From an uncultured bacterium (GTDB lineage: Bacteria; Verrucomicrobiota; Kiritimatiellia; RFP12; CAIWXQ01): a stretch of DNA of 64,000 bases. The stretch covers positions 124,001 to 188,000 of the forward strand of contig CAIWXQ010000018.1 of assembly GCA_903916675.1 (NCBI GenBank), written 5' to 3'. Positions 1-64,000 of this stretch are shown here, piece by piece (within the stretch, counting starts at the first letter, position 1; the number at the start of each line of letters is the position of its first letter). The translations under genes and the position numbers were made by a program. Below the pieces are notes generated by a model. That model saw only the letters and a program-made list of their open reading frames with translations. It was not told the DNA's origin and searched no databases.

Positions 1-722
1 TCGTGTCCATTCAGGTAGACCGGGCACTGTCCGGCCACCGGGAAGTCGTAGACGCGCTTCACGGAGTGAGTGGGGTACTCCTTCCACTTCCGGTCGATCC
101 AGGTCCAGACCTTGATAAACTCGCGGAAATTGATCTCCGGGTCGAAGTTGGTGGCGAAGTATTTGCCGTGGCTGCCTGCGTTGACATCCAGAATGTCGAT
201 GGTGTCGATCTTGTCGAAATAGTGCTTCTGCGCCAGCGCGCAGTAGGCGTTGACCACGCCGGGGTCGAATCCCACGCCGAGGATGGCGGAGAGCCCCTGC
301 GCGGCGCAGCGCGCCTTGCGCTTCCACTCGTAATTGGCGTACCAGGGCGGGGTCTCGCAGACCTTGTCCGGATCCTCATGGATGGCGGTGTCGAGGTAGA
401 CGGCGCCGGTCTCAAGGCAGGCCTCGAGCACGGACATGTTGATGAAAGCCTGTCCGAGGTTGAGGACGATTTCGGAGCCGGTCTCGCGGATCAAGCGGGC
501 TGTGGCCGGGATATCAAGACAGTCGATCTGCCGCGAGTAGAGCTGCTTCGACGGATCCTTGAGGTGCCCCATCTTCCGGACGCTCTCGATGATCGCGTCG
601 CACTTGGCCTGGGTGCGGGAGGCGATGCAGATGTCACCCAGAATGTCGTTGTGCATGGCAGCCTTGTGCGCGGCCACGTGCGCGACGCCGCCCGCGCCGA
701 GGATCAACAAATTCTTCTTCAT
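1..722 (-). CDS. Saccharopine dehydrogenase-like carboxynorspermidine synthase, 3' end missing
   Basis: This ORF is absent from the track because it has no stop codon inside the window. It begins MKKNLLILGAGGVAHVAAHK, a Rossmann nucleotide-binding glycine motif at residues 7-13. It continues with features of the saccharopine dehydrogenase family, such as LGVGFDPGVVNAY. The ATG at 722 follows GAAAGG. The family condenses aspartate semialdehyde with a diamine using NADPH to make carboxy(nor)spermidine. The gene lies 46 bp downstream of the decarboxylase nspC on the same strand, which strongly supports this role over lysine catabolism. About 240 residues are visible of the roughly 400 usual; the rest lies beyond base 1. 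Confidence 0.88.
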   Translation of the reverse strand, partial: MKKNLLILGAGGVAHVAAHKAAMHNDILGDICIASRTQAKCDAIIESVRKMGHLKDPSKQLYSRQIDCLDIPATARLIRETGSEIVLNLGQAFINMSVLEACLETGAVYLDTAIHEDPDKVCETPPWYANYEWKRKARCAAQGLSAILGVGFDPGVVNAYCALAQKHYFDKIDTIDILDVNAGSHGKYFATNFDPEINFREFIKVWTWIDRKWKEYPTHSVKRVYDFPVAGQCPVYLNGH

Positions 723-768
723 GGCAGACCTTTCTTGCGGCTCCCGGATCTGTTTTCCGAGGCTTTTC

Positions 769-1878
769 CTACGACAGACTTGCAACAAAATCCTTATACC
801 CGAACTCCCGCACCACGTCTACTTTCCCGCTCATCCGCTTCACGACAATCGCCGGCATGGGCATGCCGTTGAACCAGTTCTTCTTGACCATGGTGTAGCC
901 GGCGGCGTCGCCGAAGCGCACGAGGCGTCCGGGCTTGAGGGGTGTCTTGAGGCTGTACTCGCCGAATACGTCGCCGGCCAGGCAGGAGCGGCCGGCGATG
1001 ATGACCTTGTGCGGGCCAGTCGCGCTCGGCACCACGAGGCGGGTATTCATGCGGTACAGGAGCACGTCGAGCATGTGCGCTTCGGTGGAGGCATCGACAA
1101 TGGCGATGCTGACCTTGTTGTGGACCACATCGAGAACCGTGGTCACCAGCTCGCCGGCACCCGTGATGGCGGCCTCGCCAGGTTCCAGGTAGACCTGTAC
1201 GCCATGTTTCCGGCTGAACGCCTTGAGCTTGGCACAGAAGGCGTCCAGCGGGTAGCCGGGCTTGGTAAAGAAGAGGCCGCCGCCGAGGCTGACCCATTCC
1301 AGCTTCGCCAGCAGATCACCGTATTTTTTGCCGATGCGGTCCAGATGGCTGGCGAAATTGGAATAATCGTCGTTCTCGCAGTTGAAGTGGAACATCACGC
1401 CGCGGATAAGGCTCGCGGCTTGGCGCAGCGCGGCGCTGTCGCGCACGCCGAGGCGGGAGTGTTTGCGGGCGGGATCGGCGAGGTCGAAGTGGGAATAGCT
1501 GAAGCCGGGGTTTATACGTACGCCGAGGTTGCAGCCGCGTGTCTCCGGGGCAAAGGCGCAGAGTTGGGAGAGCGAGTTGAAGATGATCTTGTCCGCGTAC
1601 CGCCGCAGCTCGCGGATGTCGGCGCGGTTCCAGCCGACGCTGTAGGCATGTGTCTCGCCGCCGAACTTCCGGTTCCCGAGGCGCGCTTCGTACACGCCGC
1701 TGCTGGTGGTGCCGTCCAGGTATTGCCGCATGAGGTCGAAGACGCACCAGGTCGAGAAGCATTTTAGCGCCAGCACGGACTTGGCGCCGGAACGCTCGCG
1801 CACGCGGCGGATGATCTTCAGGTTCCGCAGCAGCTTGCGCTCGTCGAGCAGATAGTAGGGCGTGGCAATGGCAGGCAT
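769..1878 (-). CDS. nspC: Carboxynorspermidine/carboxyspermidine decarboxylase
   Basis: This is a PLP-dependent decarboxylase of the alanine-racemase-fold (fold III) group. It removes CO2 from carboxynorspermidine or carboxyspermidine to give the triamine. The 369 residues match the NspC family. The N-terminal ATPYYLLDERKL is followed by the PLP-lysine segment VLALKCFST. Later come the glycine-rich phosphate-binding loop WVSLGGGLFF and the EPGEA motif. It is transcribed with the synthase-like gene just downstream and the acyl carrier protein gene upstream. It is distinct from the lysA at 12987, which has the longer diaminopimelate decarboxylase sequence. Whether the product is norspermidine or spermidine cannot be read from sequence. 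Confidence 0.93.
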   Translation of the reverse strand: MPAIATPYYLLDERKLLRNLKIIRRVRERSGAKSVLALKCFSTWCVFDLMRQYLDGTTSSGVYEARLGNRKFGGETHAYSVGWNRADIRELRRYADKIIFNSLSQLCAFAPETRGCNLGVRINPGFSYSHFDLADPARKHSRLGVRDSAALRQAASLIRGVMFHFNCENDDYSNFASHLDRIGKKYGDLLAKLEWVSLGGGLFFTKPGYPLDAFCAKLKAFSRKHGVQVYLEPGEAAITGAGELVTTVLDVVHNKVSIAIVDASTEAHMLDVLLYRMNTRLVVPSATGPHKVIIAGRSCLAGDVFGEYSLKTPLKPGRLVRFGDAAGYTMVKKNWFNGMPMPAIVVKRMSGKVDVVREFGYKDFVASLS

Positions 1879-1950
1879 GCGGCAGTGTTACACGATTCCG
1901 GCGGCAGGGGGCAAGCCGAATGCGACGCTGGGGGCATGAAGAAGCGTCAG

Positions 1951-2061
1951 GGACACAGAGGGCGCAGAGGAAAACTGAGAACACAGAGGGGAAGTTGGCG
2001 AGAGTTAGCCCCCAAAAACGGCCCTCTGTGTGCTCATCTCCGCTCGGTGGTCTCTGTGTCC
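1951..2061. repeat. Long-hairpin repeat of the CACAGAG family, full copy
   Basis: Outer arms GGACACAGAG (1951-1960) and CTCTGTGTCC (2052-2061) are perfect inverted repeats. Inner arms ACACAGAGGG (1981-1990) and CCCTCTGTGT (2022-2031) are also perfect. The same two-tier architecture recurs at 60531-60667. The right arm overlaps the 3' end of the acyl carrier protein gene. Confidence 0.85.
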
Positions 2062-2324
2062 AAAGCGTGTTTCGGCATTCGGGCGCGGACAAAGTCGCGC
2101 AGGGCGGTCACAGTGGCGAAGTTCCGGGCATCGAACTCGCCATCCTCGATCCGCACGCCGAAGGCCTCTTCCAGCCCTACGACCAGTTCCAGCAGGCTGA
2201 CGGAATCCACGCCATAGACGTCCATGAGCGAGGCGTCGGCTCGAAGCTCCTCTGGCTTTACCCGGAGAAAGAGGCGGGAGACGATCATTTGCCGGAGCTG
2301 GGTCTCGATGGCGGCAGTGTCCAT
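2034..2324 (-). CDS. Stand-alone acyl (or peptidyl) carrier protein
   Basis: This 96-residue protein has the carrier-protein fold signature. The phosphopantetheine attachment motif is GVDSVSLLE, with Ser41 as the probable modified residue, and an acidic helix II follows (VGLEEAFGVRIED). It carries an acyl or aminoacyl group as a thioester in the cytoplasm. It is not next to the fab genes at 56.7-60.5 kb. It sits directly upstream of nspC on the same strand, so a dedicated role in a lipid or amine pathway is possible but unproven. The last eight codons (DTETTERR) are written by the right arm of the hairpin repeat at 1951-2061, so the C-terminus is probably an accident of repeat insertion. Confidence 0.85.
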   Translation of the reverse strand: MDTAAIETQLRQMIVSRLFLRVKPEELRADASLMDVYGVDSVSLLELVVGLEEAFGVRIEDGEFDARNFATVTALRDFVRARMPKHALDTETTERR

Positions 2325-2394
2325 GGCGGCAACAGTTGACGCCAGCAGCGGGGAAAAGTCAAGACCTAGCGCCGGGTATCAAACGAAGCGGTGT

Positions 2395-2434
2395 GGACAC
2401 AGAGGGAACAGAAAAAAGCTGAGCACACAGAGGG
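2395..2434. repeat. Half copy of the CACAGAG repeat
   Basis: GGACACAGAGGGAACAG at 2395 and GAGCACACAGAGGG near 2421 match the left arm of the full elements at 1951 and 60541, in the same order. No right arm follows. Confidence 0.7.
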
Positions 2435-2494
2435 TCTTGCTTTCGGCGCGGAGCGGTCGGATAATGACTACCAATGTACATCTGGAGGCTTGTC

Positions 2495-3229
2495 ATGCAC
2501 GCCAGTCTACTGTCTCTTTGCTTGTTCATCGGCCTTGCCGGGACAGCCTTGGCAGAAGGCCGGTTCGAGACGGATACGATCCCGACCTCGGCCGGCGATC
2601 TGAAGATCACCTTCTTCGGGCATGCCTCGCTGCTGTTCGAATTCGTCGGCAAGGTCATCTATCTCGATCCGTGGGGCCAGCAGGCGGACTACACGAAGCT
2701 GCCCAAGGCGGATGCCATTTTGGTGACGCACGAGCATTTCGACCATCTCGACCCTGCGGCGATTGCGGCCGTGCGGACCTCCAACACCATGGTGGCGCTG
2801 ACCGCCGCCTGCGCGGTCAAGGTCAAGGGCGGACTGCTCCTCAAGAACAGCGACACGGCCACCGTGGTCGGCGTGCCAATCGAGGCTGTGCCCGCCTACA
2901 ACATCGTGAACCAGCGCGAGGACGGCCTGCCGTTTCATCCCAAGGGCGCGGGGAATGGCTACATCCTGACGTTTGGCGATCAGCGCGTGTACGTGGCCGG
3001 CGATACGGAGAATACGCCGGAGATGAAGGCCCTGCGCAACATCGACGTGGCATTCCTCCCTATGAACCTCCCGTATACCATGACGCCGGCCATGGTGGCT
3101 GACGCAGCCAGGGCCTTTCAGCCGAAGATTCTCTATCCGTACCATTTTGGTGACACAGACACCGCCAAGTTGGTGGCGCTGATGAAGGATGTTGCTGGCG
3201 TTGAGGTGCGGGTGCGGAAACTGAAGTAG
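2495..3229 (+). CDS. Exported metallo-beta-lactamase-fold hydrolase (UlaG-like)
   Basis: This protein has the metal-binding motif HEHFDHLD near residue 79 and a second metal region ending AGDTENTP. A C-terminal YPYHFGDTDT supplies another His and Asp. This is the pattern of the metal-dependent hydrolase group related to UlaG and RomA. The ORF track starts at 2474, but the ATG at 2495 is preceded by GGAGG at six bases. That start gives a clean signal peptide (ASLLSLCLFIGLAGTALAEG), so export is likely. Substrate is unknown. It is a single gene with the intergenic CACAGAG half-repeat upstream and a GTAG palindrome downstream. Confidence 0.85.
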   Translation: MHASLLSLCLFIGLAGTALAEGRFETDTIPTSAGDLKITFFGHASLLFEFVGKVIYLDPWGQQADYTKLPKADAILVTHEHFDHLDPAAIAAVRTSNTMVALTAACAVKVKGGLLLKNSDTATVVGVPIEAVPAYNIVNQREDGLPFHPKGAGNGYILTFGDQRVYVAGDTENTPEMKALRNIDVAFLPMNLPYTMTPAMVADAARAFQPKILYPYHFGDTDTAKLVALMKDVAGVEVRVRKLK

Positions 3230-3256
3230 CTTGTTTTGTTGTGAAATGGGTTGCAT

Positions 3257-3311
3257 CTGTAGCGGCGCGTGTGTCACGCGCCGGCAGCGGCTGACACAGC
3301 CGCCGCTACAG
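3257..3311. repeat. REP-like GTAG palindrome, solitary
   Basis: Perfect 11-bp outer arms, CTGTAGCGGCG and CGCCGCTACAG, enclose two inner hairpins: GGCGCGTG-TGT-CACGCGCC and GCGGCTG-ACA-CAGCCGC. The GTAG head and CTAC tail resemble the REP units at the RAYT gene (20282-21131). Confidence 0.75.
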
Positions 3312-3357
3312 CTTGGTTGCGGGCAACGGCCGCAGTTTTTGTCGAAAGGAAATACGC

Positions 3358-4011
3358 ATGAAGGTGCTGATAATTCTGGGGAGTCCGCGTGGCGCGCGCA
3401 GTCAGACGCGCGTGCTGGCGGAAGCGGTTCTGGCGGGAGCCCGCGCGGCAGGTGCTGAGGTCGACGAGTTGGATCTTGCCGGGAAGCGCGTGGATTTCTG
3501 CGTGGCCTGCGACGCGTGCCACAAGGGTCCGCGCTGTCCGCTGCCTGACGACTGCCGGGAGATTCTCGACGGCATGCTGGCGGCCGACGGCATCGTGCTG
3601 GCTTCGCCGGTCTACCTCAACCAGGTGACGGCGCAGATGAAGGCGCTGCTTGACCGGTCCACGCAGTTCATCCACTGCCTGCGGCTGATGGACAAGTATC
3701 TGGCTGCGGTGACCACCAGCGGTGGTGGTGGCGGTACGGAGACGCAGGAGTTCCTGCGGCGGTATGCGATGACGGTGGGCGCGCAGTGCGTGGGCGGCGT
3801 GGACGCGCGCGTGCCGCTGGCGGAAACCGATCTGGCGGCGGCACGAAAGCTGGGCGCCACGCTGGTCGAGGCTATTCGGAACCAGACCAAGGACCCTGCA
3901 CAGATTTTCGCGATCGAGGAGCAGAAGAAGCGCTTTGGCCGCGTCATCGACGCGCACAAAACCGACTGGGGCTACGAGCACGACTACTGGCGGAAGAAGG
4001 GGTGGCTGTAG
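3358..4011 (+). CDS. NADPH-dependent FMN reductase / flavodoxin-like protein
   Basis: The protein begins MKVLIILGSPRGARSQT, the FMN phosphate-binding loop of the NADPH-dependent FMN reductase family. It continues with SPVYLNQVTAQMK, which shapes the flavin pocket. Residues around FCVACDACHKGPRC are Cys-rich, as in iron-sulfur flavoproteins, although the spacing does not prove a cluster. The start at 3358 follows GAAAGGA and is preferred to the track start at 3313. It probably passes electrons from NAD(P)H to a small acceptor; the partner is unknown. A strong terminator follows immediately. Confidence 0.85.
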   Translation: MKVLIILGSPRGARSQTRVLAEAVLAGARAAGAEVDELDLAGKRVDFCVACDACHKGPRCPLPDDCREILDGMLAADGIVLASPVYLNQVTAQMKALLDRSTQFIHCLRLMDKYLAAVTTSGGGGGTETQEFLRRYAMTVGAQCVGGVDARVPLAETDLAAARKLGATLVEAIRNQTKDPAQIFAIEEQKKRFGRVIDAHKTDWGYEHDYWRKKGWL

Positions 4012-4037
4012 AAATCTGCCTGTGGCAGATTTCTTTT
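4011..4037 (+). terminator. Rho-independent terminator of the FMN reductase gene
   Basis: A perfect 10-bp stem, GAAATCTGCC / GGCAGATTTC, with a TGT loop is followed by TTTT. It begins at the last base of the gene's stop codon. Confidence 0.9.
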
Positions 4038-4104
4038 GGCTGCTTTGCCGTCATTTACCTGTAGCTGCGGCAGCTGGCCGCGGCGTGGCAGGGAGCGCCG
4101 CACT

Positions 4105-5160
4105 TCACCCGACAGTTTCTTCCTTCGCGGTCTTCGCGCCCTTCGCGGTGGAATTTTTCATGTGTTTTGCGGCCAGTCCATGCCGCCCGAGCGCGCTGGC
4201 CATGATCTTCCCGATGAGCTGCGTGAAGGTGACGCCGTTCAGGCGGCAGAGGATCGGCAGGTCGGAGTGTGTGGGGTTAAGGCCTGCCAGCGGGTTGACC
4301 TCGATGAAGTTGGGTCGTCCGGCCGCGTCGCACCGCAGGTCGATGCGGCCGGCGTCCACGCAGCGCAGCGCGCGCCACGCAGCCCGCGCCGCCTGCGCGG
4401 CTTCCCGTGCCACGGCGTCGGCCGGCACGGAGTAGGTCACCAGCTTCTCGTAGTCGGACTTGGTCTCGTAGGAATAAATCTCGCCGCTGCCGGGCTTGAA
4501 ATTCACCTCAATGACGCCGAGCGTTTCGGCGGTGTCGCCGGAGCCGCAGAGGCCGACCGTGAATTCGCGTCCGGGGAGGAAGGCTTCGACGAGCACTGGC
4601 TGGCGGAAGCGCGCGAGCAGGTCGTGCGCGACTTCGCGCAGCTCGGCCGCAGTTCGCACGCGCGAGCGGCTGGAGATCCCCTTGCCGGTCCCTTCGGCCA
4701 GCGGCTTGAGGAAGAGCGGGAAGGGGAGGTTGACACGGTCGATGTCTGCCGCGGCGTGCAACGTGACGAACGGTGCGGTGGGGATGCCGGCGTCGCGCAC
4801 GATGCTCTTGGTGAGAGCCTTGTCGAGGGCAATGGTCAGCACGGCGGGATCGGAAAAGGTGTACGGGATCCGGTAGGCATCGAGCAGCGCAGGGACGGCC
4901 GCTGCGCGGCCGACGCCGAACATCCCTTCGGCAATGTTGAAGACGAGGGTCCAGCGGCGGCCGGCGGCCAGCGCCTGGACGAGCGCCTGGAGGTTGCCAA
5001 CGCGCTCGGTGCGATAGCCCAGTTCCTGCAGGGCGCGCTCGATCCCCTCGATGGTGTCCGGCTTGTCGAACTCCGCCGTCTCCTCGGCGCTGAACCCCTG
5101 CGCCAGATACTCGTCGCGCAGGTCATACGTCAAGCCGATCTGCAGATCGCGTGAGTGCAT
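4105..5160 (-). CDS. D-alanine-D-alanine ligase-like ATP-grasp protein
   Basis: This ATP-grasp enzyme of about 351 residues joins a carboxylate to an amine with ATP. Recognisable pieces are FPLFLKPLAEGTGKGI (ATP-binding loop), VLVEAFLPGREFTVGL and a C-terminal FIEVNPLAGLNP that carries Mg-binding residues. It is related to Ddl but diverges from housekeeping Ddl, so the substrate is uncertain. The start MHSRDLQIGLTYDLR at 5160 is chosen because the 99 residues ahead of it in the track overlap rnhB and look non-coding. The last 18 residues (MKNSTAKGAKTAKEETVG) are encoded by the CTTCGCGG repeat and are probably not ancestral. Confidence 0.85.
   Translation of the reverse strand: MHSRDLQIGLTYDLRDEYLAQGFSAEETAEFDKPDTIEGIERALQELGYRTERVGNLQALVQALAAGRRWTLVFNIAEGMFGVGRAAAVPALLDAYRIPYTFSDPAVLTIALDKALTKSIVRDAGIPTAPFVTLHAAADIDRVNLPFPLFLKPLAEGTGKGISSRSRVRTAAELREVAHDLLARFRQPVLVEAFLPGREFTVGLCGSGDTAETLGVIEVNFKPGSGEIYSYETKSDYEKLVTYSVPADAVAREAAQAARAAWRALRCVDAGRIDLRCDAAGRPNFIEVNPLAGLNPTHSDLPILCRLNGVTFTQLIGKIMASALGRHGLAAKHMKNSTAKGAKTAKEETVG
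4122..4148. repeat. CTTCGCGG nine-base repeat, three units
   Basis: CCTTCGCGG, TCTTCGCGC and CCTTCGCGG run head to tail inside the 3' end of the Ddl-like gene. They resemble the CCTTCGTG / TCTTCGCG units of the hairpin at 22435-22547. Confidence 0.7.
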
Positions 5161-5228
5161 GCGCAGACAATAGCGTTCCCGCGCCGGCCGAGGCAACGGG
5201 TTTTTCCGACCCGTTTCAGCAACCGAGC

Positions 5229-5966
5229 TCAACCGTGATCTGGCCGTGACGCCGACGAATGCCGTTGGTGCCTGGCGCTTACCGGCTGGCGCCTGTTGTC
5301 CTGTTTCAGTAACCCCGGCAGCGCTTGGAGCGCGTCCTGGACAGGGCGGAAGCTGCGGCGGTGTTCGGGGCAGGGGCCGAGGCGCAGGAGCGCCTGGATG
5401 TGGTCGTTGGTGCCATACCCTTTGTTCTGGGCAAAGCCGTAGCCAGGGTACTGGCAATCGAGTTCCTTCAGGCGGCGGTCGCGCAGCACCTTGGCGATGA
5501 CGCTGGCGCCGGCGATGAGGAGGCTCTGGGCATCACCCTTGACAATGGCGGTGGACGCACAAGGGAGGCCTTGGACTGGAAGGCCGTCCACGAGGGCGTG
5601 ATCCGGCCTGCGCGAGAGGGCCAGCAGGGCTCGCCGCATAGCGAGGTGGGTGGCGCAGAGGATGTTGAGCTCGTCGATTTCCTCTACCCCGCACCAGCCA
5701 ACGCCGATGGCGGAATCCGGATGAGCGATAAGCATTTCGTAGAACGCCTCGCGGCGGGAGGGGGAGAGCTGCTTGCTGTCTGTAAGCTCGCGCAGGGGGC
5801 CGGCGAGGCCAGCCCCGGCGGCGTCGGGAGGCAGGATCAGGGCTGCGGCCACAACCGGCCCGGCCAGCGGGCCGCGACCGGCCTCATCCACCCCGGCCAG
5901 AATGCCGCCGGGGTGTGTCTGCCAATGCGCGCGTTCATGAGTCAGCCTGTCGGCAGACGCGGGCAT
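5229..5966 (-). CDS. rnhB: Ribonuclease HII
   Basis: RNase HII cuts RNA-DNA hybrids and single ribonucleotides in DNA. The catalytic motif DEAGRGPLAGP is at residues 27-37. LTDSKQLSPSRR and a later GYGFAQNKGYGT follow, as in the family. The start MPASADRLTH at 5966 is 13 bases past the rplS stop, so it is read as the last gene of the rpsP-trmD-rplS-rnhB operon. The longer track ORF overlaps rplS in another frame and is rejected. Length (245 residues) is slightly above average because of a C-terminal basic tail (RQPVSARHQRHSSASRP). Confidence 0.95.
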   Translation of the reverse strand: MPASADRLTHERAHWQTHPGGILAGVDEAGRGPLAGPVVAAALILPPDAAGAGLAGPLRELTDSKQLSPSRREAFYEMLIAHPDSAIGVGWCGVEEIDELNILCATHLAMRRALLALSRRPDHALVDGLPVQGLPCASTAIVKGDAQSLLIAGASVIAKVLRDRRLKELDCQYPGYGFAQNKGYGTNDHIQALLRLGPCPEHRRSFRPVQDALQALPGLLKQDNRRQPVSARHQRHSSASRPDHG

Positions 5967-5979
5967 CGGTGGGGTGGTC

Positions 5980-6327
5980 TCAGGTGGCTTCGCGCAGGCG
6001 GGCCTTCTTGCCGGCCCGGGTGCGGAGGTAGTAGAGCTTGGCGCGGCGAACCTTGACGGCGCGCTCGATCTCGACCTTCTCAAGGTACGGCGAGTGCACC
6101 GGGAAGACCTTCTCGACGCCAACGCCGAAGGAGACGCGGCGGACTGTGAAGGTCTCGGTGGCGGCGATGCCGTCGCGGGCGATGACGGTGCCGGCGAAGA
6201 CCTGCACGCGCTCCTTGTCGCCTTCCCGGATCTTCACGTGCACGCGCACGCTGTCGCCCACATTGAACTTGGGCGCGTCGGCCTTGATGTTCTCGGCATT
6301 GATCTTGGCAATCGCTTTCGCCACCAT
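5980..6327 (-). CDS. rplS: 50S ribosomal protein L19
   Basis: L19 sits at the 30S-50S interface. The sequence has the family core FNVGDSVRVHVKI, FAGTVIAR, FTVRRVSFGVGVEKVFP and ends VRRAKLYYLRTRAGKKARL. The length of 115 residues is standard. It follows trmD and precedes rnhB on the same strand. Confidence 0.98.
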   Translation of the reverse strand: MVAKAIAKINAENIKADAPKFNVGDSVRVHVKIREGDKERVQVFAGTVIARDGIAATETFTVRRVSFGVGVEKVFPVHSPYLEKVEIERAVKVRRAKLYYLRTRAGKKARLREAT

Positions 6328-6353
6328 AACGCAACTCTCCTCTCTCGAAAAAC

Positions 6354-7064
6354 CTACTTGTCGTTCTTACCCGGCGGATCCTGCCGCAACAGGTCCGGCC
6401 GCCGCTGGGCGGTACGATCCTGCGCCTGCCGCCGCCGCCATGCCGCGATGGCGGCATGGTCGCCGCTGAGCAGCACGTCCGGCACCCGCAGGCCGCGGAA
6501 CTCAGGAGGCCGCGTGTACTGCGGGAACTCCAGAAGTCCATCCGCAAACGACTCGTTCTCCGTTGCCTCCGCGCCGCCGCCGAGCACGCCCGGCAGCAGC
6601 CGCACCACGGCGTCGATCACCACAGCCGCAGGGAGCGTACCGTTGGTGAGGACGTAGTCGCCGATCGAAATCTCGTCGGTGACCAGCGCCTCGCGCACCC
6701 GTTCGTCCACACCCTCGTAATGGCCGCAGACCAGCACCAGGTGCCGCGCGCCCGCCAGTCTCTGGGCTTCTGCCTGCTCGAACTTCCGGCCCTGCGGGGT
6801 CATCAGAATCACCCGCGCCTCCGGCGTCCGCACCGACTCCACCGCCGCGAAGAGCAGCTCCGGCTTCATGACCATGCCCGGGCCTCCACCGTAGGGCCGG
6901 TCATCCGCCGTGCCGCGCTCATCCAGGGCGAAGTCCCGCAGGTTCACGATGCGGAAATCCACCGCCCCCATGCGCGCGGCGCGTTTCAGCATGCTCTCCT
7001 CGATGAACCCGCGGAGCATGCCCGGGAAAAGCGTGATTACATCGATGCGCAGGGGTTCGCCCAT
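6354..7064 (-). CDS. trmD: tRNA (guanine-N1)-methyltransferase
   Basis: TrmD methylates G37 of tRNAs and prevents +1 frameshifting. The knot-fold motifs are visible: [11 protein letters not shown] at the start, [26 protein letters not shown] and the cofactor loop [17 protein letters not shown]. The ATG at 7064 is chosen; an in-frame GTG at 7097 would add 11 residues and abut the rpsP stop. Only 34 bases separate the gene from rpsP, so the usual rimM gene is not present between them. Confidence 0.97.
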
Positions 7065-7098
7065 CGTGTCACCCGCCTCACCCGCCGGTGTTGCCACC

Positions 7099-7353
7099 TC
7101 AAGCCTTGACCGCGGTGCGCTGGTGCTTGCGCACCAGGCTGGCCACGGTTTCGCTCAACTGGGCGCCGCGCGAGGTCCAGTAGGACACGCGCTCCCAATC
7201 CAGCTTGTAGTTCTCACCCTCACGCTTGGGATCGTACCAGCCGAGCGTTTCCAGAAACTTGCCATCGCGTGGCGAGCGGCTGTCCGTGGCCACAACACGG
7301 AACGAAATGCAATTGTTGCATCCCGTTCGACGAAGTCTAATCTTGACTGCCAT
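7099..7353 (-). CDS. rpsP: 30S ribosomal protein S16
   Basis: The sequence begins [15 protein letters not shown] and contains [19 protein letters not shown], both diagnostic of S16. The ATG at 7353 has GGAGGA four bases upstream, so the 17 extra residues in the track are dropped. It heads the rpsP-trmD-rplS-rnhB operon. The 84 residues are normal for the family. Confidence 0.98.
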
Positions 7354-7437
7354 GTCTCCTCCGTGAAACGGGTTACCATAGCAATTCGCACCTGCCGCTG
7401 GCAAGGGCGGTTTTCAGGCCGGCCGGATATCGGGATG

Positions 7438-8241
7438 TCACCGATACCAGCAGGCTGGCAGGGGGACCTCCGGTCGCGACGGCACATTGATGGCGTCCAG
7501 CGGGTGGGGGATGACGACCGGGGCGGTTCCGGGGCGGAACCGGTCGCGCCGCAGGAAAGTCATTTCCAGGACTCCGGGGATCTGCACGCCGCCGCAGTTC
7601 AGGATGCGGCGATGGTTGTTCGGGTGCGCGTGAACCACGGCATGGTTGCGCAGCAGCTTGCGGAAGGCGCAGCTCATCCATTGGAAGGACTGACGCTCCG
7701 CCAGCTGGTGCAGGCGGTGGAACTCGATCACCAGGATACGGAAGCGGTTCAGCAGTGCATCCGGCGTATTGAGGAGAACCTCGTATTCGGCACCTTCGAT
7801 GTCCATCTGCAGCACGGCTTCAGGCGAGGTGGCAGAGACAGGGCCGACCTCGGTGCGATACCAAGTGTCCAGGGTCATCAGCCCGTCCGCCGGATCGTCG
7901 GTCGAGGCCAGGAATTTCTTGATGAAGCGGAAGTTTGGGTGCGGCGCGGCAGGGCCGTCGACCGACCGGTCGGCCAGGTAGGCCTGCATGCCGCGATTGG
8001 CCAGCTGCACTTCGAAGTCGCTGCACCCGGCAACGCCGGGAGAGAAGCAGTGCTGGATTTCCTCAAGGTCGTCCGGCAGGAGATAGCCGCCGTCGCTGGC
8101 TGGACCGACGCGGATCAACGGACGGTCAATGGGCATGATCCGCAGGGTGCGCACCAAGGCCTGCAGATCAGCCGCCTTTGTGGTGCGGCCCAGAAAGACG
8201 CCGGCCCGGAGAAACGGCTGCCGTGAAAAGACATCCCCCAT
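7438..8241 (-). CDS. FkbM-like SAM-dependent methyltransferase
   Basis: This 267-residue protein contains DGGYLLPDDL near residue 50 and VLQMDIEGAEYEVL near 143. The second is the acidic strand motif (DIEGAE) of FkbM-type methyltransferases. These enzymes methylate sugars or small molecules, but the acceptor here is unknown. It lies on the minus strand downstream of the caspase-like gene with a gap of about 170 bases. A second FkbM gene is at 55288. No strong ribosome-binding site is seen. Confidence 0.75.
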   Translation of the reverse strand: MGDVFSRQPFLRAGVFLGRTTKAADLQALVRTLRIMPIDRPLIRVGPASDGGYLLPDDLEEIQHCFSPGVAGCSDFEVQLANRGMQAYLADRSVDGPAAPHPNFRFIKKFLASTDDPADGLMTLDTWYRTEVGPVSATSPEAVLQMDIEGAEYEVLLNTPDALLNRFRILVIEFHRLHQLAERQSFQWMSCAFRKLLRNHAVVHAHPNNHRRILNCGGVQIPGVLEMTFLRRDRFRPGTAPVVIPHPLDAINVPSRPEVPLPACWYR

Positions 8242-8413
8242 GTTGACTTCCTTTGCGGACGGGTTCTTGTGGAGACAGCCGGCCTGCTGTCAAGCCGTGC
8301 CGGAACGAGCAATAAAATCCAAATTAACTATAACCCGCCTTCCAATGCAGGGGCAACGAAGAACACGGACACGATTGCGAACTGTTTTCGTTTTTGGCTG
8401 GCGATGGACCATT

Positions 8414-9280
8414 CTACGGCCGGGGCGGGTCCTGCCGGATGAAGGAAATCCGGTCCGGCGGGAGCAGTTCGCGCAGCTGCGCGCCCTCGTGCTCGCAGTG
8501 CGCGAAAAAATCCTGCCAGTCGCGCAGGTTGTGCGGCACCTGCGGGGTTTGCAGGTAGGCCAGAACCCAGACCACGCCGAGGTTGCTCAAGCGCCCGTCC
8601 CAGTCCGACGGCAGGTGTCCGCGTAGCCAGGCGGCCGCGGCCGGGTAGCGGCTGGAAAGGTCCACCGGCTGTCGGCAGTTGAAATCCAATTCGTAGGTCC
8701 ACTCCTTGCGGTCGGATGCCAGCAGAGTTGCTGCCGGCGCCAGCCTCTCGCGCCAGGTCGGCTGAGCACAGACGGTGCCGGCATGGCAGATATCCAGAAT
8801 GACCACCCGCCCTGGCTGTAGCCCGCGTGCCGCCGGCAGCAGGGCATCCCAGGCGCGTTCACCATCGTCTTGCCGCGTGAACTCCCAGTCGCCGGTCACG
8901 GTGTGCCGGGCGCCGAAGTACACCACTTGGAACCGGTCGGTGGCGGCGGCGTCGGGGAGCGACCGCAGCAGCTTCTGCAGCTCCATTGGCGAGGGGTTGG
9001 TGACGATGATGCCTGTCAAAGTCTGGCCGCTTTGCCACTCGGCCAGCGAGGCTTGAATCGCCTGGGCAGTAGCGCCCCACGCCCGTAGGGATTTACCGCG
9101 TTCATAATCCACGCTGACGGCAGCAGTCAGGGAAACAACAGGTTTCGAGAAGGAAGGCGGGTCGGCTGCCTGCACGGCCGTCGCAGCGAACAGCGAGATT
9201 GCTGCGGGCCCTGTTCGAAAGAAAAAGCCGCCAGCGGGGAATCCCCGCCAGCGGCTTGGTATCTGCGCGTTGTGCGCCAC
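8414..9280 (-). CDS. Caspase-like (peptidase C14 fold) exported protein, start uncertain
   Basis: Two elements match the caspase/metacaspase p20 core. FQVVYFGARHT has the candidate catalytic His after a beta strand. VVILDICHAGTV has the candidate Cys in the D-x-C-H-x-G motif. A later TLLASDRKEWTYE matches the strand before the specificity region. If active it would be a cysteine protease. The only in-frame start is a GTG at 9280, in the same frame as the upstream barrel gene and just after its TAA. The first 25 codons are therefore written through that gene's terminator. A signal-like stretch ISLFAATAVQAAD follows. The true N-terminus may have been lost or replaced. Confidence 0.6.
   Translation of the reverse strand: MAHNAQIPSRWRGFPAGGFFFRTGPAAISLFAATAVQAADPPSFSKPVVSLTAAVSVDYERGKSLRAWGATAQAIQASLAEWQSGQTLTGIIVTNPSPMELQKLLRSLPDAAATDRFQVVYFGARHTVTGDWEFTRQDDGERAWDALLPAARGLQPGRVVILDICHAGTVCAQPTWRERLAPAATLLASDRKEWTYELDFNCRQPVDLSSRYPAAAAWLRGHLPSDWDGRLSNLGVVWVLAYLQTPQVPHNLRDWQDFFAHCEHEGAQLRELLPPDRISFIRQDPPRP
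9226..9256 (-). terminator. Terminator of the outer-membrane barrel gene
   Basis: Read on the minus strand, GCCGCTGGCGGGGA and TCCCCGCTGGCGGC form a strong stem with a two-base mismatch, followed by TTTTTCTTT. It lies 28 bases after the barrel stop and inside the caspase-like ORF. Confidence 0.85.
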
Positions 9281-9283
9281 GGA

Positions 9284-10264
9284 TTAGAAGCCGTAGTTCA
9301 CACCCACCAGCGCCTGCACCGTATCAAACGAGCCGGATCCGAGATCCTTGGTGCAGGAAACGTAGGCCGAGGTGGACGGCGTGAAGCGGTACGTCAGCTT
9401 CGGGCCGAATGTCAACCACTCGCGGTCGCCCACGTTGACAGCCGCGGACTTCTTGTAGTGGGTCAGGCGGTTCCAGTTCGCCTGCAGGCTCACCACCACC
9501 TTCTCGCAAATCTTGTAGCTGGCGGTATTCATCCACACGAACGTCTCCTGAGAGGGGTGAGCGTCCGCGTGTGGGGCAGCGCCGGTGGAGTCGAAATCTG
9601 CCCAAGTCCAGCTGTACATATACGCGGGCACCGTGGAGAGCGAGAGGTTGCCCTTGCTGTACATGGCACCGATAAACGGCGTAATCGTCGTGCTGGTCGT
9701 GTCGGCCTTGAGGATATTTCCAATCGGAGTGCGGGTGCGCGAGTAACCATCGTTGTAGCTGCCCGACACGCCGAACAGGAACCAGTCGATGTTCTTGGCC
9801 ATTGTGAGGCTCAGTCCGTAGGTGTCACTGTTGTTGACCAGATGGCCCGGGGCCATGGCGTCCGCCGCGGTGATGCCATAGGTTCCTGCCAGAGAGACAG
9901 CCACATCACAGTACGATAGGAAGTTCAGACCCAGCGTCCCGTTGCGCCCGTGCGACGTGAAGCCCGTATTCCCAAACGGATCCACTCTCTTGTCGCGGGA
10001 GTCGGTGTAGCTGTATTCGGCAAATACCGAAGGCGAACGGAACCAGACATTCTCGCTGGCTGCCGCATGCGCCGCCCAGTTGTTCTGCAGCAGCGAGGTG
10101 ACGTTCTGCACGCCGCCGCGCATTTGAGTCAACGGCAGATTGCCCGGGTTGTCTGAAAGAGAGTCTGGGCCTTCATAACTACCACTACTGGCCGCGACCA
10201 TGCCGGCGGCTAGAAGCGCGACGCCAGCAATCAGCACAACGGAATGCCTTTTTGCGTGGTTCAT
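9284..10264 (-). CDS. Outer-membrane beta-barrel protein (autotransporter-barrel-like)
   Basis: The 326 residues start with a signal peptide (VVLIAGVALLAAGMVAASS). Alternating hydrophobic/polar strands follow and the protein ends ALVGVNYGF, with the C-terminal Phe that barrel-assembly machinery recognises. Repeated strand-turn segments such as DTYGLSLTMAKNIDWFLFGVSG fit a barrel of about 12 strands. Function is unknown; pore, adhesin or structural roles are all possible. GAAAGGG precedes the start. A promoter and a tandem 11-bp repeat lie upstream, and a terminator follows, so it is probably a strongly expressed single gene. Confidence 0.75.
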   Translation of the reverse strand: MNHAKRHSVVLIAGVALLAAGMVAASSGSYEGPDSLSDNPGNLPLTQMRGGVQNVTSLLQNNWAAHAAASENVWFRSPSVFAEYSYTDSRDKRVDPFGNTGFTSHGRNGTLGLNFLSYCDVAVSLAGTYGITAADAMAPGHLVNNSDTYGLSLTMAKNIDWFLFGVSGSYNDGYSRTRTPIGNILKADTTSTTITPFIGAMYSKGNLSLSTVPAYMYSWTWADFDSTGAAPHADAHPSQETFVWMNTASYKICEKVVVSLQANWNRLTHYKKSAAVNVGDREWLTFGPKLTYRFTPSTSAYVSCTKDLGSGSFDTVQALVGVNYGF

Positions 10265-10369
10265 AGGATATACCCTTTCGTTGGTTATTACTGCTGTCCG
10301 TCCAGAGGAACCGCCAAGCTCCCGCCGGATTTCCCCTCAACAAGTCAATTGAGGCGAATTTGCTGAAAG

Positions 10370-10397
10370 ACTAAAGGACAAGGGGGATTAACGTCAA
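10370..10397 (-). promoter_or_regulatory. Sigma70-like promoter for the barrel gene
   Basis: On the minus strand, TTGACG (10397-10392), a 16-base spacer and TTTAGT (10375-10370) lie about 105 bases upstream of the start codon. Confidence 0.55.
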
Positions 10398-10412
10398 GCA
10401 CTCGTTTTGGGA

Positions 10413-10433
10413 AATATTAGGAGAATATTAGGA
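10413..10433. promoter_or_regulatory. Tandem AATATTAGGA operator-like repeat
   Basis: AATATTAGGA occurs twice with an 11-base period (10413 and 10424), one helical turn apart, 16 bases upstream of the predicted -35 of the barrel gene. This is a typical layout for an activator site; the regulator is unknown. Confidence 0.45.
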
Positions 10434-10481
10434 CAAGCGACGACGCATGCTCCAGCCTTTCTTCCGAGAGTCGGCGGCGGA

Positions 10482-11279
10482 TCAGGAGGGGAGTCTTTTC
10501 CGCATGGCCGTGCGCGTGTCGGCGAAGCAGTCTCTGACGGTGGGAGAGTCGTCAATCGCGAGAACATACTGCTCGCGGAACTCCAGCGCTTTGTTTGCCC
10601 AGGCGATGGCCACAGTGGCCGGATAGTGCAGGCCACTGTGCAGCCACCCCACCTGAATCAGCACGAAATCGCACATAGAGCGGACAAGTTCGTAGTGGAC
10701 GCCTTGGCCCGCGCGGATGGCGGCTAGAATGTCCGGGTTGACCCGCTCGTGCGCCGGCAGCGACCAGGCAATCTCAGGGTGATCGTCCAGGTGTCCTTTG
10801 CGGACGGTCTCCTCGAGGATACGGAAAATGTCCAGCTTGTCTGCGTCCCGCACGAGATGGGCGCACGCCGCATGCTCCGGCAGCAGAGTTGGGGACAGTT
10901 CGCGCAGGTTGTGGCAGCCTACTGACACGAGAATCCGCTCGCGCTCTTCTGCGGGTAGGGCGTCCAGCACGCCCTCGTCGCGCAATACCGCAACGCTGCG
11001 CGTCGCGTGATTGAAGGACTTGCTGTCCTCGAAACTGCGGTACTCGGCGTATTGCGGAAAGCGGCCCACGTCGTGCAGCAGGGCGCAGGCCTTCCCCAGC
11101 AGGACCTGCGCTTCCTGCCATTTTTCTGCGGCCAGGATGCGCTCGGCATTGGCCACCACGCGCCAGCTATGCTCCACCTTCAGTTGCTGCATGGGGTGAA
11201 AGCGCCCGTCCGGGCCGGCGAAGCGCCGGGTGTAGGCGTCGAAGAAACATTCGAGCTGGGCAAAATCAGTGGGCGTCAT
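10482..11279 (-). CDS. HD-domain phosphohydrolase
   Basis: The metal-binding residues of the HD superfamily are present: EHSWRV near residue 36, LLHDVGRFPQ near 67 and a later LVRDADKLDIF. The enzyme would hydrolyse a phosphate ester or nucleotide in the cytoplasm. The length of 265 residues and the sequence resemble HD proteins of unknown substrate found widely in anaerobes. It is divergent from the MATE gene at 11400. Confidence 0.82.
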   Translation of the reverse strand: MTPTDFAQLECFFDAYTRRFAGPDGRFHPMQQLKVEHSWRVVANAERILAAEKWQEAQVLLGKACALLHDVGRFPQYAEYRSFEDSKSFNHATRSVAVLRDEGVLDALPAEERERILVSVGCHNLRELSPTLLPEHAACAHLVRDADKLDIFRILEETVRKGHLDDHPEIAWSLPAHERVNPDILAAIRAGQGVHYELVRSMCDFVLIQVGWLHSGLHYPATVAIAWANKALEFREQYVLAIDDSPTVRDCFADTRTAMRKRLPS

Positions 11280-11399
11280 GCCAGAGTCTCCACAGACGCG
11301 GAAGGATAGGGAATACTACTGCGGATGTCGAACCGGAAGCGCGCGTCTTGCGTGTCCTTGCGGACCAGTCGCGGCGATGGTACCGTGCCTGCATTCGGC

Positions 11400-12806
11400 A
11401 TGGAAACCTCCGAAAATACTGCTGCGCCGGCGCACTCGCCGCTGCTCTCCGGCAGCCTGCTGCGCGCGCTGGCCGTATTGAGCGTCCCCATGCTGCTGAG
11501 CGGCGCGCTGCAGGAGACGCAGAGCCTGATCGATCTTTTCTGGGTCGGCCGCCTGGGTCCGTATGCTGTGGCCGCGGTCGCCATGCCGGGCATCGTCCTG
11601 TTCCTGCTTGCGCCGGTGGCCATGGGGCTGATGGTCGGCACGGTGGCACTGGTCTCGCGCCACGTGGGCGCCCATGAGCCGCGCGAGGCCGGGCGCGCGG
11701 CGGCGCAGTCGCTGCTGCTGAGCGTGGTGCTGGGCGCGCTGGTTTCTGTGGCCGGATGGTTCCTGGCGCCGGAGGTCTTCCCGCTCCTGGGCGTGCGCAG
11801 CACGGATGCGGTGCAGCACGGCGTGGATCCGGCGCTGATCGTGCGCGAGGGAGTCGCCTTCCTGCGCATTCTTATGGCAGGGCAGTGGCTGATGTTCATC
11901 CTGCTGGCCTGTTTCGCCTCGCTGCAGGCGGCCGGCAACGCCCGCACGCCGATGTTCTGCAGCCTGACCGCCACGGTCGTCAACCTGATCCTTGACCCGT
12001 TCCTGATCTACGGTATCGGCCCCTTCCCGCGGCTGGGCGTGTCCGGTGCCGCGCTGGCCACGGTCTTCTCGCAGGCCGTGGCGCTGGCCGCAGCCCTGTG
12101 GGCGCTGCGCGGGAGCGACCAGGGGCTTGTCCTGCAGCGCGCCGCGTTTCGCCCCCATCCTGCGCTCTGCTGGCGGATCCTGCGCGTGGGGCTGCCGGGG
12201 TCAGGACAACTGCTGCTGCGCAGCACCATGAGCGTGGCGCTCATGCGCATCGTGGCAATCTGCGGTCCCGTGGCCGTGGCTGGCTTCAGCATCGGGCTGC
12301 GCTGGCACATGTTCATCCTCATGCCTGCTTTCGCGCTGGGCAATGCTGCGGCCACGCTGGTGGGGCAGAACCTTGGAGCCGGGCAGGCGGACCGCGCGCG
12401 CCGCAGCGCCTGGCTGGCGACCGGGATTGATGCCGTGCTCATGGTGCTCTTCGCTTTGGTGGCGCTGGTGGCGGCGGAGCCGCTGGTGCGCTGCTTTACG
12501 AAGGATCCGGAGGTCATGCGCGTCGCCGTGCAGTACTTGCGCATCGTGTCGCTCTCCTATCCGGCCGTGGCGACCGGCATCATCCTCGGCCGGGCGCTCA
12601 ACGGCGCTGGCGACAGCCTGGCGCCCATGGTCATCACGGGGATCAGCCTCTGGGGGCTCCAGTTCCCCGCCGCTCTGCTCCTGATCCATGCGGTCCATCC
12701 GCCCTCGCTCGGCATCTGGCTGGCGATCGCGGCCGGTAACGTGGTGCATGCGCTGCTGATCATGGGGCGATTCCACCGCGGCGCCTGGATGCAATGCCGG
12801 GTTTAG
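11400..12806 (+). CDS. MATE-family efflux transporter
   Basis: This integral membrane protein has about 12 hydrophobic segments in two similar halves. It shows MATE-type features: QSLIDLFWVGRLGPYAVAAV in helix 1-2 and GNAAATLVGQNLGAGQADRA at the start of the second half. It would export cationic compounds or drugs with a Na+ or H+ gradient. The ATG at 11400 starts a 468-residue protein of normal length. The track start at 11325 adds a hydrophilic stretch with no family match. Neither start has a strong ribosome-binding site. Confidence 0.88.
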   Translation: METSENTAAPAHSPLLSGSLLRALAVLSVPMLLSGALQETQSLIDLFWVGRLGPYAVAAVAMPGIVLFLLAPVAMGLMVGTVALVSRHVGAHEPREAGRAAAQSLLLSVVLGALVSVAGWFLAPEVFPLLGVRSTDAVQHGVDPALIVREGVAFLRILMAGQWLMFILLACFASLQAAGNARTPMFCSLTATVVNLILDPFLIYGIGPFPRLGVSGAALATVFSQAVALAAALWALRGSDQGLVLQRAAFRPHPALCWRILRVGLPGSGQLLLRSTMSVALMRIVAICGPVAVAGFSIGLRWHMFILMPAFALGNAAATLVGQNLGAGQADRARRSAWLATGIDAVLMVLFALVALVAAEPLVRCFTKDPEVMRVAVQYLRIVSLSYPAVATGIILGRALNGAGDSLAPMVITGISLWGLQFPAALLLIHAVHPPSLGIWLAIAAGNVVHALLIMGRFHRGAWMQCRV

Positions 12807-12840
12807 GCTGATCGGCTGTAGGGGTTAAGGCTGTAGGCGG
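12806..12840. repeat. ACAGCCT-type short repeat (reverse orientation)
   Basis: On the minus strand CCTACAGCCTTAACCCCTAC is followed by AGCCGATCAGCC. It is the same phrase as at 27340-27373, in the gap between the MATE gene and lysA. Confidence 0.6.
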
Positions 12841-12856
12841 GAGCCCATCATTATTT

Positions 12857-12897
12857 TCTGTGCCCGCAGTTCCCCTCTGCGCCCTCTGTGTCCCAAA
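12857..12897. repeat. Half copy of the CACAGAG repeat (reverse orientation)
   Basis: CCCCTCTGCGCCCTCTGTGT followed by CCC is the reverse complement of the left arm seen at 1951-1971. No partner arm is present. Confidence 0.65.
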
Positions 12898-12923
12898 CCA
12901 GGTAAAGGATCGTTCGCAAATCA

Positions 12924-12953
12924 TTGCCGGGCATCCTGCGATCCCGCTATACT
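12924..12953 (+). promoter_or_regulatory. Predicted sigma70 promoter of lysA
   Basis: TTGCCG (12924-12929), an 18-base spacer and TATACT (12948-12953) precede the lysA start by 33 bases. Confidence 0.6.
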
Positions 12954-12986
12954 GGGGCGTATTCAATAGATGCGGAGCCCCTCCAC

Positions 12987-14252
12987 ATGAGTCGCAAGAA
13001 CCTGGCATTGCCGTTCACCCGGAAGCAGATCGAGGCGGTGGAGTGCACGCTTCCCACGCCGTTCCACATCTACGACGAGGCCGGCATCCGCGCCAACGCG
13101 CGCCGGCTCAAGGCAGCTTTTGCCTGGAACCCGGGGTTCAAGGAATACTTTGCGGTCAAGGCCTGCCCGAACCCGTTTCTCCTGAAGATTCTGAAGGCCG
13201 AGGGGTTTGGCGCAGACTGCAGCTCGCTGCCGGAGTTGCTGCTGGCGGAGCGCGTGGGGATCACGGGCGAAGAGATCATGTTCACCTCCAACGACACGCC
13301 GGCGGACGAGTTCGTCGCGGCGCACAAACTGGGGGCGATCCTCAACCTCGACGACCTCACGCACCTGCCGTTCCTCGAGCAGGCCGCCGGCCTGCCGAAG
13401 CTGCTCTGCTTCCGCTACAACCCCGGGCTGCTCAAGGGCGGCAACGCGATCATCGGCCACCCGGAGGAAGCCAAGTACGGCTTCACCCGCGAGCAGCTCT
13501 TCGACGGATATCGCCAAGCCAAAGCCAAGGGGGTGAAACGCTTCGGGCTTCACACCATGGTGGCGTCGAACGAGCTCAACCCGCAATACTTCATCGACAC
13601 CGCGGAGCTGCTCTTTGACCTCGTGGCCGAAATTTCGCGGACCGTTGGGATCGCGTTCGAGTTCGTCAATCTCGGCGGCGGCATCGGCATTCCCTACAAG
13701 CCGGAGCAGGAGGCCGTGGATCTGGAGCGCGTGGGCGCGGGAATCCGCAAGGCCTACGAGGCGCGGCTGAAGGGGCTGCCGCCGCTGCGGCTCTGCCTGG
13801 AGTGCGGCCGCATGGTCACCGGCCCTTACGGCTATCTCGTCACCCGCGTGCGCCACATCAAGCACACCTACAAGTGCTACGCCGGGCTCGACGCCTGCAT
13901 GGCCAACCTGATGCGGCCGGCGCTCTACGGCTCGTATCACCACATCACCGTGCTGGGGAAGGAGACCCGGCCCGCCGCAGTGAAGTACGACGTCACCGGC
14001 TCGCTCTGCGAGAACAACGACAAATTCGCGATCGATCGCCTGCTACCTGAGCTGGCGCCCGGCGACCTGCTTGTGATCCACGACACGGGCGCGCACGGCC
14101 ATGCCATGGGGTTCCAGTACAATGGCAAGCTGCGCTCCGCCGAGTTGCTGCTGCGCGAGGACGGCGCCATCGTGCCAATCCGCCGCGCCGAGACGCCGGA
14201 AGATTATTTCGCCACGCTCGATTTCACGGGGCTGAAGAAGTTCAAGGCATGA
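12987..14252 (+). CDS. lysA: Diaminopimelate decarboxylase
   Basis: This PLP enzyme converts meso-diaminopimelate to lysine. The PLP-lysine segment is EYFAVKACPNP near residue 50. FVNLGGGIGIPY is the phosphate-binding loop. LCLECGRMVTGPYG and SLCENNDKFA carry active-site residues. The length of 421 residues is normal. The start at 12987 (MSRKNLALPF) is supported by the promoter just upstream; the track start would lie inside that promoter. A rho-independent terminator overlaps the stop codon, so it is monocistronic. The family also contains decarboxylases for other amino acids, but the motifs fit LysA best. Confidence 0.9.
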   Translation: MSRKNLALPFTRKQIEAVECTLPTPFHIYDEAGIRANARRLKAAFAWNPGFKEYFAVKACPNPFLLKILKAEGFGADCSSLPELLLAERVGITGEEIMFTSNDTPADEFVAAHKLGAILNLDDLTHLPFLEQAAGLPKLLCFRYNPGLLKGGNAIIGHPEEAKYGFTREQLFDGYRQAKAKGVKRFGLHTMVASNELNPQYFIDTAELLFDLVAEISRTVGIAFEFVNLGGGIGIPYKPEQEAVDLERVGAGIRKAYEARLKGLPPLRLCLECGRMVTGPYGYLVTRVRHIKHTYKCYAGLDACMANLMRPALYGSYHHITVLGKETRPAAVKYDVTGSLCENNDKFAIDRLLPELAPGDLLVIHDTGAHGHAMGFQYNGKLRSAELLLREDGAIVPIRRAETPEDYFATLDFTGLKKFKA

Positions 14253-14281
14253 ATTTTTCGCGGGGCGGAAAATTCATTTTT
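14249..14281 (+). terminator. Rho-independent terminator of lysA
   Basis: ATGAATTTTTCGC and GCGGAAAATTCAT form a 13-bp stem with one bulge, followed by TTTTT. It begins four bases before the end of lysA. Confidence 0.85.
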
Positions 14282-14310
14282 GGACAAGGTCGCTAGATCG
14301 ACGCACGGTT

Positions 14311-14362
14311 GTAGGGACGGTTCTCCGAACCGTCCGCGGACGCCTCGGAGCGGCGGTCCTAC
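14311..14362. repeat. REP-like GTAG palindrome, solitary
   Basis: It starts GTAG and ends CTAC. The first hairpin is a perfect 9-bp stem GGACGGTTC-TCC-GAACCGTCC. An imperfect GGACGCC/GGCGGTCC hairpin follows. Confidence 0.75.
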
Positions 14363-14415
14363 CTCGGCGCGAGACGCGCCGGCCTGTTTTCCGCCGGTCA
14401 GAGCCACAGGATTGC

Positions 14416-14961
14416 CTAGAACACCAGCAGCCCCAGCGCGAGGAAGACGGCGCCGAGTGCGGTGCTGAGGACGCCGGAGATCAGCATGCGCACGGGTTTG
14501 GCGGCGCACCAGTCAAGCCATCGGCGCAGGTAATACGGGTAGAGGATCAGCGTCATGCCGATTACGATGGCGAGGTAGGAGAAAATCACCAGCGCCAACC
14601 GCAGCGGCGAAGTCTCTTCGCGCGCGGCGAGCAGCAGCGGGCAGGGGAAGAGCACGAGCAGGCCGCCCGCAGCGCGGCAGCTCAGCAGGTCGTCCATCCA
14701 GTACCACGACAGCGGGATGGCTGCCAGCGTCAGGAACGGAATCCACGGGCGGATGGGAGTCATGAAATCGATGGGCATGCTGTAGGCTGCCCAGCCAGCC
14801 CAAGCCCAGGCGCCGGCGGCAAGTGTACGACCGGTCCAGACGTGCCGCGCAAAGGCACGCGCCACCTGCCCAGCCTGCGCTGGCGCCATCAGCGCAAAGA
14901 GTCCCTTGGCGAGCAGGATCGCGCCCAGCAGCAGAGACCAGTGAGAAAGATTCATCAACAT
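14416..14961 (-). CDS. Conserved integral membrane protein of unknown function
   Basis: This 181-residue protein is mostly hydrophobic, with about five membrane segments (for example LLLGAILLAKGLFALMAP, FLTLAAIPLSWYW, LALVIFSYLAIVIGMTLILY, LISGVLSTALGAVFLALGLL). A basic loop PYYLRRWLDWCAAKPVR sits between the last two. No family motif was recognised. It lies 29 bases past the miaB stop on the same strand and may share its transcript. An internal Met at residue 3 is an equally good start. Confidence 0.65.
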   Translation of the reverse strand: MLMNLSHWSLLLGAILLAKGLFALMAPAQAGQVARAFARHVWTGRTLAAGAWAWAGWAAYSMPIDFMTPIRPWIPFLTLAAIPLSWYWMDDLLSCRAAGGLLVLFPCPLLLAAREETSPLRLALVIFSYLAIVIGMTLILYPYYLRRWLDWCAAKPVRMLISGVLSTALGAVFLALGLLVF

Positions 14962-14990
14962 GGCAGTTGCCTCGTTTGTCAGACTATAGG

Positions 14991-16364
14991 CTATAGTCTT
15001 TGTTGAATCGGCCTACATCCTTCTCCCGCTACTTCCCCCACCAGCGTCTGCGGTCCGGCGCGGGTAATTCGCACGGCGACGAGATCTCCCGCGGCAATGG
15101 AAGGCGGAGGCTCGAAGGCCACGATCTTGTTGCCGGGCGTGCGGCCGGACCAGCGCTCTTCGTTGCGCAGGCTGACCCCCTCGGCAAGCACCTCCAGCGT
15201 ATGTCCCACGCACGCCTCGTTCAGCCGCAGGCCGCGCGTATCCTGGTCATCCAGCAGCACCTGGTTCCGGCGTGCCTTCTCTGCGGCTGGCACGTCGTCG
15301 CACTGGGCAGCGGCCGGAGTGCCTGGACGGGGAGAGTATTTGAAAACAAAGGCATTGTCAAAAGCCGCTCCCTCCATCAGGTGGCGGGTGGCCTGGAAGT
15401 CCGCCTCCGTCTCCGTGGGGAAGCCGACGATAATGTCGGTGGTGAGCGCGAACTCCGGGATCGCGGTGCGCAGCCGCGCTACGGCGTCGAGGTACTGCGC
15501 GGCGGTATAGCCGCGGCGCATCAGGCCGAGGATGCGGTCAGAGCCGGATTGCACCGGCAGGTGGAGGTGCGGACAGATGTGCGGCAGCGTGGCCATGGCG
15601 CGCACGAGCTCGTCCGTGATGCCGGACGGGTGCCCGGAGGTGAAGCGGATGCGGCGGATGCCGGGCATGGCGCTGACAGCCTCCAGCAGGCGCGGGAAAT
15701 CCTCGCGGAACCCGGCGGAGCTTGCGCGGACGCCTTCCCAGACTGGATTGGAACGGCCGTAATTCATGACGCTCTGGCCGAGGAGGGTCACTTCCCTGAC
15801 GCCACTGGCAACGAGTTGCCGCACCTCGTCGAAGATCTCCGCCGCGGGGCGGCTGTATTCGGCGCCGCGCACATCCGGCACCACGCAGTAGGCGCAGCGG
15901 CGGTTGCAACCAAGCAGGACCGTGACGAACGCGCTGACCGGCCCGGTTAGATGCGCGCTTGGCACGCGCGGCACGGCAGCGGCATCGTCGAGGCGCACAA
16001 GGCCGCGCTCGCCGGCAACGAGGCGCGCCAGGATCTCCGGGATGGACTGCTGCTGGCGCGTGCCGGCCACGAAGTCGAGCTTCGGGATCTTTTTGAGCAG
16101 TTCGGCGCCGCGACGCTGGGCCATGCATCCCATCACGCCAACCAGCCGGTGCGGCGCCAGGCGCTTGCCCGCGCAGAGCAGGCCCAGCTTGCCGAGAGCT
16201 TTCTCCTCCGCCTTGCCGCGCACGCTGCAGGTGTTGACGACGATGACGTCCGCATCCGCCTCGTCCACGGCCGGCAGATGGCCGGCGGCCTCCAGGCAGG
16301 CGGCCACGCCCTCGGCGTCGCGGACATTCATCTGGCAGCCGTAGGTGTGCAGCAGATACTTCAA
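14991..16364 (-). CDS. miaB: tRNA-2-methylthio-N6-dimethylallyladenosine synthase
   Basis: This radical-SAM methylthiotransferase modifies A37 of tRNAs that read UNN codons. The N-terminal UPF0004 domain starts KYLLHTYGCQMN and carries VNTCSVR and GCMAQR, the three Cys of the auxiliary 4Fe-4S cluster. The radical-SAM motif is CNRRCAYC near residue 157. A C-terminal TRAM domain follows (GHTLEVLAEG). The start codon is TTG at 16364, overlapping the TGA of the AsmA-like gene, so translation is probably coupled. Length is normal for MiaB. Confidence 0.95.
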   Translation of the reverse strand: MKYLLHTYGCQMNVRDAEGVAACLEAAGHLPAVDEADADVIVVNTCSVRGKAEEKALGKLGLLCAGKRLAPHRLVGVMGCMAQRRGAELLKKIPKLDFVAGTRQQQSIPEILARLVAGERGLVRLDDAAAVPRVPSAHLTGPVSAFVTVLLGCNRRCAYCVVPDVRGAEYSRPAAEIFDEVRQLVASGVREVTLLGQSVMNYGRSNPVWEGVRASSAGFREDFPRLLEAVSAMPGIRRIRFTSGHPSGITDELVRAMATLPHICPHLHLPVQSGSDRILGLMRRGYTAAQYLDAVARLRTAIPEFALTTDIIVGFPTETEADFQATRHLMEGAAFDNAFVFKYSPRPGTPAAAQCDDVPAAEKARRNQVLLDDQDTRGLRLNEACVGHTLEVLAEGVSLRNEERWSGRTPGNKIVAFEPPPSIAAGDLVAVRITRAGPQTLVGEVAGEGCRPIQQRL

Positions 16365-18262
16365 GGCGCGGCATCCTTTTTGCCGCCTATGGTGCTGCCG
16401 ACGGTGTCGACAATGCGCTCGAGCACGCCGTGGTATTCCCAGACCGGGTTCGCGGGAGGGCCCTTGACGCGGAATTCCAGAAGCAGCTTGGAGAAGGGGA
16501 AGGTGACGATCTGCCAGAACCGACCCAGCCAGGTCCGTTGCTTGAAAATGCTGGTCCGGACGCAGAAGTCGAGCTGGTCATTGGGAAAACTGTACGTGCC
16601 ATTGCCGCCGATGCTGAAGATGTTGCCTTCCACCAGCAGGTGGTCGGAGGAGAGCACGCCGTTGGTGATCGAGAACGGCAGGCTGGCCTCGGACTGGCTG
16701 ATCATCAGGTCGACGCCCGGCACATTGCGCGCCAGGTAGTCGGTCAGGCCGGCGAACAGCGGGATGCGTCCCAGTTCCCCTTTTTCCACCTGGACCTCGC
16801 CGTTGCCGGAGAGGCATCGGACGTGACCCGCGCCCAAGCTGCTGGCAAGGGACATCGTGGCGCTGGCGGTCCCGGAGGGGATATTGGTGAAGCCGAGTTG
16901 CGCGGCGAAGGTGTGGAGATCGAGGTGTTCGATCTGGAACGACGTGCGGTAGGTCATCTGCGTGCCGTCGCCGGGGAGCGAGACCAGGTGGAGCGTGCCG
17001 CGGATTTCTCCGCCCGCCGCCGTGGCGCGCACGTTGCGCACCGCGTAGGCGTTGGTGGCAATGGCGAACTCGCAGGAGAGGTCCTGCAGCTTGACGCTGC
17101 GGACGGTGGCGGTCGGCGCGAGCAGCGAACCGGCGAGAACGATGCCGTCGAGGTTGCCATCGAGCGGCACGCGGCCGGCGGCGGTCAGCCGGGGGGGCGT
17201 GTCGAAGACAAAGCCGTTCTTCTCGGGGTTGAGGTTCACGCGGATGATGCGCAGCAGCGGTTCGATCGGCATGTCCGCCTGCGCGGCAAAGTCGACGTTG
17301 GAGGCCAGCAGATCGATGTCCAGACTGCCGGAGAGACGGCCATCCGGACGCTCGCAGACGAGCGGATCGATCCGGACGCGCTCGAGGTCGTTGGTCCCGT
17401 CGGCCACGAGGATCGCGCTGACGCGGCGGACGGGGACGCCGCCGTAGGTGGCATCCGTCACGACCAGCGAGAGGCGCAATTCATAGTGCGGTTCGGCCGG
17501 TGCCACGCGGAAGTGCGCCTCGACATCGACGGGCCGGGAGTTGAACGCGAACCGGTGCGCGATCTCCAGGGCGCCGTTGGCTTCCAGCATGCGCAGGAGC
17601 GGATAGACGCGGTCAGGCGTCAGATGGCCGGAGATCCGCCCCTCGATCAGTCCGGAGGCGGGATCAAACCGAAGGCTTCCCTCGGCATCCTCGGGCCAGC
17701 GGTTGCGGGGCCATTCGATCTTGGCGTTTTCGATGAAAATCACGCCATTTTCCTGGCGGAAAAGTCCCTGCAGCCGCTGGAAGCGCATGCCGAGCAAGGT
17801 GGCGTCCACCAGGTCGAATCGCATGGGTGCGAGCGAGGGGATGGCTGTGGCGACGTTGGTTCCCGCGCTGGTGGACGACGGACGCGGCGGCAGCGCGGCG
17901 AGGTTGACGCGGTGCGCGACGACGGTGTCGACCCACTCCCGCGGCGGGCGGTCTGGCCGGAATCCGCCGGAGAGGCGCAACTCGTCGGCCGTGAACCACT
18001 CCGGCGCCACCACGCCCTTGGGGAGCAGGCGTACCTTGTGCAGCACCAGTCCTTCGCGCAGACCGAAGGACGCGCTATGCGCGTCGAGCATGTCGGTCTC
18101 CGGGCTAAGCGCGGTCAGCAATTGCCCGAGTGTCGTGCGCGGAATCGGCCGCGCGGCCACGTAGAAAAAGAGGAATACCGCGAGGGCGAGCAACCCCGCC
18201 GTCCAGACCACGGCGCGGAAGATGCCGAACAGAAACCGAAAGATGCCCTTGAGAACCCGCAA
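16361..18262 (-). CDS. AsmA/YhdP-like membrane-anchored protein
   Basis: The N-terminus has one membrane segment (AVVWTAGLLALAVFLFFYVA) after a basic stretch. About 590 periplasmic residues rich in beta-strand follow. The C-terminal part (LMISQSEASLPFSITNGVLS and a final glycine-rich strand region) resembles the AsmA C-terminal domain. AsmA-like proteins bridge the periplasm and help move phospholipid to the outer membrane. The track ORF starts at 18607 but overlaps dxs; a TTG at 18262 after GGGGGC gives a sensible start before the membrane segment. The stop overlaps the miaB start. Placement in the AsmA clan is by pattern only. Confidence 0.65.
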   Translation of the reverse strand: MRVLKGIFRFLFGIFRAVVWTAGLLALAVFLFFYVAARPIPRTTLGQLLTALSPETDMLDAHSASFGLREGLVLHKVRLLPKGVVAPEWFTADELRLSGGFRPDRPPREWVDTVVAHRVNLAALPPRPSSTSAGTNVATAIPSLAPMRFDLVDATLLGMRFQRLQGLFRQENGVIFIENAKIEWPRNRWPEDAEGSLRFDPASGLIEGRISGHLTPDRVYPLLRMLEANGALEIAHRFAFNSRPVDVEAHFRVAPAEPHYELRLSLVVTDATYGGVPVRRVSAILVADGTNDLERVRIDPLVCERPDGRLSGSLDIDLLASNVDFAAQADMPIEPLLRIIRVNLNPEKNGFVFDTPPRLTAAGRVPLDGNLDGIVLAGSLLAPTATVRSVKLQDLSCEFAIATNAYAVRNVRATAAGGEIRGTLHLVSLPGDGTQMTYRTSFQIEHLDLHTFAAQLGFTNIPSGTASATMSLASSLGAGHVRCLSGNGEVQVEKGELGRIPLFAGLTDYLARNVPGVDLMISQSEASLPFSITNGVLSSDHLLVEGNIFSIGGNGTYSFPNDQLDFCVRTSIFKQRTWLGRFWQIVTFPFSKLLLEFRVKGPPANPVWEYHGVLERIVDTVGSTIGGKKDAAP

Positions 18263-18404
18263 GCTGCCCCCATCTTTCCCTTGCTGCGGCGCGCCGCAGC
18301 GCACCGTCCACCGAACAGCCGCAAGTATAGCCGGCCCGCCACGGGTTGTCACGGCGCGGTGGGTGATGAGCGCGGGCTTTTTTGCCAGCGATGAACATGC
18401 TAGC

Positions 18405-20285
18405 ATGCACCACATGTTGGGAATTTTGGAGAAGATCGACGACCCCGCTGCTGTCCATGCCTTGACAGCTGCGGAGATGGACCGGCTGGCGGAAGAGCTG
18501 CGGGAACGGATCATCACGACGGTCAGCCGCAACGGCGGGCATCTAGCCGCCAACCTGGGCGCCGTGGAGCTGACGCTGGCGCTGCTGCGCGTGTTCGATC
18601 CGGCCACGGACCGGATCGTCTGGGACGTCGGCCATCAGACCTATGCCTGGAAGCTGCTCACCGGGCGGCGCGACCGCTTCGGCACGCTGCGCCTGCCGGG
18701 CGGCATTTCCGGTTTTCCGCGACGCGACGAAAGCCCCTTTGACGCATTCGGTGGCGGACACGCCGGCACGGCGCTGTCGGCCGCGCTGGGCATGGCCGTG
18801 GCGCGCGACCGCCGCGGCGGCACGGAACATGTCGTGGCTGTGGTCGGCGACGCCGCCATGGGCAACGGCATCTCGCTCGAGGCGCTGAACAACATCGACG
18901 GCACCACCGGCCACCTGATCGTGGTGCTGAACGACAACGAGATGTCCATTGCCGGCAACGTCGGCTCGCTCTCCCGCCACCTCGGCCAGCTCCTGGCCAA
19001 TCCCAAGTACAACCGCTGGAAGCGCGGCGCGGAGCAGATTGCGATGCGCCTGCGCATGTCGCCGCTGCGCGGCGCGTACCACCGCACCGAGAAGGCCGTG
19101 AAGAGCCTCTTCCTCCAGAACGCGCTCTTCGAGGAATTCGGCGTGCGCTACATGGGGCCGATCGATGGCCACGACCATCGCGCCTTGGCCGACGCGCTGG
19201 AGATCGCGACGCGCTACGACCGGCCCATCCTGCTGCATGTCGCCACGCAGAAGGGACGCGGCTATAAGGCCGCCGAGGAGGCGCCGGACCGCTGGCACGG
19301 CGTGGGGCGCTTCGATGTTGCCCGCGCCGAGCTGGTCGAATCTCCAGCAGGCTATTCGCAGACCTTTGGCGAATGCCTCGCGCGCCTGGCGGATCGCAAC
19401 CCGCAACTGGTTGCCATCACGGCCGCCATGTGCGCCGGCACAGGATTGACGTCGTTCGAGGCGCGCCACCCGACACGCTTCTTCGACGTCGGTATCTGTG
19501 AAGAGCACGCCGTGGTCTTCGCCGCCGGCCTGGCCGCGCAGGGGATGCGGCCGGTGGTGGCGATTTACTCCAGTTTCCTGCAGCGCGCGGTGGATTGCGT
19601 CTTGCACGACGTCTGCTTGCAGAAGCTCCCCGTGACGTTCTGCCTCGACCGCGCGGGCGTGGTGGGTGCCGACGGCCCGACGCACCACGGCATCTTCGAC
19701 ATCCCCATGCTGCGCTGCCTCCCCGGCCTTGTGCTCATGCAGCCGAAGGACGAGGCTGAGCTGGCGCGCATGCTGGCCACGGCCGTGCGTCTTGACGGCC
19801 CGGCTGCCATCCGCTATCCGCGCGATCCGGGCCCCGGCGTGTCCGTGCCCGAGAATCCGGAACCGCTGGAAATCGGGAAGGCGGAGGTGGTGGAGACAGC
19901 CGCGGAGGCCATCCGCACGGTCTGGATCTGGGCGCTCGGCGACATGCTCCCGCTGGCGCACGCAGCAGCTGTCAAGTTGCGCGTGGCGGGTGTGGTTGCT
20001 GGCATCGTGAACGCGCGCTTCATCAAGCCGCTCGACACTACGCTGCTGCTGCAGCAGGCTGCGCCGCAGACGGTCTTTGTCACGCTGGAGAACGGGGTCA
20101 TCGCCGGCGGGTTTGGTTCTACCGTGCAGGAGGCGCTGTCCGATGCCGGCCGTACAAACCCCGTGTTGCGCTTCGGCTGGCCGGACGAGGTCATCGGCCA
20201 GGGCACCACCGCTTCGCTCCTTGCTGCCCACGGCATTACGCCGGAAATGGTGGCGGCGAAGGTGCTGGCAACTGTAAGCCGGTAG
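18405..20285 (+). CDS. dxs: 1-deoxy-D-xylulose-5-phosphate synthase
   Basis: Dxs condenses pyruvate and glyceraldehyde-3-phosphate with thiamine diphosphate, the first step of the MEP isoprenoid route. The N-terminal domain has VWDVGHQTYAWKLLTGRRD, SGFPRRDESPFDAFGGGHAG and the TPP motif GDAAMGNG. The transketolase-like middle has FFDVGICEEHAVVFAAGLA and DRAGVVGADGPTHHG. The start MHHMLGILEKID is at 18405 (18414 is also possible); earlier track residues overlap the divergent AsmA-like gene. The stop TAG is the TAG of a GTAG REP head. The polyprenyl synthase at 24424 uses its downstream products. Confidence 0.95.
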   Translation: MHHMLGILEKIDDPAAVHALTAAEMDRLAEELRERIITTVSRNGGHLAANLGAVELTLALLRVFDPATDRIVWDVGHQTYAWKLLTGRRDRFGTLRLPGGISGFPRRDESPFDAFGGGHAGTALSAALGMAVARDRRGGTEHVVAVVGDAAMGNGISLEALNNIDGTTGHLIVVLNDNEMSIAGNVGSLSRHLGQLLANPKYNRWKRGAEQIAMRLRMSPLRGAYHRTEKAVKSLFLQNALFEEFGVRYMGPIDGHDHRALADALEIATRYDRPILLHVATQKGRGYKAAEEAPDRWHGVGRFDVARAELVESPAGYSQTFGECLARLADRNPQLVAITAAMCAGTGLTSFEARHPTRFFDVGICEEHAVVFAAGLAAQGMRPVVAIYSSFLQRAVDCVLHDVCLQKLPVTFCLDRAGVVGADGPTHHGIFDIPMLRCLPGLVLMQPKDEAELARMLATAVRLDGPAAIRYPRDPGPGVSVPENPEPLEIGKAEVVETAAEAIRTVWIWALGDMLPLAHAAAVKLRVAGVVAGIVNARFIKPLDTTLLLQQAAPQTVFVTLENGVIAGGFGSTVQEALSDAGRTNPVLRFGWPDEVIGQGTTASLLAAHGITPEMVAAKVLATVSR

Positions 20286-20389
20286 GTCCGCGACTATGGC
20301 GCGGACCAGGAACCCGGTTGGTTGTGATGCGGCGACCGGGCCGCAGTCCCGGTCGTACTATCGGTAGGTCCGCGACTGTGGCGCGGACC
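20282..20389. repeat. REP cluster flanking the RAYT gene, left side
   Basis: Three palindromic units lie together. The + orientation unit GTAGGTCCGCGACTATGGCG is at 20282, with a near-identical copy at 20364. An inverted unit ending CCCGGTCGTACTA (about 20328-20360) lies between them. The GTAG of the first unit contains the dxs stop codon. The inverted unit contains the RAYT stop codon. Confidence 0.88.
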
Positions 20390-21029
20390 GAACGTAACCC
20401 AGCGTTTGTTGCCACGCAGGCGCGATTACTGTCCACGGCCACTCGTGCCAGTGTGTGACCAGCCCTGCTTTCACAGGGTTTTGCGCAATGTAACGAACCG
20501 CTCCCGCGACCTTCTCCGGTGAACGGCACCAGTGGTCGAAATCCTCTCGCGCCCAAAACTCTCCGGTGCGATTGAGCTGCCTGTTGACTTCGCGCGCAAC
20601 AAATCGCTTGTAATGCGCCATGTCCTCGCGAAGAGACGCATTGCGCCCGATGGTATTGCGCATGAGTGCATGCAGGTGTGTGCCCATCACTACGGCAGCA
20701 TGGATGTTCCAGCCACGATCAACCAGCCAGGGCAAGTTTTCCAGGATGATGGGAGGTAAGCCTTTTGCCGTCAACCAGTGGCGGGTGTCGCTGTCCTGCG
20801 CGTCCAGAATGGTCTCTATGCGGGCAAATTGGCGGCGAAGAAGATCCCGATAACGTTCATCCGTGTGCGGGGTTTCCTCCAGCAAGGACGGACGCTCAGC
20901 AGTAAGTTCGTCCACCACTATTTTTGGCAGTGAACCGGCAATCCGGAGCGTGACGAAGAACGTTGCGTCTGCCACGATCCAGTGTGGTAGATGGCGGCGG
21001 GTAAAACGCAACGTCTGGGGGTTGTTCAT
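20358..21029 (-). CDS. REP-associated tyrosine transposase (RAYT)
   Basis: RAYTs are HUH-type single-strand nucleases, related to IS200/IS605 TnpA, that act on REP palindromes. The HUH motif is THLHALM near residue 126 and the candidate nucleophile Tyr lies in YIAQNPVKAGL near residue 195. WHIVADATFFVTLR-like strands open the domain, here HWIVADATFFVTLR. The start MNNPQTLRF at 21029 is used, since the 18 earlier track residues are encoded by a REP unit. The last ten residues (RSAPQSRTYR) are also REP-encoded. REP units on both sides and no terminal inverted repeats show a domesticated or REPtron arrangement. Confidence 0.9.
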   Translation of the reverse strand: MNNPQTLRFTRRHLPHWIVADATFFVTLRIAGSLPKIVVDELTAERPSLLEETPHTDERYRDLLRRQFARIETILDAQDSDTRHWLTAKGLPPIILENLPWLVDRGWNIHAAVVMGTHLHALMRNTIGRNASLREDMAHYKRFVAREVNRQLNRTGEFWAREDFDHWCRSPEKVAGAVRYIAQNPVKAGLVTHWHEWPWTVIAPAWQQTLGYVRSAPQSRTYR

Positions 21030-21054
21030 TGCGCAGCGACAGGGTTCAATGATT

Positions 21055-21131
21055 GTAGGTCCGCGACTGCGGCGCGGACCCAAAACTCTTGGATAACGGC
21101 GCCGACAGGGCCGGAGTCCCGGTCGTACTAC
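21055..21131. repeat. REP pair flanking the RAYT gene, right side
   Basis: GTAGGTCCGCGACTGCGGCG at 21055 matches the left-side units with one or two changes. An inverted unit ending CCCGGTCGTACTAC (about 21099-21131) matches the left inverted unit. Its GTAG head holds the proA stop codon. Confidence 0.88.
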
Positions 21132-22384
21132 CCGCGCAACTGCCCAGTTCCACGCACGAGATATTTGTAGGTGGTGAGCTCCTCGAGCCCCATGGGGCCG
21201 CGGGCGTGGAGCTTGTCGGTGCTGATTCCCATCTCCGCGCCGAGGCCGAATTCGTAGCCGTCGTGCAGGCGGGTGGAGGCGTTGACGAACACTGCGGCGG
21301 AGTCCACTTCCTTGAGGAACTTCTTCGCGCTGCGCTCGTCGCGCGTGACAATGGCATCGGAGTGGCGCGAGCCGTATTTGTTGATGTGGTCGATGGCCGC
21401 GCGCAGGTCCTTCACCACGCGCGCCGCGAGGATGAGCTCCAGGTACTCGGCGTACCAGTCCTCCTCGCTGGCAACGGCGAACGACGGCACGATTTCCCGT
21501 GCAGCCTCGTCGGCGCGCACTTCGACCTTACGGCGGGCGCACAGCTCGGCGAAGCGCGGCAGGAACGCAGCGGCGACGCCGGCGTGCACGAGAAGCGTCT
21601 CGGCGGCATTGCACGTGCCGGGGCGCTGACACTTGGCGTTCTCGACAATGGCCAGCGCCATGTCGAGGTCGGCCGCGGCATCAACGTAGACGTGGCAGAC
21701 CCCCTTGTAGTGCTTGAGCACCGGCACGCGCGCCTGCTCGACCACGGCACGGATGAGCGACTCGCCGCCGCGGGGAATGACCACGTCGATGCGGTCGTCC
21801 ATCTGTACGAGTTCGCGCACAGCCTCGCGGTCGATGGTGGCGATGAACTGCACGGCGTGGCGGGGAAGGCCGGCCTTCTGGCCGCCCTCAGCGAGCGCCG
21901 TGGCAATGGCCTGGTTGGAGCGCAGCGCCTCCTTGCCGCCGCGCAGGATCACGGCGTTGGAGGACTTGATGCAGAGCACGGCGGCATCGGCCGTGACGTT
22001 GGGGCGCGACTCGAAGATGATGGCGACTACGCCGATCGGGACGCGGCGCTTCTCGATCACGATGCCGTTGGGTCGCACGCGCTTGGCCAGGCGCTTGCCG
22101 ACAGGGTCCGGCAGCGCGGCAACCTCGCGGATCCCTCGGATCATGGCACCGATGCCGGCATCGGTGAGCGTGAGGCGGTCCACCAGCGCGGCGGAAAGGC
22201 CTGCGGTGCGGGCTTCGGCGACGTCCTGCGCGTTGGCAGCCTGGATCACGGCGCGGCGGGCGCCGATCTCCTGCGCCATGGCCTCGAGAATGTCGTTCTT
22301 GCGGCGCGTCGAGAGGCTGACCATGCGGCGGCTGGCCGCGAGCGCCTGGTCGCCGAGCAGGCGGATTTCGGAGTGCAAGCTCAT
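21128..22384 (-). CDS. proA: Gamma-glutamyl phosphate reductase
   Basis: ProA reduces glutamyl-5-phosphate to glutamate semialdehyde with NADPH in proline synthesis. Recognisable motifs are IGVVAIIFESRPNVTADAAV, ILRGGKEALRSN, VIPRGGESLI and the catalytic-Cys region CQRPGTCNAAETLLVH. The C-terminus HDGYEFGLGAEMGISTDKLH is typical. The start at 22384 (MSLHSEIRLLGD) gives 418 residues. proB is not adjacent. The stop codon TAG coincides with the GTAG of a REP unit. Confidence 0.97.
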   Translation of the reverse strand: MSLHSEIRLLGDQALAASRRMVSLSTRRKNDILEAMAQEIGARRAVIQAANAQDVAEARTAGLSAALVDRLTLTDAGIGAMIRGIREVAALPDPVGKRLAKRVRPNGIVIEKRRVPIGVVAIIFESRPNVTADAAVLCIKSSNAVILRGGKEALRSNQAIATALAEGGQKAGLPRHAVQFIATIDREAVRELVQMDDRIDVVIPRGGESLIRAVVEQARVPVLKHYKGVCHVYVDAAADLDMALAIVENAKCQRPGTCNAAETLLVHAGVAAAFLPRFAELCARRKVEVRADEAAREIVPSFAVASEEDWYAEYLELILAARVVKDLRAAIDHINKYGSRHSDAIVTRDERSAKKFLKEVDSAAVFVNASTRLHDGYEFGLGAEMGISTDKLHARGPMGLEELTTYKYLVRGTGQLRG

Positions 22385-22434
22385 GCGTGCAAGTCTGGCA
22401 AGGAAGGCGCCGGGCGTCAAGCGTCAGACAAATA

Positions 22435-22547
22435 GGACACGAAGGGGAAGAAAGCTGCCCGAAAGTCGCGAAGGAACTTTGTTGCGCGCTTGGCGCGCAG
22501 TCCAAACCTTCGTGTTCTTCGCGTGCCCTTTGTTTACTTCGTGACCG
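22435..22547. repeat. Hairpin repeat of CACGAAGG type
   Basis: ACACGAAGG (22437-22445) and CCTTCGTGT (22507-22515) are perfect inverted arms. CGCGAAGG (22468) and TCTTCGCGTG (22516) extend the symmetry. The architecture parallels the CACAGAG hairpins with a different unit. Confidence 0.7.
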
Positions 22548-22555
22548 ACCAAATG

Positions 22556-22587
22556 AAAAAGCCGCGGTCAACGCCTGCGGCTACAGG
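22556..22587 (-). terminator. Terminator of the nucleoside-kinase gene
   Basis: On the minus strand the stem AGCCGCAGG / CCGCGGCT is followed by TTTTTC, about 85 bases past the kinase stop. Confidence 0.65.
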
Positions 22588-22647
22588 GCTGTGGCGGGTC
22601 CGGCGGCCCCGCCCTGCCGTTGCTTCTCTGAAATTGCAGGAAGCGCG

Positions 22648-22676
22648 CTAACAGCCTTCAGCCTAACAGCCTTAAT
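22648..22676. repeat. ACAGCCT-type short repeat
   Basis: TAACAGCCTTCAGCCTAACA followed by GCCTTAA. The final TTA is the complement of the nucleoside-kinase stop codon. Confidence 0.65.
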
Positions 22677-24339
22677 ATTTCAGCAGGCTGCCGCCGATAT
22701 ACTCGCGCAGGATCGAGTCGCCGGGCACGGTAATGGACGGGAGGGAGAGGAAGTTGTGCAGAAAGCCGGTGAGGCGGCGCGCCTCGGCGTACTCGAGGTG
22801 GTCGGGCTTGACCTGGTTGAGCAGCGTCACGGCAAAGGGTTTCAGCACAGCCAGCTCGTAGTCGAGGGCGGAATTGAAGATGGCGTCGGCCAGGTGCTGG
22901 TAGGGGAATATCCAGCGCTTTTCGCCGCGCCGCACGGAGGGCCAGCGCTCGAGCGTGCGGAGGGCGGAGTGGCCGCGGAACTGGTCGTCGCGCACAAGGC
23001 GTCGGATCAGGCGGTTGTCGGTGGTGGAGATGCGGTTGTAGTGGTCCACACTGAGCTGCGTGAGGGCGCTGACGTAGATCAGGAACTTGACCGCGCGCGG
23101 CACCTGGCTGGTGAGCTGCGGGTTGAGGCAGTGGTTGCCCTCCATGATGATGACGTCCTGCGGGCCGAGGCGTGAGGTCTCGGCGCGGTCGCGACCGGTC
23201 TTGGTGGGGAAGTCGAAGTTGCGCAGGTGCACCTCGCGTCCCTCGAGCAGATCGAGCAGGTCGCGGTTGAGGCGCGGCAGGTCCATGGACTCGATGTGCT
23301 CGTAGTCCAAGTAGCCTTGTTCGTCGCGTGGGTTGTGTTCGTCGCCGACAAAGTAGTCGTCGGTGGAGACCACCACCGGCCGCAGGCCGTTGACGCGCAG
23401 GTGCGACATCAGCCGCTTGGCAAAGGTGGTCTTGCCGGAGGAGGAGGGACCGGCCACGAGCACCAGCCGGACCGTGGGCTTGCGGTCGGCAATCGCGGTG
23501 GCGATGGCGGCGAGCTTCTTTTCGTGCAGCGCCTCGGCGGTCTGGATGATGTCGTCGGCCTGGCGGTTGGCGACAGCCTCGTTGAGCTGGCCCACGGTGG
23601 TCACGCCGAGGATGCGCCCCCAGGCCGCATGCTCCTGGTAGACGTGGAAGAGGTGCGGCTGCGGCTCGAACGGCGCAACGCGATCCGGCGCGTCGAGGGC
23701 GGGCATGTCGAGCACAAAGCCGGTCTCGTACGGCGTGAGGCGGAAGAGCTGGAGCAGGCCGGTGCGGTAGACGAGCGGCTCGTGGGCGAGGTCGCGGAAT
23801 GTGCCGCAGCGGATGGTGGCGACACGCGGCGGGTTGCGGTGGCGCAACAGGTTGACGGTGTCGGCTTGGCCGGTCTGCTCGAACAGGCGCAGGGCATCCT
23901 CATACGATTCCCATTCCTGCTCGACGGGAAGGTCGCGCGCGACCAGCTCGCGCATGGCCTGCTCCAAGCGCGCCACGCGAGCGGCCAGTGGCGCCACGGC
24001 CTCGGCGTCCGGCCAGTCGATGGAGCAGAAGAGGCCGTTGCCGAGCGAATTGCGCACGCGCAACTGCGCGGCTGTCGAGATGTTGCGCACGGCCATGGCC
24101 AGCAGGAACCCGAGCGACCAGCGGTAGACGCGCCAGCCGTGGCTGGCGGCCAGCGTCAGCGGCGCAATGGCGGAATTGACAGTCAGGGGATAACTGAGCG
24201 AGACCACATCATTGTTGACGCGCGCGGCAATCACGTCCAGGCCGTTGGGCAACTTGGCCGGCAGCAGCTCTCGCACCCTCGTGCCCGCCGGCGTCGTTAC
24301 AGCCGGCTGGCCCTCGATGGTGATTGTCACATCGCGCAT
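22672..24339 (-). CDS. Uridine-kinase-like nucleoside kinase with N-terminal TGS-like domain
   Basis: The first 60 residues (TITIEGQPAVTTPAGTRVRE) look like the TGS domain found in threonyl-tRNA synthetase. A region similar to the ThrRS second additional domain follows. From about residue 290 there is a P-loop kinase: GPSSSGKTTFAKRL, DDYFVGDE and IMEGNHCLN, all typical of uridine kinase/phosphoribulokinase. Such fusions occur in anaerobes and phosphorylate nucleosides. A full synthetase is excluded because the aminoacylation core is absent. The stop codon falls in an ACAGCCT repeat. Confidence 0.85.
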   Translation of the reverse strand: MRDVTITIEGQPAVTTPAGTRVRELLPAKLPNGLDVIAARVNNDVVSLSYPLTVNSAIAPLTLAASHGWRVYRWSLGFLLAMAVRNISTAAQLRVRNSLGNGLFCSIDWPDAEAVAPLAARVARLEQAMRELVARDLPVEQEWESYEDALRLFEQTGQADTVNLLRHRNPPRVATIRCGTFRDLAHEPLVYRTGLLQLFRLTPYETGFVLDMPALDAPDRVAPFEPQPHLFHVYQEHAAWGRILGVTTVGQLNEAVANRQADDIIQTAEALHEKKLAAIATAIADRKPTVRLVLVAGPSSSGKTTFAKRLMSHLRVNGLRPVVVSTDDYFVGDEHNPRDEQGYLDYEHIESMDLPRLNRDLLDLLEGREVHLRNFDFPTKTGRDRAETSRLGPQDVIIMEGNHCLNPQLTSQVPRAVKFLIYVSALTQLSVDHYNRISTTDNRLIRRLVRDDQFRGHSALRTLERWPSVRRGEKRWIFPYQHLADAIFNSALDYELAVLKPFAVTLLNQVKPDHLEYAEARRLTGFLHNFLSLPSITVPGDSILREYIGGSLLKY

Positions 24340-24353
24340 GGTTTGTCTCTAGC

Positions 24354-24417
24354 CAGTTATCAGTAAGCAGTAAGCAGTTTGCCTTCTGAATCAACTGATT
24401 ACTGCTCACTGATCACT
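24354..24417. repeat. Heptamer-phased hairpin of CAGTAAG type
   Basis: The left arm CAGTTATCAGTAAGCAGTAA and the right arm AACTGATTACTGCTCACTGA pair over about 25 bp with three mismatches. Both arms are built of seven-base units. It fills the gap between the kinase and polyprenyl synthase genes. Confidence 0.75.
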
Positions 24418-24423
24418 TTCTTC

Positions 24424-25272
24424 TCACACCACTCGTTTCAGCATCTTCTCTGCCAGTGCGACAAGCGGCTCAACTGGGCCGGGGAGGTTGCTGAGCGCGG
24501 CCACGGCGGCTGTGGTGTGGTCAGCAGCCTGGCCACGCGCTTTGGCCGGGGACCAGAGCTGCAGGCAGGAGAGTTCCGGCGGCTTGCCGGCTCGGGCTTC
24601 GCCGGCGTCGAGCAGGTCATCCACGATCTGAAAGGCGATACCGAGATGGTTGGCGTAGGTGCCGAGCTGGTCTACCTGCGCGGGTGCGCCGCCAGCCGCG
24701 AGCGCGCCCATACGCATGGCAGCAACGAAAAGGTCCGCGGTTTTGTGCTGGTGGACAAAGGTGAGCGTGGCAGCGTCGGCCTGTCCGGCGAAGCGGATGT
24801 CCTCGACCTGGCCGGCCACCACGCCGACAACAGCGCGGCCGAGTTCAACGACCAGCGCAGCGGTTGTGCCAGGACGTTTTTCCGTGACGCGGCCAAGCAG
24901 CGCGAACGCCAACCCTTGTAGTGCATCACCTGCCAGCACGCCGACGGTCTCGCCATACTTGGCATGCACAGTGGGCTGGCCGCGGCGCACGAGGTCGTTG
25001 TCCATGCACGGCAGGTCGTCATGCGCCAGCGTGTAGGCGTGGAAGATCTCGACGGACAAGGCGGGCCACCAGGCATCGTCGCAAGCGCCGCCCGCAGCCT
25101 CGGCCGCGGCCAGGCAGAGAATCGGACGCAGCCGCTTGCCGCCGGTCAGGACCGCATGCCGCATGGCCTCAGCCAGCACCGTCGGGCGGGTGTCAACGGA
25201 CGGCAGCGCGGCGAGTAGCCGATCCTCCACCTGCGCTTTCCGCGCCTCCAGATAAGCGTCCAAAGCAAACAT
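24424..25272 (-). CDS. ispA: Polyprenyl (farnesyl/geranylgeranyl) diphosphate synthase
   Basis: The enzyme elongates allyl diphosphates with isopentenyl diphosphate. TGGKRLRPILCLAA binds substrate. The first Asp-rich motif is HDDLPCMDND near residue 85. The second is FQIVDDLLD near residue 215. The extra two residues between the Asp of the first motif are typical of short-chain bacterial FPP/GGPP synthases. Length is 282. It works downstream of dxs (18405). Confidence 0.93.
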   Translation of the reverse strand: MFALDAYLEARKAQVEDRLLAALPSVDTRPTVLAEAMRHAVLTGGKRLRPILCLAAAEAAGGACDDAWWPALSVEIFHAYTLAHDDLPCMDNDLVRRGQPTVHAKYGETVGVLAGDALQGLAFALLGRVTEKRPGTTAALVVELGRAVVGVVAGQVEDIRFAGQADAATLTFVHQHKTADLFVAAMRMGALAAGGAPAQVDQLGTYANHLGIAFQIVDDLLDAGEARAGKPPELSCLQLWSPAKARGQAADHTTAAVAALSNLPGPVEPLVALAEKMLKRVV

Positions 25273-25471
25273 GGAGGAATGATACGGGTTTCGGAGGAAA
25301 GGGGAAAGGCGGAAGGAAGGGGTGAGCCATCGGCATTAACAATCAAAAGTATTGGCTTCAACATGCTGAATTATCAATTTATTTGGACTCTGGCGCGTCA
25401 CACGGGACTGCCCGCCCTACCGCGCGGCCAGTGCGGACGGCATAGCTCTGAACCCCACAGAAACGGCCTTC

Positions 25472-25687
25472 GTGAAGGAGCATTACGGAAAGTGTGGGGG
25501 GTGTTATTTGGGGTCCCAAAAAGTGCGATGTCGAATAGGTTTTTCCGAACCCCTATCTTTTATTGGTGTTTTTTGCGGTTTTTGGTTTTTGCGTGTCGAA
25601 TTGCTTCTCTTATATAGAGACGCGTTGTTTTTTGGGCTACGGCAAATAGCCGGGGGCTGTTTTCAGGATTCCCAAAAAACGGTTTGA
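25472..25687 (+). other. Possible small membrane-peptide ORF, copy 1
   Basis: The ORF starts MKEHYGKCGGCYLGS and has a hydrophobic segment FIGVFCGFWFLRVELLLLY. The open frame extends upstream without an ATG (DCPPYRAASADGIALNPTE), so it may be the end of a decayed gene. Its hydrophobic part resembles that of the ORF at 26011. Expression is not supported by a good ribosome-binding site. Confidence 0.3.
25589..25616 (+). promoter_or_regulatory. Promoter-like sequence, copy 1
   Basis: TTGCGT, a 16-base spacer and TATATA, followed by GAGACGCG. A matching arrangement is at 26068. Confidence 0.45.
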
Positions 25688-25793
25688 GGCTTTTGGCCTT
25701 CATTTCAGGGCTGGTTTTATTGAGTTTCTATTTCTTTCGTGAGGCTTAGCATCCTCATATGGGGGGTATGATGTTTTTTTGGAGGGCTTATTT

Positions 25794-26029
25794 ATGGCAG
25801 ACGGCGTGAAGGTTGTGACGGCTGCCGGCCGCGAATGCCGACCTGGCGGTTTCGTTCTGCTTGAGGCCAATGTGGCTTGTGGGCTCGTCGCGGTCCGCCC
25901 GTTGGACTCCCCGCCCGGCATGTGCGTGTCACGCGCAAGGGGACCTGCAACCCCGGCGACGTGTTGGTTTTGGCTGACGTGGGCGCGGCAACCGATAAAG
26001 GGGGGGGGGTGTGGCCAAGCATTACCTGA
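25794..26029 (+). pseudogene. Frameshifted small gene of unknown function
   Basis: GGAGGG lies 7-8 bases ahead of ATG at 25794. The first frame reads MADGVKVVTAAGRECRPGG and on to VAVRPLDSPP. The sense-like sequence then continues in the -1 frame from 25916 (RHVRVTRKGTCNPGDVLV) through GAATDKGGG to TGA at 26027. A shift near CCCCGCCCGG would join them into about 78 residues. It could be a pseudogene, a sequencing error or a programmed shift. The two parts together resemble a small beta-rich protein, perhaps phage-derived; no family was recognised. Confidence 0.45.
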
Positions 26030-26151
26030 ATGCTGCGGTTTTGTTGGTGTTTCTCCTATTCTGGTTTTTCGTTTGTGGCGAACATTACTTATATAGAGGG
26101 ACGCGATGTTTTTCCGGCAGTTTTTTCAGGGGTGTAGGGACGATCCGGTAG
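26011..26151 (+). other. Possible small membrane-peptide ORF, copy 2
   Basis: A GTG directly after the ten-G run opens a 46-residue ORF, (M)AKHYLNAAVLLVFLLFWFF followed by VCGEHYLYRGTRCFSG. Its start (AKHY) and its FWF-LYR-CF pattern resemble the ORF at 25472 (KEHY, FWF, LYR). The poly-G may act as a ribosome-binding site. Confidence 0.3.
26068..26095 (+). promoter_or_regulatory. Promoter-like sequence, copy 2
   Basis: TTCGTT, a 16-base spacer and TATATA, followed by GAGGGACGCG. It mirrors the copy at 25589 in spacing and flanks. Confidence 0.4.
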
Positions 26152-26198
26152 TGGCGAATGAAGGCAACTCCAACCCGCGTAACGTGGTGGCTGCCAAA

Positions 26199-26223
26199 CC
26201 TAACAGCCTTCAGCCTAAACACC
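26199..26223. repeat. ACAGCCT-type short repeat
   Basis: CTAACAGCCTTCAGCCTAAA followed by CACC. The same phrase recurs about 230 bases downstream. Confidence 0.6.
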
Positions 26224-26430
26224 TTCTTCGGCAACCAGGACCTACACGATGATAAATAGACACGGAACACCGGTCACAACGCCGCAATTCGACTGTAACT
26301 CGTTGATGCACGGACAGATGCAAAAGATCATGTCCGGCAGGGGAGCCTGTTTCGTGTCTACTTCAGTCTATTTTTGTCTATTTCTCCCCACTGAGTCGCG
26401 GCCAAGCCTCAGTTAACGCATTCATTTCCA

Positions 26431-26459
26431 ACCTAACAGTCTACAGCCTAAACACCTTT
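26431..26459. repeat. ACAGCCT-type short repeat
   Basis: CCTAACAGTCTACAGCCTAA followed by ACACC. It is a second copy in the non-coding island. Confidence 0.6.
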
Positions 26460-26498
26460 CTAGAAGGAGTAGCCATGGAAGCCGAACTTCAACCCCAG

Positions 26499-27284
26499 CT
26501 AGATGTGAACGCCATCGGTCCAGAGGCCGCCGGTCGCGCCTGCAAACCGCCGACGAATGCTGTTGCGGACGCGCTTGCAGTGCAGATAGCGCATCCGCTC
26601 AGCTTCCGGGAAGCGCTCGATGGCGTAGCGGAGCATGGTGCGCGGCATGGAGGCGGCGTGGCGATCAAGGAAGGCGGTCAGCGCAGCCTGATCGCGTTTG
26701 CCGACCTCGCGCAGCATCCAGCCCGTGGCCTTGTGCAGCAGATCCTCGGGGTCTCGCAACAGCTTCCTGGCCAGCGCGAGTGTCAGCGTGTGACGGTTCA
26801 TGCGGATGCTGGCGAACGTGGCGACCATGGCAATGCGGCGCTCCCAGGGCAGCGGCGAGCGTACGAGTTTTTCGAGCAGGCCGCGGCTGCCGTGCGCCGC
26901 GACCCAGGCGCCGACGATGTTCGGCGCGGAAAGATCGACAAGATCCCAGTTGTTGATATGACGAGTATGGCGGAGATAGACGGCAAGGAGGCGGTGCCGG
27001 TCAGCCTCGTCGCCACGCTCGAAGCGCCGCACCAGTAGAAGCAGCGCGAAGAGGCGGTCCTCATGGAACTTCGAGCGCAGCAGACGCAGGAGTGCTGTCA
27101 ATGGCAGGGAGTCATAGTGTGGAGCGAGCTGCCGCAGGGCTGGCACGCGGATGCCGCGAAAGATATCGCCTGCGCCGTATTCTCCCGGACCGGTCTTGAA
27201 GAAGCGTTGCAGGTTCGCGGCGTAGGAAGGCTTTGCCAGTGCAGCCAGTTCACGTTGGGCAGAGGCTGCAGTGAGGGGTATCAT
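26499..27284 (-). CDS. AlkD-like DNA alkylation repair protein
   Basis: AlkD-type glycosylases are all-helical HEAT-like proteins that remove N3- and N7-alkylated purines. The sequence has the family hallmarks: FKTGPGEYGAGDIFRGIRVP near the N-terminus, HINNWDLVDLSAP near residue 110 and DLLHKATGWMLREVGKR near residue 185. Length (261) is slightly above average because of a C-terminal basic tail. It is a single gene bounded by repeats. No strong ribosome-binding site is visible. Confidence 0.92.
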   Translation of the reverse strand: MIPLTAASAQRELAALAKPSYAANLQRFFKTGPGEYGAGDIFRGIRVPALRQLAPHYDSLPLTALLRLLRSKFHEDRLFALLLLVRRFERGDEADRHRLLAVYLRHTRHINNWDLVDLSAPNIVGAWVAAHGSRGLLEKLVRSPLPWERRIAMVATFASIRMNRHTLTLALARKLLRDPEDLLHKATGWMLREVGKRDQAALTAFLDRHAASMPRTMLRYAIERFPEAERMRYLHCKRVRNSIRRRFAGATGGLWTDGVHI

Positions 27285-27339
27285 AAGTGAAGCCTAGCGG
27301 GAGTCGCTGGCAGGTTCAAGGGGCAGATGGGATTCGAGC

Positions 27340-27373
27340 CTACAGCCTTAACCCCTACAGCCTAACAGCCTGC
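27340..27373. repeat. ACAGCCT-type short repeat
   Basis: CCTACAGCCTTAACCCCTAC is followed by AGCCTAACAGCCTG. It lies just past the prfA stop and matches the copies at 12806, 22648, 26199 and 26431. Confidence 0.65.
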
Positions 27374-27380
27374 TTTTAAA

Positions 27381-28511
27381 TCAGTCGTTGTCCGCAGCTG
27401 TGGCGGCCGCCGGTGTGGCGAGACCGGTAATGCCGAGTTCGGTTTCGAGGCGCTGGCCAAGGTCGTGGCGCCGGAGCGCCTCGAAGAGGTTGCCGAGGTC
27501 GCCCTCGATGATGCGGTCGAGGCTGTAGAGAGTGAGGTTGATGCGGTGGTCGGTTATCCGGTTCTGCGGGAAGTTGTAGGTGCGGATGCGCTGGTTACGG
27601 TCGCCGGAGCCGATCAGGTCGCGGCGGGTCTTGCCCTGCTTGGCAGCCTCGGCCTGGCGGCGCTGCTCGAGCAGGCGCGACTTGAGCACCGCGAGGGCTT
27701 TCTCCTTGTTGCGGAGCTGGGAGCGCTCGTCCTGGCACTGCGCCACGAGTCCGGTGGGGAGGTGGGTCATGCGTATGGCGGAGTAGGTGGTGTTGACGCT
27801 CTGGCCGCCCTTGCCGCCGGCGCAGAAGATGTCGATGCGCAGCTCGTTGGCGGGGATGTCGATCTCGTCCTCCTCCTCGGCCTCGGGGAAGACGCCGACC
27901 GTGGCGGCGGAGGTGTGGATGCGCCCCTGGGCCTCGGTGACGGGGACGCGCTGGACGCGGTGGCCGCCGCTCTCGAAGCGCAGCGCGCCATAGGCGCCGG
28001 GAGCGGTGACCATAAAGACGATTTCCTTGTAGCCGTTGAGGCCGCTGGCGCTGGAGTCGAGCACGGAGATCTTCCATCGCTGCGCCTCGCAGTAGCGGCC
28101 GTACATGCGGAAGAGGTCGGCCGCAAAGAGCGCGGCTTCCTCGCCGCCGGTGCCGGCGCGGATTTCAACCACTGCGTTGCGCTCGTCGGCCGGGTCAGGC
28201 GGGAGCAGGGCGTAGAGTACATCGCGCTCAGCCTGCGGCAGGCGCGCCTCGAGCGCGGCGACCTCGGTGCGGGCCAGAGCGCGGAACTCGGGGTCGGCGG
28301 ATTCGTCGAGCGCGATCTGGCGGCTGGAGGGAATTTCGTCGAGGATGCGGAAATATTCCCGCGCCAGGGTGTCGAGCCGCTTGTAGGTCGCGTGCTCGCG
28401 CACCTTCTCGCGGAGCAGGCGGGGGTTGCCGAGCACAGCAGGGTCGGCCAGCGCCGCCTCGACCACCTGCAGGCGCTCCAGCACCCGCTCAATTTGCCGC
28501 CGCTCGATCAT
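27381..28511 (-). CDS. prfA: Peptide chain release factor 1
   Basis: RF1 ends translation at UAA and UAG. The codon-reading tripeptide is PVT in HRVQRVPVTEAQG, and the catalytic GGQ is in GGKGGQSVNTTYSA. The class RF1 is chosen over RF2 because of the PVT (not SPF) motif. The start at 28511 (MIERRQIERVLERL) has GGAGGTG upstream; the track start would add six residues that carry this site. It follows rpmE on the same strand, a common pairing. Confidence 0.96.
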   Translation of the reverse strand: MIERRQIERVLERLQVVEAALADPAVLGNPRLLREKVREHATYKRLDTLAREYFRILDEIPSSRQIALDESADPEFRALARTEVAALEARLPQAERDVLYALLPPDPADERNAVVEIRAGTGGEEAALFAADLFRMYGRYCEAQRWKISVLDSSASGLNGYKEIVFMVTAPGAYGALRFESGGHRVQRVPVTEAQGRIHTSAATVGVFPEAEEEDEIDIPANELRIDIFCAGGKGGQSVNTTYSAIRMTHLPTGLVAQCQDERSQLRNKEKALAVLKSRLLEQRRQAEAAKQGKTRRDLIGSGDRNQRIRTYNFPQNRITDHRINLTLYSLDRIIEGDLGNLFEALRRHDLGQRLETELGITGLATPAAATAADND

Positions 28512-28620
28512 GGTGTTACACACCTCCACCGCATCCGCTCCGTCCGGAGAAGCAAAACGGGCCGGCCTGCGCCGCCCGCTGGCGGACGCGGGATCCGACC
28601 CGCTCGTTGCCTCGGCGAAG

Positions 28621-28827
28621 CTACTTCTTGCGGATGCCGTAGCGCTTCATGAACTGGTCCACGCGGCCTTCGGTGTCGAGCAGCGTCTGCTGGCCGGTGT
28701 AGTACGGATGGCAGGCCGAACAGGTGTTGACCGCCATCTCCTTGACGGTGGAGCGCGTCTGGATCACGCTGCCGCACGCGCAGGTGATGGTGGCAACGTC
28801 GTATTTGGGATGAACTTCCTTCTTCAT
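28621..28827 (-). CDS. rpmE: 50S ribosomal protein L31, zinc-binding type
   Basis: The 68 residues start MKKEVHPKYDVATITCACGS and contain VNTCSACHPYYTG. The four Cys in CAC and CSAC pairs make the zinc ribbon of the C+ form. It lies 109 bases upstream of prfA and may share its transcript. Confidence 0.97.
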   Translation of the reverse strand: MKKEVHPKYDVATITCACGSVIQTRSTVKEMAVNTCSACHPYYTGQQTLLDTEGRVDQFMKRYGIRKK

Positions 28828-28954
28828 GGCCTGATGCCTTTCCGGTGAAACGAATGAGTAAACTAGCGTTTTTTAAGCCCCTTGCACAAGGCCAATATTT
28901 GATCATGTGGAACACTGCTTGGCAGCGCACGGGGAAGGGCATAAAATAAAAGGC

Positions 28955-29815
28955 ATGAATACGGGCGGACCACCTGCCTTTCTTGAGCTCGACGTGCCAC
29001 CGGCCGCGCCGGACAAGGCGCGGTTTGAGATCATTCCCGTGCCGCTGGAACGCAGCGTGTCGTACGGCGTGGGCACGGCAGCAGGGCCGGCACGGCTGCT
29101 GGAAGCGTCGCTGCACCTCGAGGCATACGACGGCGAGAGCGTGCCGGCTTACGCGGGAATTTACACGGGGCCGGCCGTGGGGTGCGGCGTCGAGACGGCC
29201 GACGTGCTGCAAGAGGTGGAGAGCCGGGTGGCGGCTGCGCTGGCGGGCGGGCGCGTGCCGGTGGTGCTCGGCGGCGAGCACACGGTGACCCTGGGTGCGG
29301 TGCGGGCCTTTGCCGCGCGCGGGGATCCGTTCGGCGTGGTGCAGTTCGACGCCCATGCGGATTTGCGCGACCGTTACGAGGGGAATCCCTTCAGCCACGC
29401 CTGCGTGATGCGGCGGATTGTCGAGCTGAAAGTGCCGATCTTTCAGGTCGGCGTGCGCAGCCTCTCCGTGGCGGAGGCGGGCATCCGGCAGGTCTGCACG
29501 ATTCCCTACTGCGACGCGGATGCGCTGCAGAAATCGGGCGCGCTGGATCTTGTGCTGCCACCGGATTTTCCCGCGCAGATCTACCTCACCTTCGACGTGG
29601 ACGCCTTTGACCCGGCGGTCATGCCGGGAACCGGTACGCCCGAGCCGGGCGGGCTCTTCTGGTACGACGCGCTGCGGCTGATCGACAGCGTGCTGGCGGG
29701 GCGGCGCCTGGCGGGTTTTGACGTCGTAGAACTGGCGCCAGTGGACGACAGCCACGTTTCGGAGTTCACGGCCGCCAAGCTGGTCTACCGCCTCATGGCT
29801 GCCGCGCTACGGTGA
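28955..29815 (+). CDS. speB: Agmatinase / ureohydrolase family protein
   Basis: Ureohydrolases split agmatine or a related guanidine into urea and an amine with two Mn ions. The metal ligands are in GGEHTVTLG, QFDAHADLRD and FDVDAFDPAVMPGTGTPEPG. This last motif is the agmatinase-type DxDxxDP signature. The start at 28955 is preferred to 28907. Agmatinase would supply putrescine for the carboxynorspermidine genes at the left end. The family also includes formiminoglutamase and guanidinobutyrase, so the substrate is not certain. The end overlaps the convergent gene by nine bases. Confidence 0.88.
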   Translation: MNTGGPPAFLELDVPPAAPDKARFEIIPVPLERSVSYGVGTAAGPARLLEASLHLEAYDGESVPAYAGIYTGPAVGCGVETADVLQEVESRVAAALAGGRVPVVLGGEHTVTLGAVRAFAARGDPFGVVQFDAHADLRDRYEGNPFSHACVMRRIVELKVPIFQVGVRSLSVAEAGIRQVCTIPYCDADALQKSGALDLVLPPDFPAQIYLTFDVDAFDPAVMPGTGTPEPGGLFWYDALRLIDSVLAGRRLAGFDVVELAPVDDSHVSEFTAAKLVYRLMAAALR

Positions 29816-30772
29816 GCCGCGCGGCGTGTCGAGCTGCCGCAGCATCTCGGCGACCACCTGTCCGACGGCGGTAAGACTGGCGTCGGAAAGCTTGTCCAGC
29901 GTGTCCGCCGGCGTGTGCCAGTAATCGTTGAGTCCCGGCGCACTGCCGAACTGGAAGTCGATCAAATCCACGGCCGGGAACCCGGCGTCCAGGAACGGCT
30001 GGTGATCGTCCAGGATGCCGCCATCCGCCAGACGGAACTTCGAGCGCACACCCACGGTCTTGGCCGCCTCCAGCGTCAGCAGCGTGAGGCGCGGCGTGCC
30101 ATTGGCCGGCAGGGTGACCGAGAGGTTGCGGTCGCCGATCATGTCGAGCAGGATGACCGCGCGGATGTCGCGCTTTTCGGCCGCGAGCTGTGTGGCGAGG
30201 CGGCGGCTGCCGTGCAGCCCATCGCGCGGACCGAACTGCACGCGGCACTCCTCGCCGTCGAGAAATCCGAAGAGCACGTGGCAGTGCCGAAGCGGTGTGC
30301 CATGCAATATGCGGGCGAGTTCCAAGAGCAGGCCGGTGGAGGATCCGCCATCGTTGGCGCCGATAAAGTTTGGGGAGATGCCGCTCTTGGTGTCGAAGTG
30401 CGAGAGCAGCACGATCCAGTTGCTGTTGCTGTCGGATTGCGCGGCTGGAACGCTGGCCACCACGTTGCAGAGGGCGAGCGGGCCCGAGGGGGTGTCGTTG
30501 GAGAAGCAGTCGATGCGCGACACGAGTCTTTCGCGTCGCAATTCCGACACCAGCCACGCGGCGGCGCGCTCGCCGCCGGGTGTGCCGGCGTCGCGCGGCC
30601 CCAGGGCGCAAAGTGCGGCCACGCGCGCCAGGGCATTAGAGCCGTTGGCGGCGGAGAAGGGGATTTGCGCCGACGATTGTGCGGGTGACGGAGGGGGTGG
30701 GGTGCAGGAGAGGAGCACGGCCGAACTGATCAGAAGAACCGCAGAACATCGAATATCGAACCGCAGAATCAT
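29807..30772 (-). CDS. M28-family lipoprotein, glutaminyl-peptide cyclotransferase-like
   Basis: The sequence has a lipobox-type N-terminus (VLLISSAVLLSC), so it is probably a lipoprotein. The M28 zinc ligands appear in LLSHFDTK, GANDGGSSTGLLL, LDGEEC and LDMIGDR, with a late HTPADTLDKLS. These match bacterial glutaminyl cyclases and related aminopeptidases, which act on N-terminal Gln or other residues. Cyclase versus peptidase activity cannot be decided. The start at 30772 is chosen. The first 12 or so residues (MILRFDIRCSAV) are encoded by an ATCGAA-type repeat. Confidence 0.82.
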   Translation of the reverse strand: MILRFDIRCSAVLLISSAVLLSCTPPPPSPAQSSAQIPFSAANGSNALARVAALCALGPRDAGTPGGERAAAWLVSELRRERLVSRIDCFSNDTPSGPLALCNVVASVPAAQSDSNSNWIVLLSHFDTKSGISPNFIGANDGGSSTGLLLELARILHGTPLRHCHVLFGFLDGEECRVQFGPRDGLHGSRRLATQLAAEKRDIRAVILLDMIGDRNLSVTLPANGTPRLTLLTLEAAKTVGVRSKFRLADGGILDDHQPFLDAGFPAVDLIDFQFGSAPGLNDYWHTPADTLDKLSDASLTAVGQVVAEMLRQLDTPRGSP

Positions 30773-30869
30773 GAGGTCAATTCCATCGGAAAGGGACATT
30801 TCGAAGCGAACCGTGCGCCGAAATTGCTTCCTGATGCGGAGCTCGGTGTTCGATATTCTGCGGTTCTTC
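30733..30869. repeat. Inverted repeat of ATCGAACCGCAG type
   Basis: GAAGAACCGCAGAACATCGA (30733) and TTCGATATTCTGCGGTTCTT (30849) pair over 21 bp with one mismatch. A partial second unit ATCGAACCGCAGAA follows the left arm. The left arm lies in the 5' end of the M28 gene. Confidence 0.75.
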
Positions 30870-30880
30870 CGCCCGGGGAG

Positions 30881-31858
30881 CTATTCCACTTCAATCCCCA
30901 GGATGCCCAGCAGCCGGTCGAGTTCGTCGTTGTCGGCGAAGTCGATCTCGATGCGCCCCTTGATGCGCTTGCCGTTGGCGTGGGTCATGCTGGGCGTGAG
31001 TCGCACGGGCGTGCTCAGGCGGCTGTGGAGCTTGTCAATGAGGTGCTGGAGGTGGCTGTCCGGGATGTCGGCCTGCGGGCCGCGCTTCTCGCCGCTGCGC
31101 GCCTGCAGGCGGCGCTGGAGCAGCCGCTCGAGGGCGCGCACCGTAAGGCCGTCCGCCACGCACTTGCGGGAGAGGAGCGTTTGCTCCTTGGGGTCTGTCA
31201 ACGCGAGCAGGAGCTTGGCGTGTCCGACGCTCAGCTGTCCGGCGCCGACCAGCAGTTTGACCTCGTCGGGAAGTTCGAGCAGGCGCAGTGAATTGGCGAC
31301 GCTGGCGCGGGCCTTGCCCACGCGGTCGGCGACGTCCTGCTGGGTCAGGTTGAATTTCTCGGCCAGCGTGTGGTACCCCTCGGCTTCCTCGATGGCGTCG
31401 AGGTCCTCGCGCTGGAGGTTTTCGATCAGGGCCATTTCGGCGGCGTCGCGGTCAGCAGCCTCGATCAGGACTACGGGGACCTGGCTGAGACCTGCCAGCT
31501 GGGCGGCGCGCAGGCGACGCTCGCCGGCGATCAGTTCGTAGCCGCCTGCGGCGGCCTTGCGGCAGATCAGCGGCTGGATGACGCCGTGCGAGCGGATGGA
31601 GGCAGTCAAATCCTTGAGCGCCTCCTCGTCAAACGTCTGACGCGGCTGCCAGGGGCTGCGCCGGATGTCGGCCACGGGGAGGAGTGAGACGTGGCGGTCG
31701 CCGGCGCGTGGCGCGGCGGCAGCGGGATGCGGCGCAACAACGACCGTTTCGGCGGCAGGTTTAGCCGGTTCCGGCGCCGGATGCTGGCCGATCAGCGCGC
31801 CCAGGCCGCGGCCCAGGCCGGGACGCGGACGATTGGTCTTTTTTTGGGAAGCGCTCAT
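30881..31858 (-). CDS. parB: Chromosome-partitioning protein ParB
   Basis: ParB binds parS and, as a CTP switch, loads near the origin. The N-terminal box has VADIRRSPWQPRQTFDEEAL and the CTP-binding GERRLRAAQ near residue 118. Downstream are ALIENLQREDLDAIEEA and the helix-turn-helix TQQDVADRVGKARASVANSL. A C-terminal dimerisation part ends NDELDRLLGILG. The start is 31858. parA is usually directly upstream, but here argC is, so parA must lie elsewhere. parS was not searched for reliably by eye. Confidence 0.95.
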   Translation of the reverse strand: MSASQKKTNRPRPGLGRGLGALIGQHPAPEPAKPAAETVVVAPHPAAAAPRAGDRHVSLLPVADIRRSPWQPRQTFDEEALKDLTASIRSHGVIQPLICRKAAAGGYELIAGERRLRAAQLAGLSQVPVVLIEAADRDAAEMALIENLQREDLDAIEEAEGYHTLAEKFNLTQQDVADRVGKARASVANSLRLLELPDEVKLLVGAGQLSVGHAKLLLALTDPKEQTLLSRKCVADGLTVRALERLLQRRLQARSGEKRGPQADIPDSHLQHLIDKLHSRLSTPVRLTPSMTHANGKRIKGRIEIDFADNDELDRLLGILGIEVE

Positions 31859-31877
31859 GGGGTGCTCCAACGACCGG

Positions 31878-32933
31878 TTACGGATAGATGCCGGGGCGCA
31901 GCAGGCCGAGTGTCTCGGGAAAGCCGCACATGAGGTTCATGTTCTGCAGTGCGGAGCCGGCCTGCCCCTTCATCAGGTTGTCGATATGGGAGACAATGCG
32001 CAAACGGTTCGTGCGGCTGTCCACGCTGACGACAAGGTTGCAGAAGTTGGTGCCGCGCACGTGCAGGGTGCCGACGGCGGCCTGGCTGTCGAGGACGCGC
32101 ACGAACGGGCTCTCGCGGAAGAAGTCGCGGTAGAGTGCGAGCACTTCCGCTTCGGTCGTGGGGCGCACCAGCGTGCCGTAGAGCGTGGACAGGATGCCGC
32201 GACAGACCGGTACGACCTGCGCCGTGAAGGTGACACGCACCTCACGGCCGGCCTGGAGCGAAAGCTCGCGCTCGACCTCGCAGACGTGCTGATGGCCGGC
32301 GAGCTTGTAAGCGTTCATCTGCTCGTAGCGCGCCGGATAATGAAAGGTCGGGCTGACCTTCTTGCCCGCGCCGGAGACGCCGGTCTTGCAGTCGCAGATC
32401 ACGCTGAACGGTTCGACCAGTCCGGCCTTCATGGCAGGCGCCAGGCCGAGGATGCAGCTTACGGCGAAGCAGCCGGGATTGCCGACGATCTTCGCCTGCC
32501 GGATGGCGGCGCGATGCAGTTCCGCCAGGCCGTAGGCGTTCCGGCCGAGCAACTGGGGCGCGGTGTGCGCGGGATTCTTGCCGATGCGCCGGGCGTATTC
32601 CGCAAAGGCCTCGGGCGTGGTGAAACGGAAGTCGCCGCTGTAGTCGATCACCCTGGCGCCCTGCGCCAAGGCGGCCGGCGCCCCCTGCATGCCCACGCCG
32701 TCGGGCGTGGCGAAGAAGACCACATCCGCAGGTTCCTGGCTGCGGGGGTCGTCCGGCGCGAGCACCGGCAGGTCGCAGAACCCCGCGAGGTGCGGGTAGA
32801 TCTGGCCGATGGGTTGTCCGACGTCCTCGCGCGCCACCAGCGTCGCCAGCCGGGCCTCGGGATGCTGGAGCAGCAGTTCGACAATGCCGATTCCACCGTA
32901 CCCCGTCGCACCGATCACCTTCACCCTGACCAT
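31878..32933 (-). CDS. argC: N-acetyl-gamma-glutamyl-phosphate reductase
   Basis: ArgC reduces N-acetylglutamyl phosphate in arginine synthesis. The NADPH loop GATGYGGIGIVELL starts the protein. The catalytic Cys lies in IVGNPGCFAVS, and CDCKTGVSGAGKK and HQHVCEVERELSL follow. The start at 32933 is used; earlier track residues are in the divergent promoter region of nadB. It lies 19 bases upstream of parB on the same strand. Confidence 0.97.
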   Translation of the reverse strand: MVRVKVIGATGYGGIGIVELLLQHPEARLATLVAREDVGQPIGQIYPHLAGFCDLPVLAPDDPRSQEPADVVFFATPDGVGMQGAPAALAQGARVIDYSGDFRFTTPEAFAEYARRIGKNPAHTAPQLLGRNAYGLAELHRAAIRQAKIVGNPGCFAVSCILGLAPAMKAGLVEPFSVICDCKTGVSGAGKKVSPTFHYPARYEQMNAYKLAGHQHVCEVERELSLQAGREVRVTFTAQVVPVCRGILSTLYGTLVRPTTEAEVLALYRDFFRESPFVRVLDSQAAVGTLHVRGTNFCNLVVSVDSRTNRLRIVSHIDNLMKGQAGSALQNMNLMCGFPETLGLLRPGIYP

Positions 32934-33042
32934 GAGAAGAAACCCCCCCCGGCAATTCAAAACACCCCGAATTGTGGTACTATGGACTCCCCGCTGCGAT
33001 TGTGTCAAGGTCTCGCGGGGGAGTTGCGCGCGAGAAAAAATT

Positions 33043-33075
33043 CGGACACAGAGAACACGGCAGAACGGAAAAAAG
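33043..33075. repeat. Half copy of the CACAGAG repeat
   Basis: CGGACACAGAGAACACGGCA leads into AGAACGGAAAAAAGG, a diverged left arm just before nadB. Confidence 0.55.
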
Positions 33076-33088
33076 GGGACGGAACCGC

Positions 33089-34711
33089 ATGCGGATCGAG
33101 AGCTGCGATTACCTAATCGCCGGCAGCGGCATGGCCGGGTTGATGAGCGCCCTGCACCTGGCTTCGCACGGCCGCGTGCTGCTCACCACCAAGAAGGAAT
33201 CTGCCGAGAGCAACACGAACTATGCGCAGGGCGGCATCGCCTGCGTGCTGGAGCCGGGCGACAGCTTCGAGCAGCACGTGGCCGACACGCTCGATGCGGG
33301 CGCAGGGCTGTGCGACGAGGCCGTGGTGCGGCGGATCGTGTCCGACGCCCCCGCGCGCATTGCCGAGCTGGAGAAGTTGGGCGTACAGTTCGCCGGCCGC
33401 GCTGACGGCCGGCCGGGATACGACCTCGGACGCGAGGGCGGCCACACGCATCGGCGCGTGCTGCATGCCGGCGACATCACCGGCCAGCAGATCGAGTCCG
33501 CGCTGCTGCGCGCCGTGCAGGCGCACCCCAACATCCGCATTCTCGAGCACGCCTTCCTGATCGACCTCATCACCACGCGCTGGCTGCGCCGCCCTGGCGA
33601 GAACCGCTGCGTGGGCGCCTATGCGCTCGACCGCCGCGGCGGCGAGATCTTCGCCATACGCGCGCCTTGGACCGTGCTTGCCACGGGCGGTTGCGGCAAG
33701 GTCTATCTCTACTCCAGCAATCCAGACATCGCCACCGGCGACGGCGTGGCGCTCGGCTGGCGCGCCGGCGCAGCCGTGGCCGACATGGAGTTCATCCAGT
33801 TCCATCCCACCTGTCTCTACCACCCCAAGGCCAAGAACTTCCTGATCAGCGAGGCTGTGCGTGGCGAGGGCGCCGAACTGGTGGATCGCGACGGCCGGTC
33901 GTTCATGAATCGCTACGATCCCCGCGGCTCGCTGGCGCCGCGCGACATCGTGGCCCGCGCCATCGACTCCGAGATGAAGCGCACCGCCGCGACGTACTGC
34001 TGCCTCGACATCCGCCACAAGCCCAAGGCGTTCCTGCAGGAGCGCTTCCCCAACATCTACGCCGCCTGCCTGCGCTTCGGCATCGACATGGCCACGGACC
34101 TGATCCCTGTGGTGCCGGCCGCGCACTACTGCTGCGGCGGCCTGCAGGCCGGCGTGGACGGCGTGACCTCGCTCCCCGGGTTGCTGGCCGTGGGCGAGGT
34201 GGCCTGCACCGGACTGCACGGCGCCAACCGTCTGGCGAGCAACTCGCTGCTCGAGGCGCTCGTCTGCGCGCACGCCATGGCCGGCCGGCTCGTCAACGCC
34301 CCGCGGCCGTCCGCAGCGGACGCGGTGAAGCTGCCGGACTGGGAGTACGGCGCCGCGGTGCCGAGCGACGAGCAGGTGGTGGTCTCGCACAACTGGAGTG
34401 AAGTGCGCACCGCGATGTGGGACTACGTTGGCATTGTCCGCACCGACAAGCGCCTTGAGCGTGCCCAGCGCCGCATTCGCATGCTGCGCGAAGAGATCCG
34501 GCAGTATTACTTCGATTACCTCGTCACAGCCGACATACTCGAGCTGCGCAACATCGCCGACGTGGCCGGCCTGATCGTGCGCTCTGCCGCCCGCCGCCAC
34601 GAGAGCCGCGGACTGCACTACACTCTGGACTATCCGAACAAGCTGCCGCAGGCGCGCGACACGGTGCTGCCGGGCTACCGGCACGGCCTACTTTCAACCG
34701 GCAAGGCATGA
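33089..34711 (+). CDS. nadB: L-aspartate oxidase
   Basis: NadB oxidises aspartate to iminoaspartate for NAD synthesis, using fumarate under anaerobic conditions. The FAD loop is DYLIAGSGMAGLMSALHLA, and NTNYAQGGIACV, EFIQFHPTCLYHP and GLHGANRLASNSLLEALV match the family. SEAVRGEGAELVDRDGRSFM is the substrate region. The start at 33089 gives 540 residues, a normal length. nadA and nadC are not adjacent. It is divergent from argC. Confidence 0.96.
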   Translation: MRIESCDYLIAGSGMAGLMSALHLASHGRVLLTTKKESAESNTNYAQGGIACVLEPGDSFEQHVADTLDAGAGLCDEAVVRRIVSDAPARIAELEKLGVQFAGRADGRPGYDLGREGGHTHRRVLHAGDITGQQIESALLRAVQAHPNIRILEHAFLIDLITTRWLRRPGENRCVGAYALDRRGGEIFAIRAPWTVLATGGCGKVYLYSSNPDIATGDGVALGWRAGAAVADMEFIQFHPTCLYHPKAKNFLISEAVRGEGAELVDRDGRSFMNRYDPRGSLAPRDIVARAIDSEMKRTAATYCCLDIRHKPKAFLQERFPNIYAACLRFGIDMATDLIPVVPAAHYCCGGLQAGVDGVTSLPGLLAVGEVACTGLHGANRLASNSLLEALVCAHAMAGRLVNAPRPSAADAVKLPDWEYGAAVPSDEQVVVSHNWSEVRTAMWDYVGIVRTDKRLERAQRRIRMLREEIRQYYFDYLVTADILELRNIADVAGLIVRSAARRHESRGLHYTLDYPNKLPQARDTVLPGYRHGLLSTGKA

Positions 34712-34729
34712 TTGATCTTGTTGTGCTGT

Positions 34730-35731
34730 CTACCGCCGGCAAACATAGAACACGAACACGGCGTAGAGCAGGCCGCACGCCAACAGCAGGTAGGGGCTCA
34801 GTGCGCGCCGCCTCCGGAGCCACACCAGCGTCAGCCCCGCGCCAGACAACGCCAGCGCAGCTGAGACCATCGGCGCGCCGCGCAGGTCCCACGGCGTGAA
34901 AAGTAGGCCGAAGACCACGGGGACGCTGCACTGGAAGACCAGGGCGCCGGTGATGTTTCCCAAGGCCAGGGTGTCCTTGCGCTGTGCGGTCCAGATTACG
35001 GAGTTCATCTTCTCCGGCATTTCCGTGGCGATCGGCGTGATGATCATCGAGAGGATCAGCGGCGACATCCCCAGTTCGGACGACAGGCCGCTGACGAATC
35101 GCACGAACAGGTGCGACCCCCCGATCATGAGTCCCAGCGCCGCGGCCACCTGCAGCGCGATCAGCCAACCGTGGTTGCCGGTCCGGAACAGACGCGCGAG
35201 GTGGAGCGCGTCGAGCTTCTCGTGATGCGCGCCCGCAGCCTGGATGCTCCGCCGCACGTACACCACGTAGGAGCACAGGAGCACCCCGGCGACAAGCGCC
35301 CGCAGTGGGAAGCATTCATGCGCGAAGGTCGCAAGCACGGCCGCGCCGTACAGGAGGAGGAAAAACGAAAGATCGCGGCCGATCACGCGCGGATCGGCGT
35401 GCATCTGCGTCGTGCGCCGGCCGAGCGCGGCATAGATCAGGACAGAGGCTCCGGTGACGAAGAAGGCCAGCGTGGCGAGCATGAACGGCGCGCCGGCAAT
35501 GGCGCCGATGCCCACCTGCACGGCCTGCGGGTCGTGGCGGTAGACGACGATGGCGATGATCGGGATAATGGTCTCGGGCAGGGCGGTCCCCACGGCGGCC
35601 AGGATGCTGCCGGTGGCACCCTGATGCAGGCCGAGGCGCGCGCCCAGCAGCTCAACCCCATTCGTGAACACAAGGCTCGCCAGCAGAATCAGGCCCAGAC
35701 TGACAACCAGCATGAGGATGTCGAACGACAT
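34730..35731 (-). CDS. CaCA-family sodium/calcium exchanger
   Basis: About ten membrane segments are arranged as two inverted halves. The alpha-repeat motifs are GSILAAVGTALPETIIPIIA and IITPIATEMPEKMNSVIWTA, with a final GNITGALVFQ. The Glu residues bind the cation. The protein would exchange Ca2+ or another divalent cation for Na+ or H+. It is convergent with nadB and ends 18 bases from it. Confidence 0.85.
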   Translation of the reverse strand: MSFDILMLVVSLGLILLASLVFTNGVELLGARLGLHQGATGSILAAVGTALPETIIPIIAIVVYRHDPQAVQVGIGAIAGAPFMLATLAFFVTGASVLIYAALGRRTTQMHADPRVIGRDLSFFLLLYGAAVLATFAHECFPLRALVAGVLLCSYVVYVRRSIQAAGAHHEKLDALHLARLFRTGNHGWLIALQVAAALGLMIGGSHLFVRFVSGLSSELGMSPLILSMIITPIATEMPEKMNSVIWTAQRKDTLALGNITGALVFQCSVPVVFGLLFTPWDLRGAPMVSAALALSGAGLTLVWLRRRRALSPYLLLACGLLYAVFVFYVCRR

Positions 35732-35771
35732 GGCACCGACTTGTAGCAGAAGCGGCGGCGATCGGGAAGAA

Positions 35772-35793
35772 ATTCAGGATCCGGAATCCGGCC
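35772..35793. repeat. Heptamer-phased GGATCCGGAATCCGG repeat
   Basis: TTCAGGATCCGGAATCCGG shows the seven-base units AGGATCC and GGAATCC, between the exchanger and hydA. Confidence 0.5.
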
Positions 35794-35845
35794 TGCTGAG
35801 GCGATTCCGCCTGGGGCATCGCATGCCCCACTTCCAAATCCAACC

Positions 35846-37600
35846 TCACCGCGCGTAGGCCTTCTTCTTGTGGTAGTGATTGTGCAGGAGCCGGTGGGCT
35901 TTTTCGCCGAGCGGCTGGCCGAGGAAGTCGGCGTAGAGCTTGATCAGGTCCGGGTTCCGGTGGGAGCAGCGCACGGCACAGCGCTCGTCATCGGTGTAGA
36001 TGCCTGCGGTGCGCGCTTTGCGGACCTCGTCGGTCGCGCCCTGCGGCTGGCCGCCGCCGCCGATGCACCCGCCGCGGCAGGCCATGACCTCGATGAAGTG
36101 GTAGCGCGGCTCGCGGCCGGCCTTGCGGTCCGCGCGGATCGCCTCAAGCACCTGCTCGACGTTCCCCATCTGGTGGGCCACGGCGATGCGGACCTTGGTG
36201 CCGCGGATGTCGATCTCGGCCTCGCGGACCCCCTCCATGCCGCGCACCTGGCGCAGGTTTACGTCGCGGAGGTCCTCGCCGGTGACGAAGTTGTACGCCG
36301 TGCGCAGCGCGGCCTCCATCACGCCGCCGGTGGCGCCGAAGATCGTGCCGGCACCGGAGTAGGTGCCGAGGATGGAGTCAGCCTCGCCGGGCGGCAGGTT
36401 CAGAAAATCGATGCCTGCCACCTTGATCATGCGGGCGAGCTCGCGCGTGGTGAGCACCACATCAATGTCCTGGTGCCCGCTGGCAGACATCTCCTCGCTG
36501 CGGGTGATCTCGTACTTCTTGGCTGTGCAGGGCATGACCGAGACCATCACGATGTCCCGGGGGTCGATGCCCAGCTTTTCGGCGTAATAGGTCTTGGCGA
36601 GCACGCCGAGCATCTCATGGGGGGACTTGGCGGACGAGAAGTTATCGATGAAGTCTGGCGCGCGCTTCTCCATGTAGTCGGTCCAAGCCGGGCAGCAGGA
36701 GGTGATCAGCGGCAGCGGCCCCGTGTGGCGGGCGAAGCGCTCGACGAACTCGCTGGCCTCCTCTATGATCGTGACGTCGGCCGCGAAGTTGGTGTCGAAG
36801 ACCGCGCGGAATCCGAGGCGGCGCAGCGCGGCATAAGTCTGGCCGGTGAGGAGCGTGCCTGGCGCCTTTCCGAAGGCCTCGCCAATGGCGACGCGCACGG
36901 CTGGCGCGATCTGCGCGACGCAGTACTTCTTCGGGTCCTTGAGTGCGTCCCAGACCTTGGGGACCTCGTCGTACTCGTAGATGGCGCCCACGGGGCAGTG
37001 CGCGGAGCACTGGCCGCATTTGATGCAGGGGGATTCTTCGAGCGTGACGTCCGCCGCCGGGGCGATGCGCGTGCGCTCGCCGCGGCCGAGGAACTCTAGC
37101 GCCCAGACGCCCTGCATCTGCTGACAGACCAGTGCGCAGCGGCCGCACTTGATGCACTTCTCGGGGTTGAGCACGACCGACTTGGTGGACTCGTCGCGCG
37201 GCAGCGGCATCACGCGGGACTCAAACGGCACGTCGCGGATGCCGAAGTCGGCGGCGATCTTCTGCAGCTCGCAGTTGCCGTTGCGCGGGCATTGCAGGCA
37301 GTCGTTGGGGTGCGTGCTGAGGATCAGTTCCAGCACGGTCTGGCGGATCTTGACGATCTCCGGGTCGTGGGTCGTGATCTGCATGCCCGGCGCGGCCTCG
37401 GTGCAGCAGGCGCGCAGCAGCTTGGGCGAGCGCGCTTCGCGCACCACGCAGATGCCGCAGGCGGCCCATGCGAGCAGGTCCGGGTGATAGCAGAGGGTCG
37501 GGATCCTGACCTGCACGGCGCGGGCGGCCTCGAGGATGGTCGTGCCGGGCGGGACCGCGACGGGGATGTCGTTGATTGTCAGCTGGATGAGGTTGTCCAT
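35846..37600 (-). CDS. hydA: [FeFe] hydrogenase catalytic subunit
   Basis: This subunit makes or uses H2 at the H-cluster. All three H-cluster loops are present: TSCCPAW near residue 300, MPCTAKKYE near 355 and MACRGGCIGGGGQP near 508. The N-terminal half carries a 2Fe-2S domain (LCYHPDLLAWAACGIC), a His-ligated cluster region (HPNDCLQCPRNGNC) and a ferredoxin pair (CIKCGRCALVC, CIKCGQCSAHCPVG). With hydB and hydC next to it, it fits the multimeric, potentially electron-bifurcating group A3. Hydrogenase maturases are not in the window. A 19-base gap separates it from hydB. Confidence 0.96.
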   Translation of the reverse strand: MDNLIQLTINDIPVAVPPGTTILEAARAVQVRIPTLCYHPDLLAWAACGICVVREARSPKLLRACCTEAAPGMQITTHDPEIVKIRQTVLELILSTHPNDCLQCPRNGNCELQKIAADFGIRDVPFESRVMPLPRDESTKSVVLNPEKCIKCGRCALVCQQMQGVWALEFLGRGERTRIAPAADVTLEESPCIKCGQCSAHCPVGAIYEYDEVPKVWDALKDPKKYCVAQIAPAVRVAIGEAFGKAPGTLLTGQTYAALRRLGFRAVFDTNFAADVTIIEEASEFVERFARHTGPLPLITSCCPAWTDYMEKRAPDFIDNFSSAKSPHEMLGVLAKTYYAEKLGIDPRDIVMVSVMPCTAKKYEITRSEEMSASGHQDIDVVLTTRELARMIKVAGIDFLNLPPGEADSILGTYSGAGTIFGATGGVMEAALRTAYNFVTGEDLRDVNLRQVRGMEGVREAEIDIRGTKVRIAVAHQMGNVEQVLEAIRADRKAGREPRYHFIEVMACRGGCIGGGGQPQGATDEVRKARTAGIYTDDERCAVRCSHRNPDLIKLYADFLGQPLGEKAHRLLHNHYHKKKAYAR

Positions 37601-37619
37601 AAGCGTCTCCGAGAAATCC

Positions 37620-39491
37620 TCACGCGCGCGCCACGGCGCCGAACTTGCAGGCCGCGAAGCACTGGCCGCAGCGGATGCACTTGGCGGGGTCGATGACGTG
37701 GGTCTTCTTGCGTTCGCCGGCGATGGCGTTGACCGGGCAGGCGCGCAGGCAGGCGCCGCAGCCGACGCACTTGACCGGGTCGATGCGGTACTGCAGGAGT
37801 GACTGGCACTTGCCGGCGTGGCACTTGTGCTCGGCGATGTGCTCGTGGTACTCGTCGGCGAAATAACGCAGGGTGGAGAGCACGGGGTTGGCGGCGGTCT
37901 GGCCGAGGCCGCAGAGCGAGGCGCGCTGCATGGCCTGGCAGATGTCTCGCATCTGGTCGAGGTCGCCGGGGACGGCCTTGCCGGCGGCGATCTTCTTCAG
38001 GTAGTTGAAGAGCGTGCGTCCGCCGATGCGGCAGGGGGCACACTTGCCGCAGGACTCGTCGACTGTAAACTCAAGGTAGAACTTGGCTACGTCGACCATG
38101 CAGTCGGAGTCGTCCATCACGATCAGGCCACCGGAGCCCATGATGGAGCCGATCTTGCCGAGGTTCTCGTAGTCGATCGGCGTGTCGAGAAACTCGGGGG
38201 GGATCACGCCGCCGGAGGGGCCGCCGGTCTGCGCGGCCTTGAAGGCGCGGCCGGCGCGGATGCCGCCGCCGATGTCGAAGATGATCTTGCGCAGCGTGGC
38301 GCCCATCGGCACTTCGATCAGCCCCGAGCGGTTGATCTTGCCGGTGAGGGCGAAGACCTTGGTTCCCTTGGATGTGGCGGTGCCGATGCGGCTGAACCAC
38401 TCGCCGCCTTTGAGCAGGATCACGGGGATGTTGGCCAAGGTCTCGACGTTGTTGATCACCGTGGGCTTGCCCCAGAGGCCGCGCGCGGCGGGGAAAGGCG
38501 GGCGGGGGCGGGGCATGCCGCGCTTCCCCTCGACGGAGGCGATCAGCGCGGTCTCTTCGCCGCAGACGAACGCGCCGGCGCCCAGACGCAGCTCGATGTC
38601 GAAGGCGAACCCCGAGCCGAGGATGTCGGCGCCCAGCAGGCCGTATGCGCGCGCCTGGGAGATGGCAGTCTCGAGGCGGGTGATCGCCAGCGGATATTCG
38701 GCGCGGATGTAGAAGAACCCCTTGGTGGCGCCGACGGTGCGCCCGGCGATGACCATGGCCTCCAGAACGGAGTGCGGATCGCCCTCCAGCGTGGAACGGT
38801 CCATGTAGGCGCCGGGGTCGCCCTCGTCAGCATTGCAGACGATGTACTTCTGGTCGGCCGGAACATTCTTGGTGAAGAGCCACTTGCGCGCCGTGGGAAA
38901 CCCGGCGCCGCCGCGGCCGCGCAGGCCGGACTTCTCGAGCTCGCCCAGCACCTGCTCCGGCGTCATCTCGAAAAGCACCTTCTCCAGGGCGCAGTAGCCG
39001 TCGCGGGCGATGTATTCGTCGATCTTGTCGGGGTCGATGATGCCGCAGTTGCGCAGCACGATGCGGAACTGGTTTGGGAAGCGTTCGAAAGAGGCATCCG
39101 GCCCTGCGTCTGCGGATTCCGGGCGGCTCTCGTACACGAGGCGCGCGACAGGGTTCCGTTTGACCAGGTGTTCACGCACGAGTTCGTCCACATCCGCGGG
39201 CTGGACGCCCCCGTAGATGACCCGCGGCATGCCGGGGACGGCGATTTCCACGATCGGCTCGGAGTGGCAAAGGCCCATGCAGCCGGCCTGGCGTACGGAC
39301 ACGTTGCCGAGTTTCCGGGCGGCAATCGCCTCTGTCAGCGCGTGTAACGTGTTGCCGGCGCCGGCGGCAATACCGCACGTGCCCAAGCCAACGGCGATCT
39401 GAATGCTCCGGTCGGAGGTCGTGCGCTGGTGAATTTCCCGGCGCAGCGCCTCGCGCAGCGCGCGCAGCTTTTCGAGCGTCAGCTTGCCCAT
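37620..39491 (-). CDS. hydB: NADH-binding subunit of the [FeFe] hydrogenase (NuoF-like)
   Basis: This subunit binds FMN and NADH and passes electrons to the iron-sulfur chain. The N-terminal thioredoxin-like 2Fe-2S domain includes VGLGTCGIAAGAGN and GCMGLCHSEP. The NuoF-like core has GLRGRGGAGFPTARKW, CNADEGDPGAYMDR and GAGAFVCGEETALI. The site-N3-type motif is ESCGKCAPCRIG. A C-terminal ferredoxin carries CVGCGACLRACPVNA and CIRCGQCFAACKFG. The length of 623 residues is typical of HydB in bifurcating enzymes. It is the middle gene of hydC-hydB-hydA. Confidence 0.95.
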   Translation of the reverse strand: MGKLTLEKLRALREALRREIHQRTTSDRSIQIAVGLGTCGIAAGAGNTLHALTEAIAARKLGNVSVRQAGCMGLCHSEPIVEIAVPGMPRVIYGGVQPADVDELVREHLVKRNPVARLVYESRPESADAGPDASFERFPNQFRIVLRNCGIIDPDKIDEYIARDGYCALEKVLFEMTPEQVLGELEKSGLRGRGGAGFPTARKWLFTKNVPADQKYIVCNADEGDPGAYMDRSTLEGDPHSVLEAMVIAGRTVGATKGFFYIRAEYPLAITRLETAISQARAYGLLGADILGSGFAFDIELRLGAGAFVCGEETALIASVEGKRGMPRPRPPFPAARGLWGKPTVINNVETLANIPVILLKGGEWFSRIGTATSKGTKVFALTGKINRSGLIEVPMGATLRKIIFDIGGGIRAGRAFKAAQTGGPSGGVIPPEFLDTPIDYENLGKIGSIMGSGGLIVMDDSDCMVDVAKFYLEFTVDESCGKCAPCRIGGRTLFNYLKKIAAGKAVPGDLDQMRDICQAMQRASLCGLGQTAANPVLSTLRYFADEYHEHIAEHKCHAGKCQSLLQYRIDPVKCVGCGACLRACPVNAIAGERKKTHVIDPAKCIRCGQCFAACKFGAVARA

Positions 39492-39500
39492 GATGGCTCC

Positions 39501-39992
39501 TTACACCTGCCGGTATTTGGCCAGAATGGCCGGCAATTGCCCTGTCTCGAGCTTGCCATACACCTTGCCATTGATCGTCATCACCGGCGCCAGCCCGCAG
39601 CATCCCAGGCAGCGCACCGCCTCAAATGAGAACTCGCCGTCCGGCGTGATGGCGTTGAGCCCCACGCCGAGCTGCTTCTCGACCGCGTGGACAATGTCCT
39701 CACCGCCGCGCAGATAGCAGGCCGTGCCCAGGCAGACCTGGATCTGGTTGCGCCCCGGCTTCTTCAGCTTGAAAAAATTGTAGAAGGTGATCACGCCGTA
39801 GATCTTCGCCAGCGGCACATCGAGCAGCTCCGCGACCTCGAACGCCACGGCGCGCGGGATGTAGCCGAAGGTCTGCTGCACGCGGTGCAGCACCATGATC
39901 AGGCTCCCTGGCCGGCTCTTCCACTCGGCGATGAACGCCAGCAGTTCGTCCGTCAGTTTTGGCGCCCCTGTCGGTTCGGTCGTGGTGCTCAC
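39501..39992 (-). CDS. hydC: NuoE-like 2Fe-2S subunit of the [FeFe] hydrogenase
   Basis: The small subunit carries one 2Fe-2S cluster in a thioredoxin fold. The Cys ligands lie in VCLGTACYLRGG and CLGCCGLAPV, and GVITFYNFFKLKKPG is typical. The GTG at 39992 is chosen because GGGAGGCGGAGG lies directly upstream; it gives 163 residues, the usual size. The track start adds residues from the leader. The stop is nine bases from the hydB start, so the three genes form one operon, read away from rex. Confidence 0.93.
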   Translation of the reverse strand: MSTTTEPTGAPKLTDELLAFIAEWKSRPGSLIMVLHRVQQTFGYIPRAVAFEVAELLDVPLAKIYGVITFYNFFKLKKPGRNQIQVCLGTACYLRGGEDIVHAVEKQLGVGLNAITPDGEFSFEAVRCLGCCGLAPVMTINGKVYGKLETGQLPAILAKYRQV

Positions 39993-40279
39993 GTGCCTCC
40001 GCCTCCCTATGCATGCCGGCCCGGATGAAAAATCCATCGGCCTGATGCGGTCAAAATTTGCACTCAATTTTTGCACACAGCCCCTGCTGACGACAAGTCA
40101 AAAAAGAACAAACAGAACAAGTACGACGGAATATCAAGTTTGAATTCGTTGTTTAATGAATATAAAAAACAATAAATGAAGTTTTATGGCACGTATCAAT
40201 ATAATATGCCACTTTATGGTTGATTTATGACCATAAACTGTTTTAATATCGCTTCCGTTGTCAACCAGAGGAGGCGACT
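39993..40279. promoter_or_regulatory. Divergent hyd-rex control region
   Basis: This AT-rich gap separates the two transcripts. It holds the palindrome TTTATGG-N11-CCATAAA (40213-40237) and a looser TTGTTT-N12-AAACAA (40149-40172). Tandem TTTGCAC-type repeats lie near 40059-40076. Rex proteins bind TTGTGAA/TTCACAA-like palindromes; none of these is a perfect match, so the assignment as Rex sites is inference. Confidence 0.5.
40220..40247 (+). promoter_or_regulatory. Predicted rex promoter
   Basis: TTGATT (40220-40225), a 16-base spacer and TTTAAT (40242-40247). The -35 lies inside the TTTATGG/CCATAAA palindrome, so a bound repressor would block it. Confidence 0.5.
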
Positions 40280-40921
40280 ATGGAAGTCACACATGAAGCG
40301 GTGGACCGTCTCTCGCGGTATCGCGCCGTGCTGCTACGCCTGAAGGGGCTCGGATTCGTGCGTGTGTTCTCGGACAACCTGGCCGACTCTCTGGGCATCT
40401 CTTCCTCGCAGGTGCGCAAGGATTTTGCCTCGTTCGGCATGCGCGGCGTGAAGCGCGGCGGCTACCAGGTGGCGAATCTGCTCGATCGTCTCTCGTCGCT
40501 GCTGGGCGTGGCCGACACGCACCCCTTCGTCGTCATCGGCTGCGGCAACATCGGTACGGCGATCCTCCACACCTACGGCGGCCTGCGCGAGGGGGTCCGC
40601 GTGGCAGCGGGGTTCGACATCAATCCGCAGGTGATCGCGCCCGACGCTACCCCGCCGATCTTCGACACGCGCGAACTCGTGCCGTTCATCGAGCGCCACC
40701 GCATTCGTGTCGCCATCCTGGCGGTTCCGGACGAGGCTGCCACCGGCGTGATGGAGCAGCTTCGCCGCTCCGCCGTCCAAGGCGTGCTGAATTTCACCCG
40801 CGCGCCGCTGCGCAGCGACAACCGCTGCCTGGTGCAGAGCATCGACATCCGCATGGAGATCGAAAAGCTTTTCTGCCTGGTGCACCTGATGCGCCCGCTC
40901 GCTGAACAACCGAAGAAGTGA
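40280..40921 (+). CDS. rex: Redox-sensing transcriptional repressor Rex
   Basis: Rex senses NADH/NAD+ and represses fermentative and hydrogenase genes until NADH rises. The N-terminal winged helix has SDNLADSLGISSSQVRKDFASFG, the DNA-recognition segment. The Rossmann domain begins FVVIGCGNIGTAI and ends in the domain-swap helix. AGAGGAGG precedes the start. The protein is 213 residues, normal for Rex. Its position divergent from hydCBA strongly suggests control of that operon and of itself. Confidence 0.96.
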   Translation: MEVTHEAVDRLSRYRAVLLRLKGLGFVRVFSDNLADSLGISSSQVRKDFASFGMRGVKRGGYQVANLLDRLSSLLGVADTHPFVVIGCGNIGTAILHTYGGLREGVRVAAGFDINPQVIAPDATPPIFDTRELVPFIERHRIRVAILAVPDEAATGVMEQLRRSAVQGVLNFTRAPLRSDNRCLVQSIDIRMEIEKLFCLVHLMRPLAEQPKK

Positions 40922-40962
40922 GCCGGTCGCCGGCTCCCGCGGCGTTGTACGCTGCCGCCTTG

Positions 40963-41035
40963 GGAGCGCGGCCGTCTCGCCCGCTAATCTATCGATTTGG
41001 CGTGTTTCCCCGTGCGGGCGGGTCGCCCGCGCTCC
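40963..41035. repeat. GC-rich inverted repeat GGAGCGCGG
   Basis: GGAGCGCGG (40963) pairs with CCGCGCTCC (41027-41035). The right half also holds GCGGGC-GGGTC-GCCCGC. It fills the gap between rex and the next gene and makes the long track ORF starting at 40918 unlikely. Confidence 0.6.
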
Positions 41036-41106
41036 GGCTAGATTGCACCGCTGATTATGACGTGGTATCGTCGCTCCGACACGCGCCGAACGAGGGCGAA
41101 TGCGGC

Positions 41107-41637
41107 ATGAAGACCTGCGCACCGGCAAGCAAGATCGTGACCCTGCAGCGGCTGCTGAAAATGCGTGCCGCGTGGCAACGGCAGGGGCGCATCGTGGTCT
41201 GGACCAATGGCTGTTTCGATGTGTTGCATGTCGGGCACATCCGCAATCTGCGCGCCGCGTCGCAGCAGGGCGGCGTACTGGTGGTGGGGATCAACAGCGA
41301 CGCCTCGGTCCGGCGGATCAAGGGGCCCGGCCGGCCGGTCATCGGGCAGCACGAGCGGGCAGAATTGCTGGCGTCTCTGGCCTGCGTGGACCACGTTCTC
41401 ATCTTCCAGGGAGACACAGTCATCCCGACACTCACGCGCCTGCAGCCGGAAATCCACTGCAAGGGCGCCGAGTATGCACCGCCCCGCGGCAAGCCGGTTC
41501 CCGAGGCCGACACGGTGCGTGCCTATGGCGGCGAAATCCGCTACCTGCCGCAGACTCCTAACCGCAACACCACGGGACTTCTGCAAAGGCTGGGCATCCG
41601 GCAACGGCGCGCAGACGTCTTTGCCGCGCCGGATTGA
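41107..41637 (+). CDS. HldE/RfaE2-like heptose-1-phosphate adenylyltransferase
   Basis: The protein is a cytidylyltransferase-fold enzyme. WTNGCFDVLHVGHIRNL carries the nucleotide-binding HxGH, and GINSDASVRRIKGPGRPV follows. These match the RfaE domain II family, which makes ADP-heptose for LPS core. The start at 41107 (MKTCAPASKIV) gives 176 residues, a normal length for a stand-alone domain. It sits at the left edge of the surface-glycan region, which fits. The kinase domain is not in this gene. Confidence 0.88.
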   Translation: MKTCAPASKIVTLQRLLKMRAAWQRQGRIVVWTNGCFDVLHVGHIRNLRAASQQGGVLVVGINSDASVRRIKGPGRPVIGQHERAELLASLACVDHVLIFQGDTVIPTLTRLQPEIHCKGAEYAPPRGKPVPEADTVRAYGGEIRYLPQTPNRNTTGLLQRLGIRQRRADVFAAPD

Positions 41638-41802
41638 CCGGGAGGTCGGAAAACGGAAGAATCCGTAGCAATTCTGGACGAACTACGCCGGGCTTGCTAC
41701 GATCTCTCCCACGAATGCAGCGCCCTCAACAGTTTTCTGCAGTGCGTAGCCCATGTTGATACAAACGCGATTTTCTGCACTTAGAAGGCAGACTGTGGTC
41801 CT

Positions 41803-43737
41803 ATGAACGAGTCTCGCAAGAACACCAGCACAACATGGGCGCTCTACCGGCGGCTCGCCCGGTATGTCCTACGGTATCCTGGACATCTGGCGATTGGCTT
41901 GGTTGCGGGCATGCTTTGCGGCGGAGCCGTATTTGGCTTGCTGCAAGTGGGGAAACAGGCGCTGGCTGTGGGTGACATGAGCGTCGCGACGGTGGCTGTT
42001 GCGACGAATTCCATACAGCAGGTGCCGGCCGTTGCACAGCCTGCGGCGGCTTCCAATACGATCGCTGCGGCACAGGCACCTCCGTGGATGAAAGAAGCGC
42101 AAAAGTGGGCGGATCGCTTCGGCATACCGTTGTCAAAAGACGATGGCCGGATGACATGGCAATTTTTGCTGATGGCGTTTATTCTGGCGCCAGTGGTCAT
42201 AGGTCTCCGCCTGGCATCGCTTTATTGCAACCTGTACAGCCTGCGCTGGGTGGGGTCGCGGGTGGTATGCGACCTCCGCGAGAAAATGTTCGAAACACTG
42301 CAGGGGCAGTCGCTCAAATACCACGGCAGCGTGGACGTCGGACATTTGATCAGCCGATGCACCGCTGACATCGGGGTGGTGGACGGCACTGCATTTTCGA
42401 CCATATCCAGTTTTTCGCGCGCGCCGTTTGAAATTGCCGGGTCGTTGCTTTTTGTGATCCTGTTTGCGCATGAGCACCATTTATTCGGCATGCTGGCGCT
42501 GCTGATCATCGGGTACCCCCTGTGCCTCGTGCCGATGGTTTTACTGGGACGTCTCGTGCGCAGCTGGACATCTCGTTCGCTGGAGCGCATCTCGGCGCTG
42601 GTCTCGCGCATGCACGAAAATCTGACCTGCATCCGGATCATCAAGGCCTTTCACATGGAAAATACCGAGACGATGCGGTTTCAGGAGGAAAACCGACGCT
42701 ACTTCAAGACCACCATGCGTGCTACGCGCGTGGAAGTGCTGCTGAGCCCGTTGACAGAGGGTGTCGCCATCCTGCTGGGGTGCGTCATGCTGGTGATTTG
42801 CTTTAGCAGGGGTATGCGGGTTTATGAAATCGGACTGCTTGGCTTGGCGGCCGTAACCGTCTACAAACCGGTGAAGCAATTGACAGGAATTGTTCCCATG
42901 CTGGAGCGTGGTTCAGCGGCTTTGGCCCGTGTGTTTGAGATAATGGACTTGGACAACCGCCTGCCGGAGGCAGTGCATCCAACAGCCAAGAAATCGTTTG
43001 AAGATCGTGTCATATTCGAGGATGTCAGTTTTCGCTATAGTGCGAGCGGAGAAATGGTGGTCAAACACGCTTCATTCGCCATTCCACGAGGCGGCATGGT
43101 GGCTGTGGTTGGCGCCACCGGCTCCGGCAAGACGACACTGGCAAATCTGCTGGCTCGCTTCTATGACCCAACCGACGGGTGTGTACGGTTGGACGGCGTG
43201 GACTTGCGTGAGATCCGCATTGCCGATGTGCGCAAACTGGTGGGCGTCCTGACACAGGAGACCGTGCTGTTCAACGAGACCATTGCCTACAATATTGCCT
43301 ACGGTACGGAGGAGGCAACGCAGGCGGAGATCGAGGCGGCGGCGAAAAAAGCCAATGCGCACGCCTTCATTACCGCGCATCCGAACGGCTATGCCCGTGT
43401 GGTGGGCGAGAAAGGGTTTGTGCTCAGCGGCGGCGAACGCCAACGCATCTCCATCGCCCGCATCATGTTGCGCAATCCGCCAATCCTGATTCTAGACGAA
43501 GCCACCAGCGCGCTGGATACGGTTACCGAGCGCCAGGTGCAGGAGGAAATTGCACTGGCCATGGAAAATCGCACGATCTTTGCCATTGCGCATCGCCTGA
43601 GTACCATCCGGCGCGCTAACCTGATTCTTGTGATGGACAAGGGTGCAATTATTGAGCGCGGCACGCATGATGAGCTCTATGCGCAAAACGGCGCATACAA
43701 GCGCTTGTGCGACATGCAATTCATGGGCGCCCTATGA
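41803..43737 (+). CDS. MsbA-like ABC transporter, lipid/LPS flippase type
   Basis: A half-transporter with six membrane segments is fused to an ATPase. The Walker A is GATGSGKTTLAN, the signature LSGGERQRISIAR and the Walker B LILDEATSALD. The membrane part includes the coupling region MHENLTCIRIIKAF. An unusual hydrophilic insert of about 70 residues (residues 60-110) lies after the first segment. It is 644 residues, longer than MsbA (about 580), because of this insert. It overlaps the downstream GT10 gene by four bases, so the two are coupled and probably act on the same glycan or lipid. Confidence 0.9.
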   Translation: MNESRKNTSTTWALYRRLARYVLRYPGHLAIGLVAGMLCGGAVFGLLQVGKQALAVGDMSVATVAVATNSIQQVPAVAQPAAASNTIAAAQAPPWMKEAQKWADRFGIPLSKDDGRMTWQFLLMAFILAPVVIGLRLASLYCNLYSLRWVGSRVVCDLREKMFETLQGQSLKYHGSVDVGHLISRCTADIGVVDGTAFSTISSFSRAPFEIAGSLLFVILFAHEHHLFGMLALLIIGYPLCLVPMVLLGRLVRSWTSRSLERISALVSRMHENLTCIRIIKAFHMENTETMRFQEENRRYFKTTMRATRVEVLLSPLTEGVAILLGCVMLVICFSRGMRVYEIGLLGLAAVTVYKPVKQLTGIVPMLERGSAALARVFEIMDLDNRLPEAVHPTAKKSFEDRVIFEDVSFRYSASGEMVVKHASFAIPRGGMVAVVGATGSGKTTLANLLARFYDPTDGCVRLDGVDLREIRIADVRKLVGVLTQETVLFNETIAYNIAYGTEEATQAEIEAAAKKANAHAFITAHPNGYARVVGEKGFVLSGGERQRISIARIMLRNPPILILDEATSALDTVTERQVQEEIALAMENRTIFAIAHRLSTIRRANLILVMDKGAIIERGTHDELYAQNGAYKRLCDMQFMGAL

Positions 43738-44732
43738 AACATCTCCGGATCAGCGTGGTGGACTGCGGCACCAGCTTCGACATGGCGGATCGCGTTCTGG
43801 AGTGGCTCTCGTGCCGGTTCGCGATCGAGATCGTCGCCCGCGACGCCGAGTACGTGCTGCACTCGTGCTTCGGCTACGATGTGCTGAACCATTCCGGCGT
43901 GCGGCTGTTCGTCACCGGCGAGAATGTGGTGCCGGACTTCAACCTGTGCGACTATGCCATCGGTTATGACCGCCTGACATTCGCTGATCGCTATTGCCGC
44001 GTGCCGCTCTACCGCTTCTATTCCCGCTACGACGGTCTGCTGCGGCCGCCGTCGCCGCCCGCCGCCGCGCTGGCCGCCAAAAAGGGGTTCTGCGCCTTTG
44101 TGGCCTCCAACTGGAAGGCCGATCCGCAGCGCATCCGGATAGCTAACCTCCTGAGCGCCTACAAGCCCGTGGGCATGGGCGGCAGCCTCATGAACAACGT
44201 TGGCGGGCGGGTGGCGGACAAGATCGCCTTCCAGACCGGCTACAAGTTCGCCGTGGCCTTCGAGAACTCGTCCACGCCCGGCTACGTGAGCGAGAAAATC
44301 ATGGACGCTTTCCTCAGCCGGGCCATCCCGATCTACTGGGGCGCGCCGGACGTCGCGCAGGACTTCAATCCGGATGCGTTCGTGAATGTGAATGACTGCG
44401 GGTCGCTGGAGGCGGCTGTGGCGCGGGTGCGGGAGATCGACGCCGACGACGCGCTCTACTGCCGCATGCTGGCCGCGCCCTGGTTCCGCGACGGACGCGA
44501 GCCGGAACACCTGCGGGAGGAGGTGTACCTCGACTTCCTGACGCACATTTTTGCGCAGACGTGGGAACAGGCCTTCCGCCGCAATCGCGGATTCTGGGGG
44601 CGCAAATACGAGCGCCGATTGGAGGAGGCATTCCATCGCCCCCACATTCAGGCCGTGCGCTATATCCATTCGGTCGCCCGGAAATTGCGCCGCGGTAACC
44701 GGCCCTATGCCTGGCCGCAACCGAAGAAGTAA
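43734..44732 (+). CDS. Family 10 glycosyltransferase (fucosyltransferase-like)
   Basis: GT10 enzymes transfer fucose or a related sugar from a GDP-sugar. The family signature FAVAFENSSTPGYVSEKIMD followed by AFLSRAIPIYWGAP is clear near residue 185. It starts at 43734 with ATGA overlapping the msbA-like stop. Length is about 332 residues. Its acceptor is unknown. Neighbouring genes suggest LPS or capsule. A second GT10-like gene is at 49340. Confidence 0.9.
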   Translation: MKHLRISVVDCGTSFDMADRVLEWLSCRFAIEIVARDAEYVLHSCFGYDVLNHSGVRLFVTGENVVPDFNLCDYAIGYDRLTFADRYCRVPLYRFYSRYDGLLRPPSPPAAALAAKKGFCAFVASNWKADPQRIRIANLLSAYKPVGMGGSLMNNVGGRVADKIAFQTGYKFAVAFENSSTPGYVSEKIMDAFLSRAIPIYWGAPDVAQDFNPDAFVNVNDCGSLEAAVARVREIDADDALYCRMLAAPWFRDGREPEHLREEVYLDFLTHIFAQTWEQAFRRNRGFWGRKYERRLEEAFHRPHIQAVRYIHSVARKLRRGNRPYAWPQPKK

Positions 44733-44770
44733 ATGCGTTGCCTACGCCTGACCATCGCCAACCGTAGGGG

Positions 44771-45595
44771 TCACTCCACGCTTCCGGAAAAGGAAACGCC
44801 GCTTCGCGGTGAAGGCTCGCTCCGCGAAGCGGTTCCGTTCGGCGTGATCTTGGCCGGATTTTGCAGGTTTGAGCCTCGGGTCAGGTCTGTTTCACGCCTC
44901 GGATGCCGACCAACAAGCCACTTCCGTGTCTTGGACAAGAGCGAAATGATACCTGATCTCGATTCCTTGTCGGCTGCCAACGTAGTTGGTTCGACAAACT
45001 GATACGGCGGCGGGACACGCGCCTTGACCTGTCCCGTGGCGTCAAGGTAGTTGCGCACGCCGCTGGCATGCTCGTGCCAGTTCCGCACTGTCCGGCTTGG
45101 ATTCGTCACCGTCAGCCCGGCCTTTCGCATGATATCCACTAGGGCGTTATCGATTCCCGGCGTGCCCAGCGGGAAATCCAGCCGCGGGTCGTCCATTGGC
45201 GGGATCAAGCCGTTGAACACCCACGCATCCTGTGAGCCGCGGCAGTCGTAGAGCTTGCCGCGTTCCCAGCGTGATAGCGCCCACGCTTCACCGGGTTGCA
45301 TGTGGGATTTGGCCAGTCGGATGGTGGAGTCAAACGCGATGTCGGCGTTGGCGAGAACCGTGATTTCGTTGGGACCGCAAAGCCGCATGTGTTCGAGCAT
45401 CGTTCGTACCGTTGGCCGTCCCATTGGCAGCAGCGCACGCAACAAGGGATTGACGTACTTTTCTTGGCATTCCCGCGTGTCCCACCAGACGTAGACTTCG
45501 TTGAACACTTTGCTGTTCGCTTCCAGCGCCCGCGAAAGTTCCGCGTTCCGCCGCACATCCGCGTCCAGCCACACATTGACAAATAATTTCAGCAT
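44771..45595 (-). CDS. Putative glycan-biosynthesis protein of unknown family
   Basis: The protein begins LKLFVNVWLDADVRRNAELS and contains ITVLANADIAFDSTIRLAK and AWVFNGLIPPMDDPRLDFPL. A cluster of Asp residues around ADIAFD and DNALVD suggests a nucleotide-sugar enzyme, but no defined family is claimed. About 274 residues. Its last ~35 residues are Ser/Arg-rich and are written through a GC-rich hairpin, CCGCTTCGCG/CGCGAAGCGG, at 44809-44832. It is convergent with the GT10 gene and divergent from the GT9 gene. Confidence 0.55.
   Translation of the reverse strand: MLKLFVNVWLDADVRRNAELSRALEANSKVFNEVYVWWDTRECQEKYVNPLLRALLPMGRPTVRTMLEHMRLCGPNEITVLANADIAFDSTIRLAKSHMQPGEAWALSRWERGKLYDCRGSQDAWVFNGLIPPMDDPRLDFPLGTPGIDNALVDIMRKAGLTVTNPSRTVRNWHEHASGVRNYLDATGQVKARVPPPYQFVEPTTLAADKESRSGIISLLSKTRKWLVGRHPRRETDLTRGSNLQNPAKITPNGTASRSEPSPRSGVSFSGSVE
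44809..44832. repeat. GC-rich hairpin in the 3' end of the 44771 gene
   Basis: CCGCTTCGCG and CGCGAAGCGG are perfect 10-bp arms with a four-base loop (GTGA...CTC region). On the minus strand a T-rich stretch follows, so it may act as a terminator. Confidence 0.5.
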
Positions 45596-45754
45596 GAGAC
45601 AGTCCACCTTCCTGACTCAAGGGTGTTGAACCGGGATTATCCCCATGACCCACAACCAACGAACATCGTGCCCCATCCCCCACAAATAATTGCGATTGTA
45701 GCGCATTGCGGCGTGTCAGCAACCCCATTTTCCACACCTGCAGCCGTGACATGG

Positions 45755-45783
45755 TTGACACGGGGAGCGGAGCATAGTTAAAT
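45755..45783 (+). promoter_or_regulatory. Predicted sigma70 promoter of the GT9 gene
   Basis: TTGACA (45755-45760), a 17-base spacer and TTAAAT (45778-45783), about 31 bases upstream of the start codon. Confidence 0.6.
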
Positions 45784-45813
45784 AGACCATCACACTGCAG
45801 ACAGGCACTGATA

Positions 45814-46803
45814 ATGGACGCACAAGCGGACTCGTCGCGCGAGGAGACAATTTTTATCGGGATTTCCAACGCCAGCGGCGATGTGGCGTTGTGCACCATT
45901 CTGCTGCGTGCGCTGAAGATGGCGCATCCCCATAGCGTGCTCACCGTGGCCAGTGCCAAGGCGAACGTCGTGCTGCTGGAGCGCTGCCCGTGGGTGGACC
46001 GCATTGTGCCGCTGGACATCTCGCGGCAAACGATGCTGACCCCCGATGAATTCCGCGCCGCCTGCCCCCCGGCGGAGTATGACCACTATCTGATCCCCCA
46101 GATTCAGCAGCACGGCGGCCCGGCCATGCTCTTGACGCACACGCTGCTGGGCGCGCAGTTTGCTCTGGCGGGCGTGCCGCTGGCCACGGGACCGCAGCCC
46201 ATCCAGCTCGCGCCCACCGCCGCGGACGTGGCCGCCGCCGCCCCTTTTCTCGCGCAACTGGGCGACATTTCCACCGCAGTGCTGGTGAACCTGCGCAGTT
46301 ATTCCATCCACTCTCTGCATCCGCGCTACGAGGTGCTGTTGTGTGACGGCCTCGTGCAGCTGGGCCTCCGCCCCTTCGTGGTGGCGGGGCCGAACGAGCC
46401 CGCGCCCCCCGGCGTACCCACCATTTTCCCGCCGTATGGCGCGTGGCTGCATCTGATCACCCAAGTGCCGGCGATGGTGGGCATCCGCAACGGCCTCTGC
46501 GACATTTCCGCCTCGCTGGCGCAGCACCTCGTGGTTGCCTACAGCGACAACCCGCGCGACGCCGTCAACTCGCGCGCCGCGCGCTTGCGCACCATGGGCA
46601 TCGCGGGCGAATTTGTCGAGCTCGACCGCGACCATCCGGTGCCGATTCTCGCCGCCACAGCGGCAATTTACCGCATCGACCCCGTGCGCACCGCCGCCGT
46701 GCTGCGCGCGACGGCGCGGGCCGCCTGGTGGCTGGACCGCCAGGACACGCTGCACAAGGGCATCTCGCGCCTGAAGCGGCGCCTCAAAGGGAAACCCGTA
46801 TGA
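45814..46803 (+). CDS. Glycosyltransferase family 9-like (heptosyltransferase-type) protein
   Basis: The protein resembles ADP-heptose:LPS heptosyltransferases. It opens FIGISNASGDVALCTILLRAL with the GDV-type glycine motif, and MLLTHTLLGAQF and VPAMVGIRNGLCDISASLAQ follow. The last mirrors the donor-site motif with a catalytic Asp. Typical GT9 consensus is loose, so the donor sugar is not certain. It overlaps the next gene by four bases (ATGA). Confidence 0.7.
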   Translation: MDAQADSSREETIFIGISNASGDVALCTILLRALKMAHPHSVLTVASAKANVVLLERCPWVDRIVPLDISRQTMLTPDEFRAACPPAEYDHYLIPQIQQHGGPAMLLTHTLLGAQFALAGVPLATGPQPIQLAPTAADVAAAAPFLAQLGDISTAVLVNLRSYSIHSLHPRYEVLLCDGLVQLGLRPFVVAGPNEPAPPGVPTIFPPYGAWLHLITQVPAMVGIRNGLCDISASLAQHLVVAYSDNPRDAVNSRAARLRTMGIAGEFVELDRDHPVPILAATAAIYRIDPVRTAAVLRATARAAWWLDRQDTLHKGISRLKRRLKGKPV

Positions 46804-48014
46804 CTTCCGTGAAGACCCTCATCATCGGTGGCGGGATCACTGGGCTGACCTTCTCGCGCTGCCTGCAACGAGCGGGCGACGGCGATTTTCTGGTGCTGGA
46901 GGCGGAGGACGCCCCCGGCGGGCTCTGCCGCAGCGCCATCATCGACGGCCATGTGCTGGACACAGGCGGCGGTCACTTCCTCTGCTCGCGCCACCCCGAG
47001 GTGTATGACTTCATCCACGAGCACCTGCCACGCGCGGCCTTCGCCGAGTTCGCGCGCGTCTCGAAGGTCCGCATCGGCGGCACCGAGGTGGACTATCCGC
47101 TGGAAACGAACCTCTGGCAACTGCCGGAAGACGAAGCCATCGACTACATCATCGCCACCCTGCGCAACGGCGAGAGCCGCGGCGAGCCGGCGCCGACGAA
47201 CTACGCCGAATGGATGCGCTGGCGTCTGGGCGACCGCATCGCCGACAGCTACCTGCTGCCCTACAACCGCAAACAGTGGGGCGTTCCCGCCGAGGCGATG
47301 GACCTGAACTGGCTGCACAAGATTCCCAACGTGCGGGCCCGCGACGTGGTGCGCGCCTGCCTGTTGCGCCGGAGCGACAACGCCTTGATGCCCTCTCACG
47401 CTAGCTTCTTCTACCCGCGGCAGGGTGGCTTCGGCGCCATCATCGACGCCATCGCCAAGCCGGTGCAGCCGCACCTGGTGCTGCGCACTCCGTGCACCCG
47501 CATCGACCGCGATGGCGATGTCCTGTGCGTAAACGGGACGTATCGTTGTGCGCGGGTCATCAACACCGCGCCGTGGGACCGCATCCTGCCCGGCATGGAC
47601 GCCCCCGGCGCCGTGCGCCAAGCCGGGACGCTGCTGCGACACAACACGCTGCAGGTGGCGCTGTATGCCACTGACGTGCGGACCGATGCCCACTGGATCT
47701 ATGTGCCAGACCCCGCCGTGGCCCACCACCGCGAGTTTTTCATTCCCAACTACGCGTTGGACAGCAAACCCGGCGGCATGTATACGGAGACTGAGCTATC
47801 GCGCTGGCAACCTGATCCCCGTGCGCTGGCGGTCTACACCAACGCCTACGCCTACCCCATCCCCACCATCGGCTGGAAGGACGGCATCTCGATCGTCCTC
47901 GACTGGGCGCGTACGCAAGGCGTGCATGGCGTGGGCCGCTGGGGCCAGTGGCAATATTTCAACGGCGACGTGTGCATCCGCGAGGCGATGCAGCTGCACG
48001 CCCGGCTGGCGTAA
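46800..48014 (+). CDS. FAD-dependent amine-oxidase/protoporphyrinogen-oxidase-like protein
   Basis: A dinucleotide-binding loop, LIIGGGITGLTFSRCL, and DAPGGLCRS follow the start at 46800. HVLDTGGGHFLCSRHPEVY and a C-terminal flavin segment match the superfamily that includes UDP-galactopyranose mutase and protoporphyrinogen oxidase. In glycan clusters such proteins often change or dehydrogenate sugars. The track ORF start at 46443 is in the preceding gene and is wrong. The protein is 404 residues and its start overlaps the GT9 stop, so it is the second gene of that operon. Confidence 0.75.
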   Translation: MTSVKTLIIGGGITGLTFSRCLQRAGDGDFLVLEAEDAPGGLCRSAIIDGHVLDTGGGHFLCSRHPEVYDFIHEHLPRAAFAEFARVSKVRIGGTEVDYPLETNLWQLPEDEAIDYIIATLRNGESRGEPAPTNYAEWMRWRLGDRIADSYLLPYNRKQWGVPAEAMDLNWLHKIPNVRARDVVRACLLRRSDNALMPSHASFFYPRQGGFGAIIDAIAKPVQPHLVLRTPCTRIDRDGDVLCVNGTYRCARVINTAPWDRILPGMDAPGAVRQAGTLLRHNTLQVALYATDVRTDAHWIYVPDPAVAHHREFFIPNYALDSKPGGMYTETELSRWQPDPRALAVYTNAYAYPIPTIGWKDGISIVLDWARTQGVHGVGRWGQWQYFNGDVCIREAMQLHARLA

Positions 48015-48081
48015 ATGGGTACGCGGCCCCCGCGTGGAAGAAGACTGGACAAAGACCGTCTGAAATTGACATCAGAAAACC

Positions 48082-49014
48082 ATGACCGCAGCTTCACATC
48101 GTATGCACAGGGCTGATCGCGCGGGTGGCTCGGTTTTAACCGGACACTTGCGGCATCGTGTGACAGACGGGTTTCGCCGCGAATTGGCCAGGTTCTGCCT
48201 GAGTCTCAGCGGCAGATCAGAGTCTCTGGCCAAGAAGCTCAGCTCGTCCCGCGCAGCCTACCCATCTCATCCACAGAACGCGAGATTCAAGGATCTCCAT
48301 GCCGGAAGAAGAGCGTTCGTCATCGGGAATGGGCCGTCGCTTGCGAAGCAGGACCTCGGCATCTTGAAGGGTGAACTCCTCTTCACAATGAACGCCTTTG
48401 ACCGGCACCCGCTGTGCGCGGTCCTTCAACCGGTCTACCTCTTCCTTGCCTACCCCGACGCCTTCGACAACCAGCCGGCACATGAGAGTTTTCTGGTCAG
48501 AATTGCGGAGGGCATCAGCCGTGAGAGCAAGGTGTTTGTTCCCGCGTGGGCGCAACTGGAATCCGTCACGCTAAAGCGCTGGCAAGCTGCCGGCCAGTTG
48601 TGCTCCGTACCGCTCGTTGGCAACATGGCTGACGGCCCTGTGACTGCGGTCGACATGTGTATTGGCCTTCCCGGAGTCCAGAATGTTGCACAGTTCGCGC
48701 TGATGACGGCTATGTATATGGGGTGCAACCCCATCTACCTGGTTGGGCTGGACTCAAATTTTGCGGAAATAAACAATGTCGACACACACTTCTATGACGA
48801 GCCAACCTTCGATGAAAGCCGGGATTGCACGGAGCGGGACGAATGCGGGACCTACGAGCGGACACTGGAGGCAACCCTCATCATGTTCCGCGGCTACAGA
48901 CACCTTTGGGACTTCTGCAGGCGCAAGCAGATTCGGGTCTACAACTGCACGGCAGGTGGCTGCCTCGACGTCTTTCCCCGAAGGCATCTGGAGCAAGTCG
49001 TCGGGGCGCGATAG
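48082..49014 (+). CDS. MptE-like / DUF115-type protein of the glycan cluster
   Basis: The sequence contains RRAFVIGNGPSLAKQDLGIL, a glycine-rich motif found in DUF115/MptE-like proteins and some LPS sugar transferases. IYLVGLDSNFAEINNVDTHF and FDESRDCTERDECGTYERT follow. Related proteins transfer or phosphorylate in surface-glycan assembly, but the substrate is unknown. It is the third gene of the GT9 operon with a gap of 67 bases. Total 310 residues; the first 40 are basic and may be disordered. Confidence 0.65.
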   Translation: MTAASHRMHRADRAGGSVLTGHLRHRVTDGFRRELARFCLSLSGRSESLAKKLSSSRAAYPSHPQNARFKDLHAGRRAFVIGNGPSLAKQDLGILKGELLFTMNAFDRHPLCAVLQPVYLFLAYPDAFDNQPAHESFLVRIAEGISRESKVFVPAWAQLESVTLKRWQAAGQLCSVPLVGNMADGPVTAVDMCIGLPGVQNVAQFALMTAMYMGCNPIYLVGLDSNFAEINNVDTHFYDEPTFDESRDCTERDECGTYERTLEATLIMFRGYRHLWDFCRRKQIRVYNCTAGGCLDVFPRRHLEQVVGAR

Positions 49015-49339
49015 TCCGAGAGCGCCCAGAGAGCACGTGACGGCGTGACGGCGGCGGAGGTCAGCCGCTTGAGGAGCGCACGCGCAGGCTTTCGCTTGGT
49101 CGTTTCACGGGGGCTCGGTCGAACTCGAACTCTGGTGTTTCTGGGTGAGGGCGAGTTCCGCTGGCTTGTGAAGTAACCCTGCCTCTTTATAGCCTGCGAA
49201 CAAAACCCAGACCAACCGCCGCCGTGGGTCTTGCCTGTTTGCCGTCTTGCCGCATCGGGTAGCCGTCGCCGTTGCGTGTGTCAATGGCGGTTACCGAGAT
49301 TTAATAGAAGCTGTGTCTGCTTTTGGCGCGCATGGCGGC
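49015..49339. other. Gap between convergent genes, no gene seen
   Basis: These 325 bases lie between convergent genes. Only short spurious ORFs are present. No terminator, promoter or known repeat was recognised. Confidence 0.5.
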
Positions 49340-50386
49340 CTATACACCTGTTGCCAAGTGCAGCCGCACGCGCGCTTTCTCGATGGCGCCGCGCAGGCCA
49401 GCCAGTGGACGGTGACGCCAGAGCGTATGCTGGCCGTAAAGCCGCGTGCCAACACCTGCGCCGCCAGGGCCCGGGTCGTGGTCGCGGATGATGCGGTGCA
49501 GCAGGGCAAAGAGGTTGTGCTCGTCGAGCACCCGCCGGCGCGCTTCAATAATGGCGGGTAGCCGCTTCTCGTACTGGTTGGTGGCCATGGCTTCGCGGAT
49601 CGTGGCCAGTGAACCGTCAAAGTCGGCGATGTCGATGGGAATCAGGCATTCGGGCGAGAAGTAATCCGCCACGTTCGGGCAGCCGCAGTAGAAGGGCAAT
49701 GTAAACGCGAGAAACGCGTCCGCGAGTTTCTCCGACCAGTAGTGGGGGCAGGTCTGGTTCTCGATGGCGACGTGGTAACGGTAGGGATCGAGCGCCTCGG
49801 CCTTGTCGGCCATGTTGCGTACGCCGTGGCCGAACACGGCGAGTTCCGGCAGCGCAGCGGCCAGGCGCTGCGTGAAGTCGTAGCGGTCGTGGTGCATCGT
49901 GTGCCGCTGCCGCTTGCTGGAGCAAACGGTGGAGATCAGGCGCTCCTTCGGCGATGGCCCACGACGCGTCAACTCGTCGTAGGAGACGGCGTGCGTCTCC
50001 GACAGCCCGTAGAACCAGTACTCGCCCGCGTGGGAAAAAATCAGATTGGGATGCGAGATCGCCCACGGCTCTTGATAGGTCACTACGATGCCGAATTGAG
50101 CCAGGAACGCGGAGCCGTAGGTCCGGACCGACGAGGGTTCCGGCGCCAGCAGAATGGTCCGGCCACGGGGGCACGCCAGCAACTCGCCATCCGGCGAATG
50201 CGGCTCCGGCCGCGGCAAATCGTTGTAGATCACCAGCCAGTCATAGTTGCGGGCCTCGCGATCAAACACGAACCGGCAGTTTCCCCACACGGGCTGGTTG
50301 CCGGGAAACTGCCGTATCCACTGCTCGAAACTGCCCGCCTGGTAGCCGCGCGGCATGAATTTCACGATGATCTTGGGGTCGGGCAT
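49340..50386 (-). CDS. GT10-like glycosyltransferase
   Basis: The C-terminal half holds YRYHVAIENQTCPHYWSEKL and LADAFLAFTLPFYCGCPNV, the acceptor/donor motif of GT10 in a variant form. The start at 50386 (MPDPKIIVKFM) follows AGGAGATGTG. It is 348 residues, with a C-terminal basic tail. It shares the family with the gene at 43734 but is clearly different in sequence, so the two probably add different sugars or act on different acceptors. It lies 26 bases downstream of the gene at 50413. Confidence 0.82.
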   Translation of the reverse strand: MPDPKIIVKFMPRGYQAGSFEQWIRQFPGNQPVWGNCRFVFDREARNYDWLVIYNDLPRPEPHSPDGELLACPRGRTILLAPEPSSVRTYGSAFLAQFGIVVTYQEPWAISHPNLIFSHAGEYWFYGLSETHAVSYDELTRRGPSPKERLISTVCSSKRQRHTMHHDRYDFTQRLAAALPELAVFGHGVRNMADKAEALDPYRYHVAIENQTCPHYWSEKLADAFLAFTLPFYCGCPNVADYFSPECLIPIDIADFDGSLATIREAMATNQYEKRLPAIIEARRRVLDEHNLFALLHRIIRDHDPGPGGAGVGTRLYGQHTLWRHRPLAGLRGAIEKARVRLHLATGV

Positions 50387-50412
50387 CACATCTCCTGAAT
50401 CGTGTCTGAAAT

Positions 50413-51438
50413 CTACCGGTACACCTCGTCCGCCCACAGGTAGTTGTGGCTGTAGGGCAGCCCGAAGGTCGTTTCGACCATGAATTGCATGACGCGCTGG
50501 CCGCTGAAGTGTTCGTGATAATGAGCCCGGCCGGCGCCGGCCACGGCCTGGCGCCGGGCGTCGTCGGCCTGAAACGCCAAGACGCGGCGCACCAGGTCAT
50601 CAAAATCGGTGAAGAACCCGACATGCTCGTCACGGAAGAGGCGCCGCATCTGGCCTTTGTCCCACAGGAACGTGAGCAGGCCGTTGCCCATGAGCTGGGC
50701 GATGCGATCAGAAGAATACAACGGCCAGTCCTCGCATTGATTGAGGTTCAGTCCCATTTTGCTGCCGGCCAGCACCTTCTCGTAGGCGTAGCCCCAGACA
50801 GCCGGTTGGCCGTGCATGCCAAACGACTCGAAACGCAGGTGACGGTCGAGCGCCGGATGCAAACGCCCGATAAAGGCGTGCCGCGCGTCCGTGGGCGGAT
50901 GGCCGCTGCAAAAAACCAGATCGCGATCGAAATTCGTTTTGCGCGAATTATCCTGGTTTTCGTTCGCAGGGTCGACCGGGTTGGGCAGATAGGCGACGAC
51001 GTTCCGGCTGGTGCAGAACTGCCGCAGCCGTGCGCCGGCGGTCGTCACAAAGATGGCGTCCGACACGGTCATGCGGTGCCGCAACCGCTCCACGTTGCGC
51101 TCCTGCCAGAGCGAATCCAGGTTCCAGCAGCCGATCTTGATGCCCGGAAGCAGCGCCCGGATCTCACGCAGCGTGTGGTTGGTGATGACGTCGCAATGGC
51201 CGACGGTGAGCAAGTCCGGGCGGAAATTGTCGCAGGTCTCGATCAGCCGGCGGTTGGCGATCCACTTGCCCAGCGGCCGGATCCAGAGCGGCGACTCGAA
51301 GTGGACGGTGTCGCGGTCGCTGAACTCGCAGACGCGCCAGTTGTTGCGGATGGCGCCCAGCAATAGGTTGCGGCCGCTCGAAAATTTGTGCCACCCGTAA
51401 CGGCGGCGCATCAAATCGTCGGCATGTACGATGCGCAT
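50413..51438 (-). CDS. Glycosyltransferase, GT-B (CgeB-like) type
   Basis: The protein starts MRIVHADDLMRRRYGWHKFS and has the pattern of CgeB-like or group 1 transferases. VAYLPNPVDPANENQ lies at the interdomain boundary. The C-terminal donor half has WGYAYEKVLAGSKMGLNLNQ and DRIAQLMGNGLLTFLW, a common motif in this group. Donor and acceptor are unknown. It probably forms one transcript with the GT10-like gene. Confidence 0.72.
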   Translation of the reverse strand: MRIVHADDLMRRRYGWHKFSSGRNLLLGAIRNNWRVCEFSDRDTVHFESPLWIRPLGKWIANRRLIETCDNFRPDLLTVGHCDVITNHTLREIRALLPGIKIGCWNLDSLWQERNVERLRHRMTVSDAIFVTTAGARLRQFCTSRNVVAYLPNPVDPANENQDNSRKTNFDRDLVFCSGHPPTDARHAFIGRLHPALDRHLRFESFGMHGQPAVWGYAYEKVLAGSKMGLNLNQCEDWPLYSSDRIAQLMGNGLLTFLWDKGQMRRLFRDEHVGFFTDFDDLVRRVLAFQADDARRQAVAGAGRAHYHEHFSGQRVMQFMVETTFGLPYSHNYLWADEVYR

Positions 51439-51733
51439 GATTCTCTCCGCCGCGCGTGGGCCCCTCGCGGCAGCGCCAGTAAATCAGGGCAGCCTGCGCC
51501 GGGCAAGCGCAAACGGCGTTTGCTACTCGGCGAAGACAGCGCAGCTGATCTTCGCTACGAATCGCAAGACGCCGTCCGAGCCAGAGTCCCGGGCGTATCT
51601 TTGGGCTCGGGGCGGCTGCGACACGGACCAGAAATTGCGGCTGGCAGCGGCCGCTTGACTTTCCCCGCTGGCCCAACGATTATGGCGCGGCTGCTGCGGG
51701 GCAAGGTCCGCGGCATGGCGCGAGCGGGGTGGC

Positions 51734-52462
51734 ATGAAACAGATTGTCTGCATGAAGTGGGGGAGTCTCTACTCCGCCGACTACGTGAACCGGCTCTATC
51801 ACATGATCGGCCGGAACATCACCCCGCCGTTTCGCCTGATCTGCCTGACCGACGACCCCTTCGGCATCGATCCCGGCGTCGAGATTCTCCCCTGTCCAAC
51901 CATTGAGGCGCCGCCGCCGTTCAACAACACCGGCTGGCGCAAGCTCAACATCTGGGCCGAGCGCATCGGCGAGCTCACAGGCGAACTGCTGTACCTGGAC
52001 CTGGACGTCGTGATCGTGGGAAATATCGACGACTTCTTCGCCTTTGGCGAGGACTACGTCGTGATGCGCAACTTCACCACGCCCCATCGCCGCATCGGCA
52101 ACACCTCGGTCTTCCGCTTCCCAATCGGCAAGCATCCGTACCTGCTGCAGCGCTTCCTTGCCGCACCCGCCGCCATGATCGAGAAGTACCGCAACGAGCA
52201 GACTTACATCTCCGGTGAGGTCAGCGCCATGACCTTCTGGCCCGAGCCCTGGATCCGCTCGTTCAAGGAGCACTGCATCCTGCCCCTGCCGCTGCGCCCC
52301 TTTGTGCAGCCGCGCCTGCCGCCGGGGGTCAAGATCGTGGTCTTCACCGGCAACCCGCGGCCGCACGAGGCGGCCGAGGGGCGCTGGCCGGTCACGCGCT
52401 GGTACAAGAAACTCTACAAGATGATCCCGCCGGTGCGCTGGGTGCAGGAAAACTGGAGATAG
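51734..52462 (+). CDS. Glycosyltransferase with DxD motif (GT8-like)
   Basis: The protein is 242 residues and has FRLICLTDDPFGID and a metal-binding LLYLDLDVVIVGNIDD. These fit retaining GT8 or related families. NNTGWRKLNIWAERI and the EQTYISGEVS segment are shared with such transferases. The start at 51734 follows a GGGGTGG-like site. It is a single gene, divergent from the CgeB-like gene with 295 bases between. No promoter is clear. Confidence 0.7.
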   Translation: MKQIVCMKWGSLYSADYVNRLYHMIGRNITPPFRLICLTDDPFGIDPGVEILPCPTIEAPPPFNNTGWRKLNIWAERIGELTGELLYLDLDVVIVGNIDDFFAFGEDYVVMRNFTTPHRRIGNTSVFRFPIGKHPYLLQRFLAAPAAMIEKYRNEQTYISGEVSAMTFWPEPWIRSFKEHCILPLPLRPFVQPRLPPGVKIVVFTGNPRPHEAAEGRWPVTRWYKKLYKMIPPVRWVQENWR

Positions 52463-52492
52463 GGCTGTCCCAGAAATTGTGTACCCGCAACG

Positions 52493-52518
52493 GTAGGGCG
52501 GCGCGTCTCTTCGCCGCC
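52493..52518. repeat. REP-like GTAG hairpin, solitary
   Basis: GTAG is followed by a perfect 7-bp stem GGCGGCG / CGCCGCC with an eight-base loop. It shares the GTAG head with the RAYT-linked units. It lies between convergent genes. Confidence 0.55.
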
Positions 52519-52571
52519 ACGGCGTGCCGGGGACTGCGCGCCTTACCTCGCCTGGATGGCATTGTGTCGCC

Positions 52572-53288
52572 TTATCCGGCTGCGTCCTCCTGCGGTCGCA
52601 GGGCGAAGCGGGTCTCGATCCAGCGCTCGATCCTATCCATCCGCGGCTGCAACACCAGAGCGCAGGCCATCCCCACCGCCGCGCCCACCGCGGTGTCCGA
52701 CAGGAAGTGCCGCATCACACCGATGCGCGCTGCGGCCATCAGCACCACCCAGAGCACGCAGAGCGGCCGCACTCGCGGCCACGCGAACCAGAGCACCGTC
52801 GCCACGGCTGCCACGTCTGCCGTATGGCCGGAGGGGAACGACTGGCACTTGGCGCTGAAGGAGTGGAACCACTCAAACGTTCCTGCCAGCGGCTGGTTGG
52901 GGCGCCACCGACCGATTCCCAGCTTGATCGCCAATCCCACGAGCCCGTTGAGTCCCTCTGCTGCCAGCAGCCAGAGGCAGGCGCGCCAGACCCGGTAGTT
53001 TGGTCGAAACCACCAGGCGCTTACCAGCACCACCAGCGCCGCCAGCGGATAGATTACCAAGGTGCCGCTCTGGCTGAACCAGAAGGCCGCAGCATGCCAG
53101 ACGCTGTCGGGATGGGCGTCGCTCCACTGCCGCACCGCGTTCGCAATTGTCAGGTCCGCGCCCCGGATGCCGAAAGTCGCCACAGCGGCCAGCGCTGCCA
53201 GCAGCAGCCAGAAGCCGGGCCTCTGCCAAGGGCTGGTTTCCGCACTTCGAACCAGGGGGTCACTGCAACGCATGCCGTTTCCATTCAT
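52572..53288 (-). CDS. PAP2-family phosphatase
   Basis: The PAP2 signature is present in three parts: KLGIGRWRPNQ near residue 121, SFPSGHTADV near 145 and RIGVMRHFLSDTAVG near 185. Several membrane segments surround them. These phosphatases act on lipid phosphates, such as undecaprenyl diphosphate or lipid A. The start at 53288 overlaps the TGA of the ArnT-like gene (ATGA), so the two are coupled. This fits a role in polyprenyl carrier recycling or lipid A change. Confidence 0.88.
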   Translation of the reverse strand: MNGNGMRCSDPLVRSAETSPWQRPGFWLLLAALAAVATFGIRGADLTIANAVRQWSDAHPDSVWHAAAFWFSQSGTLVIYPLAALVVLVSAWWFRPNYRVWRACLWLLAAEGLNGLVGLAIKLGIGRWRPNQPLAGTFEWFHSFSAKCQSFPSGHTADVAAVATVLWFAWPRVRPLCVLWVVLMAAARIGVMRHFLSDTAVGAAVGMACALVLQPRMDRIERWIETRFALRPQEDAAG

Positions 53289-55288
53289 TCCGCGCCCCGC
53301 ATCCTGCATCCTGCGCCCCGATACAGAATCACCCGCACGCGCTTGGTCCGTGAATAGTTGAGGCCGTCCGCAAAGCCCGCCTCGCGCACGGTCACACCTG
53401 CGCGTGCCGCCGCGTCCAGGAACGCCTGCCGGTTGAGGTGCTTGGGCGCCACGGCAATGGCGGCCGTTAGTTTTGCCCAGGCAACTTCCCCCACCGGCAG
53501 CAGCTGCGGCAAGGCCGCCGGCGCATCCTGTACCAGCACCAGAGCCTCAGGATCCTGCGCCAGTGCCTGTATAGCTGCCTCAGGGCTGGCGGCAAAACGG
53601 GTCTGCGTACCAAAAACGAACGCCACGCTTGGTTCATTGAACCCGAGCGAAAGAATATGCGTTGGTTTTCCGCGGGTCTCCTGCGCCACCAGAGCCGCGA
53701 CCTTGCGGGTCAGCCAGAGGTCGTCCAGCCGCGGCAACACGCTGGCGAACAGCAGGGGAAAGTAGAGTAGCGCGAACCCGGCTGCCACGGCAGCCAGCGC
53801 TGCCGGCCGCTGGCGCAGCCGCCAGGCGAAGAGCGCGGCCACACCTGCCACAACGGAGCAGGCAAATGCGGCCGGCAGCCACTGCCATCCGAGCAGGCGC
53901 GCGGCCAACGGAGGACCTGCCACGAGCAGAACTGCCGCGACCCACCAGATGAAGTCGGCAATGCGGCAGGTGAAGCGCCAGAAGCGCGAAGCAGGTTTAT
54001 CGGCGGCGCCCGCCTTGCGCAGTGCCAGAAACACCAGCGCCGGGTAGAGTGGCAGCACATAGTGCGGCAGTTTCGTGGGCGCCAGTTCGAACACCAGCCA
54101 CGACGGGATAAGCCATGCCAGCAGGAACGCGGCTGCCGGATCGCTGCGCCGCGCCTGCCAGGCGCGGCCGATTCCGCGCCAGGCCAGCGGAAAGAGCGGC
54201 CAGAGGAGGAGCCCTGCGGCTGCCAGGTAGGCCCCGGGCGGCGCGCCGTGGCTCTCCTGTGTGCCCTGCAGTTTGGCGCCGAAGTCATGCCCCAGCGATT
54301 CGCGCAGGAATTCACCATGGGTCGCGTGCTGGATCGCCAACAGCCACGGCAACACGATCAACACCATCAGGCCAAAACCAAAGCCTGGACGCAGCACGCG
54401 AAGCCAGCGGTAGTTGCGGTCATGCAGGCAGAGCGCCAGAATCGTCAGCCCTGTAATCAACGGTGTGACGGGCCCTTTCACAAGAATACCAATCCCGAGC
54501 ACGATCCAAAACCCGACGGCAAACCACTCGCCCGTTAATCCGATTAAGGTTGCGATTACCCACGCGATTGCGAGCAAGAAACAAAGAACCATTCCCGCCT
54601 CCGCTACAACCGCTCCCACCGTCCCTATGGTCGAAACGAGTTGGTGTGCCATTCCGCCACCCAACTTTGGCAAGAATATGAAGAACGCCAACTTCGCCGT
54701 CACCTCCCCTGCAAACCATAAGAACATCACGAAAATCTCGGCTTTACGCGCCCATCCATTCCAAAATCCACCGTTCGTATCTGCGTTCTTCCGGCCGTCC
54801 GGCCGTGCCAAGTACACGTTCGCCAGACAAAGCTGCGCGGCGCAGACCGTGGCGGCCAGCACGGCGTCCGTGGTGGCGGCGTGCGCGACAATCACCAGCA
54901 GCGGACAGGCGGCCAGCACCACAGCCGGCAACAGCGGCGAGTCAGGCTGCAGGCGTCGCGCCAGCAGGTAGACCAGCCAGACAACCAGAAGCGCGCCGAA
55001 AACGGAGACGAGCCGATAGGGCCAGATCTGGTCCTTGATCCCGGTCAGACGCACGCTGAGCGTGTGCAGCCAGTAGATGCCGGCCGGCTTCTTGTTGCGT
55101 GCCTCGTCGAGGAAGCGGATCTGCACATAGTTGCCGGACTCCGCCATCTGCTTTGAGGCCTGGGCATAGCGCGCCTCGTCGCGGTCGGTTACGGGCATGG
55201 AGCGGATGCCGGGGAGCGCCAGCGCCAGAAAGAGCAGCGTCAGCGCGGCCATGGCGAGCAGCGGTGACTTTGATTTCAAGCTTGCCAT
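53285..55288 (-). CDS. ArnT/PMT-family membrane glycosyltransferase
   Basis: The protein has about 12 membrane segments and the GT39/ArnT-type N-terminal loop TDRDEARYAQASKQMAESGN with the catalytic DE pair. LDEARNKKPAGIYWL is the second conserved loop. ArnT transfers aminoarabinose from undecaprenyl phosphate to lipid A; related proteins transfer other sugars. Its 667 residues exceed the usual 550 because of a hydrophobic insertion near residues 220-290. The start at 55288 overlaps the FkbM stop (TGATG). Downstream is the PAP2 gene. Confidence 0.85.
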   Translation of the reverse strand: MASLKSKSPLLAMAALTLLFLALALPGIRSMPVTDRDEARYAQASKQMAESGNYVQIRFLDEARNKKPAGIYWLHTLSVRLTGIKDQIWPYRLVSVFGALLVVWLVYLLARRLQPDSPLLPAVVLAACPLLVIVAHAATTDAVLAATVCAAQLCLANVYLARPDGRKNADTNGGFWNGWARKAEIFVMFLWFAGEVTAKLAFFIFLPKLGGGMAHQLVSTIGTVGAVVAEAGMVLCFLLAIAWVIATLIGLTGEWFAVGFWIVLGIGILVKGPVTPLITGLTILALCLHDRNYRWLRVLRPGFGFGLMVLIVLPWLLAIQHATHGEFLRESLGHDFGAKLQGTQESHGAPPGAYLAAAGLLLWPLFPLAWRGIGRAWQARRSDPAAAFLLAWLIPSWLVFELAPTKLPHYVLPLYPALVFLALRKAGAADKPASRFWRFTCRIADFIWWVAAVLLVAGPPLAARLLGWQWLPAAFACSVVAGVAALFAWRLRQRPAALAAVAAGFALLYFPLLFASVLPRLDDLWLTRKVAALVAQETRGKPTHILSLGFNEPSVAFVFGTQTRFAASPEAAIQALAQDPEALVLVQDAPAALPQLLPVGEVAWAKLTAAIAVAPKHLNRQAFLDAAARAGVTVREAGFADGLNYSRTKRVRVILYRGAGCRMRGAE

Positions 55289-55989
55289 CAATGTTTCCGG
55301 CCGTGACGCCACAGGCGGTGGCGCACCATGCGGTACGGCAGCGCGAGGTAGTACTTGCGCAGCCGTGACAGGAACGACGACTGACTCCGCAGCGTCCACG
55401 CCAGGTCACGGCGCAAATACCAGCCATTGCAGCCGGTGCGGTCCACCAGGCGATACCCCTTGCCCCTGAGGAAGCGGTGGCGCGACAAATCGTGGACGTG
55501 ATCTTCGATGATGATCAATGCCGGCCGGAAACGTCCGAGGCTCAACCCTTGCAAAGCGGGAAGTTCATTGCCTTCGATGTCAATCGAAAGAAAATCGACG
55601 GACGTCAATCCGGCCTCGTCCAGAATGCTGTCCAGTGCGCGCACGGGGACACTCGGCAACGATTTCTGCGCGTTGTTTTCAAACACCAGCCGGGCCAGAG
55701 CGGGGTCGTTGTCGGGAAGCTCCATGTAGGCCATGCCGACCTGATCAGGCGCCGAGACTGCCGCTTCCACCACAATGCTAGCCGGCCGGTTCTCGCGCAG
55801 GGCGCGGGCCAGTTGGGGCAGCGGCTCCACCAGCACCCCGCGCCAGCCAAGCTGCTCCAGCAGGTACGTCTGGCTTAATGCGATCGGGTCGTTGGCGCCG
55901 ACCTCCACAAATACACCCTTGTAACCGCGTCCAAAGAACTCGGCCACGCGGACATCTTCGCCATACTGCGCAAACGATTGCTGATGCAA
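55288..55989 (-). CDS. FkbM-family methyltransferase
   Basis: The protein begins QSFAQYGEDVRVAEFFG and has FVEVGANDPIALSQTYLLEQ (SAM loop) and VDFLSIDIEGNELPALQGL, the family's acidic motif. FkbM-type enzymes O-methylate sugars, and in LPS clusters methylate glycan residues. At 233 residues the length is normal. It heads a three-gene operon with the ArnT-like and PAP2 genes. A second FkbM-like gene is at 7438. Confidence 0.9.
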   Translation of the reverse strand: MHQQSFAQYGEDVRVAEFFGRGYKGVFVEVGANDPIALSQTYLLEQLGWRGVLVEPLPQLARALRENRPASIVVEAAVSAPDQVGMAYMELPDNDPALARLVFENNAQKSLPSVPVRALDSILDEAGLTSVDFLSIDIEGNELPALQGLSLGRFRPALIIIEDHVHDLSRHRFLRGKGYRLVDRTGCNGWYLRRDLAWTLRSQSSFLSRLRKYYLALPYRMVRHRLWRHGRKH

Positions 55990-56173
55990 GGATGACCACC
56001 CTCAATCCTTGGGAAAACCACCGGCACTTGTGGCGTCAGCATACGGGAACACCGGAACGGAAGTCAACGTTCCCCTGTCAAATGGGCTTTACTCCGTGCC
56101 CGGCGCCTGTACACTAATATGCCCGCGCTGGCCTTGGGAGGTCGGGGCGGTAATAACAGCGCAGGCGGAGCAT

Positions 56174-56608
56174 ATGGGCTTTCTTTTTCGATGGCTGGCG
56201 TTGACGATTGCGGTCTGGGCCGCGACCCAGATCGTGCCGGGGGGTGTGTGGGCCGATGGGACCCAGGACCTGCTGATCGCGGCGCTGGTGCTGGGGGTGC
56301 TCAACGCCTTTGTGAGGCCGCTGCTGCGGCTGATCTCACTGCCGTTCATCATCCTCACCTTCGGGCTCTTCCTGGTGGTGATCAACGCACTGCTGCTGTG
56401 GCTGACCTCCTGGCTGGTGTCGGGTTTCCATGTACATGGGTTCTGGAACGCGATCGGCGCGAGCCTGGTCGTGAGCCTCGTGAGCGTGCTCCTCGGCTAT
56501 TCGAGCCGTCGCCGTGCGCAGCCACGCATTGTCATCAACCGTCCGCCATCGCCACCGCCGCCATCCCAGGGGCCGCCCCCGGGAAAAGGACCGATTATTG
56601 ACGTGTAA
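56174..56608 (+). CDS. Phage-holin-superfamily-IV-type small membrane protein
   Basis: This 144-residue protein has four membrane segments: FRWLALTIAVWAATQIVP, LIAALVLGVLNAFVRPLL, FIILTFGLFLVVINALLLWL and a last one near residue 100. It ends in a Pro-rich tail (RPPSPPPPSQGPPPGKG). The pattern matches the PF04020-type membrane family, annotated as phage holin but widespread on chromosomes. There is no sign of phage here. GGAG precedes the start at 56174. Confidence 0.8.
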   Translation: MGFLFRWLALTIAVWAATQIVPGGVWADGTQDLLIAALVLGVLNAFVRPLLRLISLPFIILTFGLFLVVINALLLWLTSWLVSGFHVHGFWNAIGASLVVSLVSVLLGYSSRRRAQPRIVINRPPSPPPPSQGPPPGKGPIIDV

Positions 56609-56644
56609 GGCGGCGAATGTGACAGAATCGGCGGAAGTGTCATG

Positions 56645-56672
56645 TTGACTTTGGTTCTCATTCTGCCATAAT
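56645..56672 (+). promoter_or_regulatory. Sigma70 promoter of the fab cluster
   Basis: TTGACT (56645-56650), a 16-base spacer and CATAAT (56667-56672), 35 bases before the fabH start. Confidence 0.7.
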
Positions 56673-56706
56673 CGCGCACCTTGTTCGCTCCTAACAGGAC
56701 TCCTAA

Positions 56707-57672
56707 ATGAACGTCCATATCACTGGCACCGGTTCCGGAATTCCCGCGCGTCTGGTTGCGAACGGCGAATTGGCAAAGACGCTGGACACAAGTGACGAGT
56801 GGATTGTCTCCCATACCGGCATCCGTGCCCGGCGAATTGCCGGGCCAGACGAGAGTACAGCCACCTTGGCGACAGCCGCGGCCCGGACGGCGCTGGCGCG
56901 CGCCGGCGTGAAGCCGGAAGATCTCGGGATCATCGTCCTGGCCACGAGCACGCCCGACTACGGCGCTTTCCCCTCCTGCGCCTGCCTGGTGCAGCGCGAC
57001 ATCGGGGCGGTGAACGCTGGTGCGTTCGACCTGTTTGCCGCCTGCACCGGCTTTATCTATGCGCTGGAGACCGCCCGCAGTCTGATGCTGCGCGACCCGC
57101 GGCCGGCGCTGGTGATCGGCGCGGATGTCATGACGCGCATCGTCGACTGGAAAGACCGCAACACCTGCGTGCTGTTCGGCGATGGCGCCGGCGCCGTGGT
57201 GCTGCAGGCCAGCGACCGCCCTGGCGGACTGCGCGACTCGATCCTGCGCGCCGACGGCACTGGATCCCAGCATCTTGTCCATGAGGGCGGCTGCCGCACG
57301 CCGGAGAGCGGCCCCTGGCAGAAGGCCACCCTGCAGATGCAGGGCCGGCAGGTATTCAACTTCGCGGTCAAGGCCTTCGATGAGACTGTCCGTGCCCTGC
57401 TGGCGCGGGAGAAGCTGACGCTCGACGACGTACGCTGGATCGTCCCGCATCAGGCCAACATCCGCATCATCGAGGCCACGGCGCGGCGCCTCGACATCGG
57501 CATGGACCGCTTCTACGTGAACATCGACGAGCTGGCCAACACCTCGGCCGGCACGATTCCGCTGGCATTGGACCAGATGATCCGCGAAGAGAAGCTGCAT
57601 TCCGGCGACACAATCGTCCTGGTCGGCTTCGGCGCCGGGCTCACCTGGGGCGGAACGCTGATCAAATGGTGA
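56707..57672 (+). CDS. fabH: 3-oxoacyl-ACP synthase III
   Basis: FabH starts fatty-acid synthesis by condensing acetyl-CoA with malonyl-ACP. The catalytic Cys is in DLFAACTGFIYAL near residue 112, His in VPHQANIRI near 243 and Asn in NTSAGTIPLAL. The N-terminal SDEWIVSHTGIRARR is typical. It is first in fabH-fabF-fabZ-fabV, with a good upstream promoter. FabD, FabG and acpP are not in the cluster. Confidence 0.96.
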   Translation: MNVHITGTGSGIPARLVANGELAKTLDTSDEWIVSHTGIRARRIAGPDESTATLATAAARTALARAGVKPEDLGIIVLATSTPDYGAFPSCACLVQRDIGAVNAGAFDLFAACTGFIYALETARSLMLRDPRPALVIGADVMTRIVDWKDRNTCVLFGDGAGAVVLQASDRPGGLRDSILRADGTGSQHLVHEGGCRTPESGPWQKATLQMQGRQVFNFAVKAFDETVRALLAREKLTLDDVRWIVPHQANIRIIEATARRLDIGMDRFYVNIDELANTSAGTIPLALDQMIREEKLHSGDTIVLVGFGAGLTWGGTLIKW

Positions 57673-57675
57673 GGG

Positions 57676-57721
57676 GCAGAATTCCCAATTCCGGCTCCTG
57701 AATTCTGAATTGACACAGGAA
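57676..57721. repeat. Heptamer-phased CTGAATT repeat
   Basis: AGAATTCCCAATTCC and CTGAATTCTGAATT form short inverted and direct units of seven bases in the fabH-fabF gap. Confidence 0.55.
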
Positions 57722-57726
57722 CGCAC

Positions 57727-58980
57727 ATGAACACAGGCAAGAAACGCGTGGTAGTGACCGGCCTGGGCGCGATCACGCCCATCGGCAACACGGTTGGCGA
57801 ATTCTGGACCAGCATCCGCGCCGGCGTCGGCGGGGTGGAGACCATCACCCGCTTCGACCCTTCGCGCCTGGACTGCCGCGTGGCGGCGCAGGTCAAGGAT
57901 TTCGCGGCAGGCAAGCACGTCGATCCCAAGGAAGCCCGCCGCATGGCCCTTTTCACGCAGTACGCGGTGGCGGCCGCGAAAATGGCGTGGGCAGACTCCG
58001 GCCTGGACAAGGGGGGCAGTGATCAAGATCGCACGGCCGTGATCCTCGGCAACGGCATCGGCGGCGCGGAGGTCAATGACGAGACCTACAAGATTCTCTC
58101 CGAGCGCGGTCCCGGCCGGATCTCGCCCATGGCCATTCCGAAGCTCATCTCCAACGAGGCCGCCGGCAATGTTTCCATGGCGCTTCAGGCCCGCGGGTTC
58201 TCCCACACCATCAACACCGCTTGCGCCTCCTCCACGGACGCCATCGGCCTGGCGCTGGACGCCATCCGCGCGGGGCGCGCCGACGTCGTCGTCGCCGGCG
58301 GCACCGAGGCGGCCATCACTGAGTACTGCATTGGCGGCTTCTGTGCGCTGAAGGCGCTCGCCACCAAGTATAATGACACCCCCGCCAAGGCCAGCCGGCC
58401 GTTCGACCTCCATCGCGACGGCTTCGTCATGGGCGAGGGCTCCGGCATCCTGATCCTCGAGGAGCACGACCATGCCGTGCGCCGCGGCGCGCGCATCTAC
58501 GCCGAGCTGGCTGGCTACGCTGCCACGGACGACGCCCATCACCTCACCGCGCCGCACCCGGAGGGCGAGGGCGCCATCCGCGCCATCCGCCTCGTGCTGC
58601 AAGACGCCGGGCTGGCGCCGACAGAGGTCGATTACATCAACGCCCACGGCACCTCCACGCCGCTGAATGACCCCATGGAGACCAAGGCCGTCAAGGCGGT
58701 CTTCGGCGATCATGCCCGCCGCCTCAAGATGTCGTCCACCAAGAGCATGACCGGTCACCTGATGGGCGCCGCCGGCGCCATCGAGGCCATCATCTGTGTG
58801 CTCGCGCTGCAGGACCAGTTCTTCCCGCCCACGATCAACCATGAGACGTCCGATCCGGAGTGCGATCTGGACTGCGTGCCGAACCGTGGCGTGAACGGCG
58901 CGATCCGCGCCGCGCTTTCCACCTCGCTCGGATTCGGCGGGCACAACGGGGTCCTGGCCTTCAGAAAGTTGGCATCATGA
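57727..58980 (+). CDS. fabF: 3-oxoacyl-ACP synthase II
   Basis: FabF elongates acyl-ACPs with malonyl-ACP. The catalytic Cys is in INTACASSTDAIG near residue 165, His in INAHGTSTPLNDPMET near 305, and the second His in a Gly-rich GHLMGAAGAIEA. The start is MNTGKKRVVVTGLGAITPIG. At 417 residues it is a normal length. Its stop overlaps the fabZ start by four bases. Confidence 0.97.
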   Translation: MNTGKKRVVVTGLGAITPIGNTVGEFWTSIRAGVGGVETITRFDPSRLDCRVAAQVKDFAAGKHVDPKEARRMALFTQYAVAAAKMAWADSGLDKGGSDQDRTAVILGNGIGGAEVNDETYKILSERGPGRISPMAIPKLISNEAAGNVSMALQARGFSHTINTACASSTDAIGLALDAIRAGRADVVVAGGTEAAITEYCIGGFCALKALATKYNDTPAKASRPFDLHRDGFVMGEGSGILILEEHDHAVRRGARIYAELAGYAATDDAHHLTAPHPEGEGAIRAIRLVLQDAGLAPTEVDYINAHGTSTPLNDPMETKAVKAVFGDHARRLKMSSTKSMTGHLMGAAGAIEAIICVLALQDQFFPPTINHETSDPECDLDCVPNRGVNGAIRAALSTSLGFGGHNGVLAFRKLAS

Positions 58981-59396
58981 AACCGGTTACTTCTCTGATT
59001 CCGCATCGCGATCCGTTCCTGTTCGTGGACCGCATCGTTTCGGCCAGCAGGGAGAAGATCGTCGGCGAACGCACGTTCCCGGCGGACACGTGGTTCTTCA
59101 AGGGGCATTTTCCGGAATACCCGGTCGTGCCGGGCGTCATCCTGATCGAGACCATGGCACAGTGCGGCGGCGCGGGTTTGGTGTATGCCGAACTGATGCA
59201 GAATCGCGTGTTTCTACTGGTTTCCGTGTCAGAGGCTAAGTTTCGCCGGCAGGTGCGGCCGAACGAACTTCTACGAATGGAGATCGAAAACCTGAAGATC
59301 TCCAACCGTCTTTGCAAGCAGCGTGGCAAGGCCTGGGTCGGCGACGAGCTCGCCGCCGAGGCCGAATGGTTCTGTGTGCCCGGGAAGGAAACATGA
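58977..59396 (+). CDS. fabZ: 3-hydroxyacyl-ACP dehydratase, FabZ/FabA-type
   Basis: The hotdog-fold dehydratase signature is present: LIPHRDPFLFVDRI, KGHFPEYPVVPGVILIETMA with the catalytic His. The length of 139 residues fits FabZ. The ATG at 58977 overlaps the fabF TGA. The next gene starts inside its stop codon, so fabF-fabZ-fabV are translationally coupled. Confidence 0.95.
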   Translation: MKPVTSLIPHRDPFLFVDRIVSASREKIVGERTFPADTWFFKGHFPEYPVVPGVILIETMAQCGGAGLVYAELMQNRVFLLVSVSEAKFRRQVRPNELLRMEIENLKISNRLCKQRGKAWVGDELAAEAEWFCVPGKET

Positions 59397-60526
59397 GCGC
59401 CCCCGCCCGGATCGCCAACGGCGTCTGCCTCGACGTGAATCCGGCCGGTTGTGCGCGTCAGGTGGCGGAGCAGGTCGCGGCCGAGCGCCTCCTGCCGCCG
59501 CTGGCCAGTGGCCCGCGTGCCGTACTCGTGCTCGGCGCCTCCGGCGGCTACGGTCTGGCTGCGCGCGTCGTGGCGGCGTTCGGCGCAGGCGCCCGTACGC
59601 TGGGCGTCTCCTTTGAGCGCGAGCCGCGCGAAAACCGCGGCGGCTCCCCCGGCTGGTACAACAATCTGGCCTTCGACGGGGAGGCGCGCCGGCACGGCCT
59701 CTCCTCTATCACGCTGGTGGCCGACGCCTACCTGTCCGCCACCAAGGCCCGCGTGATCGAGGCCGCGCGCGCCAACGGCTTCGAGAAGTTTGATCTCGTG
59801 GTCTACAGCCTGGCCGCGCCCATGCGCACCGACCCCGCCACCGGCACGATCTATCGCACGGCTATCAAGCCCATCGGCCAGCCGTATTCAGCCCTGACGC
59901 TCAACCTCGCCGCCGGCACACTCAAGACCACCACGATCGCGCCAGCCACGGAGGAGGAGACCCTCGGCACGGTCAAGGTCATGGGCGGTGAGGACTGGAA
60001 GCTCTGGATCGATGCCCTGCTGGAGGCTAGCCTGCTGCACGAGGGGGTCCGGACGCTTGCGTTCTCCTATCTGGGGCCGGCCTGCACACGCGCCGTCTAC
60101 CGCTCCGGCACGCTGGGGCGTGCCAAGGCGCATCTGGAGGCCACAGCCCACGAGCTCGACGCGCAGCTCGCCCCACTCGGCGGCCACGCCTACGTCGCCA
60201 TCTGTAAGGCGCTCGTGACGCGCGCCAGCGCGGTCATCCCCGCCATGCCGCTCTACCTGGCCGCGCTCTACCGGGTCATGAAGGCCCGCGGCCTGCACGA
60301 GAACTGCCTGGATCAGATGAACCGCCTCTTTCGCGACCGCCTCTGCACCGGTCGTCCCGTGCCCGTGGACAAGGAGGGGCGCATCCGTCTCGACGACTGG
60401 GAAATGCGTGACGACGTGCAGGCGGAAGTGACCCAACTGCTGAACACGGTCACGCCGGAAAACGTTTGGAGTCTCGTGGATTACGAGGGGTATCAGCACG
60501 ATTTCCTGTCCCTGCACGGGTTGTGA
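59393..60526 (+). CDS. fabV: Trans-2-enoyl-ACP/CoA reductase, FabV type
   Basis: FabV is the NAD(P)H enoyl reductase that replaces FabI in many bacteria. The long glycine motif LVLGASGGYGLAARV begins near residue 45. The Y-x8-K active site is in YRSGTLGRAKAHLE, and the middle SPGWYNNLAF is typical. At 377 residues it is far longer than FabI (about 260). It overlaps the fabZ stop (ATGA). Confidence 0.93.
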   Translation: MSAPARIANGVCLDVNPAGCARQVAEQVAAERLLPPLASGPRAVLVLGASGGYGLAARVVAAFGAGARTLGVSFEREPRENRGGSPGWYNNLAFDGEARRHGLSSITLVADAYLSATKARVIEAARANGFEKFDLVVYSLAAPMRTDPATGTIYRTAIKPIGQPYSALTLNLAAGTLKTTTIAPATEEETLGTVKVMGGEDWKLWIDALLEASLLHEGVRTLAFSYLGPACTRAVYRSGTLGRAKAHLEATAHELDAQLAPLGGHAYVAICKALVTRASAVIPAMPLYLAALYRVMKARGLHENCLDQMNRLFRDRLCTGRPVPVDKEGRIRLDDWEMRDDVQAEVTQLLNTVTPENVWSLVDYEGYQHDFLSLHGL

Positions 60527-60530
60527 TCGA

Positions 60531-60667
60531 ACACGGTTTTGGACACAGAGAGCACAGAGGATAAAAAATGAGCACACAGAGGAAGTGATCCTCACCGCCA
60601 GGCGTTTAAAGACGCATCCCTCTGTGTGCTCTGTCTTCCTCTGTGCTCTCTGTGTCCTGAACCGTGT
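60531..60667. repeat. Long-hairpin repeat of the CACAGAG family, full copy
   Basis: GGACACAGAGAGCACAGAGG (60541) and its exact complement at 60638-60657 are 20-bp perfect arms. They extend to ACACGGTT/AACCGTGT outside. Inner arms GAGCACACAGAG (60570) and CTCTGTGTGCTC (60620) are also perfect. The element lies between fabV and etfB and could form a stable hairpin or a terminator/attenuator. Confidence 0.9.
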
Positions 60668-60778
60668 AGCGCGACCTTGACGGAAACGGGCGCCAGCCGC
60701 TATTTTAAGCGGCTTTTAGCAACAGGACGGTTGCGGGGGAGTTTTCCCCCGGCAGGGGCATCAACGGGAGCAAGCAAC

Positions 60779-61687
60779 GTGGGCTACAATTGCGTCGTAT
60801 GCGTCAAGCAGGTGCCGGATACCAAGCGGATCACCGGCCAGGCCATGAAAGAGGACGGGACCGTCAACCGCGCGGCGCTGCCGGCTGTCTTCAACCCCGA
60901 GGACCTCAACGCCCTCGAGGCCGCACTGCGCGTGCGGGATGAACACGGCGGCACCGTGACGGTCATCACCATGGGTCTTCCCGCCGCCTGCGAGGTGTTG
61001 CGCGACGCGCTCTTCCGCGGCGCCGACGCCGTGGTGCTCGTGACTGATCGCCGCGCCGCGGCCTCTGACACGCTTGCCACCAGTTACATCCTCTCCTGTG
61101 CTGCGAAGAAGCTGCACCCGGACCTCATCTTTTGCGGCCGCCAGGCTATTGACGGCGATACCGCCCAGGTCGGCCCCCAGCTCGCCGAGAAGCTCGGCTT
61201 CACGCTGATCACCTACCTTGAGGACCTCAAGCTCGACGGCCGCGTCGCGACTGCCCGCCGCAACGTCGGCAACGGCTACGAGGTGGTCCGCGCCCGCCTC
61301 CCCGCGCTCTTCACCGTGGTCGAGAGCGCCAACCACCCGCGCCCCACGGCGGTCAAGCGCGCCATGAAAAGCAAGAAGGCCCGCGCCCCGGTCGAGGTCG
61401 CCAAGGCCGTGGACACCGAGCTGCCCTCCGCCACGCCCGAGGCCAAGGCCGTGGAAACCAAGAAGCGCTGCGCGGAGTTGGCTGCCAGGGGGCTGCAGAT
61501 CATGCAGTGGAATCTGGACGACCTGCAGGCCGATCTCTCCTGGTGCGGCGGCGCGGGCAGCCCCACCAAGGTGCACCGCATCCAGTCCATCGTGCTGGCC
61601 GGCGGCGACTACAAGGAGTTCCCGCCGACCGAGGACGGCGTAACCCGCCTGCTCGGCGAGCTGATCGAGGACCATACCATTGGGTGA
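60779..61687 (+). CDS. etfB: Electron transfer flavoprotein beta subunit
   Basis: EtfB binds AMP or FAD and receives electrons, here with EtfA. The N-terminus NCVVCVKQVPDTKRITG is characteristic, and DGDTAQVGPQLAEKLGF and the Lys-rich middle follow. GTG at 60779 has GGGAG nine bases upstream. The protein is 302 residues, about 40 longer than usual, owing to a charged stretch after residue 215. etfA follows on the same strand. Confidence 0.92.
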   Translation: MGYNCVVCVKQVPDTKRITGQAMKEDGTVNRAALPAVFNPEDLNALEAALRVRDEHGGTVTVITMGLPAACEVLRDALFRGADAVVLVTDRRAAASDTLATSYILSCAAKKLHPDLIFCGRQAIDGDTAQVGPQLAEKLGFTLITYLEDLKLDGRVATARRNVGNGYEVVRARLPALFTVVESANHPRPTAVKRAMKSKKARAPVEVAKAVDTELPSATPEAKAVETKKRCAELAARGLQIMQWNLDDLQADLSWCGGAGSPTKVHRIQSIVLAGGDYKEFPPTEDGVTRLLGELIEDHTIG

Positions 61688-61722
61688 GCCGCCAGCGGCC
61701 CGTGAGCTATGGGCTGTTCAAC

Positions 61723-61752
61723 GATCCTGAATCTTGAATCCCGCATCCGAAG
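61723..61752. repeat. Heptamer-phased CTGAATC repeat
   Basis: CCTGAATCTTGAATCCCGCA is followed by TCCG. Units of seven bases lie in the etfB-etfA gap. Confidence 0.5.
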
Positions 61753-61777
61753 CGAATCTTTCACGAGGAACACGAAC

Positions 61778-62839
61778 ATGATCGAAGTCAACCGGCAGGG
61801 CGAAGTCTGGATCTACGCGGAGCAGGAGGCGGGCAAGCTCTCCGACGTGCCGCTCGAGCTGCTGAGCAAGGGGCGCGAACTGGCGGATCAGCTCAAGGTT
61901 CCGCTGGCGGCCGTGCTGTTGGGCAAGAACGTGTCGGACCTCGCCGGGCAGCTCATCCTCCACGGCGCGGACAAGGTCTACCTGGCCGAGGACCCGGCGC
62001 TGGCGCACTACCAGACCGCCAGCTACACCAAGGTCGTCTGCGACCTGATCATCTACCGCAAGCCGCAGATCTGCCTCTTCGGCGCCACGCCCCTCGGGCG
62101 CGACCTCGCCCCCACCATCGCCTCGTGCATGCGCTGCGGCCTCACGGCTGACTGCACGGACCTGGAGATCGGCGAGCACACCGAGCCGTCCACCAAGGAG
62201 CACCTCAGCAACCTGCTGCTCCAGATCCGCCCGGCCTTCGGCGGCAACATCATCGCCACGATCGTCAACCCCCACCGCTGGCCGCAGATGGCCACCGTGC
62301 GCGAAGGTGTCATGCGCATGTCCACGCCGACCCCCGGACGCAACGGCGTGACGATCCGCTGCCCGGTGAATCTCTCCGGCCTGACGCTTCCCGTCGAGGT
62401 GCTCGAGTCGCACCGCCGCCCCAAGAAGGTCAACCTCAAGGGCGCGCGCATCATCGTCGCCGGCGGCGCCGGCGTGGGCAGCCGCGAGAACTTCCGCCAG
62501 CTCTGGGACCTGGCTAATATCCTCGGCGGCGCCGTGGGCGGCAGTCGCGCGGCCGTGGACCTCGGGTACGTGGACCACGACCACCAGATCGGCCAGACCG
62601 GCACCACGGTCCGCCCCGCGCTCTACATCGCCTGCGGCCTCTCCGGCGCCGTGCAGCACCGCGCGGGCATGCAGGAGTCGGCCAAGATCCTGGCGATCAA
62701 CAATGACAAGGACGCGCCCATCTTCGGCATTGCGCATTACGGCATCGTCGGCAATCTCAACGAGGTGGTCCCCCGCATGATCAAGGCCATCCGCAGCGGC
62801 GCCAGCATCGAGAAAGCCGCGCAGGCGGCGAAGGCGTAA
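61778..62839 (+). CDS. etfA: Electron transfer flavoprotein alpha subunit
   Basis: EtfA binds FAD. The C-terminal half has VAGGAGVGSRENFRQL, VGGSRAAVDLGYVDHDHQIG and TGTTVRPALYIACGLSGAVQ, the flavin-binding signatures. The start at 61778 follows GAGGAA. The length of 353 residues fits the group with acyl-CoA dehydrogenases. It is coupled in order with etfB and the dehydrogenase gene. Confidence 0.95.
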   Translation: MIEVNRQGEVWIYAEQEAGKLSDVPLELLSKGRELADQLKVPLAAVLLGKNVSDLAGQLILHGADKVYLAEDPALAHYQTASYTKVVCDLIIYRKPQICLFGATPLGRDLAPTIASCMRCGLTADCTDLEIGEHTEPSTKEHLSNLLLQIRPAFGGNIIATIVNPHRWPQMATVREGVMRMSTPTPGRNGVTIRCPVNLSGLTLPVEVLESHRRPKKVNLKGARIIVAGGAGVGSRENFRQLWDLANILGGAVGGSRAAVDLGYVDHDHQIGQTGTTVRPALYIACGLSGAVQHRAGMQESAKILAINNDKDAPIFGIAHYGIVGNLNEVVPRMIKAIRSGASIEKAAQAAKA

Positions 62840-62849
62840 GGCGTTTCTC

Positions 62850-62884
62850 CCGCCAATGACTGATGACCAATGACCATTGACGCT
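62850..62884. repeat. Heptamer-phased ATGACCA repeat
   Basis: CAATGACTGATGACCAATGA is followed by CCATTGACG. Units of seven bases lie in the etfA-dehydrogenase gap. Confidence 0.6.
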
Positions 62885-62907
62885 CCCTGAAGAAAAGGTA
62901 CACGCAC

Positions 62908-64000
62908 ATGGCGAACTTCTACACCGACAACGAGGACATCCAGTTCCTCTTCCGGCACATGGACCTGGCGCGGCTGGCCACGCTGAACGAGGAAGGCTTC
63001 CGGTTCGCCCGGGAGTTCGACTTCGCGCCAACGGACGCCGCGGATGCGATCGACAACTACAACCGCATCCTCACCACGATCGGCGAAATCATCGGCGACC
63101 GCGTGGCCCTTACGGCCGCGGACTCCGATGTCGTCGGCAACACGCTCAACGCCGACGGCAGCGTGACCTACACCCCCGGCATCCAGGAGGCCCTCAAGCT
63201 CCTCAGCCAGGCTGATGTCATGGGCTTCACCCTGCCATACCGCTACGGCGGCCTGAACTGTTCGGAACTGCTCTACACGATGTCCAACGACATCGTCAGC
63301 CGCGCCGACGCCTCGCTGATGAACCTCTACGGCCTGCAGGGAATCGCCGAGACCATCAACAACTTCGCCAGCGAGGAACTGAAGCGGGAATATCTCCCGC
63401 GCATGGCCAGCGGCGAGTTCACCGGTGCCATGGTGCTCACTGAGCCGGACGCCGGCAGCGACCTTCAGGCCGTCAAGACCCGCGCCTGGCAGGACGCCAA
63501 CGGCAACTGGTTCATCCGCGGCGTGAAGCGCTTCATTACCAACGGCTGCGGCGATGTGCTCCTCGTCCTGGCCCGCACAGAGCCTGAGATCGCCGACGGC
63601 CGCGGTCTCTCCTGCCTGCTTGTCGAGCGCAACCCGCGCGTCCGTGTCCGCCGTCTTGAGAACAAGCTTGGCATCCACGCCAGCCCGACCTGCGAGCTGG
63701 TCTTCGACGACTGCCCCGCCAAGCTCGTCGGCGAGCGCCAGCGCGGCCTGATCACCTACGTGATGAGCCTGATGAACGGCGCCCGCGTCGGCATCGCCGC
63801 GCAGAGCCTCGGCATCGGCGAGGCCTCCTGCCGCGCCGCGCGCGACTACGCCCGCAGCCGCAAGCAGTTCGGCTCCGCCATCGACAGCTTCCCGGCCGTG
63901 CGCGACCTGATCGTGGACATGAACCTCGACCTCCAGGCCGCCCGCGCCATCACCTACTACGCCACGTTCCATGTGGATCTCGAGAACGGCATCAACAACC
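62908..64000 (+). CDS. Acyl-CoA dehydrogenase, 3' end missing
   Basis: The ORF is not in the track because it has no stop in the window. It starts MANFYTDNEDIQFLFRHMDL, typical of the long acyl-CoA dehydrogenases with an extended N-terminus (about 570-600 residues). The substrate/FAD segment is GFTLPYRYGGLNCSELLYT, with VLTEPDAGSDLQAVKT (FAD-binding) and SRKQFGSAIDSF downstream. It would oxidise an acyl-CoA or run in reverse with EtfBA. The position behind etfB-etfA supports that pairing. About 364 codons are visible. Confidence 0.93.
   Translation, partial: MANFYTDNEDIQFLFRHMDLARLATLNEEGFRFAREFDFAPTDAADAIDNYNRILTTIGEIIGDRVALTAADSDVVGNTLNADGSVTYTPGIQEALKLLSQADVMGFTLPYRYGGLNCSELLYTMSNDIVSRADASLMNLYGLQGIAETINNFASEELKREYLPRMASGEFTGAMVLTEPDAGSDLQAVKTRAWQDANGNWFIRGVKRFITNGCGDVLLVLARTEPEIADGRGLSCLLVERNPRVRVRRLENKLGIHASPTCELVFDDCPAKLVGERQRGLITYVMSLMNGARVGIAAQSLGIGEASCRAARDYARSRKQFGSAIDSFPAVRDLIVDMNLDLQAARAITYYATFHVDLENGINN

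Follow-up and report, generated by a model that had tools for sequence, protein, structure and literature searches.

How does an intergenic gap come to be filled by two arms of seven-base units that mirror each other across a loop? The question is raised by a hairpin at positions 24354-24417 of the window, the 64,000-nucleotide stretch analysed here (contig C18, positions 124001-188000), which belongs to a 2.48-Mb draft genome (G000) of 48 contigs that is 87% complete. Composed of CAGTTATCAGTAAGCAGTAAGCAGTT, a 13-nt loop and AACTGATTACTGCTCACTGATCACT, the hairpin occupies an entire 84-bp intercistronic gap (24340-24423) on the minus strand, flanked by two minus-strand genes, a polyprenyl synthetase gene (24424-25272) and a uridine-kinase-like gene (22672-24339). 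An arm of three and a half CAGTNAN units is followed by the loop and then by its inverse. The 5′, G-richer arm (24355-24379, plus strand) consists of CAGTTAT, CAGTAAG, CAGTAAG and CAGT and lies on a lag-7 run at 24354-24378 with a score of 13. The 3′, C-richer arm (24393-24417, plus strand) reads CAGTGAT, CAGTGAG, CAGTAAT and CAGT in reverse complement (lag-7 run 24394-24417, score 9.5). Watson-Crick pairing at 22 of the 25 arm positions bears out the hairpin that a sequence-only reading of this DNA had proposed here. As RNA, the gap folds with a z score of −4.1 on the plus strand and −5.7 on the minus strand, and none of 200 shuffles was equally stable.

The loop (24380-24392) is unlike those of this genome's other elements. 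A search of the genome with the stretch 24300-24480 returned only two matches, the single other match being 72% identical, on which ground we reject a recent multicopy element in this genome. No Rfam family matches the window at gathering score, and a known structured RNA is rejected as well. In a congener whose genes stand in the same order, this gap measures 51 bp and carries no array.

Seven-base period in the gaps

The periodicity was measured in 246 gaps of 20-400 bp (35.9 kb in total) drawn from 464 kb, namely the window and 400 kb of further stretches, or about 19% of the genome, with genes called by a simple in-house codon-usage caller. Identity at lag 7 in these gaps is 0.2855, whereas dinucleotide shuffles give 0.2605 (z = 13.1); coding DNA is flat at this lag (0.2625). 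Lag-7 runs scoring at least 8 number 35 in the gaps, compared with 0.85 in shuffles and 2.0 in coding DNA of the same total length, an excess of about 40-fold and 17-fold, respectively. Runs at lags 4, 5, 8, 10, 11 and 13 stay near background in the same gaps, and the gaps of E. coli K-12 (27 gaps, 3.7 kb) show a lag-7 z of 0.2 and zero runs. The period that the sequence-only reading had put in the gaps is thus well above shuffled controls, and neither of the outcomes named against it there (no excess over shuffles, or matches lost on masking low complexity) was found. Some of the sites from which it started are individually weak (6 of 11), as an artefact of chance or low complexity would have it, but the shuffled, coding, other-lag and E. 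coli controls refute such an artefact and leave it next to impossible.

Many different units were indeed found in this genome: CAGTNAN, TGACCAA (= TGGTCAT), GNATCCN/CAGGATG, CAGAATT/CAGAGGT, GAATTAC, GGAATGC and GAATATC. The earlier supposition that they are unrelated words amplified gap by gap finds no support, since units recur as genome-wide families, with 37 matches to CAGTNANCAGTNANCAGT and 29 to TGACNANTGACNANTGAC in this genome. Nor are they all distinct: CTGAATC, GCATCCT, GGATCCG and CTGAATT all fit GNATYYN and form one family. Tandem 7-nt units in non-coding DNA at many genome sites, the mark of STRR-type repeats, are therefore present. In sampled stretches, relatives from the same order carry units of their own: CGGTTAT, CGGTGAA and TGGTAAA in G018, CCTGAAC, CAGAGGT and AGGTGTT in the congener G001, and GGGTAAA, GAGGTTG and TGACGAG in G004; no heptamer units were found in the sampled stretches of G007 and G029. 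Gap repeats of other periods can look similar, as do the CTCTGTGTCCTCTGTG-type 9-mers and ATTCGCGTGTTTCGCGGGC motifs of L042 (3520-3762) and L040 (2494-2786).

The eleven sites originally listed in the window are of unequal quality. Four are strong (24354, 62850, 53295 and 61723) and 57676 is borderline. An unpaired C-type array, ATGACTGATGACCAATGACCATTGAC, lies at 62856-62881 on the plus strand (score 11.5), in the interval that separates a stop codon from the next gene's conserved ribosome-binding region. A second C-type array, ATCCTGAATCTTGAATCCCGCATCC of the GNATCYN family, occupies 61724-61748 (plus strand, score 8) in the gap 61688-61777, and two copies of CTGAATT stand at 57698-57711 (plus strand, score 7) in the gap 57673-57726; all three are absent in the congener. 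The five ACAGCCT sites (12806, 22648, 26199, 26431 and 27340) and 35772 are weak, with scores of 4 to 6. They correspond to a CAGCCTN pair of mixed 7/8 spacing at 22652-22664 (plus strand), to similar CAGCCTN pairs at 12828, 26204, 26436 and 27337, and to an ATCCGGA pair at 35779-35791 (plus strand, score 6), none of which is individually above chance; at 27340 the lag-8 score exceeds the lag-7 score. As a class, runs at this score level amount to 74 in the sampled gaps, where roughly 14 are expected by chance.

The sites had been placed in gaps throughout, which does not hold for one of them: the GCATCCT array at 53290-53314 (plus strand, score 10.5; TRF) overlaps the last codons of a minus-strand ORF call (53285-55399). 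Arrays reaching the 3′ end of the upstream gene were also seen at L034 4839, L033 4825, L037 19938, L041 1039 and L046 19703, and in these five cases the array supplies the stop codon of that gene.

Inverted arms and their order

The hairpin at 24354 had been singled out among the listed sites, yet pairing with an inverted arm of fixed polarity proved to be the rule rather than a one-off, although many arrays are unpaired. In this genome, 19 of 30 arrays have an inverted partner in the same gap that scores above the best of 50 shuffles. For 16 of the 30, the partner score is in the top 5% relative to the genome's other array gaps, so that the partner belongs locally to the same family. The pairing is tied to the seven-base period. 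Across 80 loci from many phyla (590 kb), an inverted partner accompanies 48 of 120 lag-7 runs, whereas lags 5, 6 and 8-13 together give 7 of 111 (Fisher p = 5e-10). This test left out the CAGT family, and its loci, having been found via CAGT hairpins, represent array-prone genomes. In G018, heptamer arms enclose conserved GC hairpins of the form GACGCCCC-NNN-GGGGCGAC (L075 3842-4031 and 11216-11422; L073). These inner hairpins are common to elements with different heptamer units, as in a modular element, and with them more than one kind of element may be mixed in our sample.

The order of the arms is fixed. Direct scans of 2.9 million viral contigs yielded 41 inward CAGTNAN stretches and zero outward ones, the contigs being partly redundant, so that stretch counts overstate independence and the zero is unaffected. 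Neighbouring CAGT arrays at most 100 bp apart, chosen in the viral contigs regardless of partner, were inward (CAGT...ACTG) in 52 cases and outward in 0. Among 162 genomes of the window's order, inward pairs occur in 2 and outward pairs in 0. Other unit families follow the same order, with the 5′ arm G-richer in 70 cases against 6 (28:3, 25:2 and 17:1 in three data sets; p = 6e-15). The G skew of the 5′ arm is 21:0 for array hairpins in the window's order, and other gap hairpins of the order are also skewed, to a lesser degree (54:22).

Since an inverted pair is symmetric, this polarity holds on both strands and cannot derive from gene direction; it needs a step that distinguishes 5′ from 3′ on one strand. 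The same sense is followed only weakly by unpaired arrays, judged by their position relative to the gap edge (23:11). Those in ACTG sense are closer to the downstream gene in 20 of 29 cases and those in CAGT sense closer to the upstream stop in 43 of 69 (Fisher p = 0.007).

Turnover and origin of the arrays

Gain and loss of the arrays is rapid and differs between gaps and between lineages. Four gaps of the window were compared with those of a congener that keeps the gene order. In the congener all four lack the array, and their stop-side and start-side sequences are otherwise alignable. Arrays of G018 are likewise missing from its congeners in genus g3, and one of them lies beyond an ordinary terminator that the congeners keep; synteny in this genus breaks near the arrays, so that the comparison speaks to absence and not to ancestral states. 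The change in length proceeds in whole heptamers, as seen in viral contigs that are 93-99.8% identical and differ by several indels of exactly 7 nt inside CAGTNAN arrays. In one more distant viral pair, CAGTGAT units appear to have been swapped for CAGTTCC in the same gap. At the variable positions of the units, identity within arms is 0.61 against a background of 0.29-0.34, and in-register identity between arms is 0.255 and 0.35 where 0.29 and 0.34 are expected. Being alike within but not between arms, the variable positions indicate that the arms lengthen and homogenise separately, and we reject an ongoing process in which one arm is copied onto the other by fold-back, as in-register identity is not in excess. 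A general seven-base process acting in gaps independently of the unit, as the sequence-only reading had envisaged, is supported by the special standing of period 7, the homogenised arms and the whole-heptamer indels.

The reading that we prefer, with a confidence that goes about halfway, is that these hairpins form part of a widespread group of lineage-specific intergenic stem-loop elements whose heptamer-array arms evolve by 7-nt slippage. Polymerase slippage in seven-base units would add units on hairpin-forming DNA and so lengthen the arms, a step to which the 7-nt indels lend direct support. Elements or their seeds would enter gaps as lineage-specific insertions, perhaps phage-borne, for which their absence from congeners and their patchy spread speak, and they may travel as non-autonomous passengers resembling REPs or MITEs, in part aboard phages and other mobile DNA. 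We infer such passenger spread from the lack of shared loops and flanks and of a REP-type transposase. No transposition intermediate or conserved end was found, nor, in an unsystematic look, a target-site duplication, and the term passenger element is thus an analogy; compared with MITEs, the arms are inverted and polar, with ends and loops not conserved in G000. A strand-directional filter would remove every pair except the inward ones that begin with the G-rich arm. Its simplest form could be the folding of nascent RNA, in which the G-rich arm comes out first and the C/U-rich arm lies in a weaker RNA-DNA hybrid, so that in transcribed gaps only the G-rich-first orientation might be tolerated or favoured. 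A tentative alternative, which we regard as doubtful, is a single class of polar heptamer-armed hairpins, selfish or enzyme-made, across many bacterial phyla and their phages; a machinery with a 7-nt register would write or extend the arms, the unit word drifting freely under a fixed architecture of inverted arms with the G-rich one leading.

The arrays could also be a pure mutational product, neither element nor function, in which 7-nt replication slippage builds one arm and fold-back template switching its inverse. Slippage favouring 7 nt has been put forward in the literature for heptamer repeats, and the 7-nt indels, the homogeneity within arms, the lack of conservation of the arrays and the lack of an RNA-level pairing preference all agree with it. 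Local mutation does not, however, predict CAGTNAN in dozens of gaps of one genome when it is rare in the order and recurrent in many phyla, nor does it predict a G-rich 5′ arm. The arms moreover lack common variable positions, although later slippage within each arm could erase such sharing. Slippage alone does not explain the shared units, the inverted partners or the polarity, and we consider the purely mutational account rather unlikely. It is similarly unlikely, and in our estimate marginally more so, that the arrays are functional cis elements acting on the mRNA level, mRNA ends or translation of their neighbours. Their location in the stretch from the stop codon to the ribosome-binding region, z scores for folding of −4 to −6 and a fixed polarity of the kind expected for transcription would suit such a role, as would the TAACTGA sets of Beggiatoa, which mostly point at a nearby start codon (PMC4679880). 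Against it stand the failure of arrays to be kept in orthologous gaps, the G018 array located beyond a retained terminator, and flanking genes that are unrelated housekeeping genes. Gene orientations around array gaps (19/3/3) show the same mix as those around all gaps (154/40/46). The 8 nt past the arm contain 2.6 T on average, with 5 or more in only 9%; without a T tract or an orientation bias, and with no terminator at 24354, an intrinsic terminator is rejected. G.U and A.C mismatches are equally frequent on the sense strand (50:49 overall; 17:17 and 33:32), which gives no RNA-level pairing preference, although the same equality would result if the hairpin served both directions of transcription.

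The units themselves offer a further candidate role, as CAGTRAN and TGACNAN bring TAA or TGA into each of the three frames (7 = 1 mod 3). We dropped stop codons as the cause because the R/Y states of the arms are not associated (18, 19, 10, 18; p = 0.32) and unit families without a stop exist.

REP and BIME palindromes, which travel with RAYT transposases, occur as near-identical copies and carry a GTAG-type tag. The elements described here resemble them in being short, intergenic, palindromic, multicopy, polar and lineage-specific, which would fit a REP-type mobile element moved by the genome's own Y1 (RAYT/IS200) transposase. They differ in their unique loops and flanks, which the copies do not have in common, and in arms made of heptamer arrays; no conserved tetranucleotide tag was seen, and the many near-identical palindrome copies of 20-40 bp that define REPs were not found for 24354. 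The Y1 transposase domain PF01797, to which 19 of 30 relatives are positive, has no match in G000 (87% complete) or in the array-rich G018 and G003. This explanation is mostly refuted for this genome, and we hold it to be very improbable. A separate REP-like palindrome, GGCGGG(T)CCGGCGGCCCCGCCCTACC, occurs in the window at 22593-22618, at L041:105-143 and in about 60 places in G001, where the copies are 90-100% identical over 29-40 bp; G001 has Y1 transposases and G000 none.

Distribution and known heptamer repeats

The CAGTNAN hairpin pattern was found in at least 116 stretches of named genomes; it has 28 fixed bases, and with uniform base composition we estimate that about 1e-4 matches would arise by chance in 264 Gb. 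Many of the matches are metagenome bins, in which single phylum assignments may be wrong, and the phyla among the matches listed are Cyanobacteria, Chloroflexi, Deltaproteobacteria, Acidobacteria, Bacteroidetes, Planctomycetes, Verrucomicrobia, Chlorobi, KSB1 and CPR groups. Within the order to which the window belongs, CAGT hairpins are present in only 2 of 162 genomes. On some virus-like contigs, which also bear endolysin and transposase genes, many of the spaces between genes contain a CAGTNAN hairpin. In L376, L374 and L273, viral contigs from related samples, hairpins recur every 0.5-3 kb or so, 8 to 9 per about 12 kb, and L273 bears the endolysin and transposase genes; this phage group uses or tolerates CAGTNAN hairpins at high density.

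Heptamer repeats have so far been reported piecemeal, with three units in Calothrix, TAACTGA in Beggiatoa, GGGAATC in Xanthomonas and the trnL P6b stem, each treated as a local oddity; our results suggest one architecture behind them. Cyanobacterial STRR heptamers (Calothrix/Anabaena) reportedly have the units CAACAGT, TTGGTCA and CCCCART, and we take CAGTNAN and TGACCAA to be the words of STRR3 and STRR2. The parallel with cyanobacteria had been drawn as one of style in a different lineage. It goes further than that, as CAGTNAN is present in Nostoc, Anabaena, Scytonema, Fischerella and other cyanobacteria, in keeping with the occurrence of STRR repeats in heterocystous species, without being confined to them. 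The GGGGA(T/C)T repeats of Nostoc and GGGAATC repeats of Xanthomonas have been described as direct tandem repeats and studied for quadruplexes, with the remark that inverted copies could form stem-loops (PMC4692102). Heptamer arrays in gaps, genome-wide unit families and length variation are common to STRR, the Nostoc and Xanthomonas repeats and the arrays analysed here. In those organisms the repeats are depleted between divergent genes. Inverted pairing as a rule, polarity and generality across units and phyla are features of the present arrays and not of those descriptions.

The TAACTGA direct repeats of Beggiatoaceae, Cyanobacteria and Bacteroidetes are intergenic and have been proposed as binding sites (PMC4679880). 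The reverse complement of TAACTGA, TCAGTTA, corresponds to the CAGTTAT unit found here, where the unit is the degenerate CAGTNAN. The same study reports relatives with shorter, repeat-free gaps, 7-nt indels between close Cyanothece strains, a range of heptamers in Microcystis, and one inverted repeat among the 170 TAACTGA sets of a Beggiatoa genome (PMC4679880). It calls the distribution "very limited" (PMC4679880), a result of searching only for exact TAACTGA x7, whereas CAGTNAN hairpins are far more widespread in our scan. In the P6b stem-loop of the Nostoc trnL(UAA) group I intron, degenerate heptanucleotide repeats pair into a hairpin, two unit classes (TDNGATT and NNTGAGT) build the same stem and copy number shifts by 7 (PMC3488679, PMC4476775). 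A heptamer-armed hairpin as such is therefore not new; P6b is a single locus within an intron, whereas the present arrays form a genome-wide intergenic class. As far as our searches of the openly licensed literature show, three features are without earlier description: the polarity of the arms, the association of inverted pairing with period 7, and the occurrence with many units in many phyla.

Two regularities stand out, a period of exactly seven and, for CAGTNAN, an arm order never reversed in the viral contigs or the genomes of the order. Slippage, hairpins and transcription would be connected by a mechanism that moves in 7-nt steps and senses strand direction. On a short evolutionary timescale, the elements alter how far apart cotranscribed genes lie. 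In three related cyanobacteria (L083, L127 and L137), CAGT hairpins have similar flanks (GGGCAT...GAAT / GTTGTCC) and similar AATT loops; their units differ (TTA/GAT, TAT/GAA and GAC/TAT), and STRR1-like GGGGATT arrays stand outside the hairpins as further arms.

Follow-up and report, generated by a model that had tools for sequence, protein, structure and literature searches.

Several described systems come close to the CACAGAG repeats analysed here. REP and REPIN elements with their RAYT (TnpA-REP) partner (PMC3116915, PMC2817692) resemble them as short intergenic inverted-repeat elements, present in tens of copies, whose rare coding partner lies within the same repeats; REPs of the GTAG type are known from the PVC group (PMC3733652). 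Bacterial MITEs (RUP, Nezha and others) are alike in being non-coding, in their terminal inverted repeats and in including one or more copies that arose from a coding element by internal deletion. The IVS of 23S rRNA with an S23p ORF (PMC4990558) share a size of about 0.45 kb, one small ORF and terminal inverted repeats. The family entry for GxxExxY, the protein encoded between the arrays of our elements (TIGR04256; PF13366, PDDEXK_3), describes the protein alone and not the arrays. In the literature searched, outside which many subscription papers lie, GxxExxY is merely mentioned in passing, and we found neither a published tie of this protein to arrays nor a description of a PDDEXK with inverted repeats or of a REPIN-like GxxExxY system.

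The window, that is, the whole stretch of 64,000 nucleotides that was analysed, holds two full CACAGAG elements, single arms and arrays of a second box type, as follows.

60531–60582, + strand: left arm of full element 1, read directly from the sequence and by the arm model; weak outer part ACACGGTTTT, then boxes 60544–60550 and 60553–60559, GAG at 60570–60572 and box 60575–60581
60583–60618, no strand: loop of element 1, without similarity to other loops and without a GxxExxY remnant
60619–60668, − strand: right arm of element 1; boxes 60620–60626, 60639–60645 and 60648–60654, outer part to 60667
1951–1989, + strand: left arm of full element 2; boxes 1954–1960, 1963–1969 and 1982–1988
1990–2022, no strand: loop of element 2
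2023–2061, − strand: right arm of element 2; its boxes pair with the left arm, its NN steps and spacer are unpaired
2395–2433, + strand: half element, a single arm (arm model)
12856–12893, − strand: half element, a single arm (arm model)
33044–33060, + strand: arm remnant, GGACACAGAG plus a partial second box, missed by the arm model
4123–4147, − strand: single arm of the second box type (three CGCGAAG boxes), as found on either side of the C46 contig's GxxExxY gene
22508–22523, − strand: two boxes of the CGCGAAG/CACGAAG type

The arm is a 39-nt array with a 9-nt period, GGACACAGAG-NN-CACAGAG-N7-GAG-NN-CACAGAG, and its full plan reads GGA-CACAGAG-NN-CACAGAG-N7-GAG-NN-CACAGAG-R, with a weak outer part ACA(A/C)GGGTTT. 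At up to two mismatches, CACAGAGRNCACAGAG has 8 matches in the window against 0.15 expected. The two-tier plan and the unit of about nine nucleotides proposed in the initial annotation are borne out, and both full elements are present at the places given there. Of its three half elements, those at 2395 and 12857 each comprise one complete arm; the one at 33043 is only a remnant. Its perfect stems hold, nearly, for a single copy, the one at 60531; pairing in the 1951 copy and in most others is confined to the boxes and leaves out the 2-nt NN steps and the spacer. The stability of the predicted folds is z = −13.8 for 60531–60668 and z = −5.5 for 1945–2069.

Across the genome (2.48 Mb in 48 contigs) we count at least 64 CACAGAG-type elements, 35 paired and 29 single-arm, from 99 arms in the fetched neighbourhoods, so that the repeats are a family rather than two copies of one duplication. 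This number is a lower bound because two contigs break within CACAGAG arms, C23 at its start and C40 at its end. At up to one mismatch, CACAGAGNNCACAGAG has 114 matches genome-wide (58 + 56), 58 of them exact; read backwards, it has none in the whole genome. The elements examined are intergenic, sitting among protein genes and not in rRNA. Loops of the paired elements measure mostly 7–103 nt and for the most part do not match each other, which rules out recent duplication of whole elements; near-identical recent copies were not found among the CACAGAG hairpins. Target-site duplications were not detected in this genome either, the longest flank repeats being equal to those of shuffled pairs. 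At L049, two copies of one right arm (3520–3553 and 4186–4228) differ by one additional 9-bp unit, which suggests that arrays gain and lose entire units, as also seen in L175 compared with L257.

Matched arms had been taken initially as a sign that selection or a copying process keeps the two halves of an element paired. Comparison of the arms points the other way. Similarity within an element is equal to or below that between elements for both NN steps and the spacer (z = −1.0 for NN1, −1.6 for NN2 and −1.0 for the spacer), and in spacer length and outer flank the arms of one element are no more similar than arms of different elements. Among 66 box deviations found in one or both arms, only 1 is common to both, against 2.2 expected if the arms were independent. 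The arms thus diverge independently, the very outcome that the initial annotation had named as refuting its reading, and matching through copying or compensatory change is rejected by these comparisons. Box identity nevertheless reaches 96% in arms brought in through their partner alone. Hence, the conserved feature is the sequence motif of the boxes, arm by arm, and not the pairing, which points to a protein that reads the sequence rather than to a stem. For elements shared by genomes G026 and G038, the copies are too similar for a difference between box and spacer substitution rates to show.

These observations bear directly on the reading of the elements as RNA, in which transcribed stem-loops would terminate transcription, provide RNase III sites or be processed in the manner of IVS. 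The folds are very stable, and the S23p-encoding IVS elements share the overall plan (PMC4990558), yet compensatory change is absent and so is any bias to convergent gaps or 3′ ends: full elements lie in 15 tandem, 9 divergent and 3 convergent gaps. An ending of RNA by the elements, as suggested initially, is accordingly not favoured. An intrinsic terminator, with its hairpin and T-run at the 3′ end of a gene, does not describe this genome's CACAGAG family, in which no T-run was found and many elements occupy divergent gaps. No credible Rfam family was matched, the weak hits being sub-cut-off plant and animal miRNA models that we attribute to the long stems. An RNA function is very improbable on this evidence.

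A candidate for the protein reader is encoded within the repeats themselves. The genome has three GxxExxY genes, and all three lie between inverted arrays; their products are clear members of the family (138–145 bits against a cut-off of 35 for TIGR04256, 136–144 against 22 for PF13366). The gene on contig C14 occupies the loop of an element with the exact local CACAGAG arm, GAAGATTGAG tier included (arms at L030:2880–2926 and 3350–3389). Near-perfect CGCAGAG-type arrays bracket the gene on C13, and CGCGAAG-type arrays that on C46; non-coding arrays of the latter type also occur in the genome, two of them within the window. One full CGCGAAG hairpin (L351:987–1139) encodes MDVEMVAAEVLKA fused in frame to GMQRVVRNHPTYPLRAPSRPSR, corresponding to N- and C-terminal parts of GxxExxY, with a match score of 69 against a best of 38 in 20,000 shuffles, a post hoc test passed by a wide margin. 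Judged by its coding remnant, this hairpin is an internal-deletion derivative of a GxxExxY coding element. No GxxExxY remnant was found in loops of the CACAGAG hairpins except at C14; since, in addition, these loops are mostly unrelated to each other, the CACAGAG copies are not recent deletion derivatives. They may have originated by single-arm insertion or by old decay.

All 58 GxxExxY homologues compared have E35, D75, E85, K87 and Q99, and Y103 is nearly invariant among them. An AF2 model built from the alignment has a pLDDT of 92 and a pTM of 0.85; its top PDB matches, both weak (TM about 0.5), are Cas4 (SSO0001) and lambda exonuclease, and two viral predicted structures, one annotated PD-(D/E)XK, match it well (TM 0.74–0.77). 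With its E...D...ExK...QxxxY set and this fold, GxxExxY is predicted to be a compact PD-(D/E)XK nuclease of the RecB/Cas4/lambda-exonuclease type. On these results, it is most likely active as a nuclease.

The association of gene and arrays extends far beyond this genome. At 102 GxxExxY loci, taken from this class, from named genomes of many bacterial phyla and from some archaea, inward-facing arrays of two units lie upstream in 69, downstream in 73 and on both sides in 61, compared with 10 and 10 outward-facing arrays and 11 matches in 756 control scans (p ~1e-104). Unit spacing peaks at 9 bp (129 cases, against 40 at 10 bp). Boxes of one locus are mostly of a single type, which differs from locus to locus, and box distance tracks protein distance (Mantel r 0.21, reached in 0 of 500 shuffles). 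Within the class, where 146 of 193 genomes have GxxExxY in up to 21 copies, the gene is present in 55 of the 59 genomes with the exact CACAGAG pattern and in 91 of the 134 without it (p 6e-5). The pattern occurs without a detected gene in four genomes, one of them (G098) with 18 sites, the drafts being incomplete. A tandem pair of near-identical CACAGAG hairpins, about 157 bp apart, was seen in that same genome (L358, contig C67), in which the GxxExxY gene is undetected. Phyla are intermingled in the protein tree (27 changes, where 14 would be the minimum), few branches of which are well supported; GxxExxY was found on 8 of 72,556 plasmid records and on none of 50,697 phage records. That GxxExxY goes together with its arrays in bacteria and archaea alike suggests a kind of mobile DNA that has received little study.

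Comparisons between related genomes display presence and absence of such elements. In genus g3, the close relative G038 lacks, at syntenic positions, arrays that G026 carries (L177:1215–2228 against 15 bp, L175:3046–3560 against 115 bp). These arrays are of a more complex type and the fetched stretches hold no GxxExxY gene, so that they show gain or loss and not its mechanism. Several G026 arrays start right behind the T-run of an intrinsic terminator (L177:1262, L175:3046 and L177:16330); G038 has the terminator as well at two of them. In Methanophagales, a hairpin within the right arm of a GxxExxY element in L104 is missing in L113, and L333 has a full hairpin where its relative L349 has an arm, at each arm. 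The direction of these changes is ambiguous, and some (L104/L113) could be precise losses rather than gains. G001, a genome of the same genus, lacks at the syntenic position (contig C191) both the gene preceding element 1 (window 59388–60526), which we take to be a FabV-like reductase, and the element itself; because the reductase gene is absent there too, G001 cannot serve as the empty site of the 60531 element.

Taken together, the CACAGAG hairpins are probably the mostly gene-less, MITE- or REPIN-like members of a family of small elements served by a box-recognising PD-(D/E)XK nuclease, which would also mobilise them. An element is built of two inverted arrays whose 9-bp units comprise CRCNRAG (CACAGAG in the present case) and 2 free bases, and its coding form has a single gene, GxxExxY, between the arrays. 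The nuclease, or a complex containing it, would bind the boxes in double-stranded or extruded DNA and cut at the arrays, and repair or replication would copy the element elsewhere in the genome, in many cases next to or into existing arrays. After loss of the gene, what would remain of an element is a hairpin or a single arm, the hairpin itself being a by-product of two inverted binding arrays and not a selected feature.

A different explanation keeps the arrays in place, as sites for a nucleoid or regulatory host protein that the nuclease gene merely exploits. The 96% conservation of the boxes, the NN steps, spacers and flanks that are no more alike within than between elements, and the absence of near-identical recent copies would all fit such sites, but fixed sites agree poorly with an exact-site copy number that swings from 58 to 0 among relatives, with a box type that follows the nuclease sequence, and with a deletion derivative and presence/absence between close genomes. 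We consider this explanation unlikely. Pure mobile debris is insufficient as well, because the boxes are conserved while all else is saturated. With saturated surroundings and no recent copies, either the nuclease-served elements turn over continuously with unrelated loops, or the boxes are under in-place selection as well.

GTAG-REP-like palindromes (TGTAGCCGCGGCCGG) were observed directly within the loop, beside the arm, at L019:3547, L021:3238, L024:548, L031:2989 and L039:3271. Together with the general plan of palindromic intergenic repeats and one coding partner, they could be read as the mark of REP or REPIN elements moved by a Y1 (RAYT/TnpA-REP) transposase, with GxxExxY as a passenger. 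The palindromes are restricted to some loops, however, and the arm itself (consensus GGACACAGAGNNCACAGAG...) carries no GTAG or CGTC tag; its structure is that of a 9-nt box array, not of a short palindrome with imperfections, and in many phyla it is consistently found on both sides of GxxExxY, which leaves the passenger scenario quite unlikely.

The same plan surrounds an unrelated gene. The genome has nine matches to the S23p/four-helix-bundle family (TIGR02436), of which six lie between inverted arrays of other short units. The arrays at S23p loci of this genome (L274–L279) and of the class (L282–L310) consist of degenerate units such as AGTCAGA, AGGCTGTAG and GACCTGA, among others. Flanking inverted matches scoring at least 30 were found at 24 of 34 class loci; the controls gave none in 34 distant windows taken from these loci and 2% among shuffled pairings. 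Within the window, GGCTGTAGGGGTTAAGGCTGTAGG (12805–12840) adjoins the half element at 12856, and its unit resembles that around some S23p genes (L306). The S23p elements share the plan of the GxxExxY elements, and this recalls the S23p-coding IVS of 23S rRNA (PMC4990558). Tentatively, inverted short-period box arrays around one small gene might be a separate class of bacterial and archaeal mobile DNA that uses none of the known types of transposase or recombinase, with ends read by box sequence and free spacers, whose plan at least two unrelated proteins (GxxExxY with 9-bp units, and the S23p/four-helix bundle with mostly 7–8-bp units) would have taken on independently.

GxxExxY is a widespread orphan nuclease, and its tie to a defined DNA array makes its target directly testable. 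The reading as nuclease-served elements could also account for the repeats of the CACAGAG, CACGAAG, CGCGAAG and CACGGAG types that are dispersed in environmental genomes, and the presence of this plan at S23p genes may help with the long-standing question of the spread of IVS-type elements. Unlike those IVS, the CACAGAG-family elements are intergenic and not in rRNA, encode a nuclease and end in box arrays. In contrast to REPIN/RAYT systems, their partner is a PD-(D/E)XK nuclease and not a Y1 HUH transposase, and each of their arms is a series of 9-bp boxes in which the 2-bp steps are free to vary. With MITEs they have in common terminal inverted repeats, small size, the lack of coding capacity and multiple copies, as well as ends shared with an autonomous element (the same arms at C14, the internal deletion at L351); they differ from them in their mostly unrelated loops and in a coding partner that is not a DDE transposase. 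Membership in either group is not claimed, because the REP tag and target-site duplication were not detected; in its mode of working, the family appears to be like the REPIN/RAYT or MITE systems.
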